From an uncultured bacterium (GTDB lineage Bacteria; Verrucomicrobiota; Kiritimatiellia; CAIKKV01; CALHGX01), in assembly GCA_938031185.1 (NCBI GenBank), contig CALHGX010000018.1:1-64000 (forward strand): 64,000 nucleotides of DNA. Reading direction: 5' to 3'. Below the pieces are notes generated by a model that was not told the origin of the DNA, ran no database searches, and worked only from the letters and a program-made list of their open reading frames with translations. Positions 1 through 64,000 of the stretch are shown here, one piece after another (position 1 is the first letter of the stretch; each line of letters begins with the position of its first letter). Both the position numbers and the translations under genes were made by a program.

Positions 1-671
1 CGCTCCGGCCGAATCCGATCCAATCCGGCCCAAATCCCCTCGATCGAACCGAACTCATTCAGCAGTCGCGCCGCCGTTTTTGGCCCCACTCCCGGAACCC
101 CAGGAATGTTGTCCACCGCATCCCCCGCCAACGCCAGCCAATCCACAATCTGTCCCGGCGCAACGCCGGTTCGGGCGCGCACCGCTTCTTCGTCCACCCG
201 ATCCCGGATCGAACCGGGCGTGACCAGCCACGTGCTTCCGCCCACGATCTGATACAAATCCTTGTCGCTCGTCGCGATGAGCGTCTCCGCCCCCTCCGGT
301 TGCGCCCACGCCGCCAGCGAGGCCATCACATCGTCGGCCTCCTGCTCTTCAACGCGCAGCCGGCACAGTCGCGCGCAATCGAGATATTCCTCCACCGCCG
401 GAAATTGCCGGCGCAGATCGTCCGGCATAGGCGGTCGTTGCGCCTTGTACTCCGGCAACAGCGCCAGCCGTTCCGCGGGCGGCCCGCCGTCGAATACCAC
501 CGCAACATGGGTGGGCTGCCACGCATCGGTCAACTGGCGCATCATACGAATGAAGCCGAACACGGCGTTGGTCGGCACTCCGGAACGCGCACGCAATGAG
601 GGTATCGCAAAAAAGGCCCGATAGACCAACCCGGAGGCGTCCACCACCAACAACCGTCTTGCCGCGGACAT
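1..671 (-). CDS. polA: 5'-3' exonuclease domain of DNA polymerase I type (3' end off window)
   Basis: The first 223 residues of a FEN/PolI-type 5'-nuclease are visible and the gene continues past the left edge. It starts with VVDASGLVYRAFF. It carries the metal-binding motifs EADDVMASL and ATSDKDLYQIV and the helix-hairpin-helix DNIPGVPGVGPKTA, all typical of the 5'-nuclease that removes RNA primers and flaps. The ATG at 671 lies three bases after the secretin stop, so it probably sits at the end of the pilus-like operon. Whether polymerase domains follow (true polA) or it is a stand-alone exonuclease cannot be seen here, so the symbol is tentative. Confidence 0.85.
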   Translation of the reverse strand, partial: MSAARRLLVVDASGLVYRAFFAIPSLRARSGVPTNAVFGFIRMMRQLTDAWQPTHVAVVFDGGPPAERLALLPEYKAQRPPMPDDLRRQFPAVEEYLDCARLCRLRVEEQEADDVMASLAAWAQPEGAETLIATSDKDLYQIVGGSTWLVTPGSIRDRVDEEAVRARTGVAPGQIVDWLALAGDAVDNIPGVPGVGPKTAARLLNEFGSIEGIWAGLDRIRPE

Positions 672-674
672 GCC

Positions 675-3560
675 TTACTCGGCGGACGCTTTCGCGGTGT
701 CCACCACCGTTCCCTCCGGCTGCCGGATCAGCTTGCCGGCCGGATCCACCAGCCGCGCCGTCACAAAGATGAGCAGGTTCTTTTTCTGACTGTACTCCGA
801 CTTGCTCCGGAACAGCGCACCTATCAGCGGGAGATCGCCCAAAACGGGTATCTTGTCGTTCACCTTCTTCAAATCTTCCGTGATCAGTCCGCCCATGACC
901 ACCGTCGCACCGTCATAGATGCTGATCTGCGTGGTCACCGTGCGCACATGGAAAAACGGCTGCGGCATGTTGAGCTGCTGTTCCGAACCGTCCGCCCGAC
1001 GGATGGTCGAGCCGTACTGCTGCCACGTCGGCTCCGTCACCACCGACGGCGTCAACTGCAAATTGATCACGCTGCCGTCCGGATTCACCTCGGGCAGCAC
1101 TTGAAGGATCACGCCGACTTCCCGGGTTTGGAACGATTGCGGCACCACCACCGTCTCCTGCACGATGTTGCCGTCCCCTGTGGCCGAAGACTGGATCTGG
1201 CCCCCCTGCACTTCAAACTCGGTGGGGTAAATATACTCCGTCACCACCTTCATGACGGCTTCCTGGCCCGAGCGCGTCATCACCTTCGGCGCCGAAAGCA
1301 GGTCGGCATTCCCGTTCTGCTCCAGCGCGTGCAGCACAACAGACAGTTCCGGATTGGTCAGAACGCCTGACAGGGACAGAATCCGCCCCAGCGTCCCTTG
1401 GCCGCCGCCTTTGGCCTGGATCGTCCCGCCTTCCGCCGCGGGGCTCCAGAAACGCAGCCCTCGGGTAAAGCCGCCGCCGGCCGAGTTCGCGTCCATCTGA
1501 ATGCGAGGCCGACTGGAGACAGGCGCATACGGCGAACCTTTCTTCATGGCCAGTTCCCAGTTGTCGTTCAGCAGCCACTGCAGCCCCATTTCCTGCAAAT
1601 CGCTTTCGTTGACCTCGACGAAGCGCGCCTCGATTTCCACCTGCTTTGGAATGACGTTGAGTTCCGCCAGGAGCTTCTCGAACAGCGCCAGATTCTCGGC
1701 GGTATTGGCCACAATGACCTTGCCGATGGCGCTGTTGTAAGTAATCGAGGCGTTGCGCGGGAACGTCATGCCCATCCGCTCGAAGTACGCCTTCAGGTCC
1801 GGAATACCGGCATCCATCTGCGTCATTTCCATCTGGATGAAGTCGCGCCCGCCGATCTGCCGGCTGGGCGCGGGCGTCCCCATCGCCGCGCTGGTTTCCC
1901 GCACGCGCTCGATGAACGTCGGCTCCACCGGGTACATTTTGACGACGATATCCCCGGCGGCGTAGTCCGGCGGCACAATCATCACGATGTTGCCTTCGAT
2001 CCGCTGCTTGAGATTCGCCACCTGGCAGATCAGCGCCAGCGCGGTGCGCAGAGAAATATAACGGGCCGTGAACGTGATTTCGTAGGTCGGCGTCGCCGCG
2101 CTCCGGCTGGCGGGAGCCGGCGCAAACGGATCGCTTGGCATCGGGGCTTCCACCGCCGGCGCGCCCCCGGCCCCGAGATTCAATATGATATTGACACCCT
2201 TTTTGGCGGTATCGGGTTCCTCTTTGTCCGCTTCAATGCTGGCCTGATTGAGAAACCGCACCACGTCGTGAATGTTCGCCTGACGAAAATCCAGCTCGGG
2301 GATGATGATCCGGTCCATTTTGTCGAGCAACGGCTGCTCCGACGTCTCAATGCCCCGCTTGACTTCCGGCGGCTTGATTTCCTTGTAGTCCGGCGGATTC
2401 CACTTGTCGCGCACGTCGCTGGTCATCTGCATGGCCGTCGCATGGCGCTCGGTCGTGCTGGTGGAATACTTGCGATCCGAGAGTTCCTTGAGATACCGCA
2501 TGGCTTCTGGATTTTCCGGCTCCAGCGCCAGCACCGCTTCAAAGCTGGCCCGGGCGCGATCGAAATCCCGCGCCGCCATGTAGCGACCCCCGTTGGCCAT
2601 CAGGTCGCGCACCCGCGCCTTTCGCTGCGCAGCGGCCTCGCGCATCGTTCGGGCTTCTTTCTGCTCGGGTGTCAGGGCCGCTTCGGCGCGCGCCACCTCA
2701 TCCACCCGCGCCTTGAGCCGTCGCAGGCCCGGATGATCCGGATACCGTTCCAGCGCCTTGGCCGCCGCCTCTCCCGCTTCCTTCTGCTGCCCCGCCTTCA
2801 GCAGCTCCAGCGCCGCCCCATACTCCGCCTCGGCCGCCCGCAACAAAGCCCGTTTCCGGATCTCGGCTGTCGCCGGCCGTAACGGCAGCGTCTTCAAGCC
2901 CTCATGGTACAGCTCCGCGGCCCTCGCGAAGTTCCGCGCCTTGAAGGCCTCATCCGCCTGCGCGATTTTCCGCGTCGCGTCCACTTCGCGCTGCTGGCGG
3001 CGCACCTCCTCCTGGCTCGCCAGCATGCGCGCCAGCTTCTCCCGCTCTTCGCCTCCGAGTTTGTCGATGCGAACTTCCGGCGGGACGGCCGGCGCGGGAG
3101 CCAAGTCCAAACCAAGCGCCCCTTCCGCCGCCTCCGCTTCGGCAACCGGCGCCACTGGCGCGGCGGGGGCCGGCACCTTTCGAGGCTCCAAGCCCGGCGC
3201 GGGCTCTTGCGCCACAGCAGGCGCCGCGACCGGTTCGGGCTCCGGCTCCAGTTCCACTGGCGGCAAATCGCCCAGATCCAATTCGGGGGGCGGCAACGCC
3301 GGCGCCGGCTCCGCCACGGGCGCAACCCCCAGAGCGTCCTCCGCCTCCTCCTCGGCCGGCATGGGCTCGGCCTGCCCCGCCCCACCGACGTCCACCCGGA
3401 TAACATCTTCTTCCGCCGCCGGCGCCACAATCGCCGCCTTATCGTCCGCGTCTACGGCGGGCAAATCCCATTGCGCCCAAAGCCCCGCGGCCGCGATCCC
3501 CAGCGCCAGCACCGAAAGCGACGTCAAACGGAATTGCTTGGTCATGAAAGCGCTCTCCAT
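675..3560 (-). CDS. Secretin, Amuc_1098/PilQ-like outer-membrane channel
   Basis: About 961 residues. A signal peptide (MTKQFRLTSLSVLALGIAAAG region) is followed by a long Pro/Ala/Glu-rich segment (about 35-180), coiled coil and TPR-like repeats (about 180-370), an STN/secretin N-domain region (about 410-620) and a C-terminal secretin domain with VVMGGLITEDLKKVNDKIPVLGDLP, the conserved secretin signature. Secretins form the outer-membrane ring of type IV pili and type II secretion systems. The ATG at 3560 has GAGGGG nine bases upstream. An ATG at 3596 overlaps the previous stop as ATGA and is the alternative start. Last pilus gene of the operon. The N-terminal TPR extension is what Verrucomicrobia homologues (Amuc_1098 type) show. 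Confidence 0.9.
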   Translation of the reverse strand: MESAFMTKQFRLTSLSVLALGIAAAGLWAQWDLPAVDADDKAAIVAPAAEEDVIRVDVGGAGQAEPMPAEEEAEDALGVAPVAEPAPALPPPELDLGDLPPVELEPEPEPVAAPAVAQEPAPGLEPRKVPAPAAPVAPVAEAEAAEGALGLDLAPAPAVPPEVRIDKLGGEEREKLARMLASQEEVRRQQREVDATRKIAQADEAFKARNFARAAELYHEGLKTLPLRPATAEIRKRALLRAAEAEYGAALELLKAGQQKEAGEAAAKALERYPDHPGLRRLKARVDEVARAEAALTPEQKEARTMREAAAQRKARVRDLMANGGRYMAARDFDRARASFEAVLALEPENPEAMRYLKELSDRKYSTSTTERHATAMQMTSDVRDKWNPPDYKEIKPPEVKRGIETSEQPLLDKMDRIIIPELDFRQANIHDVVRFLNQASIEADKEEPDTAKKGVNIILNLGAGGAPAVEAPMPSDPFAPAPASRSAATPTYEITFTARYISLRTALALICQVANLKQRIEGNIVMIVPPDYAAGDIVVKMYPVEPTFIERVRETSAAMGTPAPSRQIGGRDFIQMEMTQMDAGIPDLKAYFERMGMTFPRNASITYNSAIGKVIVANTAENLALFEKLLAELNVIPKQVEIEARFVEVNESDLQEMGLQWLLNDNWELAMKKGSPYAPVSSRPRIQMDANSAGGGFTRGLRFWSPAAEGGTIQAKGGGQGTLGRILSLSGVLTNPELSVVLHALEQNGNADLLSAPKVMTRSGQEAVMKVVTEYIYPTEFEVQGGQIQSSATGDGNIVQETVVVPQSFQTREVGVILQVLPEVNPDGSVINLQLTPSVVTEPTWQQYGSTIRRADGSEQQLNMPQPFFHVRTVTTQISIYDGATVVMGGLITEDLKKVNDKIPVLGDLPLIGALFRSKSEYSQKKNLLIFVTARLVDPAGKLIRQPEGTVVDTAKASAE

Positions 3561-3592
3561 GTGAATGATCCCCTCGGGGGATCCGGCCCGGT

Positions 3593-4594
3593 TCATCCGC
3601 CCGGTTTCTCCTCCCCACGCGCGCGCCCGATCCAGACATCCTTTCGGCGGATCGGGTCACCTATTAGTACACGCCGTCCGACAGTGTCAACACCTTTCAC
3701 CTCATATTCCACGCCCCGCAGATCGAACTTGCCGCCGACCCTCGTCTCGCGCCGCGTGTTGTCCAGGTCCACACGCAGCGCCACCTCGTACTCGTCATGG
3801 GGCACGATGTGGTCCTGAATCAGCCGAATGAGGCGCCCATTGCGACGGAGCGTTAGCACCGGCTTGCCGTCCACCCCCTTGTCCTCATGCGAAAACACCT
3901 CAAACCCTTCGACCTCCTTGCCGAGCTCGGCGAAATAAGTCCGATCGCCTGCTCGCAGGTTGATCTGGAAATACGTCTTGCCCGCCATTCGGTTGACGCC
4001 CTTGAACACAAGCGCGAACGGTATAGGCCGGATGTCTTCCACCAGCAGTTTCATCACCGGCGGCGGGAAATCTTTCGGATCCGTCGGATTGGTTCCGTAC
4101 TCGAACTCCTCCCGGTTCGTGAAGCCGTCGCCGTCCGCATCCTCGAGCGCGTTGCCGGGATCACGCAAATTCAAGCCGTACTGCCTGGCCCAGGCGCGGT
4201 ACTTGTCCTCCGGGTCTGTCACATCCGCGGGCTGTTCCGCCGCGCAGCGCGGAAACGGACACTTGACGGCATCGTAGGGAATCGGACGCCCGCATTTCAC
4301 GCAGGCCACCCGCAGTTCCGGCGTCAGGATGCGCCGCCCGCCTTCCGCCAGATGAAAGGGCTGCTCCAATTCGCGCCGGGCCGTCTCGAAGAGCCCCAGA
4401 TCGGGCGGCGCGACGCCCTCGTGCGCGGGGCGCAGTCGCTGCAAACTTTCGTCGAACGCCCGCTGGCGCGCCGCCAGCAGGTTCGCATGCACCGCCAGCC
4501 ACAGCACGGACAGCAGCAGCGCCACCAGAATCACGACAGCGCACAACTTGTCGTACGACTGCCGCAGCCAACCCGCGATGCTCCCCGCGCTCAT
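3593..4594 (-). CDS. Amuc_1099-like pilus-system membrane protein
   Basis: 333 residues, no named domain recognised over the full length. One N-terminal membrane helix (about residues 17-37, VVILVALLLSVLWLAV) is followed by a zinc-ribbon-like segment with CVKC and CPFPRC, a calcium-binding type-3-repeat-like segment (DADGDGFTNREEFEYGTNP), and a beta-rich C-terminal half. Start and stop overlap both neighbours by ATGA (4591-4594 and 3593-3596), so translation is coupled to the Amuc_1100-like gene and the secretin. In Akkermansia the equivalent slot between secretin and Amuc_1100 is Amuc_1099. The assignment rests on position and topology rather than strong sequence identity. Confidence 0.72.
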   Translation of the reverse strand: MSAGSIAGWLRQSYDKLCAVVILVALLLSVLWLAVHANLLAARQRAFDESLQRLRPAHEGVAPPDLGLFETARRELEQPFHLAEGGRRILTPELRVACVKCGRPIPYDAVKCPFPRCAAEQPADVTDPEDKYRAWARQYGLNLRDPGNALEDADGDGFTNREEFEYGTNPTDPKDFPPPVMKLLVEDIRPIPFALVFKGVNRMAGKTYFQINLRAGDRTYFAELGKEVEGFEVFSHEDKGVDGKPVLTLRRNGRLIRLIQDHIVPHDEYEVALRVDLDNTRRETRVGGKFDLRGVEYEVKGVDTVGRRVLIGDPIRRKDVWIGRARGEEKPGG

Positions 4595-5592
4595 GCGCCT
4601 TCCTCCAGCAAATCCTCCTGGCCCGGAGGACTTTTCCGGAACTGGTACACTTCCAACTCCACCCGCGCGCTCAACGGCAGATCGCGCCCCGTCAGGATGC
4701 GCTCGTCGCGCGCCACGGAGCCGTCCGCCGACGCGGCCGCCGTTTTCGCCTCGTCGCGCCCGCCCGCGCGTCCACCCTCCGCCCCGACGTCCAACCCTCG
4801 CTCCGACGAGTCCAGCCGCAATGTCTTCACCACGACAAACAGGCGGTGTTCCGCCATCCGGTTCAGCGCTTCGAGCAACGCCGCTTCCCGCCCCGTGAAC
4901 TCGATCTTGAACCGCCATACCCCGTACAAGGCATCGCCCTCGATAAGCCCCGCCTGCGGGTTGCGGGTGTTCAGCGCCGAAGCGGACGTTGCCGCCACGC
5001 CCGCCGCCGCGCCGCGGCGCCGCTCGACCGGCGCCGCCGTCTCCGGTGCCGCTTCGCCCTCGAACTCCTCCCGCCCGACGCCCGTCAACGCGCTGATCCG
5101 CGCCTCGAACAGCGAAGACACCAGTGCCTGCATGATCGTCAATTGCTGCGTCAGCCGCATTACGTCCGGCGAATTCGGCAGATTGCCCGTCATGTATCGG
5201 CCGAATCCAAACGCCATATCTTCCGGCACCGAAACCCCTCGTTCCCGCGCCGCGTTCAGCAATGATTGGCGGGTGTCCCAGAACTGGGCCATGAAACGGG
5301 CGGGACTTTGCTCGATTTCCGGCGTCTGCCCCTCGGCCAGCCGCGCCAACAACCCGGCCAGTTCGCGCCGCAGTGCCGCCTCCTTGCGTTGCTCTTCCTT
5401 CACATTCTCCTCGGACGGAAACGGATTGCGCGCATACAGGCGCTCGAGTTCGGCGCGAGCGCCGTTCAGGCCCGCCTCCGCCCGCCGGTACGCCAGCCAG
5501 CCCCGCGCCAGCAACGCCACGGCCGCAACACACAAGAGCGCAACCGCCCCTGCGGCCGCGCCGATCCACACCCGTCTTCGCATGGCGGTCAT
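4591..5592 (-). CDS. Amuc_1100-like pilus-associated membrane protein (PilO-like)
   Basis: 333 residues. An N-terminal membrane helix (about 10-30) is followed by a coiled coil (about 35-90), a globular region, a low-complexity Ala/Arg/Glu linker, a second globular beta-alpha part (YGVWRFKIEFTGREAALLEALNRM), then a charged linker and a final strand-rich segment. This matches the architecture of Amuc_1100, thought to be a PilO/PilN-like alignment-subcomplex protein in the inner membrane facing the periplasm. It lies 16 bp downstream of the PilM-like gene and overlaps the next gene by ATGA. Known of the family: Amuc_1100 is an abundant envelope protein in Akkermansia. The homology here is inferred from order and architecture. 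Confidence 0.75.
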   Translation of the reverse strand: MTAMRRRVWIGAAAGAVALLCVAAVALLARGWLAYRRAEAGLNGARAELERLYARNPFPSEENVKEEQRKEAALRRELAGLLARLAEGQTPEIEQSPARFMAQFWDTRQSLLNAARERGVSVPEDMAFGFGRYMTGNLPNSPDVMRLTQQLTIMQALVSSLFEARISALTGVGREEFEGEAAPETAAPVERRRGAAAGVAATSASALNTRNPQAGLIEGDALYGVWRFKIEFTGREAALLEALNRMAEHRLFVVVKTLRLDSSERGLDVGAEGGRAGGRDEAKTAAASADGSVARDERILTGRDLPLSARVELEVYQFRKSPPGQEDLLEEGA

Positions 5593-5608
5593 TCGACGAT
5601 CCTCGCTG

Positions 5609-7288
5609 CTACCGCGCCGCCATGCCGGCGGCCGGTTCCCCGGCGCCCGTCGCTCGCAGCGGCGCCTCCAAGATAAACTCCATCGCGTAGTCCGTGCCCT
5701 TGACCGGACGGATCAACTTGATCTCCGCGGCGTCCGCGAAATGCCGGCAGGACTTGAGCGCCTGGGCCAGTTCGCTGACTTTTTCATGGCTGACCTTGTC
5801 CGAAAACGCGCGGCCGTGAATCTCGATGCGCTCCGCCGCGACCGCCGCCTCGCCCGCCGGCGTTTCCGCCACAACCGGCCGCAATGCCGTCAGCCACGCC
5901 CCCGCAGGCAGGCGATCGCGAATGTCGCCGATGATCTCCGCCCAGCGCGTGCGTGATCGAACCAGCCCGGCCAAATCCGCCGCCTGGGCCAGCACCGCCT
6001 CCTGTTCGCGCTGTATCGCGCTCAAGCGCACGTTAGGGGCCGCCAGCGCCGCCACCATGGCTTCCGTCTTCCGCCGGCGCTCCTCCTTCGCCGAACGCAT
6101 GCGCAGCGTGTACACCCAGAAAACCATCATGATCATCGCCAGCCCCACGGCCGCCAACCCCAGGAAAGGCAGGCGCCGCATAAAGGTCCGCCGCGCCGCC
6201 ATCTCGGGCGGCAGCAAGTTAATCTCCACCGGACACGACAGCGCGCGCCGCAGCCCCAGGCCCACCACTTCCCCCAGCAGGTGAATGTCCCGCCCGATCT
6301 CCTCGGCGGAAATGTTCTCCCCGACCGCGACGTTCCGGAACGGGTTAAGATATTCCACGTTGATTTTCAGCTTGTCCTTGAGGAACGTGTCCGTGTGCGG
6401 CATCACCGACGCTCCGCCCGCCAGCAAAGCCATGGTCGGTTGGCTGCCCCCCTGCTGGCTGCGATAGAAATTGATCGTCCGGCTGATTTCGGCGTGCAGC
6501 CGGGTCATGACGTTGCGGATGATCTTCGAGGCCCGGTCCGCCACGCCAACCTCATGCCCCTCATACGCGCCGCCGAACCCGACGAACCCGTGCGCCCGCT
6601 TGAGCTGCTCGGCATCGGCGTACGGCAGATCGAACTCCTTCATCAGGTCCTTGGTCATCGCAATGCCGGCCACCGGTATGCTGCGGCTGAAAATCCGGTC
6701 GCCTTCCACGAAAACGATGTTCGTGGTGCGCGCCCCTATGTCCAGAATCATGGCGCAGCCGGGCAGGTCCGCGTAGTTGTAACGCACCGCGTTGTAAAGC
6801 GCAAACGGCGACACATCCACCGTTTCAGGCTCAAGCCCGGCGGCTTCCACGCAGGCCATCCAGTTTCGCACGAAATCGTTCTTGACCGCCACCAGCATCA
6901 CGCTGAGCCCGTCCGCCTCCTGCCCCACGATCTGGTAGTCCCACACCACCTCGTCAATCGGAAAAGGCACGTTCTGCTGCGCTTCGTACCGGACAATCTG
7001 CGGAATCTTTTCGGACGCCACCGGCGGCAGTTTCACGTAGCGCGGGAACACGGCCTGGCCCGAAATGGATACCATCACCGGCCCCGGCGTAAAGCCCTTG
7101 GTGCGCAACAGTTCGTGAATACCGGAAACGACGAACGCGGAGGCGTCCGCCTCGCTGTCGGGATCCGCGCCCAGCGACGTCGTTGCGTAGCGCGTCAGCT
7201 CCAGCCCGCCGCGCAACAGCGCGAACTCCGCCATCGCGAGCTTGCTCGCCCCGATGTCGAGCGTCAGCACCCGGTCGGATCCGAACAT
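5609..7288 (-). CDS. PilM-like ATPase fused to a PilN-like membrane domain (Amuc_1101-like)
   Basis: 559 residues. The N-terminal 350 residues are a PilM/FtsA-type actin-fold domain: LTLDIGASKLAMAEF (phosphate 1), AMILDIGARTTNIVFVEGD (phosphate 2), LLAGGASVMP (adenosine). The signature FPRYVKLPPVASEKIPQIV is typical of PilM. A membrane helix follows at about 378-398 (FLGLAAVGLAMIMMVFWVY), then a coiled coil and a periplasmic PilN-like domain, so PilM and PilN appear fused. The protein would link cytoplasmic pilus machinery to the Amuc_1100-like protein. AGGAGG sits four bases before the ATG. First core gene after the small Amuc_1102-like gene. Confidence 0.88.
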   Translation of the reverse strand: MFGSDRVLTLDIGASKLAMAEFALLRGGLELTRYATTSLGADPDSEADASAFVVSGIHELLRTKGFTPGPVMVSISGQAVFPRYVKLPPVASEKIPQIVRYEAQQNVPFPIDEVVWDYQIVGQEADGLSVMLVAVKNDFVRNWMACVEAAGLEPETVDVSPFALYNAVRYNYADLPGCAMILDIGARTTNIVFVEGDRIFSRSIPVAGIAMTKDLMKEFDLPYADAEQLKRAHGFVGFGGAYEGHEVGVADRASKIIRNVMTRLHAEISRTINFYRSQQGGSQPTMALLAGGASVMPHTDTFLKDKLKINVEYLNPFRNVAVGENISAEEIGRDIHLLGEVVGLGLRRALSCPVEINLLPPEMAARRTFMRRLPFLGLAAVGLAMIMMVFWVYTLRMRSAKEERRRKTEAMVAALAAPNVRLSAIQREQEAVLAQAADLAGLVRSRTRWAEIIGDIRDRLPAGAWLTALRPVVAETPAGEAAVAAERIEIHGRAFSDKVSHEKVSELAQALKSCRHFADAAEIKLIRPVKGTDYAMEFILEAPLRATGAGEPAAGMAAR

Positions 7289-7296
7289 CGTTCCTC

Positions 7297-7947
7297 CTAT
7301 TTCACGACCTCATGGTCGTCGTAGTTCACGAACGCGAAGGGCGTCTGCGACTTGCTGAGGAGATACCCGTCCCGGACCGCCAAACGCGGATTTTTCCACC
7401 ATTCGGCCGGCAGCGTTTTGCCGCCCGCCAGCCGCCCGTCCGTCGCCTGCGCCACCATCTGGCCCTGATACAAAAACTCGACGGCCACCGCCACCACGTC
7501 GCCAAACCGCTCCAGCGCCGCCGGCCGCAAGTACATGGCAACCTGCCGCCCGCGGCCCCCGGCCACATCCACGCACACCACGCTGCCCCGGCACAAGGTG
7601 TAGTCAGCCTGCTCGCCGCGCCGGCGGTCATGCAGCAACGCGTAGAACTGCACCGAGAGCTCGTCCAGCCACTCCGGCTCGGCATCGAACAGCGCCGCCA
7701 CCTCCGCCCACGTCCGCGGCGGCATCCGTCCCGCTGGAGCCGACGTCGTGTATTGAGGCGTCCGCATCAAGGCCCGCGGCCCAAACCCCGTCACGCTGCG
7801 CACCCGCACCACCGATGCCGGTCGTGCCTCTGCGCGCGCGGCCGCCCCCGCGCCCTGCCCCGCGGCCGGCGTGCCGGCCATCGTTGCCGCCAGCAAACCC
7901 GCCGCGCAAATTATCGGCCCAATCGTTCCGCGCCTGGTCGGTTGCAT
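7297..7947 (-). CDS. Exported protein in the Amuc_1102 position, pilus operon leader gene
   Basis: About 216 residues with a signal peptide (GPIICAAGLLAATMAGTPAAGQG). The mature part has a disordered Ala/Arg-rich stretch and then a compact beta-rich domain of about 150 residues (SVVRVRSVTGFGPRALMRTP to the C terminus KSQTPFAFVNYDDHEVVK). No domain is recognised from sequence alone. It is the first gene of the pilus-like operon, 8 bp before the PilM-like gene, which is where Akkermansia has the pilin-like Amuc_1102. I infer a periplasmic or surface role in that apparatus. ATG 7947 follows a GGGGGG run. ATG 7959 is the alternative start. Confidence 0.65.
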   Translation of the reverse strand: MQPTRRGTIGPIICAAGLLAATMAGTPAAGQGAGAAARAEARPASVVRVRSVTGFGPRALMRTPQYTTSAPAGRMPPRTWAEVAALFDAEPEWLDELSVQFYALLHDRRRGEQADYTLCRGSVVCVDVAGGRGRQVAMYLRPAALERFGDVVAVAVEFLYQGQMVAQATDGRLAGGKTLPAEWWKNPRLAVRDGYLLSKSQTPFAFVNYDDHEVVK

Positions 7948-8001
7948 GTCGCCCCCCATGAAAAAAGGACGGGGCCATCCCGCCCGCTATGAAAATGCCG
8001 C

Positions 8002-8029
8002 AGTATAGGGCGCGCCGATGAAAATGCAA
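8002..8029 (-). promoter_or_regulatory. Sigma-70-like promoter of the pilus operon
   Basis: On the minus strand, TTGCAT (8029-8024) is separated by 16 bases from TATACT (8007-8002), about 55-60 bases before the first start codon of the pilus-like operon. It is back to back with the promoter at 8083-8111. Confidence 0.6.
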
Positions 8030-8082
8030 AAGGAAAAAGCGGTGGCGCCATGCCCGGCCGAACAAAAAAAGAAAAACGGGGA

Positions 8083-8111
8083 TTGACGCCCGCGTTAAGA
8101 ACGCATACATT
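8083..8111 (+). promoter_or_regulatory. Sigma-70-like promoter of the secreted repeat protein
   Basis: TTGACG (8083-8088), a 17-base spacer and TACATT (8106-8111), 43 bases before the start codon at 8155. It diverges from the pilus operon promoter. Confidence 0.55.
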
Positions 8112-8154
8112 CTATACCGGATATGGCGGCAATGCCATTGAAAGGAGCAGAACA

Positions 8155-10047
8155 ATGAAAAAGGCTTTGGTCTTGGCTGTTGCATGGGTCGGCGGCGTTC
8201 TTTCCGGCTGGGCGCAATCGCCCACCATCGCCATCACTAACAGCCCCGCAACCGTGCCGTACGCCGTCACGCAGTACGACTTGGGGGGCTCATCCGCATA
8301 TGTCGTCGGCGAAATCAACTGGACCAACGCGCTCACGGGCGAGTTTGGCACAACGCCCGCGGACGCCAACTGGATCATCACGGGCATCAGCCTGGGCGTG
8401 GGCGACAACTTCATTGACGTCAGCGGCACGAACGAGACGGGCGTCGCCACCAACGACAGCATCACCATCACGCGCGCCGCCTTCGCCAACACTATCCCCT
8501 ACATCGAGCCGTTCGAAGGCTACGCCAACGGCCAGTCCCTGCTCGAGACCAATCCGCCCAGCGGCTGGTCCGGCAGCGCCCCCGAAGACGCGCTCTTCGT
8601 CACCAACCTCAGCTACTTGGCCCCATACTACGTTCTACAAACGAATCACACCCGCGTGGCGGTGTTTTCGGGCGTCATTACGAACCACATCAGTCCGCTT
8701 TCGCCGGTTCAAAGCAATGTGGCAATTCATGTGATGCTACAGCCCGGTCGCTCCGAAGTGCTGCCCACGAATCCGGCGAACTCTCAAATGGCCCTCTGCG
8801 TGAACTCCAACGGTTCGCTGGCCGTGTGGCACGGCATCTACACGAACTTCGTCCTCGAGGCCGATTGGGCCGTCTTGGACGATGTCGGCCTGGTAATCGA
8901 AACCTCACAGTGGATCCGCCTCACCATCAACCTCGACTACCTCTCCGACACAGATACCGGCCTCAATTACTTCCAGATCATGGTGGATGACAAAGGGCCC
9001 CTCACCAACGCCATGGCCTACGAAACCCCGTCGGTGGCCGCCGCGCAGCCGGGCACTTGGTTCCTTTGCGCCGATGACACCGTCCCCGAATGGGTCTCCG
9101 CCATTGTCCTACAAGGCTCCGGCGCTCTCGACGACCTCGTCGTGGACGTGGAAGGCAGCAGCTACCCGCTTGTGCCGAATTCCGTCACCGTCGTGGCCAC
9201 CGCCGCCGTCAATGGCGTCATTTCACCCGCCGGCAACGTCACCGTTCCCTGGTACGGCGAAACGAACTTCACCATCACCGCCAACAGCGGCTATCGCATC
9301 CTCGATATAGTGACCAACGGCATAAGCATCGGCTGGACCTTTGATGACGCCAGCACGGAAACCAACTTCGTCTGGACGAACATCACCGGCTACGACACGA
9401 TGATTCTGGCCCTGTTCACCAATCAGCCGGCCAGCTCGTACACCATCACCGCGAGCGCGGGCGCCAACGGCAGCATCGCGCCGAGCGGTGCCGTCGTCGT
9501 GCCAGCGGGCGGAGAGACGAACTTCGTCGTCACGGCGGACCTGCATTACCGCATTGCGGACATCCAGACCAACAGCCAGTCCCTCGGCTGGACGTTCGAC
9601 AACGACACGCTCACGACCAACTTCGTCTGGAGCAACGTCTCCGACGACGGCACCATCTACGCGGCCTTCACCGACCGGCTCACCGGCAACGGCACACCGC
9701 ACGCCTGGCTGGCCTCGTTCGGACTCGCAACGGACGATTCCACCAACGGCAGCATGAGCGACCTCGATCAAGACGGCCTCAAGGCTTGGGAAGAATTTGT
9801 CTGCAAGACGCTGCCCAACGACCCCAACTCCGTGCTCAAGGTCGTGGGCCAGGCCCGTGTGGGAACCGACAGCGTGCTACAGTGGCTGAGCGAGTCGGGT
9901 CTGATCTACAACATTGAAGGGGCGACCAACTTGTTGACGGCCAGTTGGCAGTTCATTACGAACGTGTCGGCGACCCCGCCCACCAACACCTGGACACTCC
10001 CGCTGGACGCGCTCCAGAAGTTCTACCGGGTAATGGTCTCGAACTAG
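8155..10047 (+). CDS. Secreted protein with two InlB-B-like repeats and an FYR-type C-terminal tail
   Basis: 630 residues. Signal peptide MKKALVLAVAWVGGVLSGWAQ, with AAAGGAG nine to ten bases before the ATG. A lectin/concanavalin-like region covers about 125-340 (YIEPFEGYANGQSLLETNPP opening). Two homologous repeats of about 80 residues (about 343-425 and 426-510, each with a GETNF core, GWTFD and TNFVW) resemble the divergent InlB B-repeat. A calcium-binding-like DLDQDGLKAWEEFVC segment follows, then a C-terminal domain ending LQKFYRVMVSN. That tail recurs in the gene remnant at 42996-43226 and looks like a cell-surface sorting or scaffold domain. Single-gene unit with its own promoter and terminator. 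Role likely extracellular adhesion or structure, unproven. Confidence 0.8.
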   Translation: MKKALVLAVAWVGGVLSGWAQSPTIAITNSPATVPYAVTQYDLGGSSAYVVGEINWTNALTGEFGTTPADANWIITGISLGVGDNFIDVSGTNETGVATNDSITITRAAFANTIPYIEPFEGYANGQSLLETNPPSGWSGSAPEDALFVTNLSYLAPYYVLQTNHTRVAVFSGVITNHISPLSPVQSNVAIHVMLQPGRSEVLPTNPANSQMALCVNSNGSLAVWHGIYTNFVLEADWAVLDDVGLVIETSQWIRLTINLDYLSDTDTGLNYFQIMVDDKGPLTNAMAYETPSVAAAQPGTWFLCADDTVPEWVSAIVLQGSGALDDLVVDVEGSSYPLVPNSVTVVATAAVNGVISPAGNVTVPWYGETNFTITANSGYRILDIVTNGISIGWTFDDASTETNFVWTNITGYDTMILALFTNQPASSYTITASAGANGSIAPSGAVVVPAGGETNFVVTADLHYRIADIQTNSQSLGWTFDNDTLTTNFVWSNVSDDGTIYAAFTDRLTGNGTPHAWLASFGLATDDSTNGSMSDLDQDGLKAWEEFVCKTLPNDPNSVLKVVGQARVGTDSVLQWLSESGLIYNIEGATNLLTASWQFITNVSATPPTNTWTLPLDALQKFYRVMVSN

Positions 10048-10073
10048 CCCCCCAGACAAGGCCGAAACAGACC

Positions 10074-10117
10074 ACCGCCGCGGCTTTGGCCGCGGCGGTT
10101 GCTTTTTGCTCTTTTTG
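10074..10117 (+). terminator. Rho-independent terminator after the secreted repeat protein
   Basis: Perfect 10-bp stem, ACCGCCGCGG (10074-10083) with CCGCGGCGGT (10090-10099), loop of six, followed by TGCTTTTTGCTCTTTTT. It is 27 bases after the stop codon. Confidence 0.85.
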
Positions 10118-10160
10118 GCCGACAGGCCGCTCCGTCAACAAGTCCGCCGATCATCCGGCC

Positions 10161-11411
10161 TCAATGTTTGAAGCAGCGCTGCCCCGTGAAGACCATCGCC
10201 GCGCCCGCCTCGTTACAGGCCTCGATGCTCTCATGATCCCGATCCGAACCGCCTGGCTGAATCACGGCCGTGATCCCTTCGCGCAACCCGACGTCCACCC
10301 CGTCCCGGAAAGGGAAAAAGGCGTCCGACACCATCACCGCGCCGATCAGCCCACCCTTTTGCCGCCGCGCTTCCGCCTCGATCTCGGCCCTGGCCCCGGC
10401 ATCGGCGAGCGCGGCGAATCCCCGGCCATGCCGCGCCCAGCTCAAGTTTTCCATAAAGTTGCGGTACGCCTTGTCTCTCGCGTACTGCGCCATGCCCACC
10501 CGATCCTGCCCGCCGGCGCCGATACTGATCGTCACGCCGTCGCGGGCATAGAGCACGGAATTGCTGGTGACGCCGCATTCCACCATCCAGCCGAAGAGCA
10601 GGTCCTCATACTCCCGCGGCGTCGGCTCCCGCGCAATGCGGTATTCCCGCCCCTGGTGCGTCGCCCGGGCCGGCGTCAGATCCCGCAGCCCGCGGGTCAC
10701 GGGCACAAAGGAAGTTTGCACGATCACCCCGCCGTCCACCAGCGACTTGAAATCCACCACCACCGCCCCCGCATACTCACGCAGCCGGCGCATGTTGCCG
10801 ATGCGCATCACACGCAAGTTCTTCTTGCGGGCGAAAATCTCCATCACGCCGGGCGCGAACTCGGGCGCGGCCACCACTTCGGCATAGCGGCCTGCGATCG
10901 CCTCGGCTGTATCCCGATCCACCTCCCGGTTCAGCACGATCGCCCCGCCGAACGCCGCGATGCGGTCCGCGGCATCGGCCTTTTCATATGCCTCGCGCAG
11001 CGTCGCCCCCCGCGCCGCGCCGCACGGGTTATTGTGCTTCACAATCACGGCGCAGGGCGTTTCCGGCAAATAGCGCAAAATGTTCAGTGCGCTGTCCACG
11101 TCCGTCAGGTTGGTCTTGCCGGGATGCTTGCCCGATTGCAGCAGTTCGACGTCCGAAACCAGATGCCGCCCCGGCTGAATCGTGGTCAGGTCGCCCAGTC
11201 GAAGGTTGCCGTTGATAAGGCGGTAGAGCGCGGCCTGCTGCCCCGGGTTTTCCCCGTACCGCAGCCCCTTGGCCGCGCCTTCGATCACCCAAGACACCTT
11301 CTCGTATACCAACCGCTGCGGCTCGCCGTCCCCGGAGAACGTGATCTCCATCCGCGGGGGAAACCGCTCGTCCATGATGGTTCGATATGCCGCCTTGAGA
11401 TCCTTGCTCAT
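10161..11411 (-). CDS. purH: AICAR formyltransferase (PurH C-terminal-type, no IMP cyclohydrolase domain)
   Basis: 416 residues. Transfers a formyl group from 10-formyl-THF to AICAR, giving FAICAR in purine synthesis. It has KGLRYGENPGQQAALYR at about 49-65, the catalytic Lys-His in VKHNNPCGAA (K125-H126) and the C-terminal IQPGGSDRDHESIEACNEAG ending in MVFTGQRCFKH, as in PurH. Bifunctional PurH is about 510-530 residues and begins with an MGS-fold IMP cyclohydrolase domain. That domain is absent, so FAICAR cyclisation needs another enzyme elsewhere. It starts 31 bp after the amidase stop, possibly cotranscribed. Confidence 0.88.
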   Translation of the reverse strand: MSKDLKAAYRTIMDERFPPRMEITFSGDGEPQRLVYEKVSWVIEGAAKGLRYGENPGQQAALYRLINGNLRLGDLTTIQPGRHLVSDVELLQSGKHPGKTNLTDVDSALNILRYLPETPCAVIVKHNNPCGAARGATLREAYEKADAADRIAAFGGAIVLNREVDRDTAEAIAGRYAEVVAAPEFAPGVMEIFARKKNLRVMRIGNMRRLREYAGAVVVDFKSLVDGGVIVQTSFVPVTRGLRDLTPARATHQGREYRIAREPTPREYEDLLFGWMVECGVTSNSVLYARDGVTISIGAGGQDRVGMAQYARDKAYRNFMENLSWARHGRGFAALADAGARAEIEAEARRQKGGLIGAVMVSDAFFPFRDGVDVGLREGITAVIQPGGSDRDHESIEACNEAGAAMVFTGQRCFKH

Positions 11412-11442
11412 CGCCTTGCCTTTCTTCGTCTGTTGCCGCCGT

Positions 11443-12456
11443 TCACCGCCCCGCCGGATTGTTGGCCTCCCGCACCTGCCAGAGATAGGTCAGGATGCCG
11501 CGCGCCAGTCCCCCCGCCATCCGATCGCGATAGTCCTCGTCCCGCCAGCGCCGGGCCTCGCCCGCGTTGGAAAGAAACCCGCATTCGACCAGCGCGGCGG
11601 GACAGGCCGCGTTTCGCAGCACGTAGAAGCGCGCGCGCCGCACGCCGCGGTCCTCCACCGACGCTGCCGCCACCATCCCGCGCTGAAGGCAATAGGCCAG
11701 CAGCAGATTGGCGGCATCGTATCGGTTGCCCCTCACGGCCTTCCATTCCGGCCTGGGCGTCGCGCGGAACGGCTCCGCGGTGGCGGGATAGCCCGCCGCC
11801 GGCAAGATATACGTTTCCACCCCGGTAACGGCCCGATTGGGGGATACGTTCAGGTGGATGCTGACAAACACGTCCGCGCCCACCTGCCGCGCCCGCCGCC
11901 CACGCTCCTCGAGACTCACCGTCTGGTCCCGTTCCCGCGTCAAAAAAACCAGCACCTTCGACTGGCGCAGGATTTCGCGCGTCCGCCGCGCCACGTCCAG
12001 CGTTATCGCTTTCTCCTGTTCTTGCCAACTCCCCCCGCACGCGCCCGGATCTTCGCCCCCATGGCCGGGATCGAGCACCACGACGCGCCCCGTCAGGCCC
12101 CGGACCGCATCCGCCGGTCGCCATAACGGGCCGAGGCTTTTGTCCACATCGGTGTCCGTCACCCAGAAACGCCCATCGCGCGCCACCACGGGACCGTTCA
12201 GGTACACCTGAACATCGTTGAAAACCATGCGCCGCGAGTCCGCCTCCAGTCGCAGCGTGTTCCGCCCGCGCCGCAGCTCCATGACGCGTCCTTGAGAGCG
12301 ACCGCCCGCGAACCCATACGCGCCCGCCGCTGCGCGCGCATCCTGCCATCCGTCCGGATTCGCGGCCGCATGCCGCGCCAGCCCCGCCGCGCACGCCACC
12401 ACCAGCGCGCCACGCGCGGCCGCCGCCTTCCATTGCCATCTGCCGCCTTCGGACAT
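11443..12456 (-). CDS. N-acetylmuramoyl-L-alanine amidase (Amidase_3), exported
   Basis: 337 residues. An N-terminal signal segment (about 10-30, ARGALVVACAAGLARHAAA) precedes a domain of about 90 residues that may be an AMIN-like wall-targeting region, then a zinc amidase domain: VLDPGHGGEDPGA (first His ligand), QEKAITLDVARRT (Glu ligand), FVSIHLN (second His) and AALVECGFLSN (catalytic Glu). It cleaves the amide between MurNAc and the stem peptide, in wall turnover or daughter-cell separation. GGGAG sits eight bases before ATG 12456. An upstream ATG at 12477 is possible. Confidence 0.88.
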   Translation of the reverse strand: MSEGGRWQWKAAAARGALVVACAAGLARHAAANPDGWQDARAAAGAYGFAGGRSQGRVMELRRGRNTLRLEADSRRMVFNDVQVYLNGPVVARDGRFWVTDTDVDKSLGPLWRPADAVRGLTGRVVVLDPGHGGEDPGACGGSWQEQEKAITLDVARRTREILRQSKVLVFLTRERDQTVSLEERGRRARQVGADVFVSIHLNVSPNRAVTGVETYILPAAGYPATAEPFRATPRPEWKAVRGNRYDAANLLLAYCLQRGMVAAASVEDRGVRRARFYVLRNAACPAALVECGFLSNAGEARRWRDEDYRDRMAGGLARGILTYLWQVREANNPAGR

Positions 12457-12521
12457 GTCGTGTGCTCCCGGAACCACGGCCGCACTGCACGCGAGTTTTC
12501 TGTGGAACGATGTGTTGGAAT

Positions 12522-12548
12522 CTGATATACGGCAATTGAATCTGTCAA
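12522..12548 (-). promoter_or_regulatory. Possible promoter of the amidase gene
   Basis: On the minus strand a consensus TTGACA (12548-12543) is followed by an AT-rich stretch with TATCAG/TATATC-like hexamers about 13-15 bases on. It lies in the 128-bp divergent gap between the amidase and TPR genes. The spacer is shorter than ideal. Confidence 0.4.
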
Positions 12549-12584
12549 GGCAGCCTTTCCTTTGCGCTCGAGCGGAACAAGATC

Positions 12585-13991
12585 ATGAGCGAAATAACGG
12601 TCGAACAAGCGCCTCAGCGAGCCCGTGACCTTTTCAACCGCGGCTTAGCCGCCATGGAGCGGAACAATCTGGCCTACGCGATAGACATGTTCGCCGGCGC
12701 TCTCGCCGTCGAGCCGCGCCTGCATCAGGCCCGAAGGTTTCTCCGCGCCGTCGAAGTGCGCGCCTGGCTCGCCAACAAACCGAGCGCATTGGGCCAGATC
12801 GTGATCCGCCTGCGCAACCTGCCGGTCCTGATCGCCGCGCAAGCGCTCCTCAAGAGCGGAAAGCCGATGCAGGCCATCGCCAAAATCGAAAAGGCCCTGC
12901 GTCTAAACCCCCTCGACATGCAACTGATCAAGGTCCTCGGCCAGGCCGCCGAAGAAGCCGACGAGCCCGACATCGCCATCCAGACCCTCGCGCTTGCCCG
13001 CGAACACGACGCGAAAAACCCCCTCATCCTCAACTGGCTCGGCAACCTCTACATGCAAACCGGCCAAACCCGTCTCGGCCGCGAATGCTACGAAGCGCTC
13101 TGCGAAATCAAGCCCAACGACCCCGCCAGCCTCAAAGCGCTCAAGGACGCCATGGCCATGGACAGCATGAGCCGCGATGGATGGGAGCGCGCCGCCGCCG
13201 GCGGATCCTTCCGCGCCGCCATCCGCGACGAGAAAACGGCGATCATTCTGGAAAAGGAAGCCAAAGCCGTAAAGAGCGAACAAGACCTGGAAGCGCTCAT
13301 CGCGGATACCCGCGCCAAGATCGAGCGCGAACCGGCCAACATGAACTACCGCCGAGCCCTGGCCCATCTCTACGCCGGCGCCCACCGCTATGCCGAGGCC
13401 TTGCGGACCATCGAGGAGGCCTTGCAGGCCGCCGGCGGCCGCGATCCCCAGCTCGCCAACGCGGCCAGCGCCATCCGTCTCCAGGAATACGATCACCGCA
13501 TCGAAATCGAAACCGATCGCGGCCATACCGCCGCCGCTCAGGCGCTCACCGAAGAAAAAAACGCTTTCCTCTTCAACGATGTGCAAAGCCGCGTAGCGCA
13601 ATACCCAAACGAACTCGGCCTCAAATACCAGTTCGGCGTCCTGCTCTACGAGCGCGGCCGTCTCGTGGAGGCCATCCAGCAGTTCCAGATCGCCCAGCGC
13701 AGCCCACAACACCGACTCGACGCCCTCTACCGGCTCGGCGTCTGCTTCAAGGACCGCAAACAGTACGACCTGGCCGCCGAACAGCTCGAAAAAGCGATCG
13801 CCGACCTGCCCTCCATGGACCCGCGCCGCAAAGACGCGCTCTACGAATTGGGCCAGGTCTTCGAGGCGATGGGCGCGCCCGACAAGGCCCTCGCCTGCTA
13901 CAAACAGATCTACCAACTGGACATCGGCTACCGGGACGTGGCCGACAAAGTCGAACGCGGTTATGTCGCTCAATCCCCGGGCGAGAAATGA
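12585..13991 (+). CDS. TPR-repeat protein
   Basis: 468 residues, mostly helical TPR repeats with no signal peptide or membrane segment, so probably cytoplasmic. Clear repeats include AFNRGLAAMERNNLAYAI-like units near the N terminus, ILNWLGNLYMQTGQTRLGRE (about 145-165), NYRRALAHLYAGAHRYAEAL (about 255-275) and DALYELGQVFEAMGAPDKAL (about 425-445). A charged helical segment (about 200-255) separates two TPR blocks. TPR proteins act as protein-protein scaffolds. It is followed 97 bp later by an ATP-grasp ligase on the same strand, suggesting a joint role, but no partner can be named. Confidence 0.78.
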   Translation: MSEITVEQAPQRARDLFNRGLAAMERNNLAYAIDMFAGALAVEPRLHQARRFLRAVEVRAWLANKPSALGQIVIRLRNLPVLIAAQALLKSGKPMQAIAKIEKALRLNPLDMQLIKVLGQAAEEADEPDIAIQTLALAREHDAKNPLILNWLGNLYMQTGQTRLGRECYEALCEIKPNDPASLKALKDAMAMDSMSRDGWERAAAGGSFRAAIRDEKTAIILEKEAKAVKSEQDLEALIADTRAKIEREPANMNYRRALAHLYAGAHRYAEALRTIEEALQAAGGRDPQLANAASAIRLQEYDHRIEIETDRGHTAAAQALTEEKNAFLFNDVQSRVAQYPNELGLKYQFGVLLYERGRLVEAIQQFQIAQRSPQHRLDALYRLGVCFKDRKQYDLAAEQLEKAIADLPSMDPRRKDALYELGQVFEAMGAPDKALACYKQIYQLDIGYRDVADKVERGYVAQSPGEK

Positions 13992-14088
13992 CCAGCCGGC
14001 ATCCCTTTGACACGCCATCGGCGACGGACGAACGCCCATCCCCCCATCGTCGCCCCGCACCGTTGAAATCGGGGTTCCTGATTGAATC

Positions 14089-15138
14089 ATGAGCAGGAAA
14101 AAACACCACGTCGCGCTGATCTACAACGCGTGCTCCTCCGTCACGCCCGAAGCGCCTGAAGACCAGGGCGGCACGGCCGAGCTGCGCCGCATGATCCGCC
14201 GCATGGCCCGCGTCCTACGCCGGGCCGGCTTCCGCGTCACCGTCCTGCCCCTCGCCAACAACCTCACCACTTTCCAGCGCCGCTTACGCGCCCTCAAGCC
14301 GGACGTGGTGTTCAACCAGTACGACGACGTCGTCCACGGCGCGCTTTACGAAATGCGCATCGCCGCGTTGGTGCAGACCATGGGCTTCCCCCTCACGGGT
14401 TCCCCAGCCCTTGCCCTCGGCTTGAGCCGCTACAAATACATGTCCGCCAGCCTGCTGCAGGGCGCCGGCCTGCCGATCCCCCCTAACACCGCGCTCATCG
14501 AGCGCATCGGCGACATCGAGCGCACCCGCTGGCATTTCCCGCTCATTGTCCAAACCAGCCGCGAACACGCCGGCATCGGCCTCGACCGCCGCTCCGTCGT
14601 CCACAGCAAGCACGCCCTCAAAGAGAAGGTGCGTGAAATCCTGCACCAATACGCCCAGCCGGCGCTGGTTCAGCGCTTCCTGCCCGGGCGCGAGTTCAAC
14701 GTCGGCCTGCTCGGCGGAAGAAAACTCGCCGTGCTGCCCATCGCCGAAGTGGACTACTCCAAACTCCCACCCGAAATTCCCCCCATCATGTCCTACGCCG
14801 CCAAGTGGATGGAAAACTCGGTCGAATACCAGCGCACGTCCGTCATCTGCCCGGCCGTATTGGAGCCGGAACTGGCCCGGGAAATCAGTTCCATCGCCCT
14901 TAAGACCTTTCGCTGCCTCGGCGGATGGGGTTACGGACGGGTGGATATCCGCCTCGACGAAAACAATCGCCCCTACATCCTGGACGTGAACTGCAACCCA
15001 TCGCTCGAAGAGGACGTGGCGCTCGCCCGGTCCGCCAAGGTCGCCGGCATGGACTACACCCACTTGCTCCGAACCATCGTCCGCATCGCGCTCGAAGGGC
15101 CGACCTTCGACGTGGGCGTCGGGGTGCCCATGTATTGA
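14089..15138 (+). CDS. ATP-grasp ligase, D-Ala-D-Ala ligase-like
   Basis: 349 residues of ATP-grasp fold. The N-terminal part (HHVALIYNACSSVTP) replaces the Ddl pre-ATP-grasp domain. The central part has RYKYMSASLLQGAGLPIP and LIVQTSREHAGIGLDRRSVV, and the C-terminal metal/ATP site reads ILDVNCNPSLEEDV. These enzymes join a carboxylate to an amine through an acyl phosphate. Canonical Ddl substrate residues are not obvious and length and N terminus differ, so a peptide or amino-acid ligase of unknown substrate is more likely than cell-wall Ddl. It faces a Peptidase_Mx-like zinc protease across an 80-bp gap, a pairing that may be functional. Confidence 0.82.
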   Translation: MSRKKHHVALIYNACSSVTPEAPEDQGGTAELRRMIRRMARVLRRAGFRVTVLPLANNLTTFQRRLRALKPDVVFNQYDDVVHGALYEMRIAALVQTMGFPLTGSPALALGLSRYKYMSASLLQGAGLPIPPNTALIERIGDIERTRWHFPLIVQTSREHAGIGLDRRSVVHSKHALKEKVREILHQYAQPALVQRFLPGREFNVGLLGGRKLAVLPIAEVDYSKLPPEIPPIMSYAAKWMENSVEYQRTSVICPAVLEPELAREISSIALKTFRCLGGWGYGRVDIRLDENNRPYILDVNCNPSLEEDVALARSAKVAGMDYTHLLRTIVRIALEGPTFDVGVGVPMY

Positions 15139-15217
15139 CCGCAGCAATGCGGATTCGCTCGATCCGCCTGATCGGTCTGATCATGCAACCGGCGTCAGCG
15201 CGTGAAGCCCCCCGAAC

Positions 15218-16255
15218 TCACCGTGTAAAGCGCCCCGTGTACGCGAAATCCATCGCCAGCGCGCTCGCCAGCGCCGCCAGTTCCACCAGCTTGTTCTCCG
15301 CCTGGCCCCGGGGATAACATAGCCGCAAGCTCTCGGCCCGGTCCTCCAGCTTGTCGAGAATCGTCTCCACTTCGGCAACTTCCAGGCCCGACCATTTTGC
15401 AACCGCCGCAGTCAAATCCGCCCGGTGGCTCCGCGCCAGCTCATGCGCCCGCGCCCGATCCCGCCCGCGATACGGCGGAAAAGCCTCCCGCAACTTGTCG
15501 TCCACATACCCCTGCGCCGCCGCCCGAAACCGCTCGGCCCGCTCGCCATAATGCTCCGCCAGCAACATCGTCATCTCGCTCAACGGACGAAAGAGCCGGT
15601 CGGGCGTCGAAACCGGCGTCTCGTTCCGAATGGCCCGCATCAGCCCGGCCACGTACTTCAGCTTGCGCAGCGCCGGCCAATACCGATACCGTCGCCGCCA
15701 ACCGGAACGGGGCGACAACCACACGGCAAACGTCTCGGCAAAATCCTCGTCCGGATGCTTCTGGGCATAGTTGCGCCCATACAAGCTGTGGTTCAAATGC
15801 CGGACAAAATCCCGACTGCCTCGCACCGGCTGGAACGTGTCCCGATACGGCGCGGAAAACCGGCCGAACGTTTCCACCCATCCCGGCCGTTCCCAAAGCC
15901 GGAAGGCATAGTTGACCGCATGCCCCGTCTCGTGCCGCAGGAACATCATCACCGTCGCCGTATCCTCAATCTCCCCCGTCTGCTCCTCCTCAACGCGGCT
16001 GAGCAGCGGGTCCGCCAGATAGAACGGCACGCCGACCGCCGGCACCTCGTTCGGACAACCCCAACTGTCCGTCAGGTAGAAGAGTGGCCGATACCGCAGC
16101 CCCTTCGCCTCCAATTCCCCAACCACCCGTTTCACCATCGGATCCAGCCGCGAGCCCTTGATCTGTACCGGCAGGTCGCAAATCCGAGTGTTTAGAAGTT
16201 CATAACGAACGGTATTCCAATCACTTAAAAGCTTTTTCGCCCGAGAGGCCGACAT
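15218..16255 (-). CDS. Putative zinc-binding metallopeptidase (gluzincin-like)
   Basis: 345 residues, no signal peptide. It contains FLRHETGHAVNYAF with the HExxH zinc site H108-E109-T-G-H112, and a downstream HPDEDFAETFAVWL block (about 167-180) whose acidic residues (E170, D171 or E174) could be the third zinc ligand. The surrounding pattern (FYLTDSWGCPNEVPAVGVPFYLADP, read in two parts, and the WPALRKLKYV motif) fits the bacterial putative zinc-binding metallopeptidase family known mainly from environmental bacteria. Substrate unknown. It converges on the ATP-grasp gene. Confidence 0.75.
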   Translation of the reverse strand: MSASRAKKLLSDWNTVRYELLNTRICDLPVQIKGSRLDPMVKRVVGELEAKGLRYRPLFYLTDSWGCPNEVPAVGVPFYLADPLLSRVEEEQTGEIEDTATVMMFLRHETGHAVNYAFRLWERPGWVETFGRFSAPYRDTFQPVRGSRDFVRHLNHSLYGRNYAQKHPDEDFAETFAVWLSPRSGWRRRYRYWPALRKLKYVAGLMRAIRNETPVSTPDRLFRPLSEMTMLLAEHYGERAERFRAAAQGYVDDKLREAFPPYRGRDRARAHELARSHRADLTAAVAKWSGLEVAEVETILDKLEDRAESLRLCYPRGQAENKLVELAALASALAMDFAYTGRFTR

Positions 16256-16435
16256 CGCGTCATCACCCCGCGCTTTTGCGCTTTTCGCTCCAAAGCAAGC
16301 CCGTATGGTAGCATTTCCAAGGGGATTTCAAGACCCTTTTTCCTACCCTGCGATCGGCATGGAGCAAAGGTCGAATCCCCTCCCCCCCCAAAAAACGCCA
16401 TTGCGCGCCGGCACCGCAGGCGGTAGACAAACGAC

Positions 16436-18283
16436 ATGCGCTCCAACAAACTTCGGCGCCGCCTCCATGCCGCGATCCTTCCGGCCCTTGCCATGCTGTC
16501 GCTCTGTCCAACTGCCGCCGCAAACGCCGCCACGATGGACACGGCCGGCGAAGAGGTGTTCCCTCGGCATGACTGGACGGACACCGTCAATCCATTGGCG
16601 GATCCGCACGCGGTTGCCGGCGGCGAAATGAATATTTTCGCCGGCCAGCAACCGAAAAGCTTCAACTACTATTTGGACAACAACTCCTTCACCGCCGAGT
16701 TGTTCGGCGCGCTGTATGAAACGCTGCTCGGCATGGACCCGCTGACGCTTGCCTATGTTCCCGGCCTTGCGGAGAAATGGGCCGTTTCGGCCGATAAACG
16801 CCAATTCACGTTCTGGATCAACCCCCGCGCCCGATGGAGCGATGGCACCCCCATCACCGCCGAGGATGTGCGCTGGACGTTCGAGGCCATCATGAATCCG
16901 GCCAACTTGACCGGCCCGCACAAGGTCGCATTGGAAGTCTTCGAGCCTCCCGTGATCGTGGGACCGCTCTGCATACGCTTCACCGCCCGCGAAACGCATT
17001 GGCGCAATCTCGGCGCCGTCGGCGGCTTCCACATCCTGCCCCGGCATGTCTACGAAAAGCAGGACTTCAACAAGATCAATTTCGAACTGCCCGTCGTCTC
17101 CGGCCCCTACCGCCTCGGCGAAGTCAAGGAAGGGGTCTTCGTCACTCTGGAGCGCCGCCCGGACTGGTGGAACCGCGACGCACCCAGCGTCTGCGGAATC
17201 GCCAATTTTGCGCGCCTCAAATTCCGCTTCTACGCGGAACAAGAGAATGCCTTCGAGGCCTTCAAGAAAGGCGAAATGGACCTTTTCGCGGTCTATATGG
17301 CCCGCCTCTGGATCAACGAGACCGCCGGCGAACGCTTCGAGCGCCATTGGATCGTCCGCCAAAGCGTGTTCAACCGCAATCCCATCGGCTTCCAAGGCTT
17401 CGCCATGAACATGCGCCGGCCCCCCTTCGACGACCGGCGTGTCCGTCAGGCGATCGCGCATCTGGTCAACCGCCCCAAAATGAACCGCACGTTGATGTAC
17501 AGCCAATACTTCCTGCACCGCTCGTATTACGAGGATCTCTACGACGAGCAGCACCCTTGCCCCAACCCCCTCGTCGAGTTCGATCCCGATGCCGCCCGGC
17601 GACTGCTGGCAGAAGCAGGCTGGCAGCCCGACCCCAAGACCGGGTGGCTCCAAAAGGACGGGCGACGGTTCACCTTCCGGTTCCTCACCAGGGACGTGTC
17701 CTCCGGCAAGTTCCTCGCGATTTTCGCTGAAGATTTGAAGAAGGTGGGCATCGAAATGATCGTGGATCAAAAAGACTGGGCCGCTTGGGCCAAGGATATG
17801 GATGAGTTCAATTTCGACATGACCTGGGCCGCTTGGAGCGCCGGCGTCTTCAAGGACCCCGAAGGCATGTGGTCTTCGAAGGAGGCCGACCGGCGTGGCG
17901 GCATCAATATCACCGGCTTTCGCAATCCCCGCGTGGACGAGCTGATCGAACGGCAAAAAACGATCCTCGATGTCGCCGAACGTCATGCCATCTGCCGCGA
18001 AATTGACGCCATCGTCTTTAACGAGCATCCTTACGCGCTGCTCTGGAACATCGATTATGTCCGCCTGCTCTACTGGAACAAATTCGGCACGCCGCCCACC
18101 GTGCTCTCCAAGTACGGACGGGAGGACTCGGCCTACTGGTACTGGTGGTTCGACGAGGACGCCGAGGCCGACCTTCGCCACGCCATGGCCGAACGGCTCT
18201 CCATGCCCCCGCGCCCCGCGGCGGTTCGCTTCGAAGAAGTCTTCCGCTCCCCGCGCCCCGCCGCCACGCCGCCGTTGCACTGA
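16436..18283 (+). CDS. Extracellular solute-binding protein, family 5 (oligopeptide-type)
   Basis: 615 residues. The signal peptide (LRRRLHAAILPALAMLSLCPTAAANA) is followed by a periplasmic SBP_bac_5 fold: LYETLLGMDPLTLAYVPGLAEKW, FWINPRARWSDGTPITAEDV, and later FAMNMRRPPFDDRRVRQAIAHL. The length and the FNYYLDNNSFTA opening resemble YejA/OppA-type proteins that deliver peptides to ABC importers. No permease or ATPase genes are adjacent (the next gene is an AKR), so it is an orphan here and its transporter must lie elsewhere. Ends 94 bp before the AKR start. Confidence 0.88.
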   Translation: MRSNKLRRRLHAAILPALAMLSLCPTAAANAATMDTAGEEVFPRHDWTDTVNPLADPHAVAGGEMNIFAGQQPKSFNYYLDNNSFTAELFGALYETLLGMDPLTLAYVPGLAEKWAVSADKRQFTFWINPRARWSDGTPITAEDVRWTFEAIMNPANLTGPHKVALEVFEPPVIVGPLCIRFTARETHWRNLGAVGGFHILPRHVYEKQDFNKINFELPVVSGPYRLGEVKEGVFVTLERRPDWWNRDAPSVCGIANFARLKFRFYAEQENAFEAFKKGEMDLFAVYMARLWINETAGERFERHWIVRQSVFNRNPIGFQGFAMNMRRPPFDDRRVRQAIAHLVNRPKMNRTLMYSQYFLHRSYYEDLYDEQHPCPNPLVEFDPDAARRLLAEAGWQPDPKTGWLQKDGRRFTFRFLTRDVSSGKFLAIFAEDLKKVGIEMIVDQKDWAAWAKDMDEFNFDMTWAAWSAGVFKDPEGMWSSKEADRRGGINITGFRNPRVDELIERQKTILDVAERHAICREIDAIVFNEHPYALLWNIDYVRLLYWNKFGTPPTVLSKYGREDSAYWYWWFDEDAEADLRHAMAERLSMPPRPAAVRFEEVFRSPRPAATPPLH

Positions 18284-18377
18284 GCCATCGTCATCCGATC
18301 CGCCTGATCCATCCCCCCTCTTTCCAACAAAGCAGCCCTTCCTTTACACCGCGGCACTAATCATGGAGAATACGGAT

Positions 18378-19379
18378 ATGAAACAACCGCTGTCCCGCCG
18401 TGAATTCTTCAAGGCCGGCGCCGCCCTCACGCTTGGCGCCGCCGCTGCCTCGCTCGCCGCCGGCTGCGCGTCATTCGGTCGCCGCGCCCCCCAAAAAGCC
18501 GCCCTGCCCCGCCGCCGCCTCGGCCGCACGAATTTCCAGGCCGGCGTCGTCGGCATCGGCGGCGCGGGCTTCCTGACCGACTGGAGCGATGAAGAGGCCG
18601 TCGCCGCTTTGCTGCAAGAAGCCGTCGCTCTCGGCTTCAACTACTTCGATACCGCCCCGAACTACAACAACGGCCTTTCCGAACAGCGCCTGGGTCTGAT
18701 CATGGGCGCCCCAAACCGATCGGAACTTTTTCTTGCCGGCAAGATCGAGGACCGCTCCTACGACGGCGCGCTGCGTCAGGTGGAAGGCAGCCTCCGGCGT
18801 CTGCGCACCGATTACATGGACGTGGTGCAGTTCCACCAGTTTCCACTCGACGAGCGCGAGAACAACGAAGAGGCGCTCGTCCGCCTCGCAGCCCCCGGCG
18901 GCGCCTTGCGGGCCCTGGAGCGGCTGCGCGATGAAAAGGTCGTCCGCCACATCGGCATCACCTGCCACCCGCGCTTGGATTTCGGCGTAACGGCCATCGA
19001 ACGCTTCGATCTGGACCTGGTGCTGCTCTGGGTGAACCCCACGACGGACGGCCGATGGGCGGAAGAAAGAATGATTCCAGCGGCGCAGAAGAAAGACATG
19101 GGCATCGTGGCGATGAAAAGCTTCGGTGGTGCCGATTACCCGGTCAAGCTGCCCGGCGGCGGCCATCCAGCCCGTCTGATCGGCGACGGCCCCGGCCACG
19201 CTTCCCAAGATGCCCTGCTGCGCTATTCGCTGAGCCGCCCCATCGCACTGAGCTGCCCGGCTATCCGCAACCGCGACGAACTGCTGTCCAACCTCGCCGT
19301 CGCGCAACGGTTCACGCCGATGACCGACGCCGAACAGGCCGCGCTGATCGAACAGGTCAATGCCGCGCCGCCGGCTTAA
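18378..19379 (+). CDS. Tat-exported lipoprotein aldo/keto reductase
   Basis: 333 residues. The N terminus has a Tat motif SRREFFKAG, a hydrophobic Ala-rich stretch and a lipobox-like LAAGC, so the enzyme is probably exported folded and perhaps lipid-anchored. The AKR barrel keeps the catalytic tetrad: Asp and Tyr in FDTAPNY, Lys in LAGKIED and His in VQFHQF. AKRs reduce carbonyls with NADPH. An exported AKR must obtain its cofactor before export or act in another way. ATG 18378 has GGAG nine bases upstream. ATG 18363 would lengthen it by five residues. Confidence 0.85.
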   Translation: MKQPLSRREFFKAGAALTLGAAAASLAAGCASFGRRAPQKAALPRRRLGRTNFQAGVVGIGGAGFLTDWSDEEAVAALLQEAVALGFNYFDTAPNYNNGLSEQRLGLIMGAPNRSELFLAGKIEDRSYDGALRQVEGSLRRLRTDYMDVVQFHQFPLDERENNEEALVRLAAPGGALRALERLRDEKVVRHIGITCHPRLDFGVTAIERFDLDLVLLWVNPTTDGRWAEERMIPAAQKKDMGIVAMKSFGGADYPVKLPGGGHPARLIGDGPGHASQDALLRYSLSRPIALSCPAIRNRDELLSNLAVAQRFTPMTDAEQAALIEQVNAAPPA

Positions 19380-19394
19380 TCGGCGCCGGGCACA

Positions 19395-20015
19395 TCAGGC
19401 TGATGCCGGAGACGCCGCCTTGCGCCGGCGAGCGCGGGGCGCAAACAGCTCCATCTGCGGCTCCCGCAAAAGACCGTAGCGCTTGAGAATGCGCAACGCC
19501 TGCAGGAGATCCGATTTCTCGTAGTTGCAGTTCGTGCGAACCCGCGCCATCAACTCCGTCAGCATGGTTCGGAACGATAGCACCCCATCCACCCCCCGCT
19601 CCTTCAGCGCCCGCAGCGTCTTCTCCTTGAGTTCGCCGGACGCGGGCAATTCCGGAACGCACAGGATCGCCGCCGGCATGGCGCTCCCCATCCGAGCCGC
19701 CGCCGCCGTCCGCGCCGCTCGTTCGGCAAACCGAAGCACCTCGGGGGTCTGCGCGAATTTGGTCAGCGAAAAGCGCTCCGCGTGCCATCCGCGTATGCCC
19801 ACCACCGCCCGTTTCACCGTCCGCAGGTCTGCCGCCGTCCACACCAGATGCTCCGGCACGCAATGGTCCGCCACCAGCGGATGCAGGACGAGCAAATCGA
19901 GCTCTTCCTCCGCCTTCTTGTGGCGGCCCGGCGCCGTGTGTTTGCACGGCTGACTCACGAAATAGCCCAGCGACTCGAAGAACTCGCGGGCAATGAAATC
20001 ATTGACAGCAGACAT
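19395..20015 (-). CDS. Unknown protein overlapping aroB, possible degenerate PD-(D/E)XK-like fold
   Basis: 206 residues, family not recognised. The N-terminal half reads as helix (FIAREFFESLGYFVSQPCK), then EELDLLVLHP, then KRAVVGIRGWHAERFS. This order resembles a restriction-endonuclease-like core (helix, Asp strand, E-x-K strand), but the second strand has GIRGWH instead of ExK, so activity is doubtful. The C-terminal half is helical (SDLLQALRILKRYGLLREPQ, winged-helix-like) and ends in a basic tail. It overlaps the aroB 3' end by 17 bp and so is translated with it. Confidence 0.6.
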   Translation of the reverse strand: MSAVNDFIAREFFESLGYFVSQPCKHTAPGRHKKAEEELDLLVLHPLVADHCVPEHLVWTAADLRTVKRAVVGIRGWHAERFSLTKFAQTPEVLRFAERAARTAAAARMGSAMPAAILCVPELPASGELKEKTLRALKERGVDGVLSFRTMLTELMARVRTNCNYEKSDLLQALRILKRYGLLREPQMELFAPRARRRKAASPASA

Positions 20016-21084
20016 GCCACGTCTCCTCGAGGGCGGCTTCCTCCGCCAGGCCGCCGGGCCTCACGGCCCCCAGTCGCTCCGCCAGCACCAGCCGCAAGGC
20101 CCCGCCCTCCGTTTTCTTGTCCCGCGTCATCGCCTCCCGGACGACCTTCCATTCCGGCGGGGGACGTCGACCGGCCGCGCTGACCGGCAGCCCCAGCCGC
20201 CGCAGGAGGCCAATCACCCGGTCCGCTTCGCTGCCCGAAAATCCGCACACGCGCACGGAAAGCAACACGGCGTAGGCCATGCCGACCGCCACCGCCTCAC
20301 CATGCAGCCAATCCTCATACCCGGCCGCCGTCTCCAGCGCATGCGCCAGCGTATGACCGAAATTGAGAATCGCCCGCGGCCCGCTCTCCCGTTCGTCCGT
20401 CGCCACCACATCCGCCTTGATCTCGCAGCACCGCGCCACCACGTTCTCCAGCGTCTCGGGATGCCGGGCCAGCAACGCCTCCGCTCGATCCTCCAGAAGA
20501 CGGAAGAACGCCGCATCCCAGATCACGCCATACTTCACCGCTTCCGCCAACCCCGAAACGTATTCCCGTTTCGGCAGCGTCTTGAGCGTGTCCAGATCGG
20601 CCGCCACCTCCACCGGCTGGTAGAACGCCCCCACGAGGTTTTTGCCCGCCCGCAGGTTGACGGCCACCTTCCCCCCCACGGCGCTGTCCACCATGGCGAG
20701 GAGGCTCGTCGGCATCTGCACAAGTCGAACGCCGCGCAGGAAAGTCGCCGCGACAAACCCCGCCAGGTCCCCCACCATGCCGCCGCCCAACGCGACCACA
20801 AAAGAGCGTCGGTCCAGCCCGGCGGCCACAGCCGCTTCATATAGGCGCGCCGTCTGCTCCAGGCTCTTGGACGCCTCCCCCGCCGGCACTTCCGCCAGCG
20901 CCACCTCTCCGCCCGCCGACGCCATCCGCATCCGCACCCGCTCTCCATGCAGGCGTCCGACGTTGGAATCCGTCACCAGCAGTACCCGCTGCCCCGGCGC
21001 TTCAACGCAGGCGGGAAAAACGCCTTGCCCTATGTGAATCGGATACGACCGCTCTCCAAGCCGAACTTCCACCTTGCGCGCCAT
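19999..21084 (-). CDS. aroB: 3-dehydroquinate synthase
   Basis: 361 residues. Converts DAHP to 3-dehydroquinate, step two of the shikimate pathway, in the cytoplasm using NAD and a metal ion. Visible motifs: ALGGGMVGDLAGFVAATF (NAD binding), PTSLLAMVDSAVGGKVAVN, GLAEAVKYGVIWD, and metal-ligand regions NFGHTLAHALE and LHGEAVAVGM. Length is normal. No other shikimate gene is in the window. It overlaps the unknown gene at 19395-20015. The C terminus carries a short extra tail (EEAALEETWHVCCQ). Confidence 0.95.
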   Translation of the reverse strand: MARKVEVRLGERSYPIHIGQGVFPACVEAPGQRVLLVTDSNVGRLHGERVRMRMASAGGEVALAEVPAGEASKSLEQTARLYEAAVAAGLDRRSFVVALGGGMVGDLAGFVAATFLRGVRLVQMPTSLLAMVDSAVGGKVAVNLRAGKNLVGAFYQPVEVAADLDTLKTLPKREYVSGLAEAVKYGVIWDAAFFRLLEDRAEALLARHPETLENVVARCCEIKADVVATDERESGPRAILNFGHTLAHALETAAGYEDWLHGEAVAVGMAYAVLLSVRVCGFSGSEADRVIGLLRRLGLPVSAAGRRPPPEWKVVREAMTRDKKTEGGALRLVLAERLGAVRPGGLAEEAALEETWHVCCQ

Positions 21085-21252
21085 GTTCGGTCCCTCCCGC
21101 CAGTTCCCGCCGCTAACATCCCGAAATGGACTTCTTCACGGTGTTTGCAGCACTGCCTTCAGACGGTCTTCCCCCTTCCGGCTAAAACCGGAACTTCAGA
21201 CTCTTCAGGCCCACGGGCCATGCTCTCTTCTCTCTTCTCCCCTCCCCTCCCC

Positions 21253-22383
21253 TCATCCCCCGACCGAGGCATTATACTCGTCCACCAGATCGCCGACCCT
21301 GCGCACGCGTTCAATGTCGCCATTGAATGAAACTTCGTCGCTCACGCCCAGGATCAGATGCGGCGCGAAGAGATCAATGCACTTCCTGGCGCAATCGAGC
21401 AATTCCTGCTCGCTGAACGTGGCGTCGAAGTACACGGCCGGAATGCCATCGAGCAGGTACATGTCGCCGAGCGCCGCCTTGGCTTCCTCCAGCGTCACAT
21501 CCCCCTGTGGCAGCGGCGTGATCGCTTCAATGCCATCCAAGCCGGTTTCGCGAGCGTAGGGCAGCAGGGGTTTAACGTTGCCGTCCCAATGCGAGTGCAG
21601 GAATTTACCCGCCGCCTTCAACCGCGGAATGCGGCGGTGATACACGGGCAGAACATATTTCACAAAAAGCTCCGGCGAAGTCACGCTGGAATGGATGTTA
21701 TCGCCGAGACTAATACTGACGATCGGGGACTCGATGATCGCATCAATATACCGCTCAGCCATCACATCCAGCGCCTCGAAATATCGCTCGCACGCCGCGG
21801 GATAATCAAGCAGGGCAAAAATGGTTTCCTCCGTGCCCATGTCCTCCACAAACAATTTCTGGATGCTAGAGCGCGTGAAATAGCAGCAGGGTATGCCTAG
21901 TCCCTTCCATTCGTGATGAATCCGGTCGTATGCTTCACGGTCGAACGACACCGTCATATGTTCATACCGCCACGCGGCCGCCCGCATCTCCGCCTCATTA
22001 CTCACCGGCCATTTGAGCGGCACATGCCATGAGGTCGTCTCGGCTCGCAGGAACCGTCCGCCATAGGTGCCTGCCGGGGTTTCAATCCGCACTTCGTACT
22101 CCGTAGGGCTCAAGTCCCGTTGGGTCACATGCGTCCGCGGATCGTCCGTCCAGCGAAATGCGGCGGTGTAGTCATACGCACGGTTCGAGCAACCGAGCGA
22201 CCGGTATATTTGTGCCAACGACATGCCTTCGTACGGGCCGGGCAGCGGTTGCCTGAGAAACCGCCGCTCGTAATACCACGCCAAAATGCGCGGCTGCCAA
22301 ATCACACGCCCCCCCGCACGCCCCTGAATGATCTGCAAATTCAGCTCGTCAAAATCCCGCTCAATCAATCGTGTCTCTTTCAT
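21253..22383 (-). CDS. Uroporphyrinogen decarboxylase-family protein (URO-D fold, catabolic type)
   Basis: 376 residues. The C-terminal half has the URO-D/MtaA barrel pattern: ISLGDNIHSSVTSPELFVKYVLP, FLHSHWDGNVKPLLPYARETGLDGIEAI and LLDGIPAVYFDATFSEQEL. The N-terminal half (TRLIERDFDELNLQIIQGRAGG) does not match HemE, and the heme-pathway active-site signature is missing. Such URO-D paralogues are abundant in Verrucomicrobiota and often serve methyltransferase or sugar-linked functions, not heme synthesis. Substrate unknown. It is 30 bp from guaA and separated from aroB by 168 bp. Confidence 0.78.
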   Translation of the reverse strand: MKETRLIERDFDELNLQIIQGRAGGRVIWQPRILAWYYERRFLRQPLPGPYEGMSLAQIYRSLGCSNRAYDYTAAFRWTDDPRTHVTQRDLSPTEYEVRIETPAGTYGGRFLRAETTSWHVPLKWPVSNEAEMRAAAWRYEHMTVSFDREAYDRIHHEWKGLGIPCCYFTRSSIQKLFVEDMGTEETIFALLDYPAACERYFEALDVMAERYIDAIIESPIVSISLGDNIHSSVTSPELFVKYVLPVYHRRIPRLKAAGKFLHSHWDGNVKPLLPYARETGLDGIEAITPLPQGDVTLEEAKAALGDMYLLDGIPAVYFDATFSEQELLDCARKCIDLFAPHLILGVSDEVSFNGDIERVRRVGDLVDEYNASVGG

Positions 22384-22413
22384 GCTCTCTCCGCCGGCTC
22401 GTCTATACGACTC

Positions 22414-23376
22414 CTACACCGCTTCCATCGTGCAAGGCGGCTTGGGCGCCAACTGATACGTTACACTCACTACGCCAGGCACTTCCTTGATTATTTCGAG
22501 GGCGAGTTTCTCAAGCCGATTGAAAGGCAACCGCGTCGGCACCGCTGTCCGCGCGTCCACACTGTCCCAGCATCGCACTTCGATCTGTTGCCCGAACTCC
22601 CGCCGCCTCTCCCGAATACCCGTCACCCGGTCGGCATGCAGAATGGCCATGTACTGAAATGCGCCTGTGTCTCCCAATACCCGCTCCACGACCGCCGTCG
22701 CCTTTCGAACCGTTTCGATCCGCTCCGGCGTCGCCTCGCCAATCACTCGAGCTGCCAACGCGGGGCCAGGAAAGGGAATGCGATTGAAAAGCTCCGCCGG
22801 TAGCCCTAGAGCCTTGCCGATCTTCCGCACACCGTCCTTGCGCAGCGCAATCAAGGGTTCGATGATCCGGTAGCCAAAGGCCTTTTGGGGGTCAATCCCG
22901 AGTTGTTCGAACACGTTGTGCTGCCGCTTGATCCCCGCCACCGTTTCGTCTACGTCCGTCAAGATGGTGCCCTGTAGCAGGCACTTCGCCCCGCTGTCTT
23001 TGACCAGTCGACCGAACACCCGCTTGTAGAACGTCTGCGTAATGGCTTCGCGCTTCTCCTCCGGATCGGTCAGCCCCTTGAGTGCGGCAAAAAACTCCTT
23101 TCGCGCGTCCACCACTTCGACCGTCACCCCCAGCTTGCGGAAAAGGCCCACCACCTGTTGCGGCTCCCCCTGCCGCATCAGGCCGTTTTCGATGAAGACC
23201 GTCTTGATCTGCTTGCCGAGCGCTCGGTGCCCCAGCATGGTGACCGTGGACGAGTCCACGCCGCCGGAAAGGGCATTGATCGCCAAGTCCCCGCCCACCG
23301 CGGTTCGAATCGCCTGCACCTGCTCCTCAATGAAACGCTTCGCATTGAGATCCTTCGCCTTGACTTCACGGATCAT
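22414..23376 (-). CDS. guaA: GMP synthase ATP-pyrophosphatase subunit without glutaminase domain
   Basis: 320 residues. Converts XMP to GMP. PP-loop NALSGGVDSSTVTML (about 35-49), FIENGLMRQGE, IPFPGPALAARVIGE, and the C-terminal dimerisation domain ending VSVTYQLAPKPPCTMEAV. The usual bacterial GuaA is about 510-530 residues with an N-terminal class I glutaminase (about 190 residues). Here that domain is missing, as in archaeal two-subunit enzymes, so a separate glutaminase or free ammonia must supply nitrogen. ATG 23376 has GGGGG seven bases upstream. The leader carries a terminator-like hairpin. Confidence 0.9.
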   Translation of the reverse strand: MIREVKAKDLNAKRFIEEQVQAIRTAVGGDLAINALSGGVDSSTVTMLGHRALGKQIKTVFIENGLMRQGEPQQVVGLFRKLGVTVEVVDARKEFFAALKGLTDPEEKREAITQTFYKRVFGRLVKDSGAKCLLQGTILTDVDETVAGIKRQHNVFEQLGIDPQKAFGYRIIEPLIALRKDGVRKIGKALGLPAELFNRIPFPGPALAARVIGEATPERIETVRKATAVVERVLGDTGAFQYMAILHADRVTGIRERRREFGQQIEVRCWDSVDARTAVPTRLPFNRLEKLALEIIKEVPGVVSVTYQLAPKPPCTMEAV

Positions 23377-23440
23377 GTTGCATCCCCCTGACCTTGTTGC
23401 GCCCCCCCTGCCCGGCTGCCATCCCTTTCCATTCCACGGC

Positions 23441-23492
23441 AAAAAAACAGGCAGACGGGATGAGCCTTTCGGCGCTTTCACATCCCCCTGCC
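23441..23492 (-). terminator. Terminator-like hairpin in the guaA leader (possible attenuator)
   Basis: On the minus strand, GGCAG and GGGATG (23492-23488, 23486-23481) pair with CATCCC and CTGCC (23462-23457, 23454-23450) around an 18-base loop, followed by TG and seven T (23447-23441). The T-run ends 65 bases before the guaA ATG. It is either an attenuator of guaA or the terminator of the upstream glycogen synthase unit. Confidence 0.6.
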
Positions 23493-23534
23493 GCGCCATG
23501 CCTTCAACCGCTTTGCCACACCATCACAAACCCG

Positions 23535-23562
23535 TTTATAACACGCCGCACTTCAAACGCAA
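23535..23562 (-). promoter_or_regulatory. Possible guaA promoter
   Basis: Minus-strand TTGCGT (23562-23557), a 16-base spacer and TATAAA (23540-23535), about 160 bases before the guaA start and upstream of the leader hairpin. Confidence 0.4.
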
Positions 23563-23794
23563 GGCCGCTCCAAAAGGCGTCCGGCCGCCCCTCGACACGG
23601 CGGCTTGCTCGCCAAAAGCCCCATCGCATTACCGCCCCGCGCTGTCGTTCCGCCGCATTCGCCAATTGGGCCCGCGGCCAGGACGGCCCCGCCTGATGTC
23701 CGCTCGGCGCTCTCCGCGCTCCCCGCGCGAAACATCCCGTCTTCTGCCTTATAGACGCCAAAAGGCGGCATTCCCCGAGAAGGAGGGCGGCCGC

Positions 23795-25633
23795 CTACGG
23801 CCGCGGGGGGGCGTCAAGAGCGGCTCGGTAGGCGAGGCGGTAGTGCCGAATCAACCGGCTCCAGTCGAATTGCTCCGCCGCGCTCTCGGTGCGGTTGCGC
23901 TGCGCAATGCGGTCGCGCCGCTCTTGAAGAAGAAACCGATACAGCGTTTCGGTAAGCTGATTGGCCGCCGCGTCGAACGAGGCATACCGCCGGTTCACGA
24001 CAAACAATCCGTTGTGCTCATGGTCGGACATATGCCGGAGCAGATACGTACCGAACCCCGACAAATCGCTGGTGACGGCGGGCAAACCCATGGCGGCGCA
24101 TTCCATCGGCGCATAGCCCCAGGGCTCGTACGCGCTGGGGAAGATGCCCATATGGCACCCGCGAACGAACTGGTCGTAATCCAATCCGAACAGCGGATCG
24201 TTGGACGTGATGAAATCGGGATGATAAACGATCTTCACCCGATCCTCGGGCAGGTTGATCAGGTTGCACGCGCGAATCTGGTTGAGCACCGCGTCGTTCT
24301 GATCGTCCACAAGATCGTGCGTCACCACCGTCGGCAGCCCCGTTGCCTTCCACGCCAGCATCATGCGCCGCTGCCGCAAACGCCAGTAATCGTCCACCAG
24401 ATCGTCCAGCCGCGGCGCCAGCCCCATCGCCGTGGCCAGAAACAGCCGCTCGCCGACCTGCGCCGAAATCGCCTCGCAGTTGCTGCGCATCTCGTCCAGC
24501 ATCGCGCGCCGCCGCAGCGCCTCCGCGTTGATCGAGCGCGTCGGCTGCCGCGTCACCACAAAAAACACCACCGTCCGGTCGCTGCCCGCCTGCTTCAAGC
24601 GCCAGTTGAGCCGGGACAGCGCCTCGATCGTCAGATCGAACCCCTTGTTGCGGTATTCGAACCGACCGGAGGTGAAAAAGAACAACGTGCGGTCAAGATC
24701 GAAGCAATAGCTCGGAAAGAAATGCGCCATGACAAAACGGGCGATGAATTCCTTATATTTTCGATGCAGGTTCTGGAACTCGTGCAGGGCGACGAAACGC
24801 TCGATGTTCAGGCCGTTGGGCAGCAGCACGTCCGGCTTGCGCCCCAACAGGTGCTCGCACTCATAAGCGGTGATGTCGCTGACGGTGCTGAACACGTTCG
24901 CTCCATGGGCGGCGGCGCGTTCGAGGCGCACCTGCGGCTCGATGTCGAACCGCCGCGCGTCCCCCAGCCAGTCCACGAAGGGCACGTGATCGTAGAACCA
25001 GGGATCGTTCATCGCCAGATAACGCCCCAGCAGGGTGGCGTGGGTCGTAAAAACAATCGTCAGCGGCACGGCGTCGCGCCGCAGCGGCGGGATGGCCGTG
25101 GCCCCCATCCACTCATGAAAGTGCGCCAGTATCCGCCGGCCGTTCCGACGCGGGGCCAGCAACCGAAAAAAGACCTCCACGAGGAAACCAAAGGCCAGCA
25201 CGCGATTGACCAATTCGTCTTCTCGCGGGAACCCGATGTCATGATGCTCCCACAAGAAATACTTTATTTCGCCCAGGCGGTTCCAGACGCCGCGAAAATC
25301 CAGCAGAACCACTTGCGGCCGCCCCGTGATCAACCAACGGCCGTACCGGGCGTCAAATCCCTGTTCGCGCATCGCCGCCACCACGTCCCCAAAACAGCCT
25401 TGCGGCGCGGCCTCCTCGAATTCCGCCGGACTGACGTCGGGATTGTAAGGGCCAATCAAGCAATAAGAAGCGTCGCCAAATTGATTGACGATGGTCGGCG
25501 CTTTGGAACGAAGCACCGTGTAGATGCCCCCCACTTGCTGGCAGACCTCCCACGAAACCTCACAGAGCAGCGTGGACGCGTCCGGCCAGGGCACATCGCC
25601 GTCTTGTCTTGGCAACGCCGATTTTGCGTTCAT
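23795..25633 (-). CDS. Glycogen synthase, GT3 (eukaryote/Gys-type)
   Basis: 612 residues. Makes alpha-1,4-glucan from a nucleotide-glucose. N terminus: CEVSWEVCQQVGGIYTVLRSK, the GT3 donor-binding loop. Other GT3 marks are FPREDELVNRVLAFGFLVE, ILAHFHEWMGATAIP, FTTHATLLGRYLA, FFFTSGRFEYRNKGFDLTIE and EPWGYAPMECAAMGLPAVTSDLSGFG (read in two parts). Bacterial GlgA is GT5 and about 480 residues. This is the Gys-like GT3 family also found in Bacteroidetes and PVC bacteria. ATG 25633 has GGGGG eight bases upstream. Single-gene unit. No other glycogen gene is in the window. Confidence 0.9.
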   Translation of the reverse strand: MNAKSALPRQDGDVPWPDASTLLCEVSWEVCQQVGGIYTVLRSKAPTIVNQFGDASYCLIGPYNPDVSPAEFEEAAPQGCFGDVVAAMREQGFDARYGRWLITGRPQVVLLDFRGVWNRLGEIKYFLWEHHDIGFPREDELVNRVLAFGFLVEVFFRLLAPRRNGRRILAHFHEWMGATAIPPLRRDAVPLTIVFTTHATLLGRYLAMNDPWFYDHVPFVDWLGDARRFDIEPQVRLERAAAHGANVFSTVSDITAYECEHLLGRKPDVLLPNGLNIERFVALHEFQNLHRKYKEFIARFVMAHFFPSYCFDLDRTLFFFTSGRFEYRNKGFDLTIEALSRLNWRLKQAGSDRTVVFFVVTRQPTRSINAEALRRRAMLDEMRSNCEAISAQVGERLFLATAMGLAPRLDDLVDDYWRLRQRRMMLAWKATGLPTVVTHDLVDDQNDAVLNQIRACNLINLPEDRVKIVYHPDFITSNDPLFGLDYDQFVRGCHMGIFPSAYEPWGYAPMECAAMGLPAVTSDLSGFGTYLLRHMSDHEHNGLFVVNRRYASFDAAANQLTETLYRFLLQERRDRIAQRNRTESAAEQFDWSRLIRHYRLAYRAALDAPPRP

Positions 25634-25804
25634 GAGCAGCACCCCCGGTATTGCCAAGAAACTACGCAGGGATGACGGGTTTGTCCAGTCTGCTCCGCGC
25701 CCTACCCTGTTGCCCCCCGGTCCATGGTCCATGGTCTATCCCCTTCCTCCTGCCTCCCTTCCCCCTCCTGCCGCTTCCCCGTGCAAAAAAAACGCAAAAT
25801 TTCC

Positions 25805-25833
25805 TTGCGCCCTCCGCCATCTCTTGCCATAAT
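25805..25833 (+). promoter_or_regulatory. Promoter of the glycine-rich exported protein
   Basis: TTGCGC (25805-25810), a 17-base spacer and CATAAT (25828-25833), 59 bases before the start at 25893, in the 259-bp divergent gap with glycogen synthase. Confidence 0.5.
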
Positions 25834-25892
25834 TACGCCGAAAACAAGGAGTGGTGTTTGTCTTTCGGCGTTCAACAATGGGGGTCGTAGGA

Positions 25893-28580
25893 ATGAATAC
25901 GTATCGTATTGCTCTGGTTCTCACGCTCGTCGTCTCGATCGGATTCCTCTCCACTGCTCACGCCGCCATCACCGTGGACGGCGATATCAGCGATTGGGAC
26001 GCCTCGCTGATCCAAATCGATTCCACCGGCGATAACACCGGTAAGGCCATTGATCTAACCAGTTGGGGCGCCACCATCGAAGGCGGCTACCTCTATTGCT
26101 TCGCCGAAGCGGTCAGCAATATCTCCATCTACGCTGAAGACACGAACGCCGTCGGCTGGTTCGGCGCGTGGATTGACGCCGACATACGCGGCGGCCCCGG
26201 CAATACCGCCCGATCCCTCGACACAACCTCCGACATGCTCGGCCACGAGTGGAGCAACGGCAACTTCGAGTCCATGGATATCGGCGTCGAAATCCGCCTC
26301 ACGGCCAACCCCCTGCTCGGCAATCGCTTCGCCTTCTTCGGCAGCAACGACACCGCCTCCGTCACCGGCAATCTCGTCTCCGCCGGCACTTACGCCTATA
26401 GCGGCCGCATTATCGAATGGCGCGTGCCCGTCACCGAAATCACCAGCGAACTGGGCCTCTATCCCGACAACGTCACGCCCAACGGCAATCGCTGGAAAGT
26501 CGGCGTGCGCATAGATGGTCTCGTGGCCGGAGACATGACGGGCCTTGGCGGCGACAACAGCGACACGCGCGTCTACACCGAGGCCGGCACCACCACCGCC
26601 ACCAACTCGGGCTTCTTCCACGTCTCCGAGCACTGGACCAACGGCGACCCGCTTCAAGGCGACACGGCTATCATTTCCGGCGGCGTCAACATGATTCTCA
26701 GCAACGCCACGCCGACGCTCGCCTCTCTCACCCTTACCAACGCCTGGCTCACCTTCACCAACTACGACGCCAGGCTCAACGCTCTCGAAATCGCCATCCT
26801 CAACCGCGGCACCAACACCCACGTCATCAATTCCGACACGAATCGCCCCTGGACTAACGCCTACTGGGATATTGACGGCCGCATCCACCACGTCTGCTCC
26901 AACTTCACCCTCGCCGCCGGCGGCGTCATCAACGTGGATCTGAAGGGCTACCAGGGCCTCTTTTTCGCCGGTAATCGAGGCTTGTACGGCGCCGGTCCCG
27001 GCGGCGGCTACATGGTGGTAGGCGGCCAGAATCCCGGCGGTGCCGGTCATGGTGGCGGCGGCGGAACAGGCGGCCATATCGGTGGACCGGCCTACGATTC
27101 CACCAACGCCCCATCCTGGCCCGGCAGCGCCGGCGGCGGTTCATGGAACTACTTCCTGCAAGGTGGCGCGGGCGGCGGCCTGGTAAGGATCGAAGCCACC
27201 AACACCGTCATCAATGGCCTCATCACCGCCAACGGCGGCAACGGCGGCTCGAACAATGACGGCGCGGGCGGCGGGTCCGGCGGCAGCATCTATATCCATA
27301 CGAAATCGCTTTCCGGTTCCGGCACCATCCGCGCCAACGGCGGCACGGGCAACAACTACGCCGGCGGCGGCGCGGGAGGGCGCGTTGCGCTCCACTACGA
27401 AACGCTCAACTGGACGGGATACGTTCTGGCCAATGGCGCGTCCGGCAGGCCGAATCAGGGTTATCCGGCCTCGGCCGCCGGCGGCATCGGTTCGCTCTAT
27501 TCGTCCGACGCGCAGGTTGTGTCGCCGCTGCTTGACAATTCCTCCTTCCGCCATTACGGACCATTCACGTCCCTTGTCTTCAACAACTTCGTGCTGACGA
27601 ACTCGTCCTACTACTGGCTCTCAGCCCAAAACTCCACGATCTACGTGACGAACAACCTCTGGGTCGGCGCAGGCTCCACACTGCGCATCGGTGGTGAGGC
27701 GGGCGACACCGCCCGCACGATCCTCGAGGTCGGCGGGAATGCCGTCGTTACCGGCGGTTCCCTGATTGTGGCCAGCGGCATCACGAACATGACGCATGAC
27801 AACGATGGCGAACTCGTCAAGGTCCATGGGGACTTCATCGTGCGCAACGCCGGCCGGATCATCCCGATCGCCTACCAGTATCCGCCGCAGTACACCAATG
27901 CCGGCGGCGCGGTGCGGTTCGAGGCCAAAAACTTCACCCTCGCCCAGGGGGCGACGGTGAACCTCAAAGAGTACGGCTATGCCGGCGCGTATCAGACGCA
28001 GAGCGGCGGCGGAACAGGCACCAACTCCTTCGGCCCTGGCGGCGGCCGCGGCTACTGGAATGCCGGCGGCGGCGGCTATGGCGGCAAGGGAGGAGACGGG
28101 GGTCAGGCGAACAAATGGGGCGGCCCGGCCTACGGCTCGTCGAATGCCCCGGTCTATCCCGGCAGCGGCGGATCGTATACTTCCTATCAAGGCGACACCC
28201 GAGGCGGACATGGCGGCGGGCTCTTCCGTCTGAAGGCATCCGGAACCGTAACCATCAGTGGCACGATTGACGGCGATGGCGGCGGGGGGCAGGCATATTC
28301 CGGCGGCGGCTCCGGCGGCGGTGTGTTCATCCAGGCCAAAACGTTTGGCGGCAGCGGAACCATTCAGGCCCGCGGCGGGAATGGCGGAACGTATTCTGGC
28401 GGCGGGGGTGGCGGCCGCATCGCGATTCACCGGATCTACGACTCGTGGAGCGGGACGCTCTCCTATCCCGCCTCGGTCACCCCCGGCGCAGCGGGCGGCA
28501 TCGACGGCAAGATGGGCGAGACGGGCACGGTGGTCTGGGTTCAGATACCGGCGCCGGGCACGGCGTTACTGCTGAAATAG
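25893..28580 (+). CDS. Large exported glycine-rich protein with CBM9/DOMON-like N-terminal domain
   Basis: 895 residues. Signal peptide MNTYRIALVLTLVVSIGFLSTAHA. About 25-250 is a CBM9/DOMON-like module opening AITVDGDISDWDAS, typical of carbohydrate-binding exported proteins. Two long homologous Gly-rich blocks follow (about 345-500 and 675-865), each built of GAGPGGGY/GGGGTGG/GPAYDSTNAP-type runs with beta-strand repeats such as IRANGGTG and IDGDGGGG, separated by a beta-helix-like region. The protein ends VVWVQIPAPGTALLLK, which resembles the start of a PEP-CTERM sorting signal (VPEPGTALLL) but lacks the membrane helix and Arg tail. Probably cell-surface. Single-gene unit with promoter and terminator. 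Confidence 0.78.
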   Translation: MNTYRIALVLTLVVSIGFLSTAHAAITVDGDISDWDASLIQIDSTGDNTGKAIDLTSWGATIEGGYLYCFAEAVSNISIYAEDTNAVGWFGAWIDADIRGGPGNTARSLDTTSDMLGHEWSNGNFESMDIGVEIRLTANPLLGNRFAFFGSNDTASVTGNLVSAGTYAYSGRIIEWRVPVTEITSELGLYPDNVTPNGNRWKVGVRIDGLVAGDMTGLGGDNSDTRVYTEAGTTTATNSGFFHVSEHWTNGDPLQGDTAIISGGVNMILSNATPTLASLTLTNAWLTFTNYDARLNALEIAILNRGTNTHVINSDTNRPWTNAYWDIDGRIHHVCSNFTLAAGGVINVDLKGYQGLFFAGNRGLYGAGPGGGYMVVGGQNPGGAGHGGGGGTGGHIGGPAYDSTNAPSWPGSAGGGSWNYFLQGGAGGGLVRIEATNTVINGLITANGGNGGSNNDGAGGGSGGSIYIHTKSLSGSGTIRANGGTGNNYAGGGAGGRVALHYETLNWTGYVLANGASGRPNQGYPASAAGGIGSLYSSDAQVVSPLLDNSSFRHYGPFTSLVFNNFVLTNSSYYWLSAQNSTIYVTNNLWVGAGSTLRIGGEAGDTARTILEVGGNAVVTGGSLIVASGITNMTHDNDGELVKVHGDFIVRNAGRIIPIAYQYPPQYTNAGGAVRFEAKNFTLAQGATVNLKEYGYAGAYQTQSGGGTGTNSFGPGGGRGYWNAGGGGYGGKGGDGGQANKWGGPAYGSSNAPVYPGSGGSYTSYQGDTRGGHGGGLFRLKASGTVTISGTIDGDGGGGQAYSGGGSGGGVFIQAKTFGGSGTIQARGGNGGTYSGGGGGGRIAIHRIYDSWSGTLSYPASVTPGAAGGIDGKMGETGTVVWVQIPAPGTALLLK

Positions 28581-28602
28581 CCGCAAGCGGCATGGAATCT
28601 CT

Positions 28603-28637
28603 CGGGCGGAACGGTTCTCTCGTTCCGCCCGTTTTTT
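28603..28637 (+). terminator. Rho-independent terminator after the glycine-rich protein
   Basis: Perfect 11-bp stem CGGGCGGAACG (28603-28613) / CGTTCCGCCCG (28621-28631), 7-base loop, then TTTTTT. It is 22 bases after the stop. Confidence 0.92.
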
Positions 28638-28796
28638 CTGCAGGGCGGCCAAGTCCCCGGCCGCGGGCTTTCTTGCCTTTATGCAGGCCGCCCCCACACC
28701 CGATTCCGCTCTGCGGTCTCCGCGTCTTCTGCGCGAAACCTCCCCGGGGGCCATGGCCCGCGGTCTCTTCCGTTCCCTAATCCCCTATCCTCCGCC

Positions 28797-29477
28797 TCAT
28801 CCGCCGCTCGACTTTGAAACGGCCGGATGCAGATAGACCGGCCGGCAGGGCATCAGGGACAATCCCCGCTGCATGCGCCGCAGCGCAAGACAAGCCACAT
28901 CGCGCGCCAAGGGTTGCCGGTCCGTCACTAATTCAGCCCCCGCTGGCCTCAAGTCCGACAACAACGCCCCGATTCGGTCCCCATGCGGCGTCGCCACCAC
29001 GCCGCAGCCCGCCGCCGCTTCGCGTAAGCCCGTTTCGTCCGTCAGCGAGAGCGGAATGAATGGAGCCGGCAGCTCGTCCCGCATCTGATAAGCCGCCACC
29101 CAAAATCGCTGCCGGCGCGCGTCGCCCGCCACCGCCACCCGCGCGTCCGGGTAATCACGCATAATGCCCCATGCCAACGCTTCGCTGCTGTGAACGCCGG
29201 CCAGCGGACGGCGGTCCGGCAACGCAAGCCCTTCGGCGGCGGCCACGGCCATGCGCAGCGCCGAAAACGCGCCCGGCCCAATGCCCACGGCAATCAAATC
29301 CGGTTCCCAACCGGCCCCCTGATCCAGTCCGCGCCGCCATTCGGCCAACGCCGCAAAAAGCGCTTCCGGCCGTCCTCGATCCGCCAACCAGTCCCGCTCC
29401 AAGAGCGCCCCGCCTTGCTCGTCCAGCAGCGCGAGACTGCCCCGCGCCGCAGATTGTTCGATCGCCAGAATTCTCAT
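28797..29477 (-). CDS. tsaB: tRNA threonylcarbamoyladenosine biosynthesis protein TsaB
   Basis: 226 residues. ASKHA-fold partner of TsaD needed for t6A37 modification of ANN-decoding tRNAs. It starts MRILAIEQSAARGSLALLD and has VGIGPGAFSALRMAVAAAEGL, the TsaB version of the GPGSFTGLR motif, then a shorter C-terminal half as expected for TsaB, which lacks a full active site. ATG 29477 chosen because the extra upstream residues (from 29540) are not conserved-looking. Monocistronic here, adjacent to tRNA-His on the other strand. Confidence 0.88.
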   Translation of the reverse strand: MRILAIEQSAARGSLALLDEQGGALLERDWLADRGRPEALFAALAEWRRGLDQGAGWEPDLIAVGIGPGAFSALRMAVAAAEGLALPDRRPLAGVHSSEALAWGIMRDYPDARVAVAGDARRQRFWVAAYQMRDELPAPFIPLSLTDETGLREAAAGCGVVATPHGDRIGALLSDLRPAGAELVTDRQPLARDVACLALRRMQRGLSLMPCRPVYLHPAVSKSSGG

Positions 29478-29801
29478 CGCCCGATTTTCCTGCGCAATGG
29501 ATGGATTGGTCTGTTCATGACGCGGAAGACCGCGTCGCAAACGGTCTCACCATATGTCGGCGCCGACCGTCTGTCGCGTTTTTTCTTGAACCGTCCGCCC
29601 TGTCGTTTGGATTCAAGGATTGTTGGCGGTGGGCATGGCTCAATTGGCAGAGCACCAGGTTGTGGCCCTGGGCGTTGCGGGTTCGAACCCGGTTACCCAC
29701 CCCATTTCCTTCGCAAAAAATGTTCGCGCTGAGGACCGCGGCCATGCCAGCGCCCTTGCGCGAACGTTGAATGCGGCGCGCGCCAGGATGGACCGCAGCG
29801 A
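29478..29801. other. 324-bp gap containing tRNA-His
   Basis: Apart from the tRNA-His gene (29628-29704) I see no gene. A TTGAAC hexamer at about 29585-29590 could be part of its promoter, but no good -10 follows. Confidence 0.5.
29628..29704 (+). tRNA. tRNA-His (GTG anticodon)
   Basis: Cloverleaf folds with anticodon stem CCAGG/CCTGG and loop TTGTGGC (anticodon GTG at 29662-29664). It has the His-specific extra G at -1 (29628) opposite C73 (29701), and an encoded CCA (29702-29704). D-stem GCTC/GAGC and the GTTCGAAC T-loop are normal. Two mispairs are visible: C-A at acceptor pair 6-67 (29634/29695) and G-G at T-stem pair 51-63 (29679/29691). Confidence 0.93.
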
Positions 29802-31079
29802 TTAGCTTGCCGGAACCCCAGCCAGCGCCAGCATCCGCGCCGCTCCAAGAGTCGGCGCTGCCGGTTTAAGCCGGATTTCCTGGCCTAGTTTTCGTTCAAG
29901 TCCCCGCCGCCAGACGTTATTGCGCGCGCCGCCGCTATCGGCAAGATACAACGCGCCGGAAGGCCCGCCCTGTAGCCGGCCAATATACCCCGCCATCCGT
30001 TCGTTGAGGAAATCCAGCACCGCGGCGCAGCGTGCCGCCGCCGAGGCCTTCTGTTCGTCATCCCAAACCAGCCGTTCCGCTTCCACGCGAAGCGCGGGCA
30101 GCGGAGCGCCCGCCGCAACACCCTGCTTCGCCAGATCAAAGAATTGGTCGAACCCCCGAAGCCCACATTGCCGAACCGTCCGCGAAATCAGGTGCCCCCC
30201 GTAAATGTCCGCCATCATACGGTAGTAGCCGCCTCCGGGATACACGCCACGAATCACGTCGGCTGCCGGCGGCGGACAGTCGGCCGTCCATTGATACACG
30301 ACCTGCGCCGACCCGAGCGTGACCAGCGCCGCCCGTTCACGCTCCAATTCCGCCGAAAATGCGCCTGCCGTTTGATCATTCCCCGCGCAAAACACAGGAC
30401 AGCCCGGCGGCAGACTCCATGGATTCCCCGCCCATGCGCCCCCCGCCGGCCGCAGCAGCGGCATCACCCGCGGCAATCTTTCTTCGGTCCAACCAAGCCA
30501 GGCAACCCATGGCCCGCGCCAGCGGCGTTCCTCTAGCGACCACAGCCCTGTCATCGCCGCCAGGTTTTCATCCAACACCAATGCGCCGGTCAACCGCTCA
30601 ATCACCGCCGAAGGCAGCGGCACCGCTTCGCTCTGCGACAAAGCCGGGTCCGCTTCAACCAGCGCCTTGAGCAGGCAGATCATCAATCCGCCCAACGGTT
30701 CGAAAAAGCTCGCATGCCGCGCGAAGTCCTCGAAAAGCGGCATCCGCTTCATCGCCTCTGCCAGCGCATCCGCGCGACGATCCTGCCGGCTCACAAAACG
30801 CGTTCGAAACGCCCCCCCGCCAGCAACCCGGATGGCCACCGTCTGCGCCTGGCTGGTGATGGCAACGCCGGTGACGGACCGTGCCGTCAATCCGGCTGCC
30901 CGCAGCGCCGACGCCACCGCTTCGCAGGCCGCCGTCTCCACAACGAACGGCTCAATCTCGACCCGCTCGCCCATTTCCGCGTAGTCGAGATAACTCTGCC
31001 CCTCGCCAAGCCGGCGCAATTCGCCGTCGTAGACGGCCGCCTTGAAGCTGGTCGAACCGAGATCTACACAAAGAAACAT
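29802..31079 (-). CDS. FGGY-family carbohydrate kinase
   Basis: 425 residues. FGGY kinases phosphorylate sugars such as xylulose, rhamnulose, ribulose, fuculose or glycerol with ATP. N-terminal phosphate-1 motif CVDLGSTSFKAAVYD, second-domain phosphate-2 motif AALVTLGSAQVVYQW, and adenosine motif ALYLADSGGARNNVWRRGLERKLG. The substrate cannot be read off. The protein is shorter than most xylulokinases (about 490) and some Gly/Phe signature residues are altered. Last gene of the catabolic operon 29802-37697, 22 bp after the ceramidase-like gene, so it likely acts on the sugar freed or rearranged by the upstream enzymes. Confidence 0.85.
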   Translation of the reverse strand: MFLCVDLGSTSFKAAVYDGELRRLGEGQSYLDYAEMGERVEIEPFVVETAACEAVASALRAAGLTARSVTGVAITSQAQTVAIRVAGGGAFRTRFVSRQDRRADALAEAMKRMPLFEDFARHASFFEPLGGLMICLLKALVEADPALSQSEAVPLPSAVIERLTGALVLDENLAAMTGLWSLEERRWRGPWVAWLGWTEERLPRVMPLLRPAGGAWAGNPWSLPPGCPVFCAGNDQTAGAFSAELERERAALVTLGSAQVVYQWTADCPPPAADVIRGVYPGGGYYRMMADIYGGHLISRTVRQCGLRGFDQFFDLAKQGVAAGAPLPALRVEAERLVWDDEQKASAAARCAAVLDFLNERMAGYIGRLQGGPSGALYLADSGGARNNVWRRGLERKLGQEIRLKPAAPTLGAARMLALAGVPAS

Positions 31080-31101
31080 GGCTGCATCCGGAATGCTCCG
31101 T

Positions 31102-32403
31102 TCAGAGCTGCCCGATCAGTCGCACCGTTGCCTCCAGGAGACGCGCCGCGGTTTCCGGCGCAAACAAGGCGTTGGACGCTTCATAGCCGCCTTCCTGAGC
31201 CGCCTCCGGCGTCACCAAGTAGCCCTGCAACTCCCCGTTGGCAAGCGAGATGATGTAGGCGCCGGGGCAGCGGGCTTTCAGATCGAGGCCGTATTCGACA
31301 AAAACCTCCGCCGGCCAACCCGCGAAAAAGAATCGCCCTGCTCGCAACACCTGAGCCTCCACGGGGTCGCAGGCGGCTCGAAGGGCTGCCAGACGTCCAT
31401 CCTGCTCCTGCCGCGCCAGCGTCACCGTCTCCTGCGCGCCAAACCAGTCCACCTCGGCCGTTCGGGCTTGGCGCGCGTCTCCGCCGCGCCTCATCGCGTC
31501 CAAACGCGCCGCCGCCTCGGCCAGCCGGCGTTCCGCCTCCTCCAGCGAAGGCAGTCGGCGCGAGACCGCCCCCACCATCTCCTGCGCGGCCCCCAGGGAG
31601 GTCGCGGGCGAATACGAGGCGGACGCCAAGGCCTTTTGCACCGCGTTCGCAACCACGCGTCCCAAACGCTCCGCTTCCTCGAATGTGTTCCCTTTCGTGA
31701 CGTACCGCGGACTCTGGTTGCCGGAAGGCCCTGTGTGATGAACGACGGGGCAGCCGCCGAAGACCCGCTGCAAATCCCTCCGCGCGAATCCGGGAAAATC
31801 GGCGCTCACGAGCTTGGAATCTTCGTGCAAGACCGTTGGATGCATGCTGCAAACCACCATCAGGCCGATGGGACGCTTGGCGGCACGGCTCCGCACCGCC
31901 ACAATCGGCATCTCGTGCAGGGCGGGGCCGTCTGGATGCCGCCGGTTGGTGCCGACCCCGGTGCTGTCACCCACCGCCAGCGCCACCTCCGCCTCCTCCA
32001 AACGCTGCCAGGCCTCCACCCCCGCCCTTACAATGCCGTCTCGCAAGCGATCCAAATAGGCCGGATCCGGCGGCGGCACCACCGGATCATCCGCGTTGCT
32101 GGCGTAGGCGACCGTCACCGGGCCGGAATGCGTGTGCGTGGCGCTGACAAGGATGTGGTCGCCCGGAACCCCCGTCTGTTCTTCCAGCATCCGCCGCGCT
32201 TCGAGCACAACCGCCCGGGGAACAAATATGATGTCGTTGCCGATGAACAAGACCACCGTGCGGCCATCGGACAGGCACAGCGCACTGCTGTAAAGCGGGT
32301 CGTGGATTCCCTCGCTCCAGCGCGGCACATGGGGGTAGCCAAAAAGAAACTGACGATCGGCAGGCGAAATATCAACCTGGGAGGCACCAGCTTTCAGCGC
32401 CAC
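31102..32403 (-). CDS. Neutral/alkaline ceramidase N-terminal-domain-like protein
   Basis: 433 residues, no signal peptide. Opens ALKAGASQVDISPADRQFLFGYP, has VLFIGNDIIFVPRAVVLEARRM, the zinc-site-like SATHTHSGPVT and CSMHPTVLHEDSKLVSADFPG, and ends with ISLANGELQGYLVTPEAAQEGGYE. This is the ceramidase N-terminal fold without the C-terminal immunoglobulin-like domain. Such proteins are common in PVC sugar-catabolic clusters, and their role is probably amide or ester hydrolysis on a carbohydrate, not sphingolipid metabolism. GTG 32403 has AAGGGG eight bases upstream and lies just after the previous stop. ATG 32424 is an alternative inside the upstream gene. Confidence 0.8.
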   Translation of the reverse strand: MALKAGASQVDISPADRQFLFGYPHVPRWSEGIHDPLYSSALCLSDGRTVVLFIGNDIIFVPRAVVLEARRMLEEQTGVPGDHILVSATHTHSGPVTVAYASNADDPVVPPPDPAYLDRLRDGIVRAGVEAWQRLEEAEVALAVGDSTGVGTNRRHPDGPALHEMPIVAVRSRAAKRPIGLMVVCSMHPTVLHEDSKLVSADFPGFARRDLQRVFGGCPVVHHTGPSGNQSPRYVTKGNTFEEAERLGRVVANAVQKALASASYSPATSLGAAQEMVGAVSRRLPSLEEAERRLAEAAARLDAMRRGGDARQARTAEVDWFGAQETVTLARQEQDGRLAALRAACDPVEAQVLRAGRFFFAGWPAEVFVEYGLDLKARCPGAYIISLANGELQGYLVTPEAAQEGGYEASNALFAPETAARLLEATVRLIGQL

Positions 32404-32405
32404 GT

Positions 32406-33353
32406 TCAATACCCCTTGTCCCAATCCACGCGAATCGGCTCGGCAATAGACTCCGTCACCAGCGCCTCAGAGGGCTTCAACTGGAGGATCGAGTCCGGCA
32501 CGCGCGGCGTCACCGGCCCGAACAACGCCAGCCGGGCGATCAGCTTTTGCCAGGAAGTGGTCGTGCCATGCACGCCGATGCAGTAAAAGCCGATGCGGTG
32601 CTTTGCTTCCAACACCTGGGCAGGGCCAATGGTGGCGGCTTTGGGCGGCACCGCCGCCAGGTCCCCCGCCGCGCCGAAGGACCCATGGAGCGAATTCTGC
32701 GCCAGCGTGAAAGGGCTTAAGGTCACAATGCCCGGCCCCATCCGCAGAAAGTCTTCCAGATTCTGCGGCGTTTCCGGCGCATCCGGCTCCACGAAAGCCA
32801 CATGACCGGTCCAGCCGGGCCCCATGTAGCAAATGTCCGCGCCGCCCAGGGCGCCGATCATCTTCCCGTAATCCGCCAGGTTCTCGTTGGTCAGGCCGAT
32901 CATCTGGCGCTCGGGAGGACGCAGCTTGGGATCGAGTCGCGAATAGAAGTATTTCTTCAGCGCATGCGTGAACCCATAGGGCCAGCTTTCCGGCGCGATG
33001 CGTCCGTCCTGATCGGCATACTCGTCCATGTTGAAGGTGTACAACCGCCGGCAATCAATGCGGCAGCGGTTGATCATCTCCGCCACCTTGGCATACAGGG
33101 GCCACGGTTGGGGCAGAATCATCACCAACGGCCGCCCCATTTCCGACGCCTCCTTGATGCGAAAGAAAATGTCCATCATGAAGGCGAACCAGACGTCGAA
33201 GTCCTTCATCACCCTCACCTTGACCCGCGGATGGTTGTAACGCTCGAAATCTTCCCGCCCAATATCCCGCACCCGCTCCAGCACCGCCTTGTCCCGAAAG
33301 GGCACCCAGGGGGATGGATCGTAACGAAAGTCCGCCGTCTCAAACGTGCTCAC
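32406..33353 (-). CDS. NagB-like sugar-phosphate isomerase/deaminase family protein with altered active site
   Basis: 315 residues. Fold of glucosamine-6-phosphate deaminase: RLYTFNMDEYADQ retains the Asp of the NagB FNMDEY motif, and GPGWTGHVAFVEPD corresponds to G-x-D-G-H-I-A-F-N-E, with His and Glu kept but the Asp before Gly-His replaced by Thr (WTGH). That Asp (D141 in E. coli NagB) is an active-site residue, so the reaction may be altered, for example isomerisation only, or another substrate. The GTG at 33353 overlaps the upstream stop as GTGA, with GGAGG eight bases before it. Third gene from the end of the catabolic operon. Confidence 0.78.
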   Translation of the reverse strand: MSTFETADFRYDPSPWVPFRDKAVLERVRDIGREDFERYNHPRVKVRVMKDFDVWFAFMMDIFFRIKEASEMGRPLVMILPQPWPLYAKVAEMINRCRIDCRRLYTFNMDEYADQDGRIAPESWPYGFTHALKKYFYSRLDPKLRPPERQMIGLTNENLADYGKMIGALGGADICYMGPGWTGHVAFVEPDAPETPQNLEDFLRMGPGIVTLSPFTLAQNSLHGSFGAAGDLAAVPPKAATIGPAQVLEAKHRIGFYCIGVHGTTTSWQKLIARLALFGPVTPRVPDSILQLKPSEALVTESIAEPIRVDWDKGY

Positions 33354-34432
33354 GTGGCTTGCCTCCGTTTCGTGTTCGCTTTTCCAGATAAGTTCGCAGG
33401 CGGCGGGCGTTCCGCCTTCTTCCCGAAGAGATAGCGCCGCGTGTTCGAACAGCCAATCCGTTCGCGCACGGGGGGAGGCAAACTCCAAAAGGACTCCGCC
33501 TCCGCATCCGTCTCCGCGCGCAGCGCGAACACGGTCGTCTTGCCCCGCGCGTCGGTGAACCGGCTCATGAAGCAGTAATACGGCGAATCCGATCCCCAGA
33601 GCAACATGTTCGGATAGGCTGTCGCCAGCCGCCCCAGCACCTCCGCGGGACGGCGATAGTCTGCGGGAAAACGTTCGCGCCGCCGCGCGACCGCCGGATG
33701 ATTCTGCCGGGCCAGCTCGCAATGAATGCGCAGCGCCGACACATCCACGAAGCGATTCGGTTGTTCCGCCGCAGCCTCCAGCGCCGCCCGCTGAAACCGA
33801 CACGCATGGGCCAGACAAAAACGGATTTCCGGTCGCGCCTTCGCCACCCGCAGCGCATCAGCCACATTGGCCCAAGGGTCATCGGGATGAACAGACGTAT
33901 GCAAGGTCACCGGCAGGTTATGCCGGGCCGCCCAATCCATAAGGGGCTGACCTTTGGAAAGCAGGTCGGCCCATGGCGCGCGCAAATATGTTGAAGCGGT
34001 TTTCAATCCGAACACGGCATACCGCTCGAACAACCGTTCCGCTGCCGCGGCCTGCGCCGCCGGCTCGCGCGCGGGATCGAAAAAAACAAACGGCAACAGA
34101 CGGCCCCCGCACTGGGGATAGGCCTCATAGATTTCGCGGCACAGGTTTTCATTTTCCTTTTCAAACGGCGCCGCGCCGCGCTTCCCTTTCCCTTGGCGCA
34201 CCCGTCCCTCGATCAGAGCCTCCGTGTCATACCAGGCGCTGAAAACGAACGGAAAGCAAATCGCCGCGTCAAGCCGCCAGCGATCCAGCCGCACCAGCAG
34301 GTCCTCCGCGGACTGCGCATAAGGAAAGTCCCCGCGTCGGTGGCTCGCCGGATCCGTTCCGACATGCGTATGCGCGTCCATCACGAGGTTCCCGCGCAGC
34401 AGCCGCCGCACAATGTCTTCCCGCTTCAGCAT
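33350..34432 (-). CDS. Amidohydrolase family protein
   Basis: 360 residues of amidohydrolase_2-type barrel. The metal-binding HxH is in VMDAHTHVG (about 18-26), and later conserved positions are in TLHTSVHPDDP, CLAHACRFQ and LLWGSDSPYY, the last giving the catalytic Asp. These enzymes hydrolyse lactones or amides, or decarboxylate carboxylated rings. In a sugar-acid operon a lactonase is plausible, but the substrate cannot be assigned. Start ATG 34432 has a GGAGAGG/GGGG-rich upstream region. It lies 26 bp after the end of the SDR reading frame and overlaps the NagB-like gene by 4 bp. Confidence 0.82.
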   Translation of the reverse strand: MLKREDIVRRLLRGNLVMDAHTHVGTDPASHRRGDFPYAQSAEDLLVRLDRWRLDAAICFPFVFSAWYDTEALIEGRVRQGKGKRGAAPFEKENENLCREIYEAYPQCGGRLLPFVFFDPAREPAAQAAAAERLFERYAVFGLKTASTYLRAPWADLLSKGQPLMDWAARHNLPVTLHTSVHPDDPWANVADALRVAKARPEIRFCLAHACRFQRAALEAAAEQPNRFVDVSALRIHCELARQNHPAVARRRERFPADYRRPAEVLGRLATAYPNMLLWGSDSPYYCFMSRFTDARGKTTVFALRAETDAEAESFWSLPPPVRERIGCSNTRRYLFGKKAERPPPANLSGKANTKRRQAT

Positions 34433-34458
34433 CCCCGCCGCCTCTCCACGCCTTGCGC

Positions 34459-35238
34459 TCACTTCGCCGTGTAGCCGCCGTCCACCGGCAGATTGACGCC
34501 CGTGACATACGCCGATGCGTCGGAAGCCAGAAAAACAACCGCCCCCATCAGGTCCGTCTCGTTCGCCATGCGCCCGAGACAAGTGCGTTCAATGTAGTTC
34601 CTGACGAACGCCTCGGGCTGCGTGGCCATTCACAAGCCGCCAGGATGCAGACAATTAACGCGAATGCCCCGCGGCCCATAGTAGCTGGCCCAAAATCTTG
34701 TCAGATTGGCCATGCCTCCTTTGTGAAAGAAGTAGTCTGGATACCGACCGTCCATGTCCGTCCCGCGATAATTCGCCGGTTCCACCCCCACCAGCCCCAT
34801 GATGGAGCCGATGTTGATGATGGACCCGCCTTCCACCATCATCTCGCCGAAGGCGCGAGTGACGAGGATCAGCCCCGTCCCGTTGATGTGGAAGCTTTCG
34901 TCGAAGCTTTCCGCCGGGCTGAAGACCCCCTTCTTCACCGGGCGGGCGACGGCGTTGTTGACCAACACATGCAGCTCGCCATACCGCTCCCGCCACTGGT
35001 CCCGCGCCTCGAGAATCGAAGCCTCCTCACCTTGATCCAACCGCAACGCGTGAATCGCCAACCCTTCGCGCTGGTACTCCGCGGCCGCCTGCTCAAGCCG
35101 CGGAAGATCCCGGCTAGCCATAACGGTCGTCGCGCTGGCTTGGGCCAGCGCCTGCGCAATCTGCCGGCCGTACAGGCCCGCGCCGCCCGTCACCAACGCA
35201 TTCTTCCCTTTCAGAGAAAACCGTACTAAAACGCTCAT
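34459..35238 (-). pseudogene. Short-chain dehydrogenase/reductase interrupted by an in-frame TGA
   Basis: The 260-codon frame is intact as an SDR except for a TGA at 34630-34632. Before the stop: TGGAGLYGRQIAQAL (cofactor loop), NIGSIMG (Ser) and YFFHKGGMANL (YxxxK), ending RVNCLHPGGL. After the stop, still in frame: [21 protein letters not shown] and [22 protein letters not shown], the standard SDR C terminus. A single-base nonsense change (for example from TGG or TGC), a sequencing error or stop readthrough would all explain this. TGA is the normal stop in neighbouring genes, so general recoding is ruled out. Start ATG 35238 has GGGAG six bases upstream. Confidence 0.8.
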
Positions 35239-35290
35239 CCTTGACTCCCGAAAGCCGTTCACGCGCCTCAAAGCCGGCGCGGACGATGAT

Positions 35291-36106
35291 TCAATTGCCA
35301 TATGGTCCGCGGCTGGCGCCGCTCGGCATTTCTCCGGCTTTCGCCGCCTCCAGCATGGCGCGGCAGTAGGATGCCAGCCCGGCCACATCGGCGCCGATGC
35401 TCAGAAATTGATAACCCATATCCATCAACTCCCGAACGTTTGCCGGACTGGCCGCCGTGCCGGCGAATTTCCCATGCCGCCGGGCGGCCTGGGCCACGTC
35501 GCGCCGGGCCTGAACCAGCCGCGGATCGTCCAGTCGCCCCGGTACGCCAAGGGCATGGCTGAAATCGCCGGGGCCAAAGAACAACATGTCAATGCCCGGC
35601 ACGGCGGCGATGGCATCCAGCTCGGCCAGCGGCTCGGGATCCTCGATCTGCACCATAACGAACCGCTCGGCATTCGCCTGCCGCGTGTACTCCTCCAGCC
35701 CGATCCCGCAATAGGCCGCGTCCGCGTTCCCTCCATCCAGGGCCCGCCGCCCCAAAGGGTGGAAACGCGTCATGCGCGCGACCTGCCGCGCATCGTCCGC
35801 GCTCATGCAGTGCGGCACCATGATGCCGGCGGCGTCCATTTCCAGCGGACGAATGTAATCGCTGTAGCTTCCGCGCGCCACGCGCACCAGCACGTCGGCA
35901 TCGTGCGCCTTGGCGGCCCAAATGCACTGCTCAATCACCCGCAGGTCATTGGGCACATGCTCCTGGCAAACCCACAGGCAGTCAAACCCCGCCAGCGCGG
36001 CAATTTCCGCCGCCCGCGCATCGGCCAGATTCAGTTTGAAACAAAACGCCGGCTGCCCCGTGCGCAGCTTGTTGAGCGTCCGACTCGGTCTCATCCCCGT
36101 GCCCAC
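35291..36106 (-). CDS. HpcH/HpaI-family aldolase
   Basis: 271 residues. Metal-dependent class II pyruvate-type aldolase fold: CFKLNLADARAAEIAALAGFD, WVCQEHVPNDLRVIEQ, VRVARGSYSDYIRPLEMDAAGIMVP, MVQIEDPEPLAEL and MLFFGPGDFSHALG. Known members cleave 2-keto-3-deoxy sugar acids or 4-hydroxy-2-oxoheptanedioate. In this operon it is the likely carbon-carbon cleavage step, giving pyruvate and an aldehyde. GTG 36106 is preferred because AAGGAGG lies five bases upstream. Substrate not predictable. Confidence 0.86.
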   Translation of the reverse strand: MGTGMRPSRTLNKLRTGQPAFCFKLNLADARAAEIAALAGFDCLWVCQEHVPNDLRVIEQCIWAAKAHDADVLVRVARGSYSDYIRPLEMDAAGIMVPHCMSADDARQVARMTRFHPLGRRALDGGNADAAYCGIGLEEYTRQANAERFVMVQIEDPEPLAELDAIAAVPGIDMLFFGPGDFSHALGVPGRLDDPRLVQARRDVAQAARRHGKFAGTAASPANVRELMDMGYQFLSIGADVAGLASYCRAMLEAAKAGEMPSGASRGPYGN

Positions 36107-36166
36107 ATCATCCTCCTTCCTGCAGCCCCGCCATAGCCATCCTCCATGGCGCCCGTCATCTCTCGG

Positions 36167-36820
36167 TCAGGAACGCGTCGCTCCACCCTCCTCGATGGCA
36201 ATCTCCGCGCCCCCCTGCTCGCGGCTGCGAATACCGGCGATCACCAGCCGTATCAATTCCTCCGTCTCCTCGAACGGAAACGGCCGGACGCCTGAGCGCA
36301 AATACGTCACGAACGCCTCCAACTGTCGTTTGAAACTGTAAAACGTGTCCCGGAACATCCCCTGCGCCGCGCCGGCCGTCCCGCACAGTTGCAGGCATCC
36401 GAAAGCCCCGTACATGTCGTCCTCGGTGGCCACCACCGCATCGGCGCCGCACCGGTGCTTCAGATGCACGATATTCCGCTCCCGCGTGCCGGTATTGCGC
36501 GCGGACACGAATCCCGGCCCCAGAATGGGATAGATCGCCTCCAGCGCATGAATCCCGTAGCGCTCCCAGCTCTTGGGCGCAGTGATGCTCACGAAGCGCA
36601 AGGCGCCCAAATCGCGAGTGGAGCAGCGGTATGGCATGAACTCCTTGGCGTAACGCATGGCGCTGGAGGACATGATCGGCGCGCCATTCCGCACCCATTC
36701 CACGAATTGGCTCAAGTCCTTCTCGTTGTCCGCCAGCGGCTTGTCCACGAAGACGGGCAGGCCGACTTCCACAAACGGGCGACAGCGGTCCACGTGCTCT
36801 TCGCCCCGATCGGCGGACAC
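36167..36820 (-). pseudogene. C-terminal part of a Gfo/Idh/MocA oxidoreductase, fused out of frame to an AKR fragment
   Basis: The frame begins around GTG 36820 with VSADRGEEHVDRCRPFVEV, then GLPVFVDKPLADNEKDLSQF, the conserved EKP-type motif region of Gfo/Idh proteins (FVDKPLA), followed by the C-terminal substrate domain (YAKEFMPYRC, SITAPKSWERYGIHALE, PFPFEETEELIRLVIAGIRS). The N-terminal Rossmann NAD(P)-binding domain of about 90-100 residues is missing. Immediately upstream sits the start of an aldo/keto reductase in another frame. Without the cofactor domain the product cannot be an active dehydrogenase. Confidence 0.75.
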
Positions 36821-37083
36821 TTCGTCGTGATTCGCACGGCATCGGTGGCCCTCAGCTCCGCCAGCGCCTGCCCCAGGACTTGTTCGCCGTTCCCGTACGA
36901 CGACGCCGTATCGAAGGAGTTGATCCCGCCTTCCAAGGCGGCCGCCACGATCTCCAAGGATGTCCGATAATCGGGCTGTCCCGTTTGATTGGCAATGCCA
37001 TAAGGCAGACCCAACTGAACCGTGCCCAAAGTCAGCCTGGAAAACCCATGGCGTCCTGGTTCAGCCAGAGCCGTAACGCTCAT
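36712..37083 (-). pseudogene. N-terminal fragment of an aldo/keto reductase
   Basis: The first about 85 residues are an AKR N terminus: LTLGTVQLGLPYGIANQTGQP, then GINSFDTASSYGNGEQVLGQAL with the catalytic Asp and Tyr, and VRITTK with the catalytic Lys. After roughly 36830 the translation becomes the out-of-frame reading of the Gfo/Idh gene and stops at 36712. About three quarters of an AKR (normally about 300 residues) is absent. Start ATG 37083 overlaps the preceding gene by ATGA, so the 5' end is still in place in the operon. Confidence 0.75.
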
Positions 37084-37697
37084 TCGAGGTCCTCTTCCGC
37101 CACTCGTTCGATTTCCATTCGCAGCACCCGCTCGCGAACTCCTTCATAGTCTGCGGCGCGCTGGGCCCAATATAGGGACTCCTCGGCCTGCCGGAAATCC
37201 CCGGCTTCAGCCGCAAGTTCCGCCAACGCCGCGTGATGGTGCGGCGTCCAGAAATCCCATTCCACATAGGCGCGCCAGTATTGGAGAGCCCGCGCGGGCG
37301 ATTCCCTGCGGAGGAACTCTGTCTTGAGCCAGCGCAACTGGCTTCGATACGGGTTCAGCGCCAGCCCCCGCTCGCACCATTTGCGCGCGGCATCGAGAAG
37401 AAACGGCCGTTCCGACTCCGCGGCGCTGCCGCTCGCATGCCAGGCCGCTTCGGCCAAATAAATGCAAAGGTAATAGTTCCAGGGATACGCCTGGAATGAC
37501 GCCTCGCCACGCCGAAGCTTGTCCGGCAACGGAGCAGCCGCGCCGCGCCCGTAGCGAAGCGAAGAGTAGTTCCATTGCGCCCAGGCGGCTCGCGCCGCGT
37601 GCGCCAGGATCAGCAGGCAGGCGGCGGCCGTTACGAGTCCCGTGGCCGCCGGCCAAAGCCGCTTTTCCCAACCCCGAGGCATCCGTTGCGAGTTCAT
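37080..37697 (-). CDS. Membrane-anchored TPR-like protein of unknown function
   Basis: 205 residues. A short basic N terminus (MNSQRMPRGWEKRLW) precedes one membrane helix (about 16-36, PAATGLVTAAACLLILAHAA), then a helical domain with TPR-like pairs (YLCIYLAEAAWHASG, FLLDAARKWCERGLALNP, HHHAALAELAAEAGDFRQAEESL). The pattern resembles the extra-membrane tail of O-antigen-ligase-like proteins but without their other helices. It overlaps the AKR fragment by ATGA and so begins the catabolic transcription unit, or is a truncated remnant of a longer upstream gene. ATG 37697 has only a weak ribosome site. A TTG at 37742 is possible. Confidence 0.55.
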   Translation of the reverse strand: MNSQRMPRGWEKRLWPAATGLVTAAACLLILAHAARAAWAQWNYSSLRYGRGAAAPLPDKLRRGEASFQAYPWNYYLCIYLAEAAWHASGSAAESERPFLLDAARKWCERGLALNPYRSQLRWLKTEFLRRESPARALQYWRAYVEWDFWTPHHHAALAELAAEAGDFRQAEESLYWAQRAADYEGVRERVLRMEIERVAEEDLE

Positions 37698-37822
37698 TTC
37701 CAGCCGCTGGACCCGGAACAAAGCCCCCTCTTGTTCCGGCAATGGTCGAGTCTGCGGGGAACGGCGGTTTCACCCGTTTCAATGGTTCGAATCGTATTCT
37801 TCACCAAATCCCCGCAAGACAA

Positions 37823-37855
37823 GAAGCCCTCCCGTTTCCGGAAGGGCTTCGTTTT
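37823..37855. terminator. Hairpin terminator downstream of the poly-Thr protein gene
   Basis: 12-bp stem with one mismatch: GAAGCCCTCCCG (37823-37834) / CGGAAGGGCTTC (37839-37850), loop TTTC. The plus strand has GTTTT after it and the minus strand a weaker TTGTCTTG. It probably ends the minus-strand gene 37912-38502. Confidence 0.55.
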
Positions 37856-37911
37856 CTGTCGGGCGCGCTCATGGGAGGAGAGCCGCCCGTCTCGGGGCTC
37901 GCACCAAGGCC

Positions 37912-38502
37912 CTATAGATTGCCCACCGGCGTGGGGCTCGGAATCGTCGTCGTGGTCGTGGTGGTGGTGGTCGTCGTCGTAGTGGTCGTTCCTTCCACCG
38001 GTTCCACCGGCGCCACGGGAGCCGCGGCGATGCGGAGGGCCATTTCCAAAATCATCTGCACCTTCCGCGCCGCATTTTCGGCCTTGGCCGCCGCCCGTTC
38101 GGCTTCCGCCTCGTTGCGGGCTTTGCCGACCTCTTCCGCCGCTGCCCGGGCCGCCGCCAAATTGGCTTCCGCCTTGCGGAGCAGCCCTTGAAGCCTTCTC
38201 AACGCCGCGTCTGCGGCCGCTTTCGTCCGGCGCGCCGATGCCAGCTCTTTTTCTGCTTCGGCAATGGCCGCGGCATCGCCGCTTTCCCGCGCGGACGCCA
38301 GTTTCGCTTCCGCCGCCGCCACGAGCTTCGCGGCTTCCTCCACCGCCGTTTGCGCCTTGGTCACCTCGGCCTGCACCTTCTCCACTGCCGCTTCCGCGTC
38401 CTTCACAGCCTGGTCGGCCCGCTCCGCCGGCGTCGCCGCCATCGCCACCCAGGGAATCGCCGCCGCCAAAACCAAACCCATCCACCACTTCGCTATGTTC
38501 AT
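37912..38502 (-). CDS. Exported coiled-coil protein with poly-threonine tail
   Basis: 196 residues. A signal peptide (MNIAKWWMGLVLAAAIPWVAMA) is followed by an Ala/Glu/Lys-rich coiled coil of about 125 residues made of near-heptad repeats (AVKDAEAAVEKVQAEVTKAQ), a hydrophobic helix (KVQMILEMALRIAAAP), a Pro/Val linker, fifteen consecutive Thr and the end IPSPTPVGNL. The Ala/Lys coiled coil recalls Lpp-like or periplasmic spacer proteins, but no family is recognised. ATG 38502 has AGGAGG eight bases upstream. It has its own strong promoter and lies beside the polysaccharide export genes. Confidence 0.72.
   Translation of the reverse strand: MNIAKWWMGLVLAAAIPWVAMAATPAERADQAVKDAEAAVEKVQAEVTKAQTAVEEAAKLVAAAEAKLASARESGDAAAIAEAEKELASARRTKAAADAALRRLQGLLRKAEANLAAARAAAEEVGKARNEAEAERAAAKAENAARKVQMILEMALRIAAAPVAPVEPVEGTTTTTTTTTTTTTTTIPSPTPVGNL
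37945..37989 (-). repeat. ACN trinucleotide microsatellite coding for 15 Thr
   Basis: Fifteen successive Thr codons (mixed ACG/ACC/ACT) near the 3' end of the coiled-coil gene. Such triplet runs can expand or contract without frameshift. Confidence 0.9.
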
Positions 38503-38528
38503 CGGCATTTCCTCCTGTTGCGCCGTCA

Positions 38529-38545
38529 CACGCCACAATGGCGTG
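38529..38545. promoter_or_regulatory. Inverted repeat in the 5' leader of the poly-Thr protein gene
   Basis: CACGCCA CAA TGGCGTG, a perfect 7-bp inverted repeat between the promoter and the ribosome-binding site (AGGAGG at 38511-38516). It could be an operator or an mRNA hairpin. Confidence 0.45.
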
Positions 38546-38564
38546 ACTCAAAGCTCAAGTTCCT

Positions 38565-38592
38565 ATGATAGCTCAAGGCCGCCGCTTGTCAA
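38565..38592 (-). promoter_or_regulatory. Strong sigma-70-like promoter of the poly-Thr protein gene
   Basis: Minus-strand TTGACA (38592-38587, full consensus), a 16-base spacer and TATCAT (38570-38565), 63 bases before the start at 38502. The best promoter match in the window. It lies just after the Wza-like gene. Confidence 0.7.
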
Positions 38593-38611
38593 CCCTGGCG
38601 CGCGAGCCAGA

Positions 38612-39358
38612 TCAAAATGCGCTGCGCGGCACCACGATCACGTCGCCCGGCTGAATGGCGATATCCTCGTCGCGCCCTTCCTGTATGCGCCGGGCGTTGA
38701 CGTCAATAATCTGATTGCCCCGGATGATGCGAACCTTGGCCGCATTGGCGTATTCCGTATAACGACCGGCGCGCGCCAGCGCCATGGACAGCGTGATTTC
38801 CCTTGTGAGGGGGTATCGGCCCGGATTCAGCACCTCGCCCTGCACGAAATATTCGCTCTCCGGCGGCACGATGATTACCGTGATGACCTTGTATATCTTC
38901 CCTTCGATATAGGCGGTCTCGATCTTCTTTTCCGCTTCGGCGCTGGAAAGGCCCGCGATTTCTATCGCGCCGATGAAAGGCAGGTTGACCCGTCCCTGCT
39001 CGTCAATCACATGCCGCAGCAGCACCGGTTGAGGAATGGCCTGCAGGCTGATTTCAATCTGGTCACCCGGCCGCAACACCCGCGCCTTGCGTTCCGCGGG
39101 CGCTGCCGTCGCCGGCACGGCTGGCGATGGGGCTGCCGGCGTAGTGTCCACGCCCGCCGCGGCCGGCGCGACCGCGGCGGCCGCCCGTGGTTCTGCCTCC
39201 TCCAAAGGCTTGGCCACCGCCACGCGAACGGATCGCTCCTCGTCAGGTCGATACGGCTCGGCCTGCCGCACCGGCCGCGGCGCGGTGGCACAACCGCACG
39301 CGGCCACAACCGCTCCCGCCAGCCACAGGCGTTTCATCGAAATCAACCGTTTCTTCAT
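38612..39358 (-). CDS. Polysaccharide export lipoprotein (Wza-like)
   Basis: 248 residues. A signal peptide with lipobox-like VVAACG, a Pro/Ala linker, then a polysaccharide biosynthesis/export domain (VLRPGDQIEISLQAIPQP, VIDEQGRVNLPFIGAIEIAGLSSAEAE read in parts) and a SLBB domain (YFVQGEVLNPGRYPLTREITLSMALARAG), ending DIAIQPGDVIVVPRSAF. Wza-type proteins form the outer-membrane export pore for capsule or exopolysaccharide. The start overlaps the stop of the Wzc-like gene by ATGA, so the pore and co-polymerase are made together. Confidence 0.88.
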   Translation of the reverse strand: MKKRLISMKRLWLAGAVVAACGCATAPRPVRQAEPYRPDEERSVRVAVAKPLEEAEPRAAAAVAPAAAGVDTTPAAPSPAVPATAAPAERKARVLRPGDQIEISLQAIPQPVLLRHVIDEQGRVNLPFIGAIEIAGLSSAEAEKKIETAYIEGKIYKVITVIIVPPESEYFVQGEVLNPGRYPLTREITLSMALARAGRYTEYANAAKVRIIRGNQIIDVNARRIQEGRDEDIAIQPGDVIVVPRSAF

Positions 39359-41532
39359 GCGGAGCCCGCCGGACGCCCTTTCCCTTCGGCGGCGCGCGCC
39401 GCCGCGCCGCCCGCCGAACCGGCCTGCGGCTTGTGATAGTAATAGTTCTGGTAGTAGTAATAGTAGTAGTCGCGCGTCACGTTCAGATTGTTGAGCACCA
39501 CGCCGATCAGATTGCCGCCGACGTTCTCCACCATGGCCTTGGCCCGGCTGGACACCGCCCGCGGATAACTGCGGTGCTGCACGATGAGCAGCACGCCGTC
39601 CACCTCGCTGGACAGCACCGCCGCATCGCTCACGCCCATGATCGGCGGCGCGTCGAAAAACACGTAGTCATACCGCCCCTTGAGCTGCCCGATGATTTCG
39701 CGCAGCCGCTGCGAACTCAACAGGCCGTGGGACGCGGACGGCAACTTGCCGCTCGGCAGAAAATCCAGGCCGGCCACGGGCGTCGTTTCGATGACGTCGG
39801 CCACCGCCGCCTTGCCCATCAGCACATCGGCCAGCCCCACGCGGTTGGGCAGCTTGAACATCTTGTGCTGCGTCGGCCGCCGCAGGTCGGAATCCACCAC
39901 CAGCACCCGCTCGCCCAACTGCGCGCACACATAAGCCAGATTGAACAGCGTCAGCGACTTGCCCTCGCCCGCGCCGCCGCTGGTCACGCACACCGTGTTG
40001 CCACCGGAAAGTTTTTTCGACAGTTGCAGGTTCATTCGCAGCACGCGATACGCTTCCGCGTGCGGACTGTCCGCGCCCTCTTCCAGCAGCGGACGGACCT
40101 TCTGCGGGATGACCCCCACGATGCTCGCCCCGATATACTGCTCGATGTCCTCCACCGTCTTGACCGAGGTGTCCATGTACTCGGTAAAGAAAGCCAGCCC
40201 CACCCCGCAGCCCAGGCCGACCAGGACGCTCAACACAACGTTCAACACCACCTTGGGGCTGACGGGGTCGCTCGCGTCCGGCGGCTCAGCCACGTCCACC
40301 ACTTCCACCGGCGTGCGGGGCAGCTCCATCTCGATCTGCTCCTGCACAAGCCGCATCTCGAGGGTGTCCCGAATCTGCCGCTGACGTTCCAGTTCGCTCT
40401 CCGCCTTCATGAACGGCAGGTACTTCTCGCCGTGCGCGCGGATGTCGCTGGCCCGCGCCGCCGCCAGGTCCGCCTCGATGGCCTCCAGTTCCTTGCGGGC
40501 AATCTCGTAATCGGTCTGCAGGCCCATCTTGATGCCCTTGAGCGTCTCGTCGAGCTTCCGGCGCATGTCCGCGGCCACGGATTCGGCCCGCACCACGTCC
40601 GGATGCCGCTCCCCGTAGCTCTCCTGCAGTTTGCGCAGCGTGGTTTCCGCCTCGATCAGGTTTTGTCGCAGCGCGGCGAGCGCGGGGTCGTTAACCACCA
40701 GCGCCGCCGAGTAAAGCAACTCGTCGCCCGTGAGCCGTTCGATCCCTTCGAGGCGGGTGCGACGCTCGATCATGTTGTTGCGCGCTTGGATGCGGTTGAG
40801 TTCCAGCCGCTCCAGTCGGGCTGTGTCCAGCGGCCCGCCCCGCCCCGTGCCGGGGACGCCGATCACACTGACGTTCAATTCCTTGCGCAGTTGCTCCACC
40901 TTCGCCTCGGCCTCGGCCACCTTCTGCTGCTGTTCGCGATAAGCCTCGCTCATCGCCTCCAGGCCCCGCTTGGTCTCTTCGCGGTTGAGGCGCATGCGTT
41001 GATCGCGGTACACGGCGGCAATCTCGTTGGCGATGCGCGCCGCATCCTGCCGGGCGGTTTCCGCGTCGCTGCGGCGGGTGCTGCAGTAAATGCGAATTTC
41101 GATGAGATTCGTGTCGCGGTATTGCTGGACCTTCATGCTCCGCTGCAGGATGCGATAGGCGTCCTGCAGCGAAAGCGGCGCTCCGTTCTCGGAATACATT
41201 CGCCCGTAGTGCTCCTGGAGCCGGAGGTTGCGGATGACGTCGTAGAGAATCGGACGGGACTGGATAATTTCGAACTGTGTGCGCAGAAAATACGGGTCAT
41301 ACCCCGCCAGCATCATCTGCTGCTGCGTCGGCCGGTATTGGAACGGCGTGACCGTCGGAAGGTCCTGCCGCACGGCAATCCGCGCGGAAGCCATGTACAC
41401 GCGAGGCAGCGAGAGGGTGATCGCGATGCCCGCCACGATGATGAAAAGCGCCGCCGCAATGACGACTTCCTTGCGTCCCTGGACGATCCGCCAGTAATCG
41501 AGAAAATGCTGGGTTTCCCTGGTCTCAGCCAT
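39355..41532 (-). CDS. Polysaccharide co-polymerase with tyrosine-kinase domain (Wzc-like)
   Basis: 725 residues. An N-terminal Wzz domain flanked by two membrane helices (about 23-43, VVIAAALFIIVAGIAITL, and about 425-445, VVLNVVLSVLVGLGCGVGLAF), a long periplasmic coiled coil between them, then a cytoplasmic BY-kinase: Walker A TSGGAGEGKSLTLFNLAY, Walker A' VLVVDSDLRRP, Walker B YDYVFFDAPPIMGVSD. It ends in a tyrosine cluster of nine Tyr at about 689-699, the expected autophosphorylation tail. These proteins set chain length of exported polysaccharide. ATG 41532 has GGGAGG six bases upstream and sits 19 bases after a terminator hairpin. Confidence 0.9.
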   Translation of the reverse strand: MAETRETQHFLDYWRIVQGRKEVVIAAALFIIVAGIAITLSLPRVYMASARIAVRQDLPTVTPFQYRPTQQQMMLAGYDPYFLRTQFEIIQSRPILYDVIRNLRLQEHYGRMYSENGAPLSLQDAYRILQRSMKVQQYRDTNLIEIRIYCSTRRSDAETARQDAARIANEIAAVYRDQRMRLNREETKRGLEAMSEAYREQQQKVAEAEAKVEQLRKELNVSVIGVPGTGRGGPLDTARLERLELNRIQARNNMIERRTRLEGIERLTGDELLYSAALVVNDPALAALRQNLIEAETTLRKLQESYGERHPDVVRAESVAADMRRKLDETLKGIKMGLQTDYEIARKELEAIEADLAAARASDIRAHGEKYLPFMKAESELERQRQIRDTLEMRLVQEQIEMELPRTPVEVVDVAEPPDASDPVSPKVVLNVVLSVLVGLGCGVGLAFFTEYMDTSVKTVEDIEQYIGASIVGVIPQKVRPLLEEGADSPHAEAYRVLRMNLQLSKKLSGGNTVCVTSGGAGEGKSLTLFNLAYVCAQLGERVLVVDSDLRRPTQHKMFKLPNRVGLADVLMGKAAVADVIETTPVAGLDFLPSGKLPSASHGLLSSQRLREIIGQLKGRYDYVFFDAPPIMGVSDAAVLSSEVDGVLLIVQHRSYPRAVSSRAKAMVENVGGNLIGVVLNNLNVTRDYYYYYYQNYYYHKPQAGSAGGAAARAAEGKGRPAGSA

Positions 41533-41550
41533 CGGCGTCCTCCCGGCCCG

Positions 41551-41584
41551 AAAAAACGCTGGTGAGGCCCGCCAGGGCCTCACC
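41551..41584 (-). terminator. Terminator between the beta-barrel and Wzc-like genes
   Basis: Perfect 10-bp stem GGTGAGGCCC (41584-41575 on the minus strand) / GGGCCTCACC (41570-41561), loop of four, then AGCG and six T (41556-41551). It comes after the beta-barrel gene stop and ends just before the Wzc ribosome-binding site. Confidence 0.82.
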
Positions 41585-41619
41585 AGCCGGTTTCAACGTC
41601 CCGCTCGGCCGAGCCGCCC

Positions 41620-42810
41620 TCACATCTGCGCGCGCACAGCGGCGCTCACGACGTTGCGGTCGAAATCTTCACGCACGTCCGAGTCCCACGTCTGATAGGT
41701 GTACCCCAAATCGAAGGACAGGTTCCGGTTCAGCTTGAACACGCCCTTGAGGCCCGCTTCCATAAGCTTGTCGTGCCCGCCGGCCAGCCCGTTGACGGGC
41801 TCGGCCGGATAATCGCCATCGCTGTAACGCCCGCTCACCGACACCAGCAGCTTGGCCGTGACATCGTGCTCAACCGCCGCCGAGACGCTGGTGAGCTTCT
41901 GGATCGAGTAGGGCCGCACATACGGCGCAAAGTAGCCGTACAGCCCGCCCACCCGCAGTCGCGTCGGCGACGCCGCCCCGATCACGACGTCCGCCTTGCC
42001 GAACACCGTATCGTCGGTCTCCAACCGGTCGTCGTCATATTCGGCGGATTGATAGCCGGCAGACACCCCCGCAATCAGGTCGGGATTGAAGGTCTTCTCC
42101 AGCCCAAGACCATAGGTCATCACCTGCGATCCGCGGTCAATCGTCGGATGGTCGTTCTGGAAATCCGAATATCCCGCCGAGGCGGAAAACCGCGCCCCCA
42201 TCCCCATGGCGTATTTGACGGCCGCCTGCGCTTCAATCACATCCTCGTCTTGGAATTGCGATTCCACCTCGTCATCGTATCGCTTGAGGTTGTACCGCCC
42301 GTTCAACACCGTCGCCACCTTGGGCGTCACATCCAACCCGGCCTCCGCATAGGCCTGGTTATACCAGTGATCGGAATTGCGGCGGATGGTTAGCCCCCCT
42401 GCCGTGATTTCCGGATCGTCCGTCTTCGCCCATGTGTTGCCGAGCTTGATCCAAGCGCGATCCGCCAGCCGGTGATCGAAAGCGGCGCCGACGGCGTGAT
42501 ACAACTCCGTATCGTTTTGCGGGTCGCCATCCGCAATTTCGCGCGGGTTGCTGCGCCACTTGAAGGTCGGCGCGTAGAACAGATCAAAGAGCGTTCGCTC
42601 CAGCGCGTAACGCCACTCCGCTCGCGGAGACAGAATCAGGTCCAGGTTGCTCTCCTTGTCCGTTTCGGTGCCGTCACGGTTGTCGTCGAACTGCGCGCCC
42701 GCCGAGAGCGAAAGGCCCCAAGGCTTGGCCCCTTCGGCAGCCTCCAGCGACCACGCCGCCGCCGCGAATAACACCGCCGCCACGCAAACCTTCATCCAGC
42801 GCTGCCTCAT
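41620..42810 (-). CDS. Outer-membrane beta-barrel protein of a polysaccharide cluster
   Basis: 396 residues. Signal peptide WMKVCVAAVLFAAAAWSLEAA, then alternating amphipathic strands with aromatic girdles (WGLSLSAGAQFDDNRDG, FDLFYAPTFKWRSN, YNLKRYDDEVESQFQDE, SFDLGYTYQTWDSD), ending in VSAAVRAQM, a membrane-strand terminus. It resembles the BBP2/EpsL-type barrels next to Wza/Wzc genes that take part in exopolysaccharide export, but no single family is certain. It has a promoter of its own and is followed by a terminator before wzc. Confidence 0.75.
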   Translation of the reverse strand: MRQRWMKVCVAAVLFAAAAWSLEAAEGAKPWGLSLSAGAQFDDNRDGTETDKESNLDLILSPRAEWRYALERTLFDLFYAPTFKWRSNPREIADGDPQNDTELYHAVGAAFDHRLADRAWIKLGNTWAKTDDPEITAGGLTIRRNSDHWYNQAYAEAGLDVTPKVATVLNGRYNLKRYDDEVESQFQDEDVIEAQAAVKYAMGMGARFSASAGYSDFQNDHPTIDRGSQVMTYGLGLEKTFNPDLIAGVSAGYQSAEYDDDRLETDDTVFGKADVVIGAASPTRLRVGGLYGYFAPYVRPYSIQKLTSVSAAVEHDVTAKLLVSVSGRYSDGDYPAEPVNGLAGGHDKLMEAGLKGVFKLNRNLSFDLGYTYQTWDSDVREDFDRNVVSAAVRAQM

Positions 42811-42879
42811 CGTCTGCCCTCCGTTTTTTGGCTTCGGATCCTTCGAGACGCTCCTGTCCCGGCTTTCATTCGAGTCTTA

Positions 42880-42908
42880 TTGATAGCCGTTTATCCTCTG
42901 CCCGTCAA
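42880..42908 (-). promoter_or_regulatory. Promoter of the outer-membrane barrel gene
   Basis: Minus-strand TTGACG (42908-42903), a 17-base spacer, TATCAA (42885-42880), 70 bases before the start codon. Confidence 0.55.
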
Positions 42909-42995
42909 CCACAAAAGATTCGCCATTGTAACGCTCAAGTAGCGCCGCATAAAGGGGTGCGACGTCAACGACTCCGCCGGGTGTTGGCCGTCTGC

Positions 42996-43226
42996 TTAAG
43001 GCCCAATGATCCGATAGAACCGGCTCTGGGTTCCGATTGCGACCGCATCTTGAAATTCCCGCGAACCAATCTCCGTCCAATTGGTCAGGTTGATTATGCG
43101 CTCCCATGAATCGATCAGAAGATTGGTGCCGGTTTCGATTCCAATCCGAAGGGAGGCCGTTCCTGTTATGGTCGAGAAGAAAGTTCCGCGCGTCGCGTTC
43201 GTCGGGTTCAGACAACGCGCGAAAGC
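42996..43226 (-). pseudogene. 3' remnant of a secreted protein with FYR-type tail
   Basis: An open stretch of 76 residues directly after an in-frame TAG (43227-43229) reads CLNPTNATRGTFFSTITGT, then SLRIGIETGTNLLIDSW, NLTNWTEIGSREFQDAVAIG and TQSRFYRIIGP, then TAA. This matches the C-terminal layout of the secreted protein at 8155-10047 (NLL-x-SW, then a final FYR-V/I motif). No start codon, signal peptide or upstream domain is present, so it is the tail of a lost gene. Confidence 0.7.
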
Positions 43227-43395
43227 CTAACTAGGGAAGACGGTAAAGCCGCGATTGGTCAGAGAACCTGGAAGGAGCGGCGGCGCAGGGCCGCCATGTT
43301 ATGAAAACGAGCGCACCCCCGTCGCATCCAGGCGCCCTCTTCCGGCGGCCAACAAATCGCCCCTCTTCGCTCGTCGCTCCGCTCCGAGCGAAGTA

Positions 43396-43472
43396 TGGTC
43401 GGGGCGAAGGGATTTGAACCCTTGACCTTTTGGTCCCGAACCAAACGCGCTACCAGTCTGCGCTACGCCCCG
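43396..43472 (-). tRNA. tRNA-Pro (CGG anticodon)
   Basis: Minus-strand cloverleaf: acceptor CGGGGCG/CGCCCCG, D-stem GCGC/GCGC, anticodon stem TTTGG/CCAAA with loop TTCGGGA (anticodon CGG), T-stem AAGGG/CCCTT with TTCAAAT loop, discriminator A and encoded CCA (43398-43396). All stems fully paired. Confidence 0.96.
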
Positions 43473-43618
43473 ATACAAAAGGACCCGCCAGCCGTCGGTT
43501 GTCGGTATCCGCTCAAGAACGTAAAAACATATCGGACGGGTGTGGCCGCGTCAAGGATTCCCCGCCATTGCGTCCGGCCGCGCTTGGGTATATGCTGTCG
43601 CTTTTGTCGGAGCGGATC

Positions 43619-44518
43619 ATGGCGTTGCGAGTCAATGGAAAACCGATTCCGGAAACGGCCGTGCTGCACGAACTGCGGCGGCTGCTGCAGTTCTATTCCG
43701 ACCATCTCCCACGCGAGGAAATCGGCCGCCGCATGGACGAGTTCATGCGGGAAGCGTGGCGTCAAGCCGTCGGCGCCCAATTGCTGCTGGAGGAAGCGGT
43801 CCGTCTCAATATCCAAGTTACGGCCGAAGAGATTGGCAAGAAAATGAACGATCTCGTTCGTCAACTGGGCGGCCCCGATGCGTATCGCCAGGCGCTGTTG
43901 CGGCAGGGACTTTCCGAACGCCATGTCCAAGACAGTGTTCATCGCGGGTTGCAGGTGGAGCGTCTCATCGCTGACATTACTCGCCACATCCCCCCGCCGA
44001 CGGAAGAGGAATTGCGGGCGTACTACGACGCGCACCCCGAGCGCTTCCGCGGTCCCGACCGCGCCCAGTTGCGGCACATTCTCTTGAAACCGGCCTCGGA
44101 CTCACCCCAAAACCGGATGGCGGCCCGCGATCAGTTGCTGGAAATCAAGCGCCGCGCGGAAACCGGCGCGGATTTCGCCGAACTCGCCGCCGCCCATTCG
44201 CACTGCGACAGCGGCCGAAAAACCGGCGGCAGCCTGGGCTGGGTCGCCCGCGGCGCCACCCTGCCGGCCTTCGACGAAGTCGCCTTTCGTTTGGCCATAG
44301 GCGACATCAGCAACGTGGTGGAAACACCGCTGGGGCTCCATATTATCCAGAAAACCGCCGAGGAAGCCGGCGCCCCTCTTCCGTTTGAGGAAGTGCGCAA
44401 CCGCATCGCCGACCTGCTCCTTCACGAGCGGCGCGGACGGGCCATCGCCGATTTCGTCGAGTCCCTGCGCCGGCAGGCCGTGGTGGAGGACGAAGAAAAC
44501 GACATACCGACGGGTTGA
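43619..44518 (+). CDS. PpiC-type peptidyl-prolyl isomerase (SurA/parvulin family), no signal peptide
   Basis: 299 residues. The SurA-like helical N-terminal region (to about 140) is followed by a parvulin domain (about 143-245: QLRHILLKPASDS, GADFAELAAAHSHCDSG, GGSLGWVARGATLPAFDEVAF, VVETPLGLHIIQK). It catalyses Pro bond isomerisation, usually for exported proteins. The N terminus MALRVNGKPIPETAVLHELRR has no signal peptide or membrane helix, unlike periplasmic SurA, so it is either cytoplasmic or misplaced. ATG 43619 has GGAG six bases upstream. It converges on deoB with adjacent stop codons. Confidence 0.85.
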   Translation: MALRVNGKPIPETAVLHELRRLLQFYSDHLPREEIGRRMDEFMREAWRQAVGAQLLLEEAVRLNIQVTAEEIGKKMNDLVRQLGGPDAYRQALLRQGLSERHVQDSVHRGLQVERLIADITRHIPPPTEEELRAYYDAHPERFRGPDRAQLRHILLKPASDSPQNRMAARDQLLEIKRRAETGADFAELAAAHSHCDSGRKTGGSLGWVARGATLPAFDEVAFRLAIGDISNVVETPLGLHIIQKTAEEAGAPLPFEEVRNRIADLLLHERRGRAIADFVESLRRQAVVEDEENDIPTG

Positions 44519-45727
44519 TCAACGGCCCTCGCGCCCCAAGATGCTAACGCCCCTCTGCATGGGCTCGATCCCGAAGAAACAGGCCAGCGTCTGCGCCACG
44601 TCAAAAAATCCGTTGCGCACACCCAACGAACGGCCGGCCAGGCCTATGCCCCACGCCAGCAGAGGAACAAGCTCCCGGGTGTGATCCGTCCCCCGAAACG
44701 TGGGATCGTTTCCATGATCCGCTGTAACCAGCAGCAGGTCATCCTTGCCAAGGCGGCCAAGCACCTCGCCCAGCGTTCGATCGGCCTGTTCCAACGCACG
44801 GGCATAGCCGGCCGCATCCCGCCGATGCCCGTACAGCATGTCAAAGTCAATCAGGTTGGCGAAGATGAACGTCGTTCCCGCGGCCTTCGCCGCTCGTTCG
44901 ATCAGGGCGGCCTCGGCCTCCGGGTTGTTCTCCACGTGAACCGCCTCGTCTATGCCCCGCCCGGCAAATACGTCGTCCAGCTTTCCTATTGTCACCGTGC
45001 GTATGCCGGCCGCCTGCAGCCGGTCCAGGATGGTCGACTCCGGCGGCGCACTCGCGAAATCCCGCCGGTTCTCCGTGCGCCGGAACGCGCCGGGCTGGCC
45101 CACGAACGGACGGGCAATAACCCGACCCACACGATACGGATCGCAGAGGCGGCGCGCGATCCGACAAGCGCGATACAACTCCTCCAGCGGGATGATCTCC
45201 TCATGGGCGGCGATCTGAAAAACGGAATCCGCGCTGGTGTAGACAATCCAGCCCCCATCCCGCATTTGGCGTTCGCCAAGTTCCTCGATGATCGCCGTTC
45301 CGCTGGCCGCCTTGTTCCCAAGCACCCGGCGCCCCGTTTCCCGCTCGAAGGCGTCTACGAGTTCCTGCGGAAACGAGGGCGGCCCCGGCGGAAATAGCGC
45401 AAATCCTTCCTCAAGCAACAATCCCGCCATTTCCCAGTGGCCCGTCGTGGTGTCTTTGCCCCGAGAACGTTCTCGCATCGCCCCATAGGCCCCAGCCGGC
45501 TGCGGCAACGGCCGAACCCCTTCAATTGGAATGCCTCCCGGCCACAGTCCGGCAACACACCCCAGCCCAAGCCGCTCCATGACCGGTAACCGCAGGCCGC
45601 CAACGGCTCGAGCCACGTGTGGCAGCGTAGCCGCCCCCTCGTCGCCATATTCCGCCGCATCCGGAGCCGCTCCCACGCCGACCGAATCCAGCACCACAAG
45701 AAAAGCGCGCTTCGTTGCCGTGTTCAC
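44519..45727 (-). CDS. deoB: Phosphopentomutase
   Basis: 402 residues. Alkaline-phosphatase-superfamily mutase interconverting ribose/deoxyribose 1- and 5-phosphates with two Mn ions. Motifs: FLVVLDSVGVGAAPDAAEY, KDTTTGHWEMAG (catalytic Thr and phosphate site), TVTIGKLDDVFAGRGIDE, and the metal site LLVTADHGNDPTFRGTDHTRE. Length matches the family. GTG 45727 overlaps the deoC stop as GTGA, so deoC-deoB form a deoxynucleoside catabolic pair that turns deoxyribose-1-P into acetaldehyde and glyceraldehyde-3-P. Confidence 0.93.
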   Translation of the reverse strand: MNTATKRAFLVVLDSVGVGAAPDAAEYGDEGAATLPHVARAVGGLRLPVMERLGLGCVAGLWPGGIPIEGVRPLPQPAGAYGAMRERSRGKDTTTGHWEMAGLLLEEGFALFPPGPPSFPQELVDAFERETGRRVLGNKAASGTAIIEELGERQMRDGGWIVYTSADSVFQIAAHEEIIPLEELYRACRIARRLCDPYRVGRVIARPFVGQPGAFRRTENRRDFASAPPESTILDRLQAAGIRTVTIGKLDDVFAGRGIDEAVHVENNPEAEAALIERAAKAAGTTFIFANLIDFDMLYGHRRDAAGYARALEQADRTLGEVLGRLGKDDLLLVTADHGNDPTFRGTDHTRELVPLLAWGIGLAGRSLGVRNGFFDVAQTLACFFGIEPMQRGVSILGREGR

Positions 45728-46437
45728 GCCGTCTCCATGACAATCGCCACGCCTGAACTCGTCCCGATCCGGTCCGCCCCCGCCGCCAGCATCGCTTCCG
45801 CGTCGGCTCGCGTCCGAATGCCGCCGCTGGCCTTGACTCCAAGGCATGCGCCCACCGTCGCGCGCAACAACCGCACATCCGCCACTGTCGCCCCGCCCCC
45901 GGCCATTCCCGTGGAGGTCTTCACGAAGGCCGCCCCGTGCTCCATGCAAAGACGGCAGGCCGTCACTTTTTCCTCCTCTGTAAGCAGGCACGTTTCAATG
46001 ATCACCTTGACGGCGCACCCCGACCCGGCCACCGCCGCCGTCACGGCTGCAATATCGGCTCCGGCGAGGTCAATGCGACCGGATTTGAGCGCCCAAATCG
46101 CCAGCACCATGTCCAGCTCGCGCGCCCCCTGCTCCACCGCCCATGCCGCCTCGGCCGCCTTCAGCGAGGTGGCGGTCGCGCCGGAAGGAAACCCCACCAC
46201 CGTACAGGGCCGCACTGATGAATGGCGCAAACCCGCCACGACCCACGGCAGAAGCGCCGGATACGTGCAAACCGCCGCAAATCCAAACTCCCGTGCCTCC
46301 CTGCACATCCGTTCCGCATCCTCGGGCGTGGCATCTGCCTTCAGCAACGTGTGGTCGATGCGCCCCGCCAGATTGCAAACGCCGTCCGTTCTTCCCCGCC
46401 CGCGGAGGAGCGGTTCTGTGTTTTCCGTTGCACCCAT
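45724..46437 (-). CDS. deoC: Deoxyribose-phosphate aldolase
   Basis: 237 residues. Class I aldolase splitting 2-deoxyribose-5-phosphate. NLAGRIDHTLLKADATPED, VVGFPSGATATSLKAAEA, ELDMVLAI, CAVKVIIETCLLTEEEK (Lys), the Schiff-base Lys in FVKTSTGMAGGG, and LGVKASGGIRTRADAEAM. Full family length. Divergent from the radical SAM gene with only 42 bp between them, so promoter elements of one or both must lie inside the coding ends. Confidence 0.95.
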   Translation of the reverse strand: MGATENTEPLLRGRGRTDGVCNLAGRIDHTLLKADATPEDAERMCREAREFGFAAVCTYPALLPWVVAGLRHSSVRPCTVVGFPSGATATSLKAAEAAWAVEQGARELDMVLAIWALKSGRIDLAGADIAAVTAAVAGSGCAVKVIIETCLLTEEEKVTACRLCMEHGAAFVKTSTGMAGGGATVADVRLLRATVGACLGVKASGGIRTRADAEAMLAAGADRIGTSSGVAIVMETA

Positions 46438-46479
46438 CGCACCACCACCTTACTATCGACGAGCAGAAGAGGCAATGCT

Positions 46480-47523
46480 ATGGCCGGGAATAGTTCCAGC
46501 CGCCAGCGCCTTTCGGGCACCTCCTCACTCCCAGTGGCCGCCTACTGGAAGGAAGACGAGGACAACCGAATCCAATGTCTGCTCTGCCCGCATCACTGCC
46601 GCCTGAGCGAGGGGCAAGCGGGTCTTTGCCGTGTGCGGCGCGTGGAAGGCAAGCAGCTCCGCGCCGCCTCCTATGGCCTCGTCTCCGCCGCGAATGTGGA
46701 TCCCGTCGAGAAGAAACCGCTCTATCATTTTCACCCCGGCGCAGCAGTGTACAGCCTCGGGAGCTGGGGCTGCAATTTTGCCTGCAATTTCTGCCAGAAC
46801 TGGACCATTTCTCAACGCGGTCCGGAAGCGGCCCGACGCTATTCGCCGGACGACATCCTTGAGAGCGTTCGCGTGAGCCGGTGCCGCCTCGTGGCCTACA
46901 CCTACAACGAGCCATTGGTCGGTTTCGAATTCGTCCGCGACTGCTCTCGGCGTGTGCGCGCCGACGGTCGAAAGAACATCCTGGTCACCAACGGCTGCGT
47001 GGAAACGGAACCGGCGGCTGAGCTCCTGGCCCTGACGGATGCGCTCAACGTGGACATTAAAAGCATCGAGCCGGAGTTCTACCGCCGCCAATGCCGCGGT
47101 CCTTTGGAGCCTGTGCTCCATTTCTGCCGCCAGGCGGTGGAAGCAGGTTGTCACCTGGAAATCACCAATCTGCTGATCCCCACGCTGAACGATTCGCCAG
47201 AATCGGTGAATCGGCTGGCCGCATGGGTGCGGCAGAATCTGGGGGAAAAGACCCCGCTGCACCTCAGCGCCTACCGTCCAGAGTTCCAATCGCGCATTCC
47301 GCCGACCCCAGTGGAGACACTGGAGAAGTCGTGGGAGATCGCCCGGCAACACCTGCGCTACGTGTACATAGGGAACGTGATCTCCGCACGTGGACAGGAT
47401 ACCCGATGCCCGGCCTGCGATCACCTGCTGGTCGAACGACGAGGCTACTCAACCCGGATTCGAGGTTTGGAGGGCACCGCCTGCGCCAAGTGCGGTCGCC
47501 GCGCAGACCTCGTTCTTTCCTGA
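46480..47523 (+). CDS. amrS: Radical SAM protein of the AmmeMemoRadiSam type (AmrS)
   Basis: 347 residues. N-terminal cysteine-rich segment CLLCPHHCRLSEGQAGLC, then the SAM/Fe-S motif CNFACNFC (about 103-110) in SLGSWGCNFACNFCQNW, later YTYNEPLVGFEFV, NILVTNGCVETEPAAEL, DALNVDIKSIEPEFY and a C-terminal zinc-like CPACDHLLVERRG with CAKCGRRADLV. This is the AmrS pattern, usually encoded with AMMECR1 and MEMO1-like partners. Neither is next to it. Its reaction is not established. ATG 46480 has AGAGG seven bases upstream. Confidence 0.85.
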   Translation: MAGNSSSRQRLSGTSSLPVAAYWKEDEDNRIQCLLCPHHCRLSEGQAGLCRVRRVEGKQLRAASYGLVSAANVDPVEKKPLYHFHPGAAVYSLGSWGCNFACNFCQNWTISQRGPEAARRYSPDDILESVRVSRCRLVAYTYNEPLVGFEFVRDCSRRVRADGRKNILVTNGCVETEPAAELLALTDALNVDIKSIEPEFYRRQCRGPLEPVLHFCRQAVEAGCHLEITNLLIPTLNDSPESVNRLAAWVRQNLGEKTPLHLSAYRPEFQSRIPPTPVETLEKSWEIARQHLRYVYIGNVISARGQDTRCPACDHLLVERRGYSTRIRGLEGTACAKCGRRADLVLS

Positions 47524-47667
47524 ACCTTGCCACTCCGGCGGCGGATCGCCATCCGAAACTTCAGCAAGCGGCAAGCGCCGCCCCTTCAAGTTCGCAGTCC
47601 CGCATTCAGAGACGACCTTTCCCTTTTTCCCGGATCGGGGTCCGTAGCCCGTCGTCTCTTTCTCTCT

Positions 47668-49347
47668 CTAGTCCACAATCGGCGGCAGGTCTTCCGACTC
47701 TTCTTCCGCCGTCGCCGGCATTTCGGCCCGAAGGCCCATGCGATCGAGCAACCCGCGTTCCCACTCGCTAAACAGCAAGCCGACGCGCCGTCGCGCCAGC
47801 ATCGCCTGCACCTGCGAACGAACCACTGCCGCCGCATCCGGCTCGGCCGGTTTCCGCTCGGCCACGTAGGCCAGCCACAAACCGTTCGTTGCCTGCAGGG
47901 GCCGCGTCAGTTCCCCCGCGTTGCGCGAAGCGATCTCCAAAAGCGCATCGCGGTCATCCAATTCGCCGGGTGCGGTGTAGATCGAAAACGGCGCGGTCGT
48001 TGAGACCGCCAACCCCTCGGCCTTCGCGGCGTCCTCGAAGGTCCCGCCTGACGCCAGCCGGTCCCTTACGGCAGCGAAAAGCCGCTCCATCTGTTCCGCC
48101 CGCCAAGCTGTCTCCGCGGCTTTGGCTGTCCGCGCCCGCGCCTTTTCGGCGACCGCTTCAAACGGCGGCACATGCGATTCACGCCGTTCCGCCAGCGCCA
48201 ACACGTACACCGCGTTGGACCCGGTCAACGCATCGCTGAAATACTCCTCCGGCGTCGGCCGCAAGCGAAACGCCGCTTCCGCAAAAGAAGTGTCCGCATC
48301 CTCCACCGGAAGCGGCCCTTCCTTGCTAAAAAGTCCGCTGGTGTGCACAAGCCACCCCAGCTTGGCAGCGGCCTCCTCAAAAGTCGGAGCTTCCCCTAGC
48401 CGGCCCGGCGCCAAGGCCACCACCAAGTCGGTGGCCGCATCCCGCGCCAGCTGCTGTGCTGCTTCCTGCCGCAGCCGCGCCAGAATTTCCCCGCGCGCCT
48501 CCTCGAGCGGAATGACGGTGTCCTCCTCGTTGGTTGAAGCCGCCGGTCGCATGAAATCAAGCGGATGCTCGCTGTAATACGCCTCCACCTCTTCATCTGA
48601 GACTTCCGCCTTCGCCAGATAGTTCGATACCGGCACAACGACATAGCGAACGCTCGCTTTTTCTGGCTCTACGAACTCGTTGGTGCGGCTCTGGTAGTAG
48701 GCCAGCGCCTCCGCGTCCGTCGCCATGATATTGGTTGCCCAACGCGACTCGTCTAACAGCGAATATTTCAGCACAAAGGTGTCCGCGAACGTCGCCACCG
48801 CGCGCTCCACCTCGGCTGGCGCCACCCATGCCGCCGCGCCGACCATGTTCTGAAGTTTTTGAAGAGCCACGTTTTCTCGCGTGAATTCCTCATACTGGGC
48901 GGAAGATCCGCCCAAGTTCGCAAGAAATCCTCGCACAAACGTCTGGAACCGCGCCTTGCTGAAGGCGCCGTTTTCCTGGAAGTTCGGGTCGCGTTGAATG
49001 GCGTCCAACACCTCCTGATCGGACGGCATAAGCCCAAGTTCTTCCGCCATGCGCAGCGCGGCCGCTCGGCGCAGAGCCTGGTCGTGGATTTCGCGGTCGA
49101 GTTCCGGAGTCACAGGGATCATCCGCCCGTACCGCATGCAGAAGCCAAGATAAACGTGATACCGCGCGCGAGCCAGTTCATCCGCGCCGATCCGGCCCTT
49201 CTCCTGGCCCGCCGCCGAACGGACATCGTCCGTGGCACAGCCGCCCCGCGGTGAAAACCAGCCCACGAACGTAATGATGACAATGCCGCCGATCACGGAC
49301 CAGACCACCCGGTTCCGGATCATCTTGTTGAATTTCGTAATAAGCAT
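47668..49347 (-). CDS. Membrane-anchored PpiD-like peptidyl-prolyl isomerase
   Basis: 559 residues. One N-terminal membrane helix (about 13-32, VVWSVIGGIVIITFVGWF), a SurA_N-type helical region with QEVLDAIQRDPNFQENGAFSKARFQ (PpiD hallmark, read in parts), a central parvulin-like part and a C-terminal helical region. PpiD-type proteins help fold outer-membrane and periplasmic proteins at the Sec exit. The central parvulin is divergent, so isomerase activity is uncertain. It starts MLITKFNKMIRNR. It lies between the radical SAM gene (convergent) and the REP-type element. Confidence 0.82.
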   Translation of the reverse strand: MLITKFNKMIRNRVVWSVIGGIVIITFVGWFSPRGGCATDDVRSAAGQEKGRIGADELARARYHVYLGFCMRYGRMIPVTPELDREIHDQALRRAAALRMAEELGLMPSDQEVLDAIQRDPNFQENGAFSKARFQTFVRGFLANLGGSSAQYEEFTRENVALQKLQNMVGAAAWVAPAEVERAVATFADTFVLKYSLLDESRWATNIMATDAEALAYYQSRTNEFVEPEKASVRYVVVPVSNYLAKAEVSDEEVEAYYSEHPLDFMRPAASTNEEDTVIPLEEARGEILARLRQEAAQQLARDAATDLVVALAPGRLGEAPTFEEAAAKLGWLVHTSGLFSKEGPLPVEDADTSFAEAAFRLRPTPEEYFSDALTGSNAVYVLALAERRESHVPPFEAVAEKARARTAKAAETAWRAEQMERLFAAVRDRLASGGTFEDAAKAEGLAVSTTAPFSIYTAPGELDDRDALLEIASRNAGELTRPLQATNGLWLAYVAERKPAEPDAAAVVRSQVQAMLARRRVGLLFSEWERGLLDRMGLRAEMPATAEEESEDLPPIVD

Positions 49348-49653
49348 GCGCCCCGTCCTCCTGCCGCCCGCCGGCTCTTTCCCGCAAAGCGGCGGCTATG
49401 GTCATCATTGCCCGCCCGCAAGTCAAGCCGTGAACGGGGGTCCCCCGCCCTAAGCAACAGATCAATCGTGCGCCAGCACCGGCGTAATGCTGTCCTTGGC
49501 GATGACTTGTGTCTCAGCCATGCCATCCCTCCAGCCAGCATGTCATCGTGCCTTCTGCTTCCGTCAGCACGCGCGCACCATCCCGGCCGTCGTGCTGCGT
49601 CCACCATGACTCGAATGTAGAGCCGTAACCAACGGTTGGCTTCTCGGGAGAGA
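49348..49653. other. 306-bp gap upstream of the PpiD-like gene, before the transposase element
   Basis: Holds a 19-codon reading frame with a perfect ribosome-binding site (49462-49521) and a small CCAACGGTTGG palindrome at about 49629-49639. No other gene seen. The PpiD-like gene promoter should lie here, but no clear match was found. Confidence 0.5.
49462..49521 (-). pseudogene. Possible truncated gene start (19 codons)
   Basis: GGAGGG five bases before ATG 49521, coding MAETQVIAKDSITPVLAHD and a TGA. It looks like the intact start of a longer gene that has lost its body, but it may be a chance frame. Confidence 0.25.
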
Positions 49654-49677
49654 GGGGTCAGCCCTTGATAATTGATA
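49654..49677 (+). repeat. Left inverted repeat of the transposase element
   Basis: 24-bp end, beginning GGGGTCAGCCCTTGATAA. It contains the transposase stop codon at 49658-49660 and matches the right end (50751-50774) in inverted orientation with one mismatch. Confidence 0.85.
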
Positions 49678-50707
49678 ATTTGGCCGTCTGTCCCGGCTGA
49701 GGTTCTTTGGCGAGCATCGCCTGAACCCGCGCCAGCTTCTGACGCAAAACCGCATCCTCCGTCAGCTGCTCGCTCAGCCGTCGCAGCATGCGACACACCG
49801 CCGAACCAGTCCCCACGCCCAGATAGCTGGCCACATCACGTTGGTTCATGCCGGACAGCCGGCCCAGCAGTAAGGCCGCCACCGCCCGCGCCACACACCC
49901 ATATTGACGCCGCCGCAGCTCAGCGACCTGCCGCCCGAAGACTTGCGCCACGGCCCCAAGCACGGCGGCGACGTCAACCTGCGGCTCGACCCGCCGGAAC
50001 GAGACATCTTCCGGCCGGCGCACCCCTATGGCTATCTCGCTGTGCAGGGCCCGAATCCGCGCTTGAAACGCCGCGTCGCCTATCCCCCAACGGTGGCCCC
50101 CCAGCAGTTTCTGTAGTTCCTCGTCGCTGGTCGCCAGCCCCATTTCCACAAAACGCCGATACTCCCGGCGCTGCTGTCGAGGGGCCACCCCCGTCATGGC
50201 CAGCAACGGCCCCTCGTCTACAAAGCCCCAAGGCTTGGCCAATCCCGCATACCCCCGGTAACTACTCCAGGGATAGCGCTGCAAGTACTGCCGCCGTTCT
50301 GCCACCGCGGCCTTCGCCCAAGCGCCCATGTGCACCGGGTTCAGGTGCAGGTACCGGCTCAGCCGCCTCAGGTATTCGTCGCCTTGGACCGGCTCAGCGC
50401 CATAGCGGCCTTGGGTCAGGTGTCCGGCGCGGCGATGCCGCCGATTGAAGTACACCGTGTAGGCCGTTGCGAGCTTGTGCATGAAGGCGCTCAGGTTCGC
50501 CTGCGGCGTTTCCAGCAGCAGGTGGACGTGGTTGTCCATCAGGCAGAACACATACAGGCGCACCCCGCACGCCTCCACCGCCACGGCCAGCCGGTCAACC
50601 AAGCGACTGCGATCCATATCGTCGGTAAAAAGCTGGCGCTGCTCCACGCCGCGCAGCGTGACGTGGTAGATCGCCCCCGGGTACTGGATGCGCAGCTTCC
50701 TCGCCAT
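49658..50707 (-). CDS. REP-associated tyrosine transposase (Y1_Tnp/RAYT)
   Basis: About 349 residues. The N-terminal Y1 transposase domain has GAIYHVTLRGVEQRQLF, then LMDNHVHLLLETPQANLSAFM with the HUH-type HVH metal motif, and the catalytic-Tyr region HLTQGRYGAEPV and YLRRLSRYLHLNPVHMG. The C-terminal part includes a DnaA-like helix-turn-helix (MNQRDVASYLGVGTGSAV) for DNA binding. RAYTs move or process REP hairpins by single-strand transfer. The gene appears intact. ATG 50707 gives MARKLRIQYPGAIYH. An ATG at 50719 is possible. Confidence 0.9.
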   Translation of the reverse strand: MARKLRIQYPGAIYHVTLRGVEQRQLFTDDMDRSRLVDRLAVAVEACGVRLYVFCLMDNHVHLLLETPQANLSAFMHKLATAYTVYFNRRHRRAGHLTQGRYGAEPVQGDEYLRRLSRYLHLNPVHMGAWAKAAVAERRQYLQRYPWSSYRGYAGLAKPWGFVDEGPLLAMTGVAPRQQRREYRRFVEMGLATSDEELQKLLGGHRWGIGDAAFQARIRALHSEIAIGVRRPEDVSFRRVEPQVDVAAVLGAVAQVFGRQVAELRRRQYGCVARAVAALLLGRLSGMNQRDVASYLGVGTGSAVCRMLRRLSEQLTEDAVLRQKLARVQAMLAKEPQPGQTAKLSIIKG

Positions 50708-50750
50708 ACCCAACGCCATGCCATACCGCCGCCGTCAAAGGCAAGAACAA

Positions 50751-50774
50751 TATCAATTGTCAAGGGCTGACCCC
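50751..50774 (-). repeat. Right inverted repeat of the transposase element
   Basis: 24 bp ending GGGCTGACCCC, the inverted copy of 49654-49677 with one mismatch. Confidence 0.85.
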
Positions 50775-50805
50775 AGTTCTCCTCAGTTCTCCAGTTCTCA
50801 GTTCT
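50774..50805. repeat. Four direct copies of CAGTTCT at the right element end
   Basis: CAGTTCT occurs at 50774, 50784, 50792 and 50799, abutting the right inverted repeat. Spacing is 10, 8 and 7 bases. Confidence 0.8.
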
Positions 50806-50924
50806 ACATCGCCGCCACCCCACGTGTCGCGCCACGGTTCATGATTCAGCCCCCCCCGCATTGCTTGCCGATGAGACAAAGGACAAAGCACACCCGCTCA
50901 TTTTGCACGATAAACATCACCTCC

Positions 50925-51806
50925 TCACACACTCGAACCGCGCCAGTGGAGTTTCTGCCGAAGCACCGCAAAATGGCTGTGACCGGGCAAGTGTAGGAAC
51001 CGGATGCCCGATGTGCTGCGTCGAACCTCCACCGCTTCACCCTCTTCCAGCATCTCGCCAACCTGCCCATCCACCGAGAGCGATGCCCGCCCCGATCCCT
51101 CGCCCACTTCCATCCTGATGGTGGCGTCGTCGGGCACCACCAGCGGCCGCGTGCTCAATGTGTGCGCGCAGATAGGCGTCACCACGAAAACCCGAGCCTC
51201 CGGCACAATGACCGGTCCGCCGCCCGAAAGCGAATGCCCCGTGCTGCCCGTCGGGGTGGAAACGATCAGGCCATCGCAAATGAAATCGCTGACCCTTTCG
51301 CCCCCAACGTCCAGTATCAGCGTCACGACTCGCATGGTGGCCGACGCCAGCACCACGTCGTTGAGCGCCCGATGTCGCGCTGTTTCCAGCCCCCGCCGCC
51401 GAACGCAGCACTCCGCCACGGCACGCACCGATTCCAGGAACGTTCCCTTGACCAGACACTCCACCGCTCGCTCAAGATCGGGTTCCGCCACGCTCGTGAG
51501 AAACCCCAGCCCGCCCAGATTGACGCCCAGCACGGGCTTGTCCAAACCATCCAGTGCCCGCGCGGCGCGCAGCAACGTGCCGTCGCCCCCCAGCACGATG
51601 AGCGCATCCATTCGGCGGAACATATCCTCCGGTTCCACCCCCTGTCCTCGCCCCATCAGTCCGGCCGCAGCGGCATCTGGAAGCACTTCAATGCCCAGGT
51701 TCGCGGCACACTTCGCCAGGCGACCCAGCGCCTCCCGCGCTCGGGGCTTCTCCGGATTAGCGATGACGCCGATTTGACGCAGGGGCTTTTTCGCATTGTT
51801 GTTCAT
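50925..51806 (-). CDS. nadK: NAD kinase
   Basis: 293 residues. Phosphorylates NAD to NADP using ATP. RQIGVIANPEKPRAREAL, the GGDGT site in ALIVLGGDGTLLRAARAL, LGVNLGGLGFLTSVAE, ALNDVVLASA, and the TPTGSTGHSLSGGGP loop. ATG 51806 overlaps the tlyA stop as ATGA. ATG 51818 is possible but inside tlyA. tlyA-nadK is a common gene pair. Confidence 0.95.
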   Translation of the reverse strand: MNNNAKKPLRQIGVIANPEKPRAREALGRLAKCAANLGIEVLPDAAAAGLMGRGQGVEPEDMFRRMDALIVLGGDGTLLRAARALDGLDKPVLGVNLGGLGFLTSVAEPDLERAVECLVKGTFLESVRAVAECCVRRRGLETARHRALNDVVLASATMRVVTLILDVGGERVSDFICDGLIVSTPTGSTGHSLSGGGPVIVPEARVFVVTPICAHTLSTRPLVVPDDATIRMEVGEGSGRASLSVDGQVGEMLEEGEAVEVRRSTSGIRFLHLPGHSHFAVLRQKLHWRGSSV

Positions 51807-52537
51807 GATCGAACCCACCAGGCCAGAAACTCCACGTTGCCCGCCGGCCCGCGCAAAGGCGATTCACGCACCCCCCGCCAAACCAATCCCAGCCGCTGCG
51901 CCCCGAACTCGCGAACCCGCGCCACTACTTCGTCGCGCACCGCCGCATCGCGAACCACCCCGCCTCGCCCCACCTGCTCGCGTCCCGCCTCGAATTGCGG
52001 CTTGATCAGCGTCACCAAATCGCCGCCCGGCCTCAGCACAGCAATAACAGCCGGCAGAATCAACGTCAAGGAAATGAAGGATACATCTGCCGTGGCAAGA
52101 TCAACCGACTCCCCGATATCGGCCGGCGTCAGGTGGCGCGCATTAATGCCTTCCAACACCCGCACCCGGGAATCGTTGCGCAGCTTCCAGTGCAACTGCC
52201 CGCGCCCGACATCCACGGCATACACGCGCGCCGCCCCGTGTTGCAGGAGACAATCGGTAAAGCCGCCGGTGGAACTGCCCACATCAAGGCACACACGCCC
52301 GGCAACCGTAATGCAGAAGGTCTCTAGAGCCGCTTCCAGTTTCTCCCCGCCGCGGCTGACAAAAGGAGAAGCCCCTTCCAAGGTAATGTCCGCATCTGTC
52401 GGCCAACGGTGGCCGGGCTTGTCGGCCACAACCCCCTTGATCCGCACCTGCCCGGCACGAATCAATCGCTGCGCCGTTTCTCGGCTCTCCGTCAGCCCTC
52501 GCTGGGCGAGCAGCACATCCAGTCGTTCCCTTTTCAT
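51803..52537 (-). CDS. tlyA: TlyA-family rRNA methyltransferase / hemolysin-like protein
   Basis: 244 residues. N-terminal S4 RNA-binding domain (RLDVLLAQRGLTESRETAQ, RLIRAGQVRIKG), then an FtsJ-like methyltransferase fold with the SAM site CLDVGSSTGGFTDCLLQHGA and ATADVSFISLTLILPAV, LVTLIKPQFEAGREQVG. TlyA 2'-O-methylates cytidines in 16S and 23S rRNA. Overlaps nadK by ATGA. Some members were also called hemolysins, a label not supported by the sequence. Confidence 0.92.
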   Translation of the reverse strand: MKRERLDVLLAQRGLTESRETAQRLIRAGQVRIKGVVADKPGHRWPTDADITLEGASPFVSRGGEKLEAALETFCITVAGRVCLDVGSSTGGFTDCLLQHGAARVYAVDVGRGQLHWKLRNDSRVRVLEGINARHLTPADIGESVDLATADVSFISLTLILPAVIAVLRPGGDLVTLIKPQFEAGREQVGRGGVVRDAAVRDEVVARVREFGAQRLGLVWRGVRESPLRGPAGNVEFLAWWVRS

Positions 52538-52750
52538 ACCGGTTCGGTTGGCTCTCCGCCGCTTCTCCTTCCCCTGTTTCAGTCTAGCGCTTCACGGCAG
52601 AAATCCAAATCAGAACGGTGTTCTGAAGCCGGATTGCGCGATGGACGAGCATGCCGCCGATTCAAGGCGCAAAAAGCGTCGGACCCTCTCTCTTTTTTCG
52701 CCCACTCTTCAAGCTTCAATGGCCGATCCTCCAGCCAGCCTCTTTTTTGC

Positions 52751-52778
52751 TTGCGACGGCCTTTCTCCCTGCTATAGT
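52751..52778 (+). promoter_or_regulatory. Sigma-70-like promoter of rpsB-tsf
   Basis: TTGCGA (52751-52756), a 16-base spacer and TATAGT (52773-52778), leaving a leader of about 105 bases before the GTG at 52892. Confidence 0.6.
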
Positions 52779-52784
52779 TCGCGC

Positions 52785-52891
52785 CCTGTTCAGCCAGCCC
52801 CGCGGGCGCGGGGTGGAAGCGAGCGCGGCTGCCGACCTCCGGCGGCCGCCAAAGCGGATTGCCCGAAATCGGGCCAAACAAGGAGGCGTTC
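52785..52891 (+). promoter_or_regulatory. Structured 5' leader of rpsB (possible S2 autoregulation)
   Basis: Contains a CCCCGC/GCGGGG hairpin (about 52799-52814) and GCCCGA/TCGGGC (52861-52874) just before the AAGGAGG ribosome site (52880-52886). In other bacteria S2 represses its own mRNA through the leader. Whether this one does so is inference. Confidence 0.4.
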
Positions 52892-53854
52892 GTGACGACT
52901 GAAACAGCGGAAGCATTGTCTCCGCTCTCCATCCGGGACCTGCTCGACGCGGGGCTCCACTTCGGACACCAGACCAAGCGGTGGAACCCCAAAATGAAGC
53001 CGTTCATTTTCGACAAGCGCAACGGCATCCATATCATTGACCTGACCAAGAGCCTCGAACAGCTCACCAAGGCTGAACGGTTCCTGGCGGACACGGTTGC
53101 CGCCGGCCGTCAGGTCCTGTTCGTGGGCACAAAGAAACAAGCGCAAAATGTGATCAAGGAAACCGCCAGCCGATGCGGCCAGCCCTATGTCGTCACGCGC
53201 TGGCTGGGCGGCACGCTGACCAACAGCCCCACCATCCGCCGCCGCGTCAAGTACATGCAGCAGCTCCAGCAGATGGCCAAGGACGGATCCCTCGACAAGC
53301 TGCCCAAAAAGGAAGTCGCACGACTGCGGCACGAGCTGGAGAAACTGGAAAAACACCTGACCGGCATCGCCGGCATGACCTCCATGCCCGGGGCGCTGTT
53401 CGTGGTGGACATCCAGCGCGAAGCCATCGCTATCGCGGAGGCCAACCGGCTGCACATCCCCGTCGTAGCGATTGTGGACACCAACTGCGACCCGGATCCG
53501 ATTGATTACCCCATCCCGGGCAACGATGATGCGATTCGCGCCGTCAAGCTGATCCTGGATCGGCTGGCCGTGACACTGGAAAAAGCGCTGGCCGAATATT
53601 CACGCATCGCCGCCGAAAAAGCCCAGGCAGAAGCCCAGAGTCCCGCGACGGCCGGAGCGGCCCCGGCAGAGGAAGGCGAACGAAAGAGACCGGCCCGCCG
53701 TCCGCGAACCGGCGGCGACGCGCCCCGGCGCAAGACCGGACGCGCCGGTGAAACGCGGGGCCGCGCCAGGCCTTCCGCCAAGGATGGCGCACCGTCAGCC
53801 GGACAAGAAAAGCCACAACAGGAACCGGAAACGGCCGAAGAGAAAAAGGAATAG
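52892..53854 (+). CDS. rpsB: 30S ribosomal protein S2 with a C-terminal extension
   Basis: 320 residues. S2 body: SIRDLLDAGLHFGHQTKRWNP, FIFDKRNGIHIIDLTKSLEQL, VGTKKQAQNVIKETASRCGQPYV, FVVDIQREAIAIAEANRL, DTNCDPDPIDYPIPGNDDAIR (read in parts). After about residue 245 an Ala/Arg/Glu-rich low-complexity tail of some 75 residues follows. Most S2 proteins stop near 240. GTG 52892 has AAGGAGG five bases upstream and is preferred over upstream in-frame starts. Start of the rpsB-tsf operon. Confidence 0.95.
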   Translation: MTTETAEALSPLSIRDLLDAGLHFGHQTKRWNPKMKPFIFDKRNGIHIIDLTKSLEQLTKAERFLADTVAAGRQVLFVGTKKQAQNVIKETASRCGQPYVVTRWLGGTLTNSPTIRRRVKYMQQLQQMAKDGSLDKLPKKEVARLRHELEKLEKHLTGIAGMTSMPGALFVVDIQREAIAIAEANRLHIPVVAIVDTNCDPDPIDYPIPGNDDAIRAVKLILDRLAVTLEKALAEYSRIAAEKAQAEAQSPATAGAAPAEEGERKRPARRPRTGGDAPRRKTGRAGETRGRARPSAKDGAPSAGQEKPQQEPETAEEKKE

Positions 53855-53898
53855 GCGATTCTCTTACCCCAACCCGTTCGAATCGAGGAGGACATTCA

Positions 53899-54735
53899 AT
53901 GCCGGAAATCACCGCAGCCATGGTGCAGGCTCTGCGCGAAGCGACCAACGTCGGAATGATGGAGTGCAAAAAGGCCCTTGCCGAAGCCGGCGGGGATACG
54001 GAAAAGGCCATCCGTATTCTGCGCGAACGGGGCATGGCCATCGCGGCCAAGAAGGCGTCCCGCGCGGCTAATCAGGGGCTGATCGCCTCCGGCGCAGCTG
54101 AGGAAGGACGCGCCGCTTCATTGGTCGAAGTGAACTGCGAAACGGATTTCGTCGCCAAGAACGCCAATTTCCAAGCGTTCGCGCGCCAACTGGCGCAGCA
54201 GGCTGCCCAAAGCGACGGCAACTTGGCTGAAATGGCCCAGGCGGCCATCACCGCCAAGGTGGCCGAAATCGGCGAGAACATCGTGGCGCGGCGCAACGTG
54301 CGGTTCCGTCTGCAAGGCCCGGGGTTGATCGCCTCGTACATTCACTTGGGCGGCAAGGTAGGCGTCCTGGTCGAACTGGGATGCGAAAAAGAAGGCACGA
54401 CGGCTCAACCTTCCTTCAAGGAATTGGCCAAGGATCTCACCCTTCACATCGCCGCCTGCCATCCGCGCTACCTCGCCCGCGCCGATGTGCCGGCGGACGT
54501 GGTGCGCGCCGAACGGGAAATCTACGCCAAGCAAGTGGAGAACAAGCCGCCCGCCATCGTGGAAAAAATCGTGGACGGCAAGATGGGCAAGTATTACGCC
54601 CAGGTGTGCTTGGTCGAACAGGGGTTCGTCAAAGACCCGGACATGCCGGTAAACAAGTTGCTCGAAGCGCGTGGCAAAGAACTCGGCGACCGCATCGAAA
54701 TCCGCCGCTTCGTCCGGTTCCAAGTCGGCGAGTAA
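53899..54735 (+). CDS. tsf: Elongation factor Ts
   Basis: 278 residues. Nucleotide exchange factor for EF-Tu. N-terminal UBA-like region with VQALREATNVGMMECKKALAE (the EF-Ts signature), then LVEVNCETDFVAKNANFQAF (EF-Ts second signature), and C-terminal dimer region including GKYYAQVCLVEQGFVKDPD. GAGGAGG eight to nine bases before the ATG. 44 bp after rpsB, the classic rpsB-tsf pair. Confidence 0.96.
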   Translation: MPEITAAMVQALREATNVGMMECKKALAEAGGDTEKAIRILRERGMAIAAKKASRAANQGLIASGAAEEGRAASLVEVNCETDFVAKNANFQAFARQLAQQAAQSDGNLAEMAQAAITAKVAEIGENIVARRNVRFRLQGPGLIASYIHLGGKVGVLVELGCEKEGTTAQPSFKELAKDLTLHIAACHPRYLARADVPADVVRAEREIYAKQVENKPPAIVEKIVDGKMGKYYAQVCLVEQGFVKDPDMPVNKLLEARGKELGDRIEIRRFVRFQVGE

Positions 54736-54759
54736 CCATTGCCGGGAGGGGCTCGCGCC

Positions 54760-55113
54760 ATGGGGACAGTTCGGGTCAAGAGGCTTTCGCCTCAGCAGCC
54801 CTCCGATACGATCGTGCCCATCAGCCAGGCAATCACCGGCTTCATACAGGGATTGCAGCGCGAGCAATCGAACCGGCTGGAGGGGCTGGCCGAGGAATGG
54901 CCGGCGCTGGTCGGCGGCATGGTGGCCGCGCACGCGCGCCCCGGTGTGCTCGAGCGCGGTGAACTGACGGTGTTCGTGGACAGCTCCGTCTGGTTGAGCG
55001 AGCTGTCAAGGCACGGACGCAAGGACATGCTGGCCGCGCTGCAGCGCCGTTTCGGCTCCGCCCACATAACCGGCCTTCGGCTGCAATTGGATCCGGAAGG
55101 CCCGCGGTCCTGA
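54760..55113 (+). CDS. DUF721/DciA-family protein
   Basis: 117 residues. IVPISQAITGFIQGLQREQS, EGLAEEWPALVGGMVAAHARP, GELTVFVDSSVWLSELSR and LAALQRRFGSAHITGLRLQLD match DUF721. Members of this family include DciA, which assists DnaB helicase loading in bacteria lacking DnaC. ATG 54760 has GGGAGGGG eight bases upstream. It follows tsf by 24 bp and may be cotranscribed. Confidence 0.82.
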   Translation: MGTVRVKRLSPQQPSDTIVPISQAITGFIQGLQREQSNRLEGLAEEWPALVGGMVAAHARPGVLERGELTVFVDSSVWLSELSRHGRKDMLAALQRRFGSAHITGLRLQLDPEGPRS

Positions 55114-55330
55114 TTTCCGGACGGAATGGCGTGGGGGCATCTGTCTCTGGCACGCGGGAAGTGACCGGGGCCATGTAGTCTGATTCCTCATCGGGCAAAG
55201 CCTGCCGAGAAGCGACAGGATTCAGCAGTCGCTGGGGCCCGCTTTTCGCCGGCCCTTCGGTTGTTCCTTGTTCGCTGCGGCGTGTCGTCCTGAACGAATG
55301 GCTGCTGAGCAACGGCGAATTCGCCGAAGC

Positions 55331-57748
55331 TCATCGGCTTGCGACTTCCGGCATCATTTCGCGTATCGCGTTCTGGAGTGACGAATCGAGCCGCGCAGCT
55401 TCCGCCGCATACTCTGCGGCCTCGCGGACGGCGCGTTCGGCCCCGCCGCCAACCTCGTAATAGTAGACGGCCACCGCCAGCAGTTGCGCGGCGCGCTCCC
55501 GCCTTGGCGCCTTGGCGTCCGGCACATAGCGCTTGATGAACCGAATCATCTGCGCTGCGCTGACCTGATCCCAACTTGCCGTCCCGCCCCGCAGCAGGAT
55601 TCGCTCCGCATCGGCTCCCAACACATCCCGGCTGGGAACCCCCTGCACCAGCCAGCCAAACTCGAAGCCCTGCGGGCTCGCCCGCGCGTCGGCATTAATG
55701 CCGGCGATGACCAGCTTCTTGAGCGTTTCCAACTGGGCGTATCGCCGCCCCATGGCGGCCGCGGCGCGCCGCCCTTCTTCCGTCTGCAATTCGCCTTCCG
55801 CCGCCGCCAGCGCCCGGCTTGCCTCGCCGAACTGATTGATCCGCACCAGGGCCAGATTGGCTTCCCGCAGCGCCTTCAATCGCTCTATCTCCTTGACGGC
55901 CAAGGCGGCCTGTTCCTCCGCTCGGCGCCGCGCCTCGGCCTCCTCCGCGGCCTTGCGCGCCGCGGCGGCGGCCTCCTCCGCGCGCCGCCTCGCCTCCGTC
56001 AGCCGTGCGTCCGCGGCGCGCACGAATTCCGCGCTCAGCCGCAGCGTCTCCTGCCAGTTCTTGTCCGCGGAGGCCGTCAGATTCTCGATCGCATCGGCTG
56101 TCGCGTCCGCCTCCGCCACCCGAGCCATGGCTTCGTCGAACGCCGTTTGCGCCGTCGCGGCATTGGTGGCGGCTTTCACGGCCTCAAACAGTGGGTCCGC
56201 CGCCTGCGCCAGCTCTTGTACGGCCTGTGCCGCCGCCACTGCCGTCACCCAATCCTGTTCCCCCGCGTCCGCGCGCGCCTGCACTTGCACCGCCGATTCA
56301 GCCAGAACGGCCAACTCCGGCGACATGGCCACGGACGCGCGACATGATGCGGCCGCTTCGGCGGCTGCCTTGCGCCGCGGGCCAAGTTGCGCCACCCGGT
56401 TCGTCGCGTCCGCCGCCCACAACGCCAGAGCGCTCCGCCACTTCGCGGCCTCAACCTGGCTGGCCCGCAGCGCGGCGGCCTCCTCTGCGGCCGCCGCCTG
56501 CCTCTCACGCATGGCGCGAAACTGGCGCACACCAAGCCACAGTCCCAATGCCGCCACCACCGCCAGCCCAACGGCCACCGCCATCCGCCTCGTACCGGCG
56601 CGCCCCGCCGGGCGCTCCATCTCGTCCCTGCCGGATGTCACCGGCTTGTGAGTGGACGTCGCATCCCCCGCCGCCACCAAATCGCCCAACAGATTTCTCG
56701 ACGAAGCGGACAGACGGCTTTTCTTGCTGACCACGATCTTCCCCCCGCGCCGCCCGATCGGCGACAAAGCGGGCTCCGGCGGCGGCGGGCCGATCAGATC
56801 AAGGGTGCGACGCAAGTCGCCCACGAGCGAGGCATAGGTGGGATACCGCCGGGCCGGCTCGGCTTCCAACATGCGCGCAATGATGGATTCCACCTCCGGT
56901 CGGATGTCGGGCCGAACCGACCGAAGAAGAGGCGCAGGGTCTGTCAGACGCGCCTTCACCACATCCACCGGCGTCTCCCCCTCAAACGGCGGTTTGCCAG
57001 CCAACGCATGAAACATGGTGGCGCCAAGGCTATAGATGTCCGCCCGCGCATCGGCATGCTGACGCCGCACCTTTTCCGGCGCAATGTAGTACGGCGTGCC
57101 CCAAATGCCCTGCGCGCCCGCCTCCCGCTGGCGATCCATGTAGCTGGCCAGCCCGAAATCCACCACCTTCGCCGCGCCGGCGGCGTCAAAAAGAATGTTC
57201 TCCGGCTTGATATCCCCATGCATCAGGCCGATGTCGTTGGCGGCCCGCAAGGCGTCGGCCACTTCCAACCCAATCTTGAGAATGCGGGCTTCGTTGAGCG
57301 GCCTGCCTTGCGCGATCAGGCGGTCCAATCCTCCGCCCGACAGCAGTTCCATCACGATATATGGCTGTCCGTGCGCGGCGCCGAAAGAATAGATCTGCAC
57401 AATGTGCGGATGGTTGAGCGCCGCAGCGGCTTGCGCTTCGCGCCGGAAGGTTTCCACGAATTCCCGGTCGGCCCCCAGCCCCGCATGCATCACCTTGATG
57501 GCCACAGGCCGGTTCAGCGATTCATCCAGCGCGTGGTACACCATGCCCATGCCGCCCTTGTTGATCAACCCCAGCAGCAAGAACGGCCCCAGCCGCGTCG
57601 GCACCACCAAGACGGCGTGACAAGACGGGCATGTCACTTCGGAAAAGGGCGGGCGGCCTGTGACGTCCACCACAAGACCACACGTCGCGCATGCGATTTC
57701 GCGAATCGGTTCGGTAGAAATCTGCTCCGCGGCGTTCGTGTCGGTCAT
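55331..57748 (-). CDS. Ser/Thr protein kinase with N-terminal zinc ribbon and C-terminal coiled coil
   Basis: 805 residues. A zinc ribbon at the N terminus (CATC at 20-23, CPSC at 40-43) precedes a Hanks-type kinase domain: GGMGMVYHALDESLNRPVA with the ATP Lys at 85, the catalytic loop HGDIKPEN (H177-G-D179) with Gly replacing the usual Arg of HRD, and DFG at 197-199. One membrane helix (about 390-411, AVAVGLAVVAALGLWLGV) follows, then a long Ala/Glu/Arg coiled coil (about 420-640) and a helical C-terminal domain. The HGD catalytic loop is common in PVC kinases and lacks the activation-loop-binding Arg. Convergent with the DciA-like gene. Confidence 0.9.
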   Translation of the reverse strand: MTDTNAAEQISTEPIREIACATCGLVVDVTGRPPFSEVTCPSCHAVLVVPTRLGPFLLLGLINKGGMGMVYHALDESLNRPVAIKVMHAGLGADREFVETFRREAQAAAALNHPHIVQIYSFGAAHGQPYIVMELLSGGGLDRLIAQGRPLNEARILKIGLEVADALRAANDIGLMHGDIKPENILFDAAGAAKVVDFGLASYMDRQREAGAQGIWGTPYYIAPEKVRRQHADARADIYSLGATMFHALAGKPPFEGETPVDVVKARLTDPAPLLRSVRPDIRPEVESIIARMLEAEPARRYPTYASLVGDLRRTLDLIGPPPPEPALSPIGRRGGKIVVSKKSRLSASSRNLLGDLVAAGDATSTHKPVTSGRDEMERPAGRAGTRRMAVAVGLAVVAALGLWLGVRQFRAMRERQAAAAEEAAALRASQVEAAKWRSALALWAADATNRVAQLGPRRKAAAEAAASCRASVAMSPELAVLAESAVQVQARADAGEQDWVTAVAAAQAVQELAQAADPLFEAVKAATNAATAQTAFDEAMARVAEADATADAIENLTASADKNWQETLRLSAEFVRAADARLTEARRRAEEAAAAARKAAEEAEARRRAEEQAALAVKEIERLKALREANLALVRINQFGEASRALAAAEGELQTEEGRRAAAAMGRRYAQLETLKKLVIAGINADARASPQGFEFGWLVQGVPSRDVLGADAERILLRGGTASWDQVSAAQMIRFIKRYVPDAKAPRRERAAQLLAVAVYYYEVGGGAERAVREAAEYAAEAARLDSSLQNAIREMMPEVASR

Positions 57749-57816
57749 GGGCGAAACCGCTGCTCCTTTAGAAATTCATCTTGCCGCCACCCGGCTGGAT
57801 TGTCTATCACGAATTC

Positions 57817-58605
57817 ATGCATCCGGTCTGCTTCTACATCGGCTCCCGCCCCATCTACTGGTACGGCGTCATGATGGCGCTGGCGTTCATGGCGGGCGTC
57901 ATTCACTGGACGCGCCTTGGCCGCCATGCGGGTCGCGACAGCGCCTTCGCCTCCGATCTGGCGCTCTGGATCATGATCGGCGGCGTCGGCGGCGCCCGAA
58001 TCGCTTACGTCGCCGCCAACTGGCCCGACTATGCCGCGGCCCCTTGGACCGTCTTTCGCGTGGATCAGGGTGGCCTGATCTATTACGGCGGCTTTTTCGG
58101 CGCCTTGGCCGCGCTTTTCCTTTTTGCGCGCATTCGCCATGAGCGACTTCTTGGTCTGTTGGACTTCGTCGCCACAGCCGTCCCCCTTGGCCACGCCATC
58201 GGCCGCGTGGGCTGCTTCCTCAACGGCTGCTGCGGCGGAAAACCGGTGGCGGATTGGCTGGCACCGGGCAGCCACGTCGGCCTCTTGTCCGCTCTGCGCC
58301 CGCTTATGACATTCGGGCTGCCGAACTATCCCGTCCAGCTCTACGAATCGGCCTACAACCTGGTCGTGTACGCCCTGCTGCGGCGCGCATACCGCCGCCC
58401 GCATTCGGGAGGCGCCATCACCGCGCAATACCTCATGTGGTATCCGGCGGGCCGGTTCTTCCTGGAGTGGCTGCGCGGCGACGGACGCCTGCGCTGGGGC
58501 CCGCTCGACGCCGCGCAATATATCAGCCTCGCGCTGTTTGCCGGCGGCCTCCTCCTGTACCGCGCCGCGCGCCGCTCCCATGAACGCGCTGACCGTCAAC
58601 CCTGA
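57817..58605 (+). CDS. lgt: Phosphatidylglycerol-prolipoprotein diacylglyceryl transferase
   Basis: 262 residues, seven predicted membrane helices. First step of lipoprotein maturation: transfers diacylglycerol to the lipobox Cys in the inner membrane. Signature HAIGRVGCFLNGCCGG (about 135-150), also GGLIYYGGFFGALAAL and YPVQLYESAYNLVVY. ATG 57817 gives the family-typical MHPVCFYIG start. A TTG at 57781 adds 12 residues. The 3' end overlaps rluD by 26 bp. Confidence 0.93.
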   Translation: MHPVCFYIGSRPIYWYGVMMALAFMAGVIHWTRLGRHAGRDSAFASDLALWIMIGGVGGARIAYVAANWPDYAAAPWTVFRVDQGGLIYYGGFFGALAALFLFARIRHERLLGLLDFVATAVPLGHAIGRVGCFLNGCCGGKPVADWLAPGSHVGLLSALRPLMTFGLPNYPVQLYESAYNLVVYALLRRAYRRPHSGGAITAQYLMWYPAGRFFLEWLRGDGRLRWGPLDAAQYISLALFAGGLLLYRAARRSHERADRQP

Positions 58606-59563
58606 AGACGCCGGCATGCGCCTGGATGCCTGGCTCGCCCGCCGCCGGCCCGAGCATTCGCGAGCGCGATGGCAGGCGCTGATCCGGTCCGGTTGCGTCA
58701 CGTTGAATGACCGCCCCGCCATGCAACCCGACCAACGGGTATCGGCCGGTGACATGGTGCAGGCGCGCATCCCGCCGCCCACACCCACCACCCTGACAGC
58801 CGAACCCATTCCCCTGAATGTGCTCTTCGAGGATCAGGACATCATCGTTCTCAACAAACCCCCGGGACTGGTGGTGCACCCCGCCGCGGGCCATGCTTCC
58901 GGCACCCTGGTCAACGCCCTGCTGGCCCATTGCCCCAATCTGGCCGGCGTCGGCGGCGAGCAACGGCCGGGGATCGTGCATCGGCTGGATCGGAACACCA
59001 GCGGCGTCATGGTGGTCGCCAAAAACGAAACGGCCATGCGCGCCCTCGCCGCCGCCTTCAAATACCGCGCCGTGAAAAAGGAATACGTCGCGCTGGTATG
59101 GGGCATTCCGACGCCGCCGGCAGGCCGTTTGGAAACGCTCATCGGACGCCACCCGCGACACCGCCAGAAGATGAGCGTGCGACCGACTGCCGGGCGGACG
59201 GCCGTCACCACCTATGAGACCGTGGAGTCGTTCGGCGAAATCGCCCTGCTGCGCGTGCGGATCGAAACCGGCCGCACGCACCAGATTCGCGTGCACATGG
59301 CCCACCTCGGCCACCCCGTCGTGGGCGATACCCAGTATGGCCGTCCACGGCGAACCGATATATCCCCCATCTCACGGCAAATGCTCCATGCGGCGCGATT
59401 GGCATTTCCCCACCCCTGCACCGGCGTTCCTGTTGTGTGCGAAGCGCCTTTACCAACCGACATGCAATCTCTCATCGAGGCGCTGCGCCGCCCGCACGGC
59501 CAACCGCCCCTGGCGGGCCAGCGCATTCCGCTCCTCCTGAATTCGGTCCGCCGCCTTGAATGA
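58580..59563 (+). CDS. RluA/RluD-family 23S rRNA pseudouridine synthase
   Basis: 327 residues. N-terminal S4-like domain (AGMRLDAWLARRRPEHSRAR), then a pseudouridine synthase domain: VLNKPPGLVVHPAAGH, GIVHRLDRNTSGVMVVAKN with the catalytic Asp in HRLD, RTHQIRVHMAHLGHPVVGD. Isomerises uridines in 23S rRNA. It overlaps lgt at its start. Its last 114 bp overlap the 3' end of the convergent GT2 gene. Confidence 0.92.
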   Translation: MNALTVNPEDAGMRLDAWLARRRPEHSRARWQALIRSGCVTLNDRPAMQPDQRVSAGDMVQARIPPPTPTTLTAEPIPLNVLFEDQDIIVLNKPPGLVVHPAAGHASGTLVNALLAHCPNLAGVGGEQRPGIVHRLDRNTSGVMVVAKNETAMRALAAAFKYRAVKKEYVALVWGIPTPPAGRLETLIGRHPRHRQKMSVRPTAGRTAVTTYETVESFGEIALLRVRIETGRTHQIRVHMAHLGHPVVGDTQYGRPRRTDISPISRQMLHAARLAFPHPCTGVPVVCEAPLPTDMQSLIEALRRPHGQPPLAGQRIPLLLNSVRRLE

Positions 59564-60289
59564 ACCGACAATAAATCGGCCGGAGTGGGAACCATGTCCG
59601 CGCGACCGTGAGTACATCGGTCGTCTTCCAACTACGCTTGCCCGCCTCGTAATCGTTAGGACCAAGCCGCGTTCAAAATAGTCGCGCTCTTCCCATCCTC
59701 TGGGTGCCAGAAGTCGAATCCATCGCCAAAACGCCCTGGATGGCGCTCGCCGTTCCCGCAACGCCGCCAGCCCGTTGATCAGCGGGCTCAGGGCCTCCAT
59801 TCGCACCGCGCGCACGCCGGAAAAATCCGGCCCGCAGGTCTCGGCGAAACGGCGCGCCAGCCAGGGCCAGCGATTGACCAGCGGCCACGGGCGATACTGC
59901 TTTCCACCCGCGGCGGCCATGTGAAACGAAGGACGCGTTCCGCAAACCAATGCCATGAGCTCCGCAACCGTCTCCAACTCCAGATTGTAGAAATCGGCGT
60001 CAAAGGTGACCATCACCTCCGCCTTCAACCGGTGAACGGCCCAGACGGCGGCGATGAACGCCCGCGTCTTCCCGCCCCACTCGGGCAGGCAAATCACTCG
60101 CGCGCCATGACGGCAAGCTATCGCCCCCGTCTCATCCGTCGAGGCATCGTCCATGACCAGCACTTCACGAATGATTCCTTCCCCCTTCCAACGCTGTAGA
60201 GGCTTCAGTACCGTGGCAATGTCCTTCGCCTCGTTCCGGGCGAAAACGACCGCCACCGCGCCGCCCCGTCCTCCTTGCATTTGTCCCAT
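59450..60289 (-). CDS. Glycosyltransferase family 2
   Basis: 279 residues. GT-A fold N terminus: VAVVFARNEAKDIATVLKPLQ, EVLVMDDASTDETGAIA, the donor/metal motif VMVTFDADFYNLE, and DFSGVRAVRMEALSPLIN. The C-terminal acceptor part ends SHSGRFIVGSFKAADRIQE. The final about 38 codons run through the antisense of rluD. The substrate is unknown. ATG 60289 has GGGAGG eight bases upstream. It lies 20 bp after the uvrA stop. Confidence 0.82.
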   Translation of the reverse strand: MGQMQGGRGGAVAVVFARNEAKDIATVLKPLQRWKGEGIIREVLVMDDASTDETGAIACRHGARVICLPEWGGKTRAFIAAVWAVHRLKAEVMVTFDADFYNLELETVAELMALVCGTRPSFHMAAAGGKQYRPWPLVNRWPWLARRFAETCGPDFSGVRAVRMEALSPLINGLAALRERRAPSRAFWRWIRLLAPRGWEERDYFERGLVLTITRRASVVGRRPMYSRSRGHGSHSGRFIVGSFKAADRIQEERNALARQGRLAVRAAQRLDERLHVGW

Positions 60290-60309
60290 GGACTTCGCCT
60301 CCCTCGGGT

Positions 60310-63300
60310 TCAACGGCGCCGCAGCGCCTTCGCAAGAAACCGCCCCGTATGACTCGCGGCACAGCGGGCCACCTCTTCCGGCGCGCCCTGCACCACCACT
60401 TGCCCTCCGTCCACGCCGCCTTCCGGCCCCAGGTCAATAACCCAATCCGCCTCGGCAATCACGTCCAAATGGTGCTCGATCACCACAACGGTATGGCCGG
60501 CATCCACCAGACGATGCAGCACGCCCAGCAGTTTCTCCACATCCGCCAGGTGCAGCCCCACGGTGGGTTCATCGAGCAAATACAGCGTCCCGCCGCGGCC
60601 GGTGGCGGCGCCCGCCATTTCCGTCACCAGTTTGATCCGCTGCGCCTCGCCGCCGCTAAGCGTCGGGCTCGGCTGCCCCAGCTTCAAGTACCCTAGCCCA
60701 ATGTCCTGCAGCAGCCGGAGCGGTCCATGGACAGCCGCGTGCGCCGAAAAAAAATCCACGGCCTCATCCACACTCATTTCGAGCACCTCGGCGACAGTCT
60801 TTTCCTTGAAGCGAATGGCAAGCGTGTCCTCCGTAAAACGGCGGCCCCCGCAGGCCTCACACGGCGCCGTCACATCCGGCAGGAAATTCATTGCGATGGT
60901 TCGCGTGCCCTGCCCTTCGCACACCTCGCAACGTCCGCCGCGAACATTGAAGGAAAACCGACTCGGCCCATACGCGCGAAGCCGAGCTTCCGGCGTCGCC
61001 GCAAATAGCCGCCGAACATGGTCCCAAATGCCAACGTAGGTGGCCGGGCATGACCGCGGCGTTTTCCCAATCGGCGTCTGATCCACCTCGGCCACACGCC
61101 GAATCCGCTCCCCCCCGCGAATCGCACGGCATCCAATAGGGCGCCCCTCCCGCAAGCTGGCGAAAAGCACCTCCCGCGCCAGCGTGCTTTTTCCGCTGCC
61201 GCTGACGCCCGTGACGCAGACGAACCGGCCCAGCGGAATCCGCGCCGTCAGACGACGCAGATTGTGACGCTCGGCGCCGAGAATCGTCAGCGCCGGAACA
61301 CCCCCCACCGGGCGCCGCTCCCCCCGCAGCGGATGCCGCATTGGCCGCCGCAGCAACCGGCCAGTCACCGACGCCGCGCTCCGCATGATGCCGCGGGCGG
61401 TTCCCTCGGCCACAACCCGGCCCCCTTCCACGCCGGCCCCCGGTCCGAGGTCAATCACGTGATCCGCCTGCCGGATGGTCTCCTCGTCATGCTCCACAAT
61501 GACCACGGTATTCCCGCGCCGCTGCAGCCTCCGCAGACTTCGCAACAGCCGCAGATTGTCCCTGGCGTGCAATCCGATCGTCGGTTCGTCGAGGATGTAG
61601 CACACACCGCAGAGGCGGGAGCCAAGCTGCGCGGCCAGCCGGATGCGGCGGGCTTCCCCTCCGCTAAGCGTGGGCGCGGCCCGGTCGAGCGAAAGATAGT
61701 CCAACCCAGCCTCTCTCAGAAAACCCAGCCGCGCTATGATCTCCGGCAGCACGTCCCGCGCAATCACCGCTGCGCGCCCCTTCAGCGGCAACGTCCGAAA
61801 ATACCGTTCCGCTTCCGCGACCGACCAGCCGGAGATTTCCGCAATGGATCGGCCTTCAAAACGCACGGCCAGCGCCTCCGGTCGCAGGCGTGCACCCTGA
61901 CACGCCGGACAGGTCCGCTCGGGCCCGTCCCACCACTCGTTCCACCAGATTTCCTCGCCTGTCTGCTGCTCATCAAATCCCTTCATCAGTACGCCCGCTC
62001 CGTAGCAGCGCGGACACCAGCCATGACGGGAGTTGTAAGAAAAGAGCCGCGGATCCAACGCAGGGAATCCCCGCCCACAGCGCGGACAGGCGGACCGAGT
62101 GGAACAGGTCCAACCCCGCGCCGTGTCCAGCGTCTCTCCGCTTTTTAGCGGATAGATCTGCGCCACCCCCTCCCCCAACGCAAGCGCCGTTTCCAACGCC
62201 TGCCACAAGGCCGACTCTTTTTCTGGTCGAACGACAAAAACGCCGATCGGCATTTCAATCGTGTGCTCACGAAAGCGATCCAACCGCGGCCATTCGTCCG
62301 TAGACAACCATACGCCATCCACCCGCAAACGGTGGCATCCCTTGCCCGCCGCCCAGCGAGCCAGGTCGGTGTAGTAGCCCTTGCGTGCCGTCACCAGCGG
62401 CGCAAGGATCATCACGCGCTCATTGCGCTGCTTTTCCAGCAGCCGCGCCGTGATCAGATCCAACGTCTGCGCCTCGATGGGCACGCGGCATTCCGGGCAA
62501 TGGGGCACGCCAAGCTTCACGAATAGCAGCCGGAGGAAATGATGTATCTCCGTTGCCGTCGCCACCGTGCTCTTGCGTCCGCCGCGACTGGTGCGTTGCT
62601 CGATGGCCACCGTGGGCGGCACGCCAAACACCGCATCCACGTCCGGACGCGGCGCCGGTTGCACGAATTGGCGGGCATAGGCATTGAGCGATTCCAGATA
62701 TCGCCGCTGGCCCTCCGCCAACAGAATGTCATACGCCACCGTGCTCTTGCCGCTGCCGCTGACCCCCGTAATCACCGTAATCCGCTCGCGCGGAATGCGT
62801 ATCCGTACGTTCTTCAGGTTGTGTTCCCGAGCACCCCATATGGCGATGGCATTCCGGCCGCGCTCAGGTTCACTCGCGCCAATTTTTTCGGGCGCCGGTC
62901 TTGGCGCAATGGGCCCTGCCCGCAGCGCCGTGCCCGTGTGACTGCGCTCACAAGCCATCACAGCCGACGGCGGCCCGCATACCACCAATTCGCCACCCGC
63001 TTCGCCGCCCTCCGGTCCCAGATCAATGATCCAATCGGCGGCGCGCATGACATCGATATTGTGCTCGATGACCACCACCGAGTGGCCTTGCGCGATCAGC
63101 GCGCGCAAAGCCTGCAGCAACACCGCAATGTCATCGAAATGCAGCCCCGTCGTCGGCTCATCGAGCAGGAAAAGGCATCCCGGCCGGCCCTCTCGAGCAG
63201 GAACCGCCGCCAGATGCGCCGCGAGCTTGAGCCTCTGCGCTTCGCCGCCGCTCAACGTCGGCACCGGCTGCCCCAGCCGCACATAACCCAGCCCAACCGC

Positions 63301-64000
63301 TTGGAGCGGCGCAAGCCCCTGTCGAATCTCATCGCAGTAGGCAAAACATTCCGCCGCTTCATCCACGGTCATGTCCAGCACGTCCGCCACGGATTTCGGC
63401 GCGGCCTCAACATGACCAGGCGGGAGCAGCTTGACCTCCAGGATTTCCGGCCGATAGCGGCGTCCGTTGCAGACCTCGCAGCGAGCATACACATCGCTCA
63501 AGAACTGCATTTCCACCCGCTCAAAGCCGTTGCCTCCGCAGGCGGGACACCGTCCCCGCCCGGCATTGAAACTGAAATCCGCCGCCGTGTAGCCCCGGGC
63601 GCGCGCTATGGGATCGGCGGCGAGCCGTTTCCGTATGGCCGCAAAGACGCCCACATAGCTGGCCGGATTCGACCGTGCCGTCTTGCCAATCGGCGCCTGA
63701 TCCACCAACACCGCTTCCGCCACCCGTTCATGGCCATGAATCGCGCGGTGCCGCCCCGGTGTTTCCGTCGCTTGCCCCTTCAGCTTTCGCAGCGCCCGGT
63801 AACACACGTCGTGTATCAGAGTGGACTTGCCGGACCCGCTCACACCGGTCACGCACACCAGCCGATGGAGCGGAATATCCACGGTGATGTTCTTGAGGTT
63901 ATGCTCGCTGGCCTCCTCAATTCGCAACACCGCATCATCGTTGGCCCGCGGCGCGGTTTCAACCCGCGGAGCGGCCAACGCCGCGCGCAGGCCACGGGCG
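60310..64000 (-). CDS. uvrA: Double-length (tandem) UvrA, 5' end off window
   Basis: At least 1230 residues are visible and the frame is open through the right edge. In order from the N-terminal side: the second half of a UvrA (EHNLKNITVDIPLHR, VCVTGVSGSGKSTLIHD, zinc CPACGGNGFERVEM, TLSGGEAQRLKLAAHL, LFLLDEPTTGLHFDD), then a complete first half (KNVRIRIPRERITVITGVSG, SGKSTVAYD, CPECRVP, CPRCGRGFPALDP, TLSGGEARRIRLAAQL), then another complete second half (CVTGVSGSGKSTLAREVLF, CEVCEGQGTRTIAMNFLPD, TLSGGEAQRIKLVTEM) ending AKALRRR. Normal UvrA is about 940 residues with two ABC halves. The visible order implies four halves in one chain, a covalent dimer. UvrA finds bulky DNA lesions for UvrB. 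Confidence 0.92.
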   Translation of the reverse strand, partial: ARGLRAALAAPRVETAPRANDDAVLRIEEASEHNLKNITVDIPLHRLVCVTGVSGSGKSTLIHDVCYRALRKLKGQATETPGRHRAIHGHERVAEAVLVDQAPIGKTARSNPASYVGVFAAIRKRLAADPIARARGYTAADFSFNAGRGRCPACGGNGFERVEMQFLSDVYARCEVCNGRRYRPEILEVKLLPPGHVEAAPKSVADVLDMTVDEAAECFAYCDEIRQGLAPLQAVGLGYVRLGQPVPTLSGGEAQRLKLAAHLAAVPAREGRPGCLFLLDEPTTGLHFDDIAVLLQALRALIAQGHSVVVIEHNIDVMRAADWIIDLGPEGGEAGGELVVCGPPSAVMACERSHTGTALRAGPIAPRPAPEKIGASEPERGRNAIAIWGAREHNLKNVRIRIPRERITVITGVSGSGKSTVAYDILLAEGQRRYLESLNAYARQFVQPAPRPDVDAVFGVPPTVAIEQRTSRGGRKSTVATATEIHHFLRLLFVKLGVPHCPECRVPIEAQTLDLITARLLEKQRNERVMILAPLVTARKGYYTDLARWAAGKGCHRLRVDGVWLSTDEWPRLDRFREHTIEMPIGVFVVRPEKESALWQALETALALGEGVAQIYPLKSGETLDTARGWTCSTRSACPRCGRGFPALDPRLFSYNSRHGWCPRCYGAGVLMKGFDEQQTGEEIWWNEWWDGPERTCPACQGARLRPEALAVRFEGRSIAEISGWSVAEAERYFRTLPLKGRAAVIARDVLPEIIARLGFLREAGLDYLSLDRAAPTLSGGEARRIRLAAQLGSRLCGVCYILDEPTIGLHARDNLRLLRSLRRLQRRGNTVVIVEHDEETIRQADHVIDLGPGAGVEGGRVVAEGTARGIMRSAASVTGRLLRRPMRHPLRGERRPVGGVPALTILGAERHNLRRLTARIPLGRFVCVTGVSGSGKSTLAREVLFASLREGRPIGCRAIRGGERIRRVAEVDQTPIGKTPRSCPATYVGIWDHVRRLFAATPEARLRAYGPSRFSFNVRGGRCEVCEGQGTRTIAMNFLPDVTAPCEACGGRRFTEDTLAIRFKEKTVAEVLEMSVDEAVDFFSAHAAVHGPLRLLQDIGLGYLKLGQPSPTLSGGEAQRIKLVTEMAGAATGRGGTLYLLDEPTVGLHLADVEKLLGVLHRLVDAGHTVVVIEHHLDVIAEADWVIDLGPEGGVDGGQVVVQGAPEEVARCAASHTGRFLAKALRRR

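What the first reader, a model, noticed from the sequence alone, without database searches (positions are those of the whole stretch)
675..8029. Amuc_1098-1102-like pilus apparatus in a compact operon
Five genes in a fixed order (Amuc_1102-like, PilM/PilN fusion, Amuc_1100-like, Amuc_1099-like, secretin), mostly with ATGA overlaps, reproduce the Akkermansia cluster. Two parts are unlike textbook type IV pili: the PilM-PilN fusion, and the Amuc_1099-like protein, which has a zinc ribbon plus a calcium-binding-like repeat. The secretin carries about 350 extra N-terminal residues. No PilB/PilT motor or PilC gene is in the window. A 5'-nuclease gene trails the operon.
Basis: partly seen in the sequence, partly recalled or inferred. 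Interest (0 to 1): 0.6.

Follow-up and report, generated by a model that had tools for sequence, protein, structure and literature searches.

The report
Akkermansia-type pilus alignment-and-secretin operon
This is the envelope-spanning part of a type IV pilus machine already known from the gut bacterium Akkermansia, here in a distant relative; gene neighbourhoods in related genomes show which motor and pilin genes, stored elsewhere in the same genome, most likely drive it.

Summary
Five minus-strand genes (675-7959) match, in order, the NCBIfam models Amuc_1102, 1101, 1100, 1099 and 1098 (secretin). Only 1099 passes its curated cut-off, so this is a divergent set. All five occur in this order in 35 of 37 adequately long loci sampled across the class (Kiritimatiellia, inferred) and through much of Verrucomicrobiota, Akkermansia-like genomes included. 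It is a known kind, published as the Akkermansia pilus/"MUL2" cluster.

What I add is the motor. In family f24 of the same class the operon directly follows pilB-pilT-pilB-pilC; in a lineage of another class pilB-pilB-pilT-pilC directly follows it. The best matches of these ATPases here are the pilB-pilT-pilB trio on contig C9. PilC and the pilins match a cluster on C42. So the machine is apparently complete but split over three loci. This assignment is inferred from synteny and best matches, not shown by experiment.

The PilM-PilN fusion is confirmed. Amuc_1099 models as transmembrane helix, zinc-ribbon-like module, TSP3 module and two beta domains, with weak structural likeness to PilP. The trailing 5'-nuclease belongs to a housekeeping 5'-nuclease-coaE-rho neighbourhood. 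Amuc_1102 has a Sec-type signal and no prepilin motif, so it is unlikely to be a classical pilin.

The parts
7297..7959 (-). Amuc_1102-like protein (220 aa; start possibly 7947), Ig-like beta-sandwich, Sec-type signal, no prepilin motif
   Evidence: NCBIfam NF042424 51.4 bits, cut-off 55; 7DSZ by phmmer E 1.4e-4 and by Foldseek of the AlphaFold model E 1.3e-11, prob 1.00
5609..7288 (-). Amuc_1101-like PilM-PilN fusion (559 aa)
   Evidence: NF045709 518.5 bits; PF11104 PilM_2 residues 10-348; profile A2 matches M. xanthus PilM at columns 1-350 (E 9.8e-64) and M. xanthus PilN at columns 355-477 (E 1.1e-10)
4591..5592 (-). Amuc_1100-like inner-membrane protein, proposed PilO position
   Evidence: NF038287 101.5 bits, cut-off 180; no sequence-level match to PilO found
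3593..4594 (-). Amuc_1099-like protein (333 aa): TM helix, Cys4 zinc-ribbon-like module (C98, C101, C112, C117), TSP3 module, two beta domains; proposed PilP position
   Evidence: NF042425 61.5 bits, above cut-off 50; PF18884 TSP3; AlphaFold model pLDDT 89.8; Foldseek PilP 2y4y prob 0.99, TM 0.60 on target, but E 0.21
675..3596 (-). Amuc_1098-like outer-membrane secretin (PilQ type) with N-terminal TPR extension (up to 973 aa; start 3596, 3560 or about 3545)
   Evidence: NF042912 463 bits; PF00263 secretin residues 745-939 and TPR matches near residues 326-357 (numbering from start 3560); nearest solved structure by sequence is a PilQ-family secretin, 6w6m
3..671 (-). 5'-nuclease gene, truncated by the contig end; neighbouring housekeeping gene, probably not part of the machine
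   Evidence: PF02739/PF01367; stand-alone, mostly 287-321 aa, in relatives and followed there by coaE and rho in several loci

Best explanation
The operon encodes the cytoplasmic cup, inner-membrane alignment complex and outer-membrane channel of a type IV pilus machine. Amuc_1101 is PilM fused to PilN; Amuc_1100 probably takes the PilO place and Amuc_1099 the PilP place; Amuc_1098 is the PilQ secretin; Amuc_1102 is an accessory exported Ig-like subunit. In this genome the machine is most likely driven by the pilB1-pilT-pilB2 trio on contig C9 (about 199.4-204 kb) and uses the PilC and pilin cluster on contig C42 (about 53.6-61.3 kb). Shown: gene identities, conserved order, and physical linkage to orthologous-looking motors in two other lineages. 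Inferred: the functional partnership in this genome, the PilO and PilP roles, and the making and retracting of a filament.
For: Family matches for all five genes. PilM and PilN profile matches to M. xanthus structures. Conserved five-gene order in 35 of 37 long-enough class loci and in genomes of other classes including Akkermansia-like L234. Direct linkage gatB-pilB-pilT-pilB-pilC-1102... in L199, L200 and L201, with pilins plus a GspK-sized gene just upstream of 1102 in L199 and L203. Direct linkage 1102-1101-1100-1099-1098-1098'-pilB-pilB-pilT-pilC in L248/L254, another class. In both cases each linked ATPase has as best match in this genome a member of the C9 trio: 62/69/61% and 51/60/52% identity, clearly ahead of the other PilB or PilT paralogues. 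Linked PilC best matches C42:54150 (50%), and linked pilins best match the C42 cluster, though weakly. In other phylum members the PilB1-PilB2-PilT-PilC quartet recurs as a unit (L287, L288), and in the Akkermansia-like genome the only two PilB-type ATPases found are PilB1-PilB2, next to a PilC.
Against: The genome holds four other secretins and further PilB/PilC sets, so partner swapping is possible. The C42 pilin matches are weak (E 1e-6 to 1e-3) and driven partly by the common N-terminal pilin helix. Motor assignment rests on BLAST best hits, not a tree. PilO and PilP roles have only weak (1099) or no (1100) homology support. No filament or expression data.
Confidence: 0.78

Rival explanations
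1. The operon is a type II secretion or glycan-uptake apparatus rather than a pilus: the same envelope complex exports proteins or helps import polymers with a short pseudopilus.
For: Motor ATPases score about equally with GspE and PilB models, and PilC with GspF. The linked minor pilins include a GspK-sized protein, and the C42 counterpart has a weak GspK match. In Akkermansia the cluster was recovered as a mucin utilisation locus (PMC13174399, PMC12418764).
Against: The linked motors include a true PilT-family retraction ATPase (461 bits, cut-off 319), typical of retractile type IVa pili and not of T2SS. The nearest solved secretin by sequence is a PilQ-family protein. Separate loci with GspD-type N0 domains exist in this genome.
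Confidence: 0.15
2. The operon works with a different motor in this genome, for example the orphan pilB-pilC pairs at C9:91-94 kb or C24:26-29 kb.
For: Those pairs have no adjacent secretin in the fetched regions.
Against: They are consistently second best or lower (about 43-46% for PilB1) to motors physically linked to the operon in two lineages, against 51-62% for the C9 trio members.
Confidence: 0.12
3. Amuc_1102 is the pilus subunit itself (an archaeal-type pilin), so the five genes alone form the filament.
For: [quoted passage not shown]
Against: In the alignment of 34 relatives the N-terminus looks like an ordinary Sec signal (often ...AQ after the hydrophobic stretch) and no class III prepilin site is evident. 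Foldseek with the model found 7DSZ and then only generic Ig-like folds, no pilin among the top 50. True prepilins occur elsewhere, on C42 and directly upstream of 1102 in L199 and L203.
Confidence: 0.08

Closest known systems
Akkermansia muciniphila Amuc_1098-Amuc_1102 cluster (PilQ cluster; MUL2)
   Same: Same five families, same order, PilM-PilN fusion, TPR-bearing secretin (PMC4960237, PMC5332112, PMC13174399)
   Different: Diverged: four of five proteins fall below the curated cut-offs. Here a 5'-nuclease follows; in Akkermansia-like L234 coaE and rho follow directly
Type IVa pilus PilM/PilN/PilO/PilP/PilQ with PilB, PilT, PilC
   Same: PilM and PilN domains, PilQ-type secretin, and PilB/PilT/PilC linked in relatives
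   Different: PilM and PilN fused; two PilB paralogues; PilP-like protein carries zinc-ribbon-like and TSP3 modules; PilO place filled by a protein with no detectable PilO sequence match; extra Amuc_1102 subunit
Type II secretion system
   Same: Secretin, GspE/GspF-like motor parts, GspK-sized minor pilin in linked clusters
   Different: PilT-family retraction ATPase linked; PilM-type cytoplasmic protein; no GspC or GspL match above cut-off

Membership tests
Amuc_1098-1102 pilus/MUL2 cluster | All five Amuc family proteins present | tested here: met
   Each is the best NCBIfam match of its gene; only Amuc_1099 exceeds the curated cut-off
Amuc_1098-1102 pilus/MUL2 cluster | Fixed order 1102-1101-1100-1099-1098 on one strand | tested here: met
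   Window; same in Akkermansia-like L234 and 35 of 37 class loci
Amuc_1098-1102 pilus/MUL2 cluster | Scores above NCBIfam equivalog cut-offs | tested here: not met
   Met for 1099 only; 1098, 1100, 1101 and 1102 below cut-off. No genome of the class passes for 1101 or 1100, so this marks divergence of the class
Amuc_1098-1102 pilus/MUL2 cluster | PilM-PilN fusion in Amuc_1101 | tested here: met
Type IVa pilus | PilQ-type secretin | tested here: met
   Best solved match by sequence is a PilQ-family secretin, although GspD and PilQ models score similarly
Type IVa pilus | Alignment complex PilM, PilN, PilO, PilP | tested here: inconclusive
   PilM and PilN met; PilP weak structural match; PilO not detected
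Type IVa pilus | PilB, PilT, PilC and pilins in the genome | tested here: met
Type IVa pilus | Retractile filament on the surface | not testable with these tools
   Needs microscopy

The most novel reading that the evidence does not exclude
The Amuc cluster plus a dedicated PilB1-PilB2-PilT-PilC quartet is one ancestral, phylum-wide type IV pilus subtype of Verrucomicrobiota. It would have a two-PilB extension motor, one paralogue with a c-di-GMP-binding motif, and a PilP-like periplasmic protein whose zinc-ribbon-like and calcium-binding-like modules stabilise or gate the connection between inner-membrane complex and secretin.
Probability: 0.3. Interest if true: 0.6.

Novelty: new member of a known kind. 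Interest (0 to 1): 0.4.

Why it matters
Amuc_1100 is a much-studied Akkermansia protein, yet in the papers read here the machine its gene belongs to is described as a pilus-like or secretion-like locus with no motor named. The neighbourhoods in relatives point to specific PilB1/PilB2/PilT/PilC partners, present in Akkermansia-like genomes too, which makes the pilus assignment testable by gene removal. Within the papers I could search I found no report of this link, but many subscription papers are not held, so I do not claim priority.

Tried and rejected
PolA reading of the trailing gene: I first noted it as the N-terminus of DNA polymerase I; relatives show a stand-alone gene of about 290 aa, so this was dropped. 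A functional link between the 5'-nuclease and the pilus (for example DNA uptake) was considered and disfavoured, because the following genes where seen are coaE and rho and coaE-rho also follow the cluster in Akkermansia-like L234 without the nuclease. Co-occurrence of PilT with the operon across the class was uninformative because PilT is nearly universal (143 of 146 above cut-off). PilO identity of the 1100-like protein: profile search of the PDB, hhalign against the PilO candidate of another locus and Pfam gave nothing usable. PilP by sequence: hhalign with the C24 candidate and the PDB profile search failed. PilT/PilB paralogues at C64, C45 and C33 were not followed further.
Full report
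What is there. Five minus-strand ORFs fill 675-7959. NCBIfam names them, 5' to 3' of the operon, Amuc_1102, Amuc_1101 (PilM-like), Amuc_1100, Amuc_1099 and Amuc_1098 (secretin). Only the 1099 match exceeds its curated cut-off; the others are clear but divergent. Junctions are tight: an 8-base gap, a 16-base gap, one certain ATGA overlap and one possible. The window starts at base 1 of contig C18 of a 2.47-Mb, 89%-complete genome.

More than chance. I took 49 further loci from other families of the same class and labelled genes with profiles grown from the window's own proteins. Of 37 loci, the window included, with enough flanking DNA, 35 carry all five genes in the same order and strand; the two exceptions, L070 and L114, lack a detectable 1102. 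In the class, 129 of 146 genomes have an Amuc_1100 match and 145 of 146 some Amuc_1101-profile match, most with E below 1e-90; weak ones among these may be ordinary PilM. In the phylum 254 of 289 sampled genomes match Amuc_1101 at E 1e-30 or better. Named relatives are mostly labelled Kiritimatiellae, Lentisphaerae or Verrucomicrobia; I infer class Kiritimatiellia, but the genome itself is unnamed. Several lineages outside the class carry two or three tandem secretin genes after 1099.

The parts. Amuc_1101: a profile of 21 relatives matches Myxococcus PilM over columns 1-350 and Myxococcus PilN over columns 355-477, so the fusion is real. It is normal for the family, since an Akkermansia-like genome encodes the same fusion at 612 aa. 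Amuc_1098: a PilQ-like secretin with an N-terminal TPR region, as reported for Akkermansia PilQ (PMC4960237). Amuc_1099: the alignment of 39 relatives shows an N-terminal helix, a Cys4 motif and a DxDxDG-type TSP3 module. The four cysteines are each kept in 31 to 37 of 39 sequences, and six sequences lack the first pair or more, so zinc binding cannot be essential everywhere. AlphaFold gives pLDDT 89.8. Foldseek's only pilus-related entry among the top 50 is the PilP domain 2y4y (prob 0.99, target TM 0.60, E 0.21) at rank 23, behind unrelated beta proteins of lower probability; this is suggestive, not proof. Zinc and calcium binding are inferred from sequence only. Amuc_1102: modelled at pLDDT 85.6; it matches the Amuc_1102 crystal structure 7DSZ (E 1.3e-11) and otherwise generic Ig-like folds. 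Its N-terminus resembles a Sec signal, not a prepilin leader. Amuc_1100: family match only; PilO identity not demonstrated.

The motor. In family f24 of the same class (L200, L201) the order is gatB, pilB, pilT, pilB, pilC, then 1102-1101-1100-1099-1098, all on one strand; in L199 two prepilins and a GspK-sized gene sit between pilC and 1102, and in L203 pilins sit directly upstream of 1102. In L248/L254, from another class, the operon continues 1098-1098'-pilB-pilB-pilT-pilC. NCBIfam confirms the PilT as PilT/PilU family; the PilBs and PilC lie near GspE/PilB and GspF/PilC models. In the window genome, linked PilB1, PilT and PilB2 from f24 best match C9:202262 (62%), C9:201402 (69%) and C9:199444 (61%), a contiguous pilB-pilT-pilB trio; next-best paralogues are at about 40-46%. 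The other-class quartet gives the same three best matches. PilC best matches C42:54150 (50%), which heads a cluster of seven pilin-type genes to which the f24 pilins also best match, weakly. Further members, L287 and L288, carry pilB1-pilB2-pilT-pilC as a unit away from the operon. An Akkermansia-like genome (G162) has PilB1-PilB2-PilC together as its only PilB pair, plus two PilT-type genes. It has two secretins, one being Amuc_1098.

Mechanism, with status. Shown by sequence: PilM-N, secretin, motors, PilC and prepilins exist in this genome. Shown by synteny: orthologous-looking motors travel with this operon in two lineages. Inferred: PilM-N recruits the motor and PilC at the inner membrane; 1100 and 1099 form the periplasmic connection in the PilO and PilP places; the secretin passes the filament; PilB1/PilB2 extend and PilT retracts. 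One of the two PilBs in the window genome has an above-cut-off c-di-GMP-binding motif (40.4 against 38), which suggests signal control.

Surroundings. The 5'-nuclease follows the secretin in 23 of 37 class loci. It is followed in several by coaE and rho; an Akkermansia-like locus has coaE and rho directly after the secretin, and the ISME J paper draws dephospho-CoA kinase and rho beside MUL2 (PMC13174399). I read this as inherited neighbourhood.

Known or new. The cluster is published for Akkermansia as a pilus cluster (PMC5332112, PMC4960237) and as MUL2, with conservation across Verrucomicrobiales reported and less in Chthoniobacterales (PMC13174399). The present locus is a divergent member. 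The added points are presence across a further class, the motor and pilin assignment by linkage, and the doubt about 1102 as a pilin. I found no earlier statement of the motor link in the papers searched, but that library lacks most subscription journals.

Noticed in passing
window 8050-10047 (+): Divergent gene upstream of 1102 encodes a secreted-looking 665-aa protein whose C-terminal part weakly matches the 1099 profile (24 bits), apparently through a TSP3-like module; similar divergent neighbours occur in L097, L105, L116 and L117.
   Followed up: partly
G000 contig C24, 44.6-55.8 kb (L062): A second, more textbook pilus-like locus: prepilins, PilM, PilN-size, PilO/GspM-like genes, a 1,856-aa protein with TSP3 matches, and a secretin.
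   Followed up: partly
L239, L241, L242, L244, L246, L247, L248, L249, L250: Two or three tandem secretin paralogues end the operon in several lineages outside the class; why is unknown.
   Followed up: no
Genomes of family f22 (G016, G041, G052, G081, G108, G141): Well-assembled genomes of one genus lack the Amuc operon markers yet keep a PilT-family gene.
   Followed up: no
L114 and L115 (family f32): A variant with shorter PilM-N (about 460 aa), shorter secretin (733-749 aa) and no zinc-ribbon cysteines in 1099.
   Followed up: no
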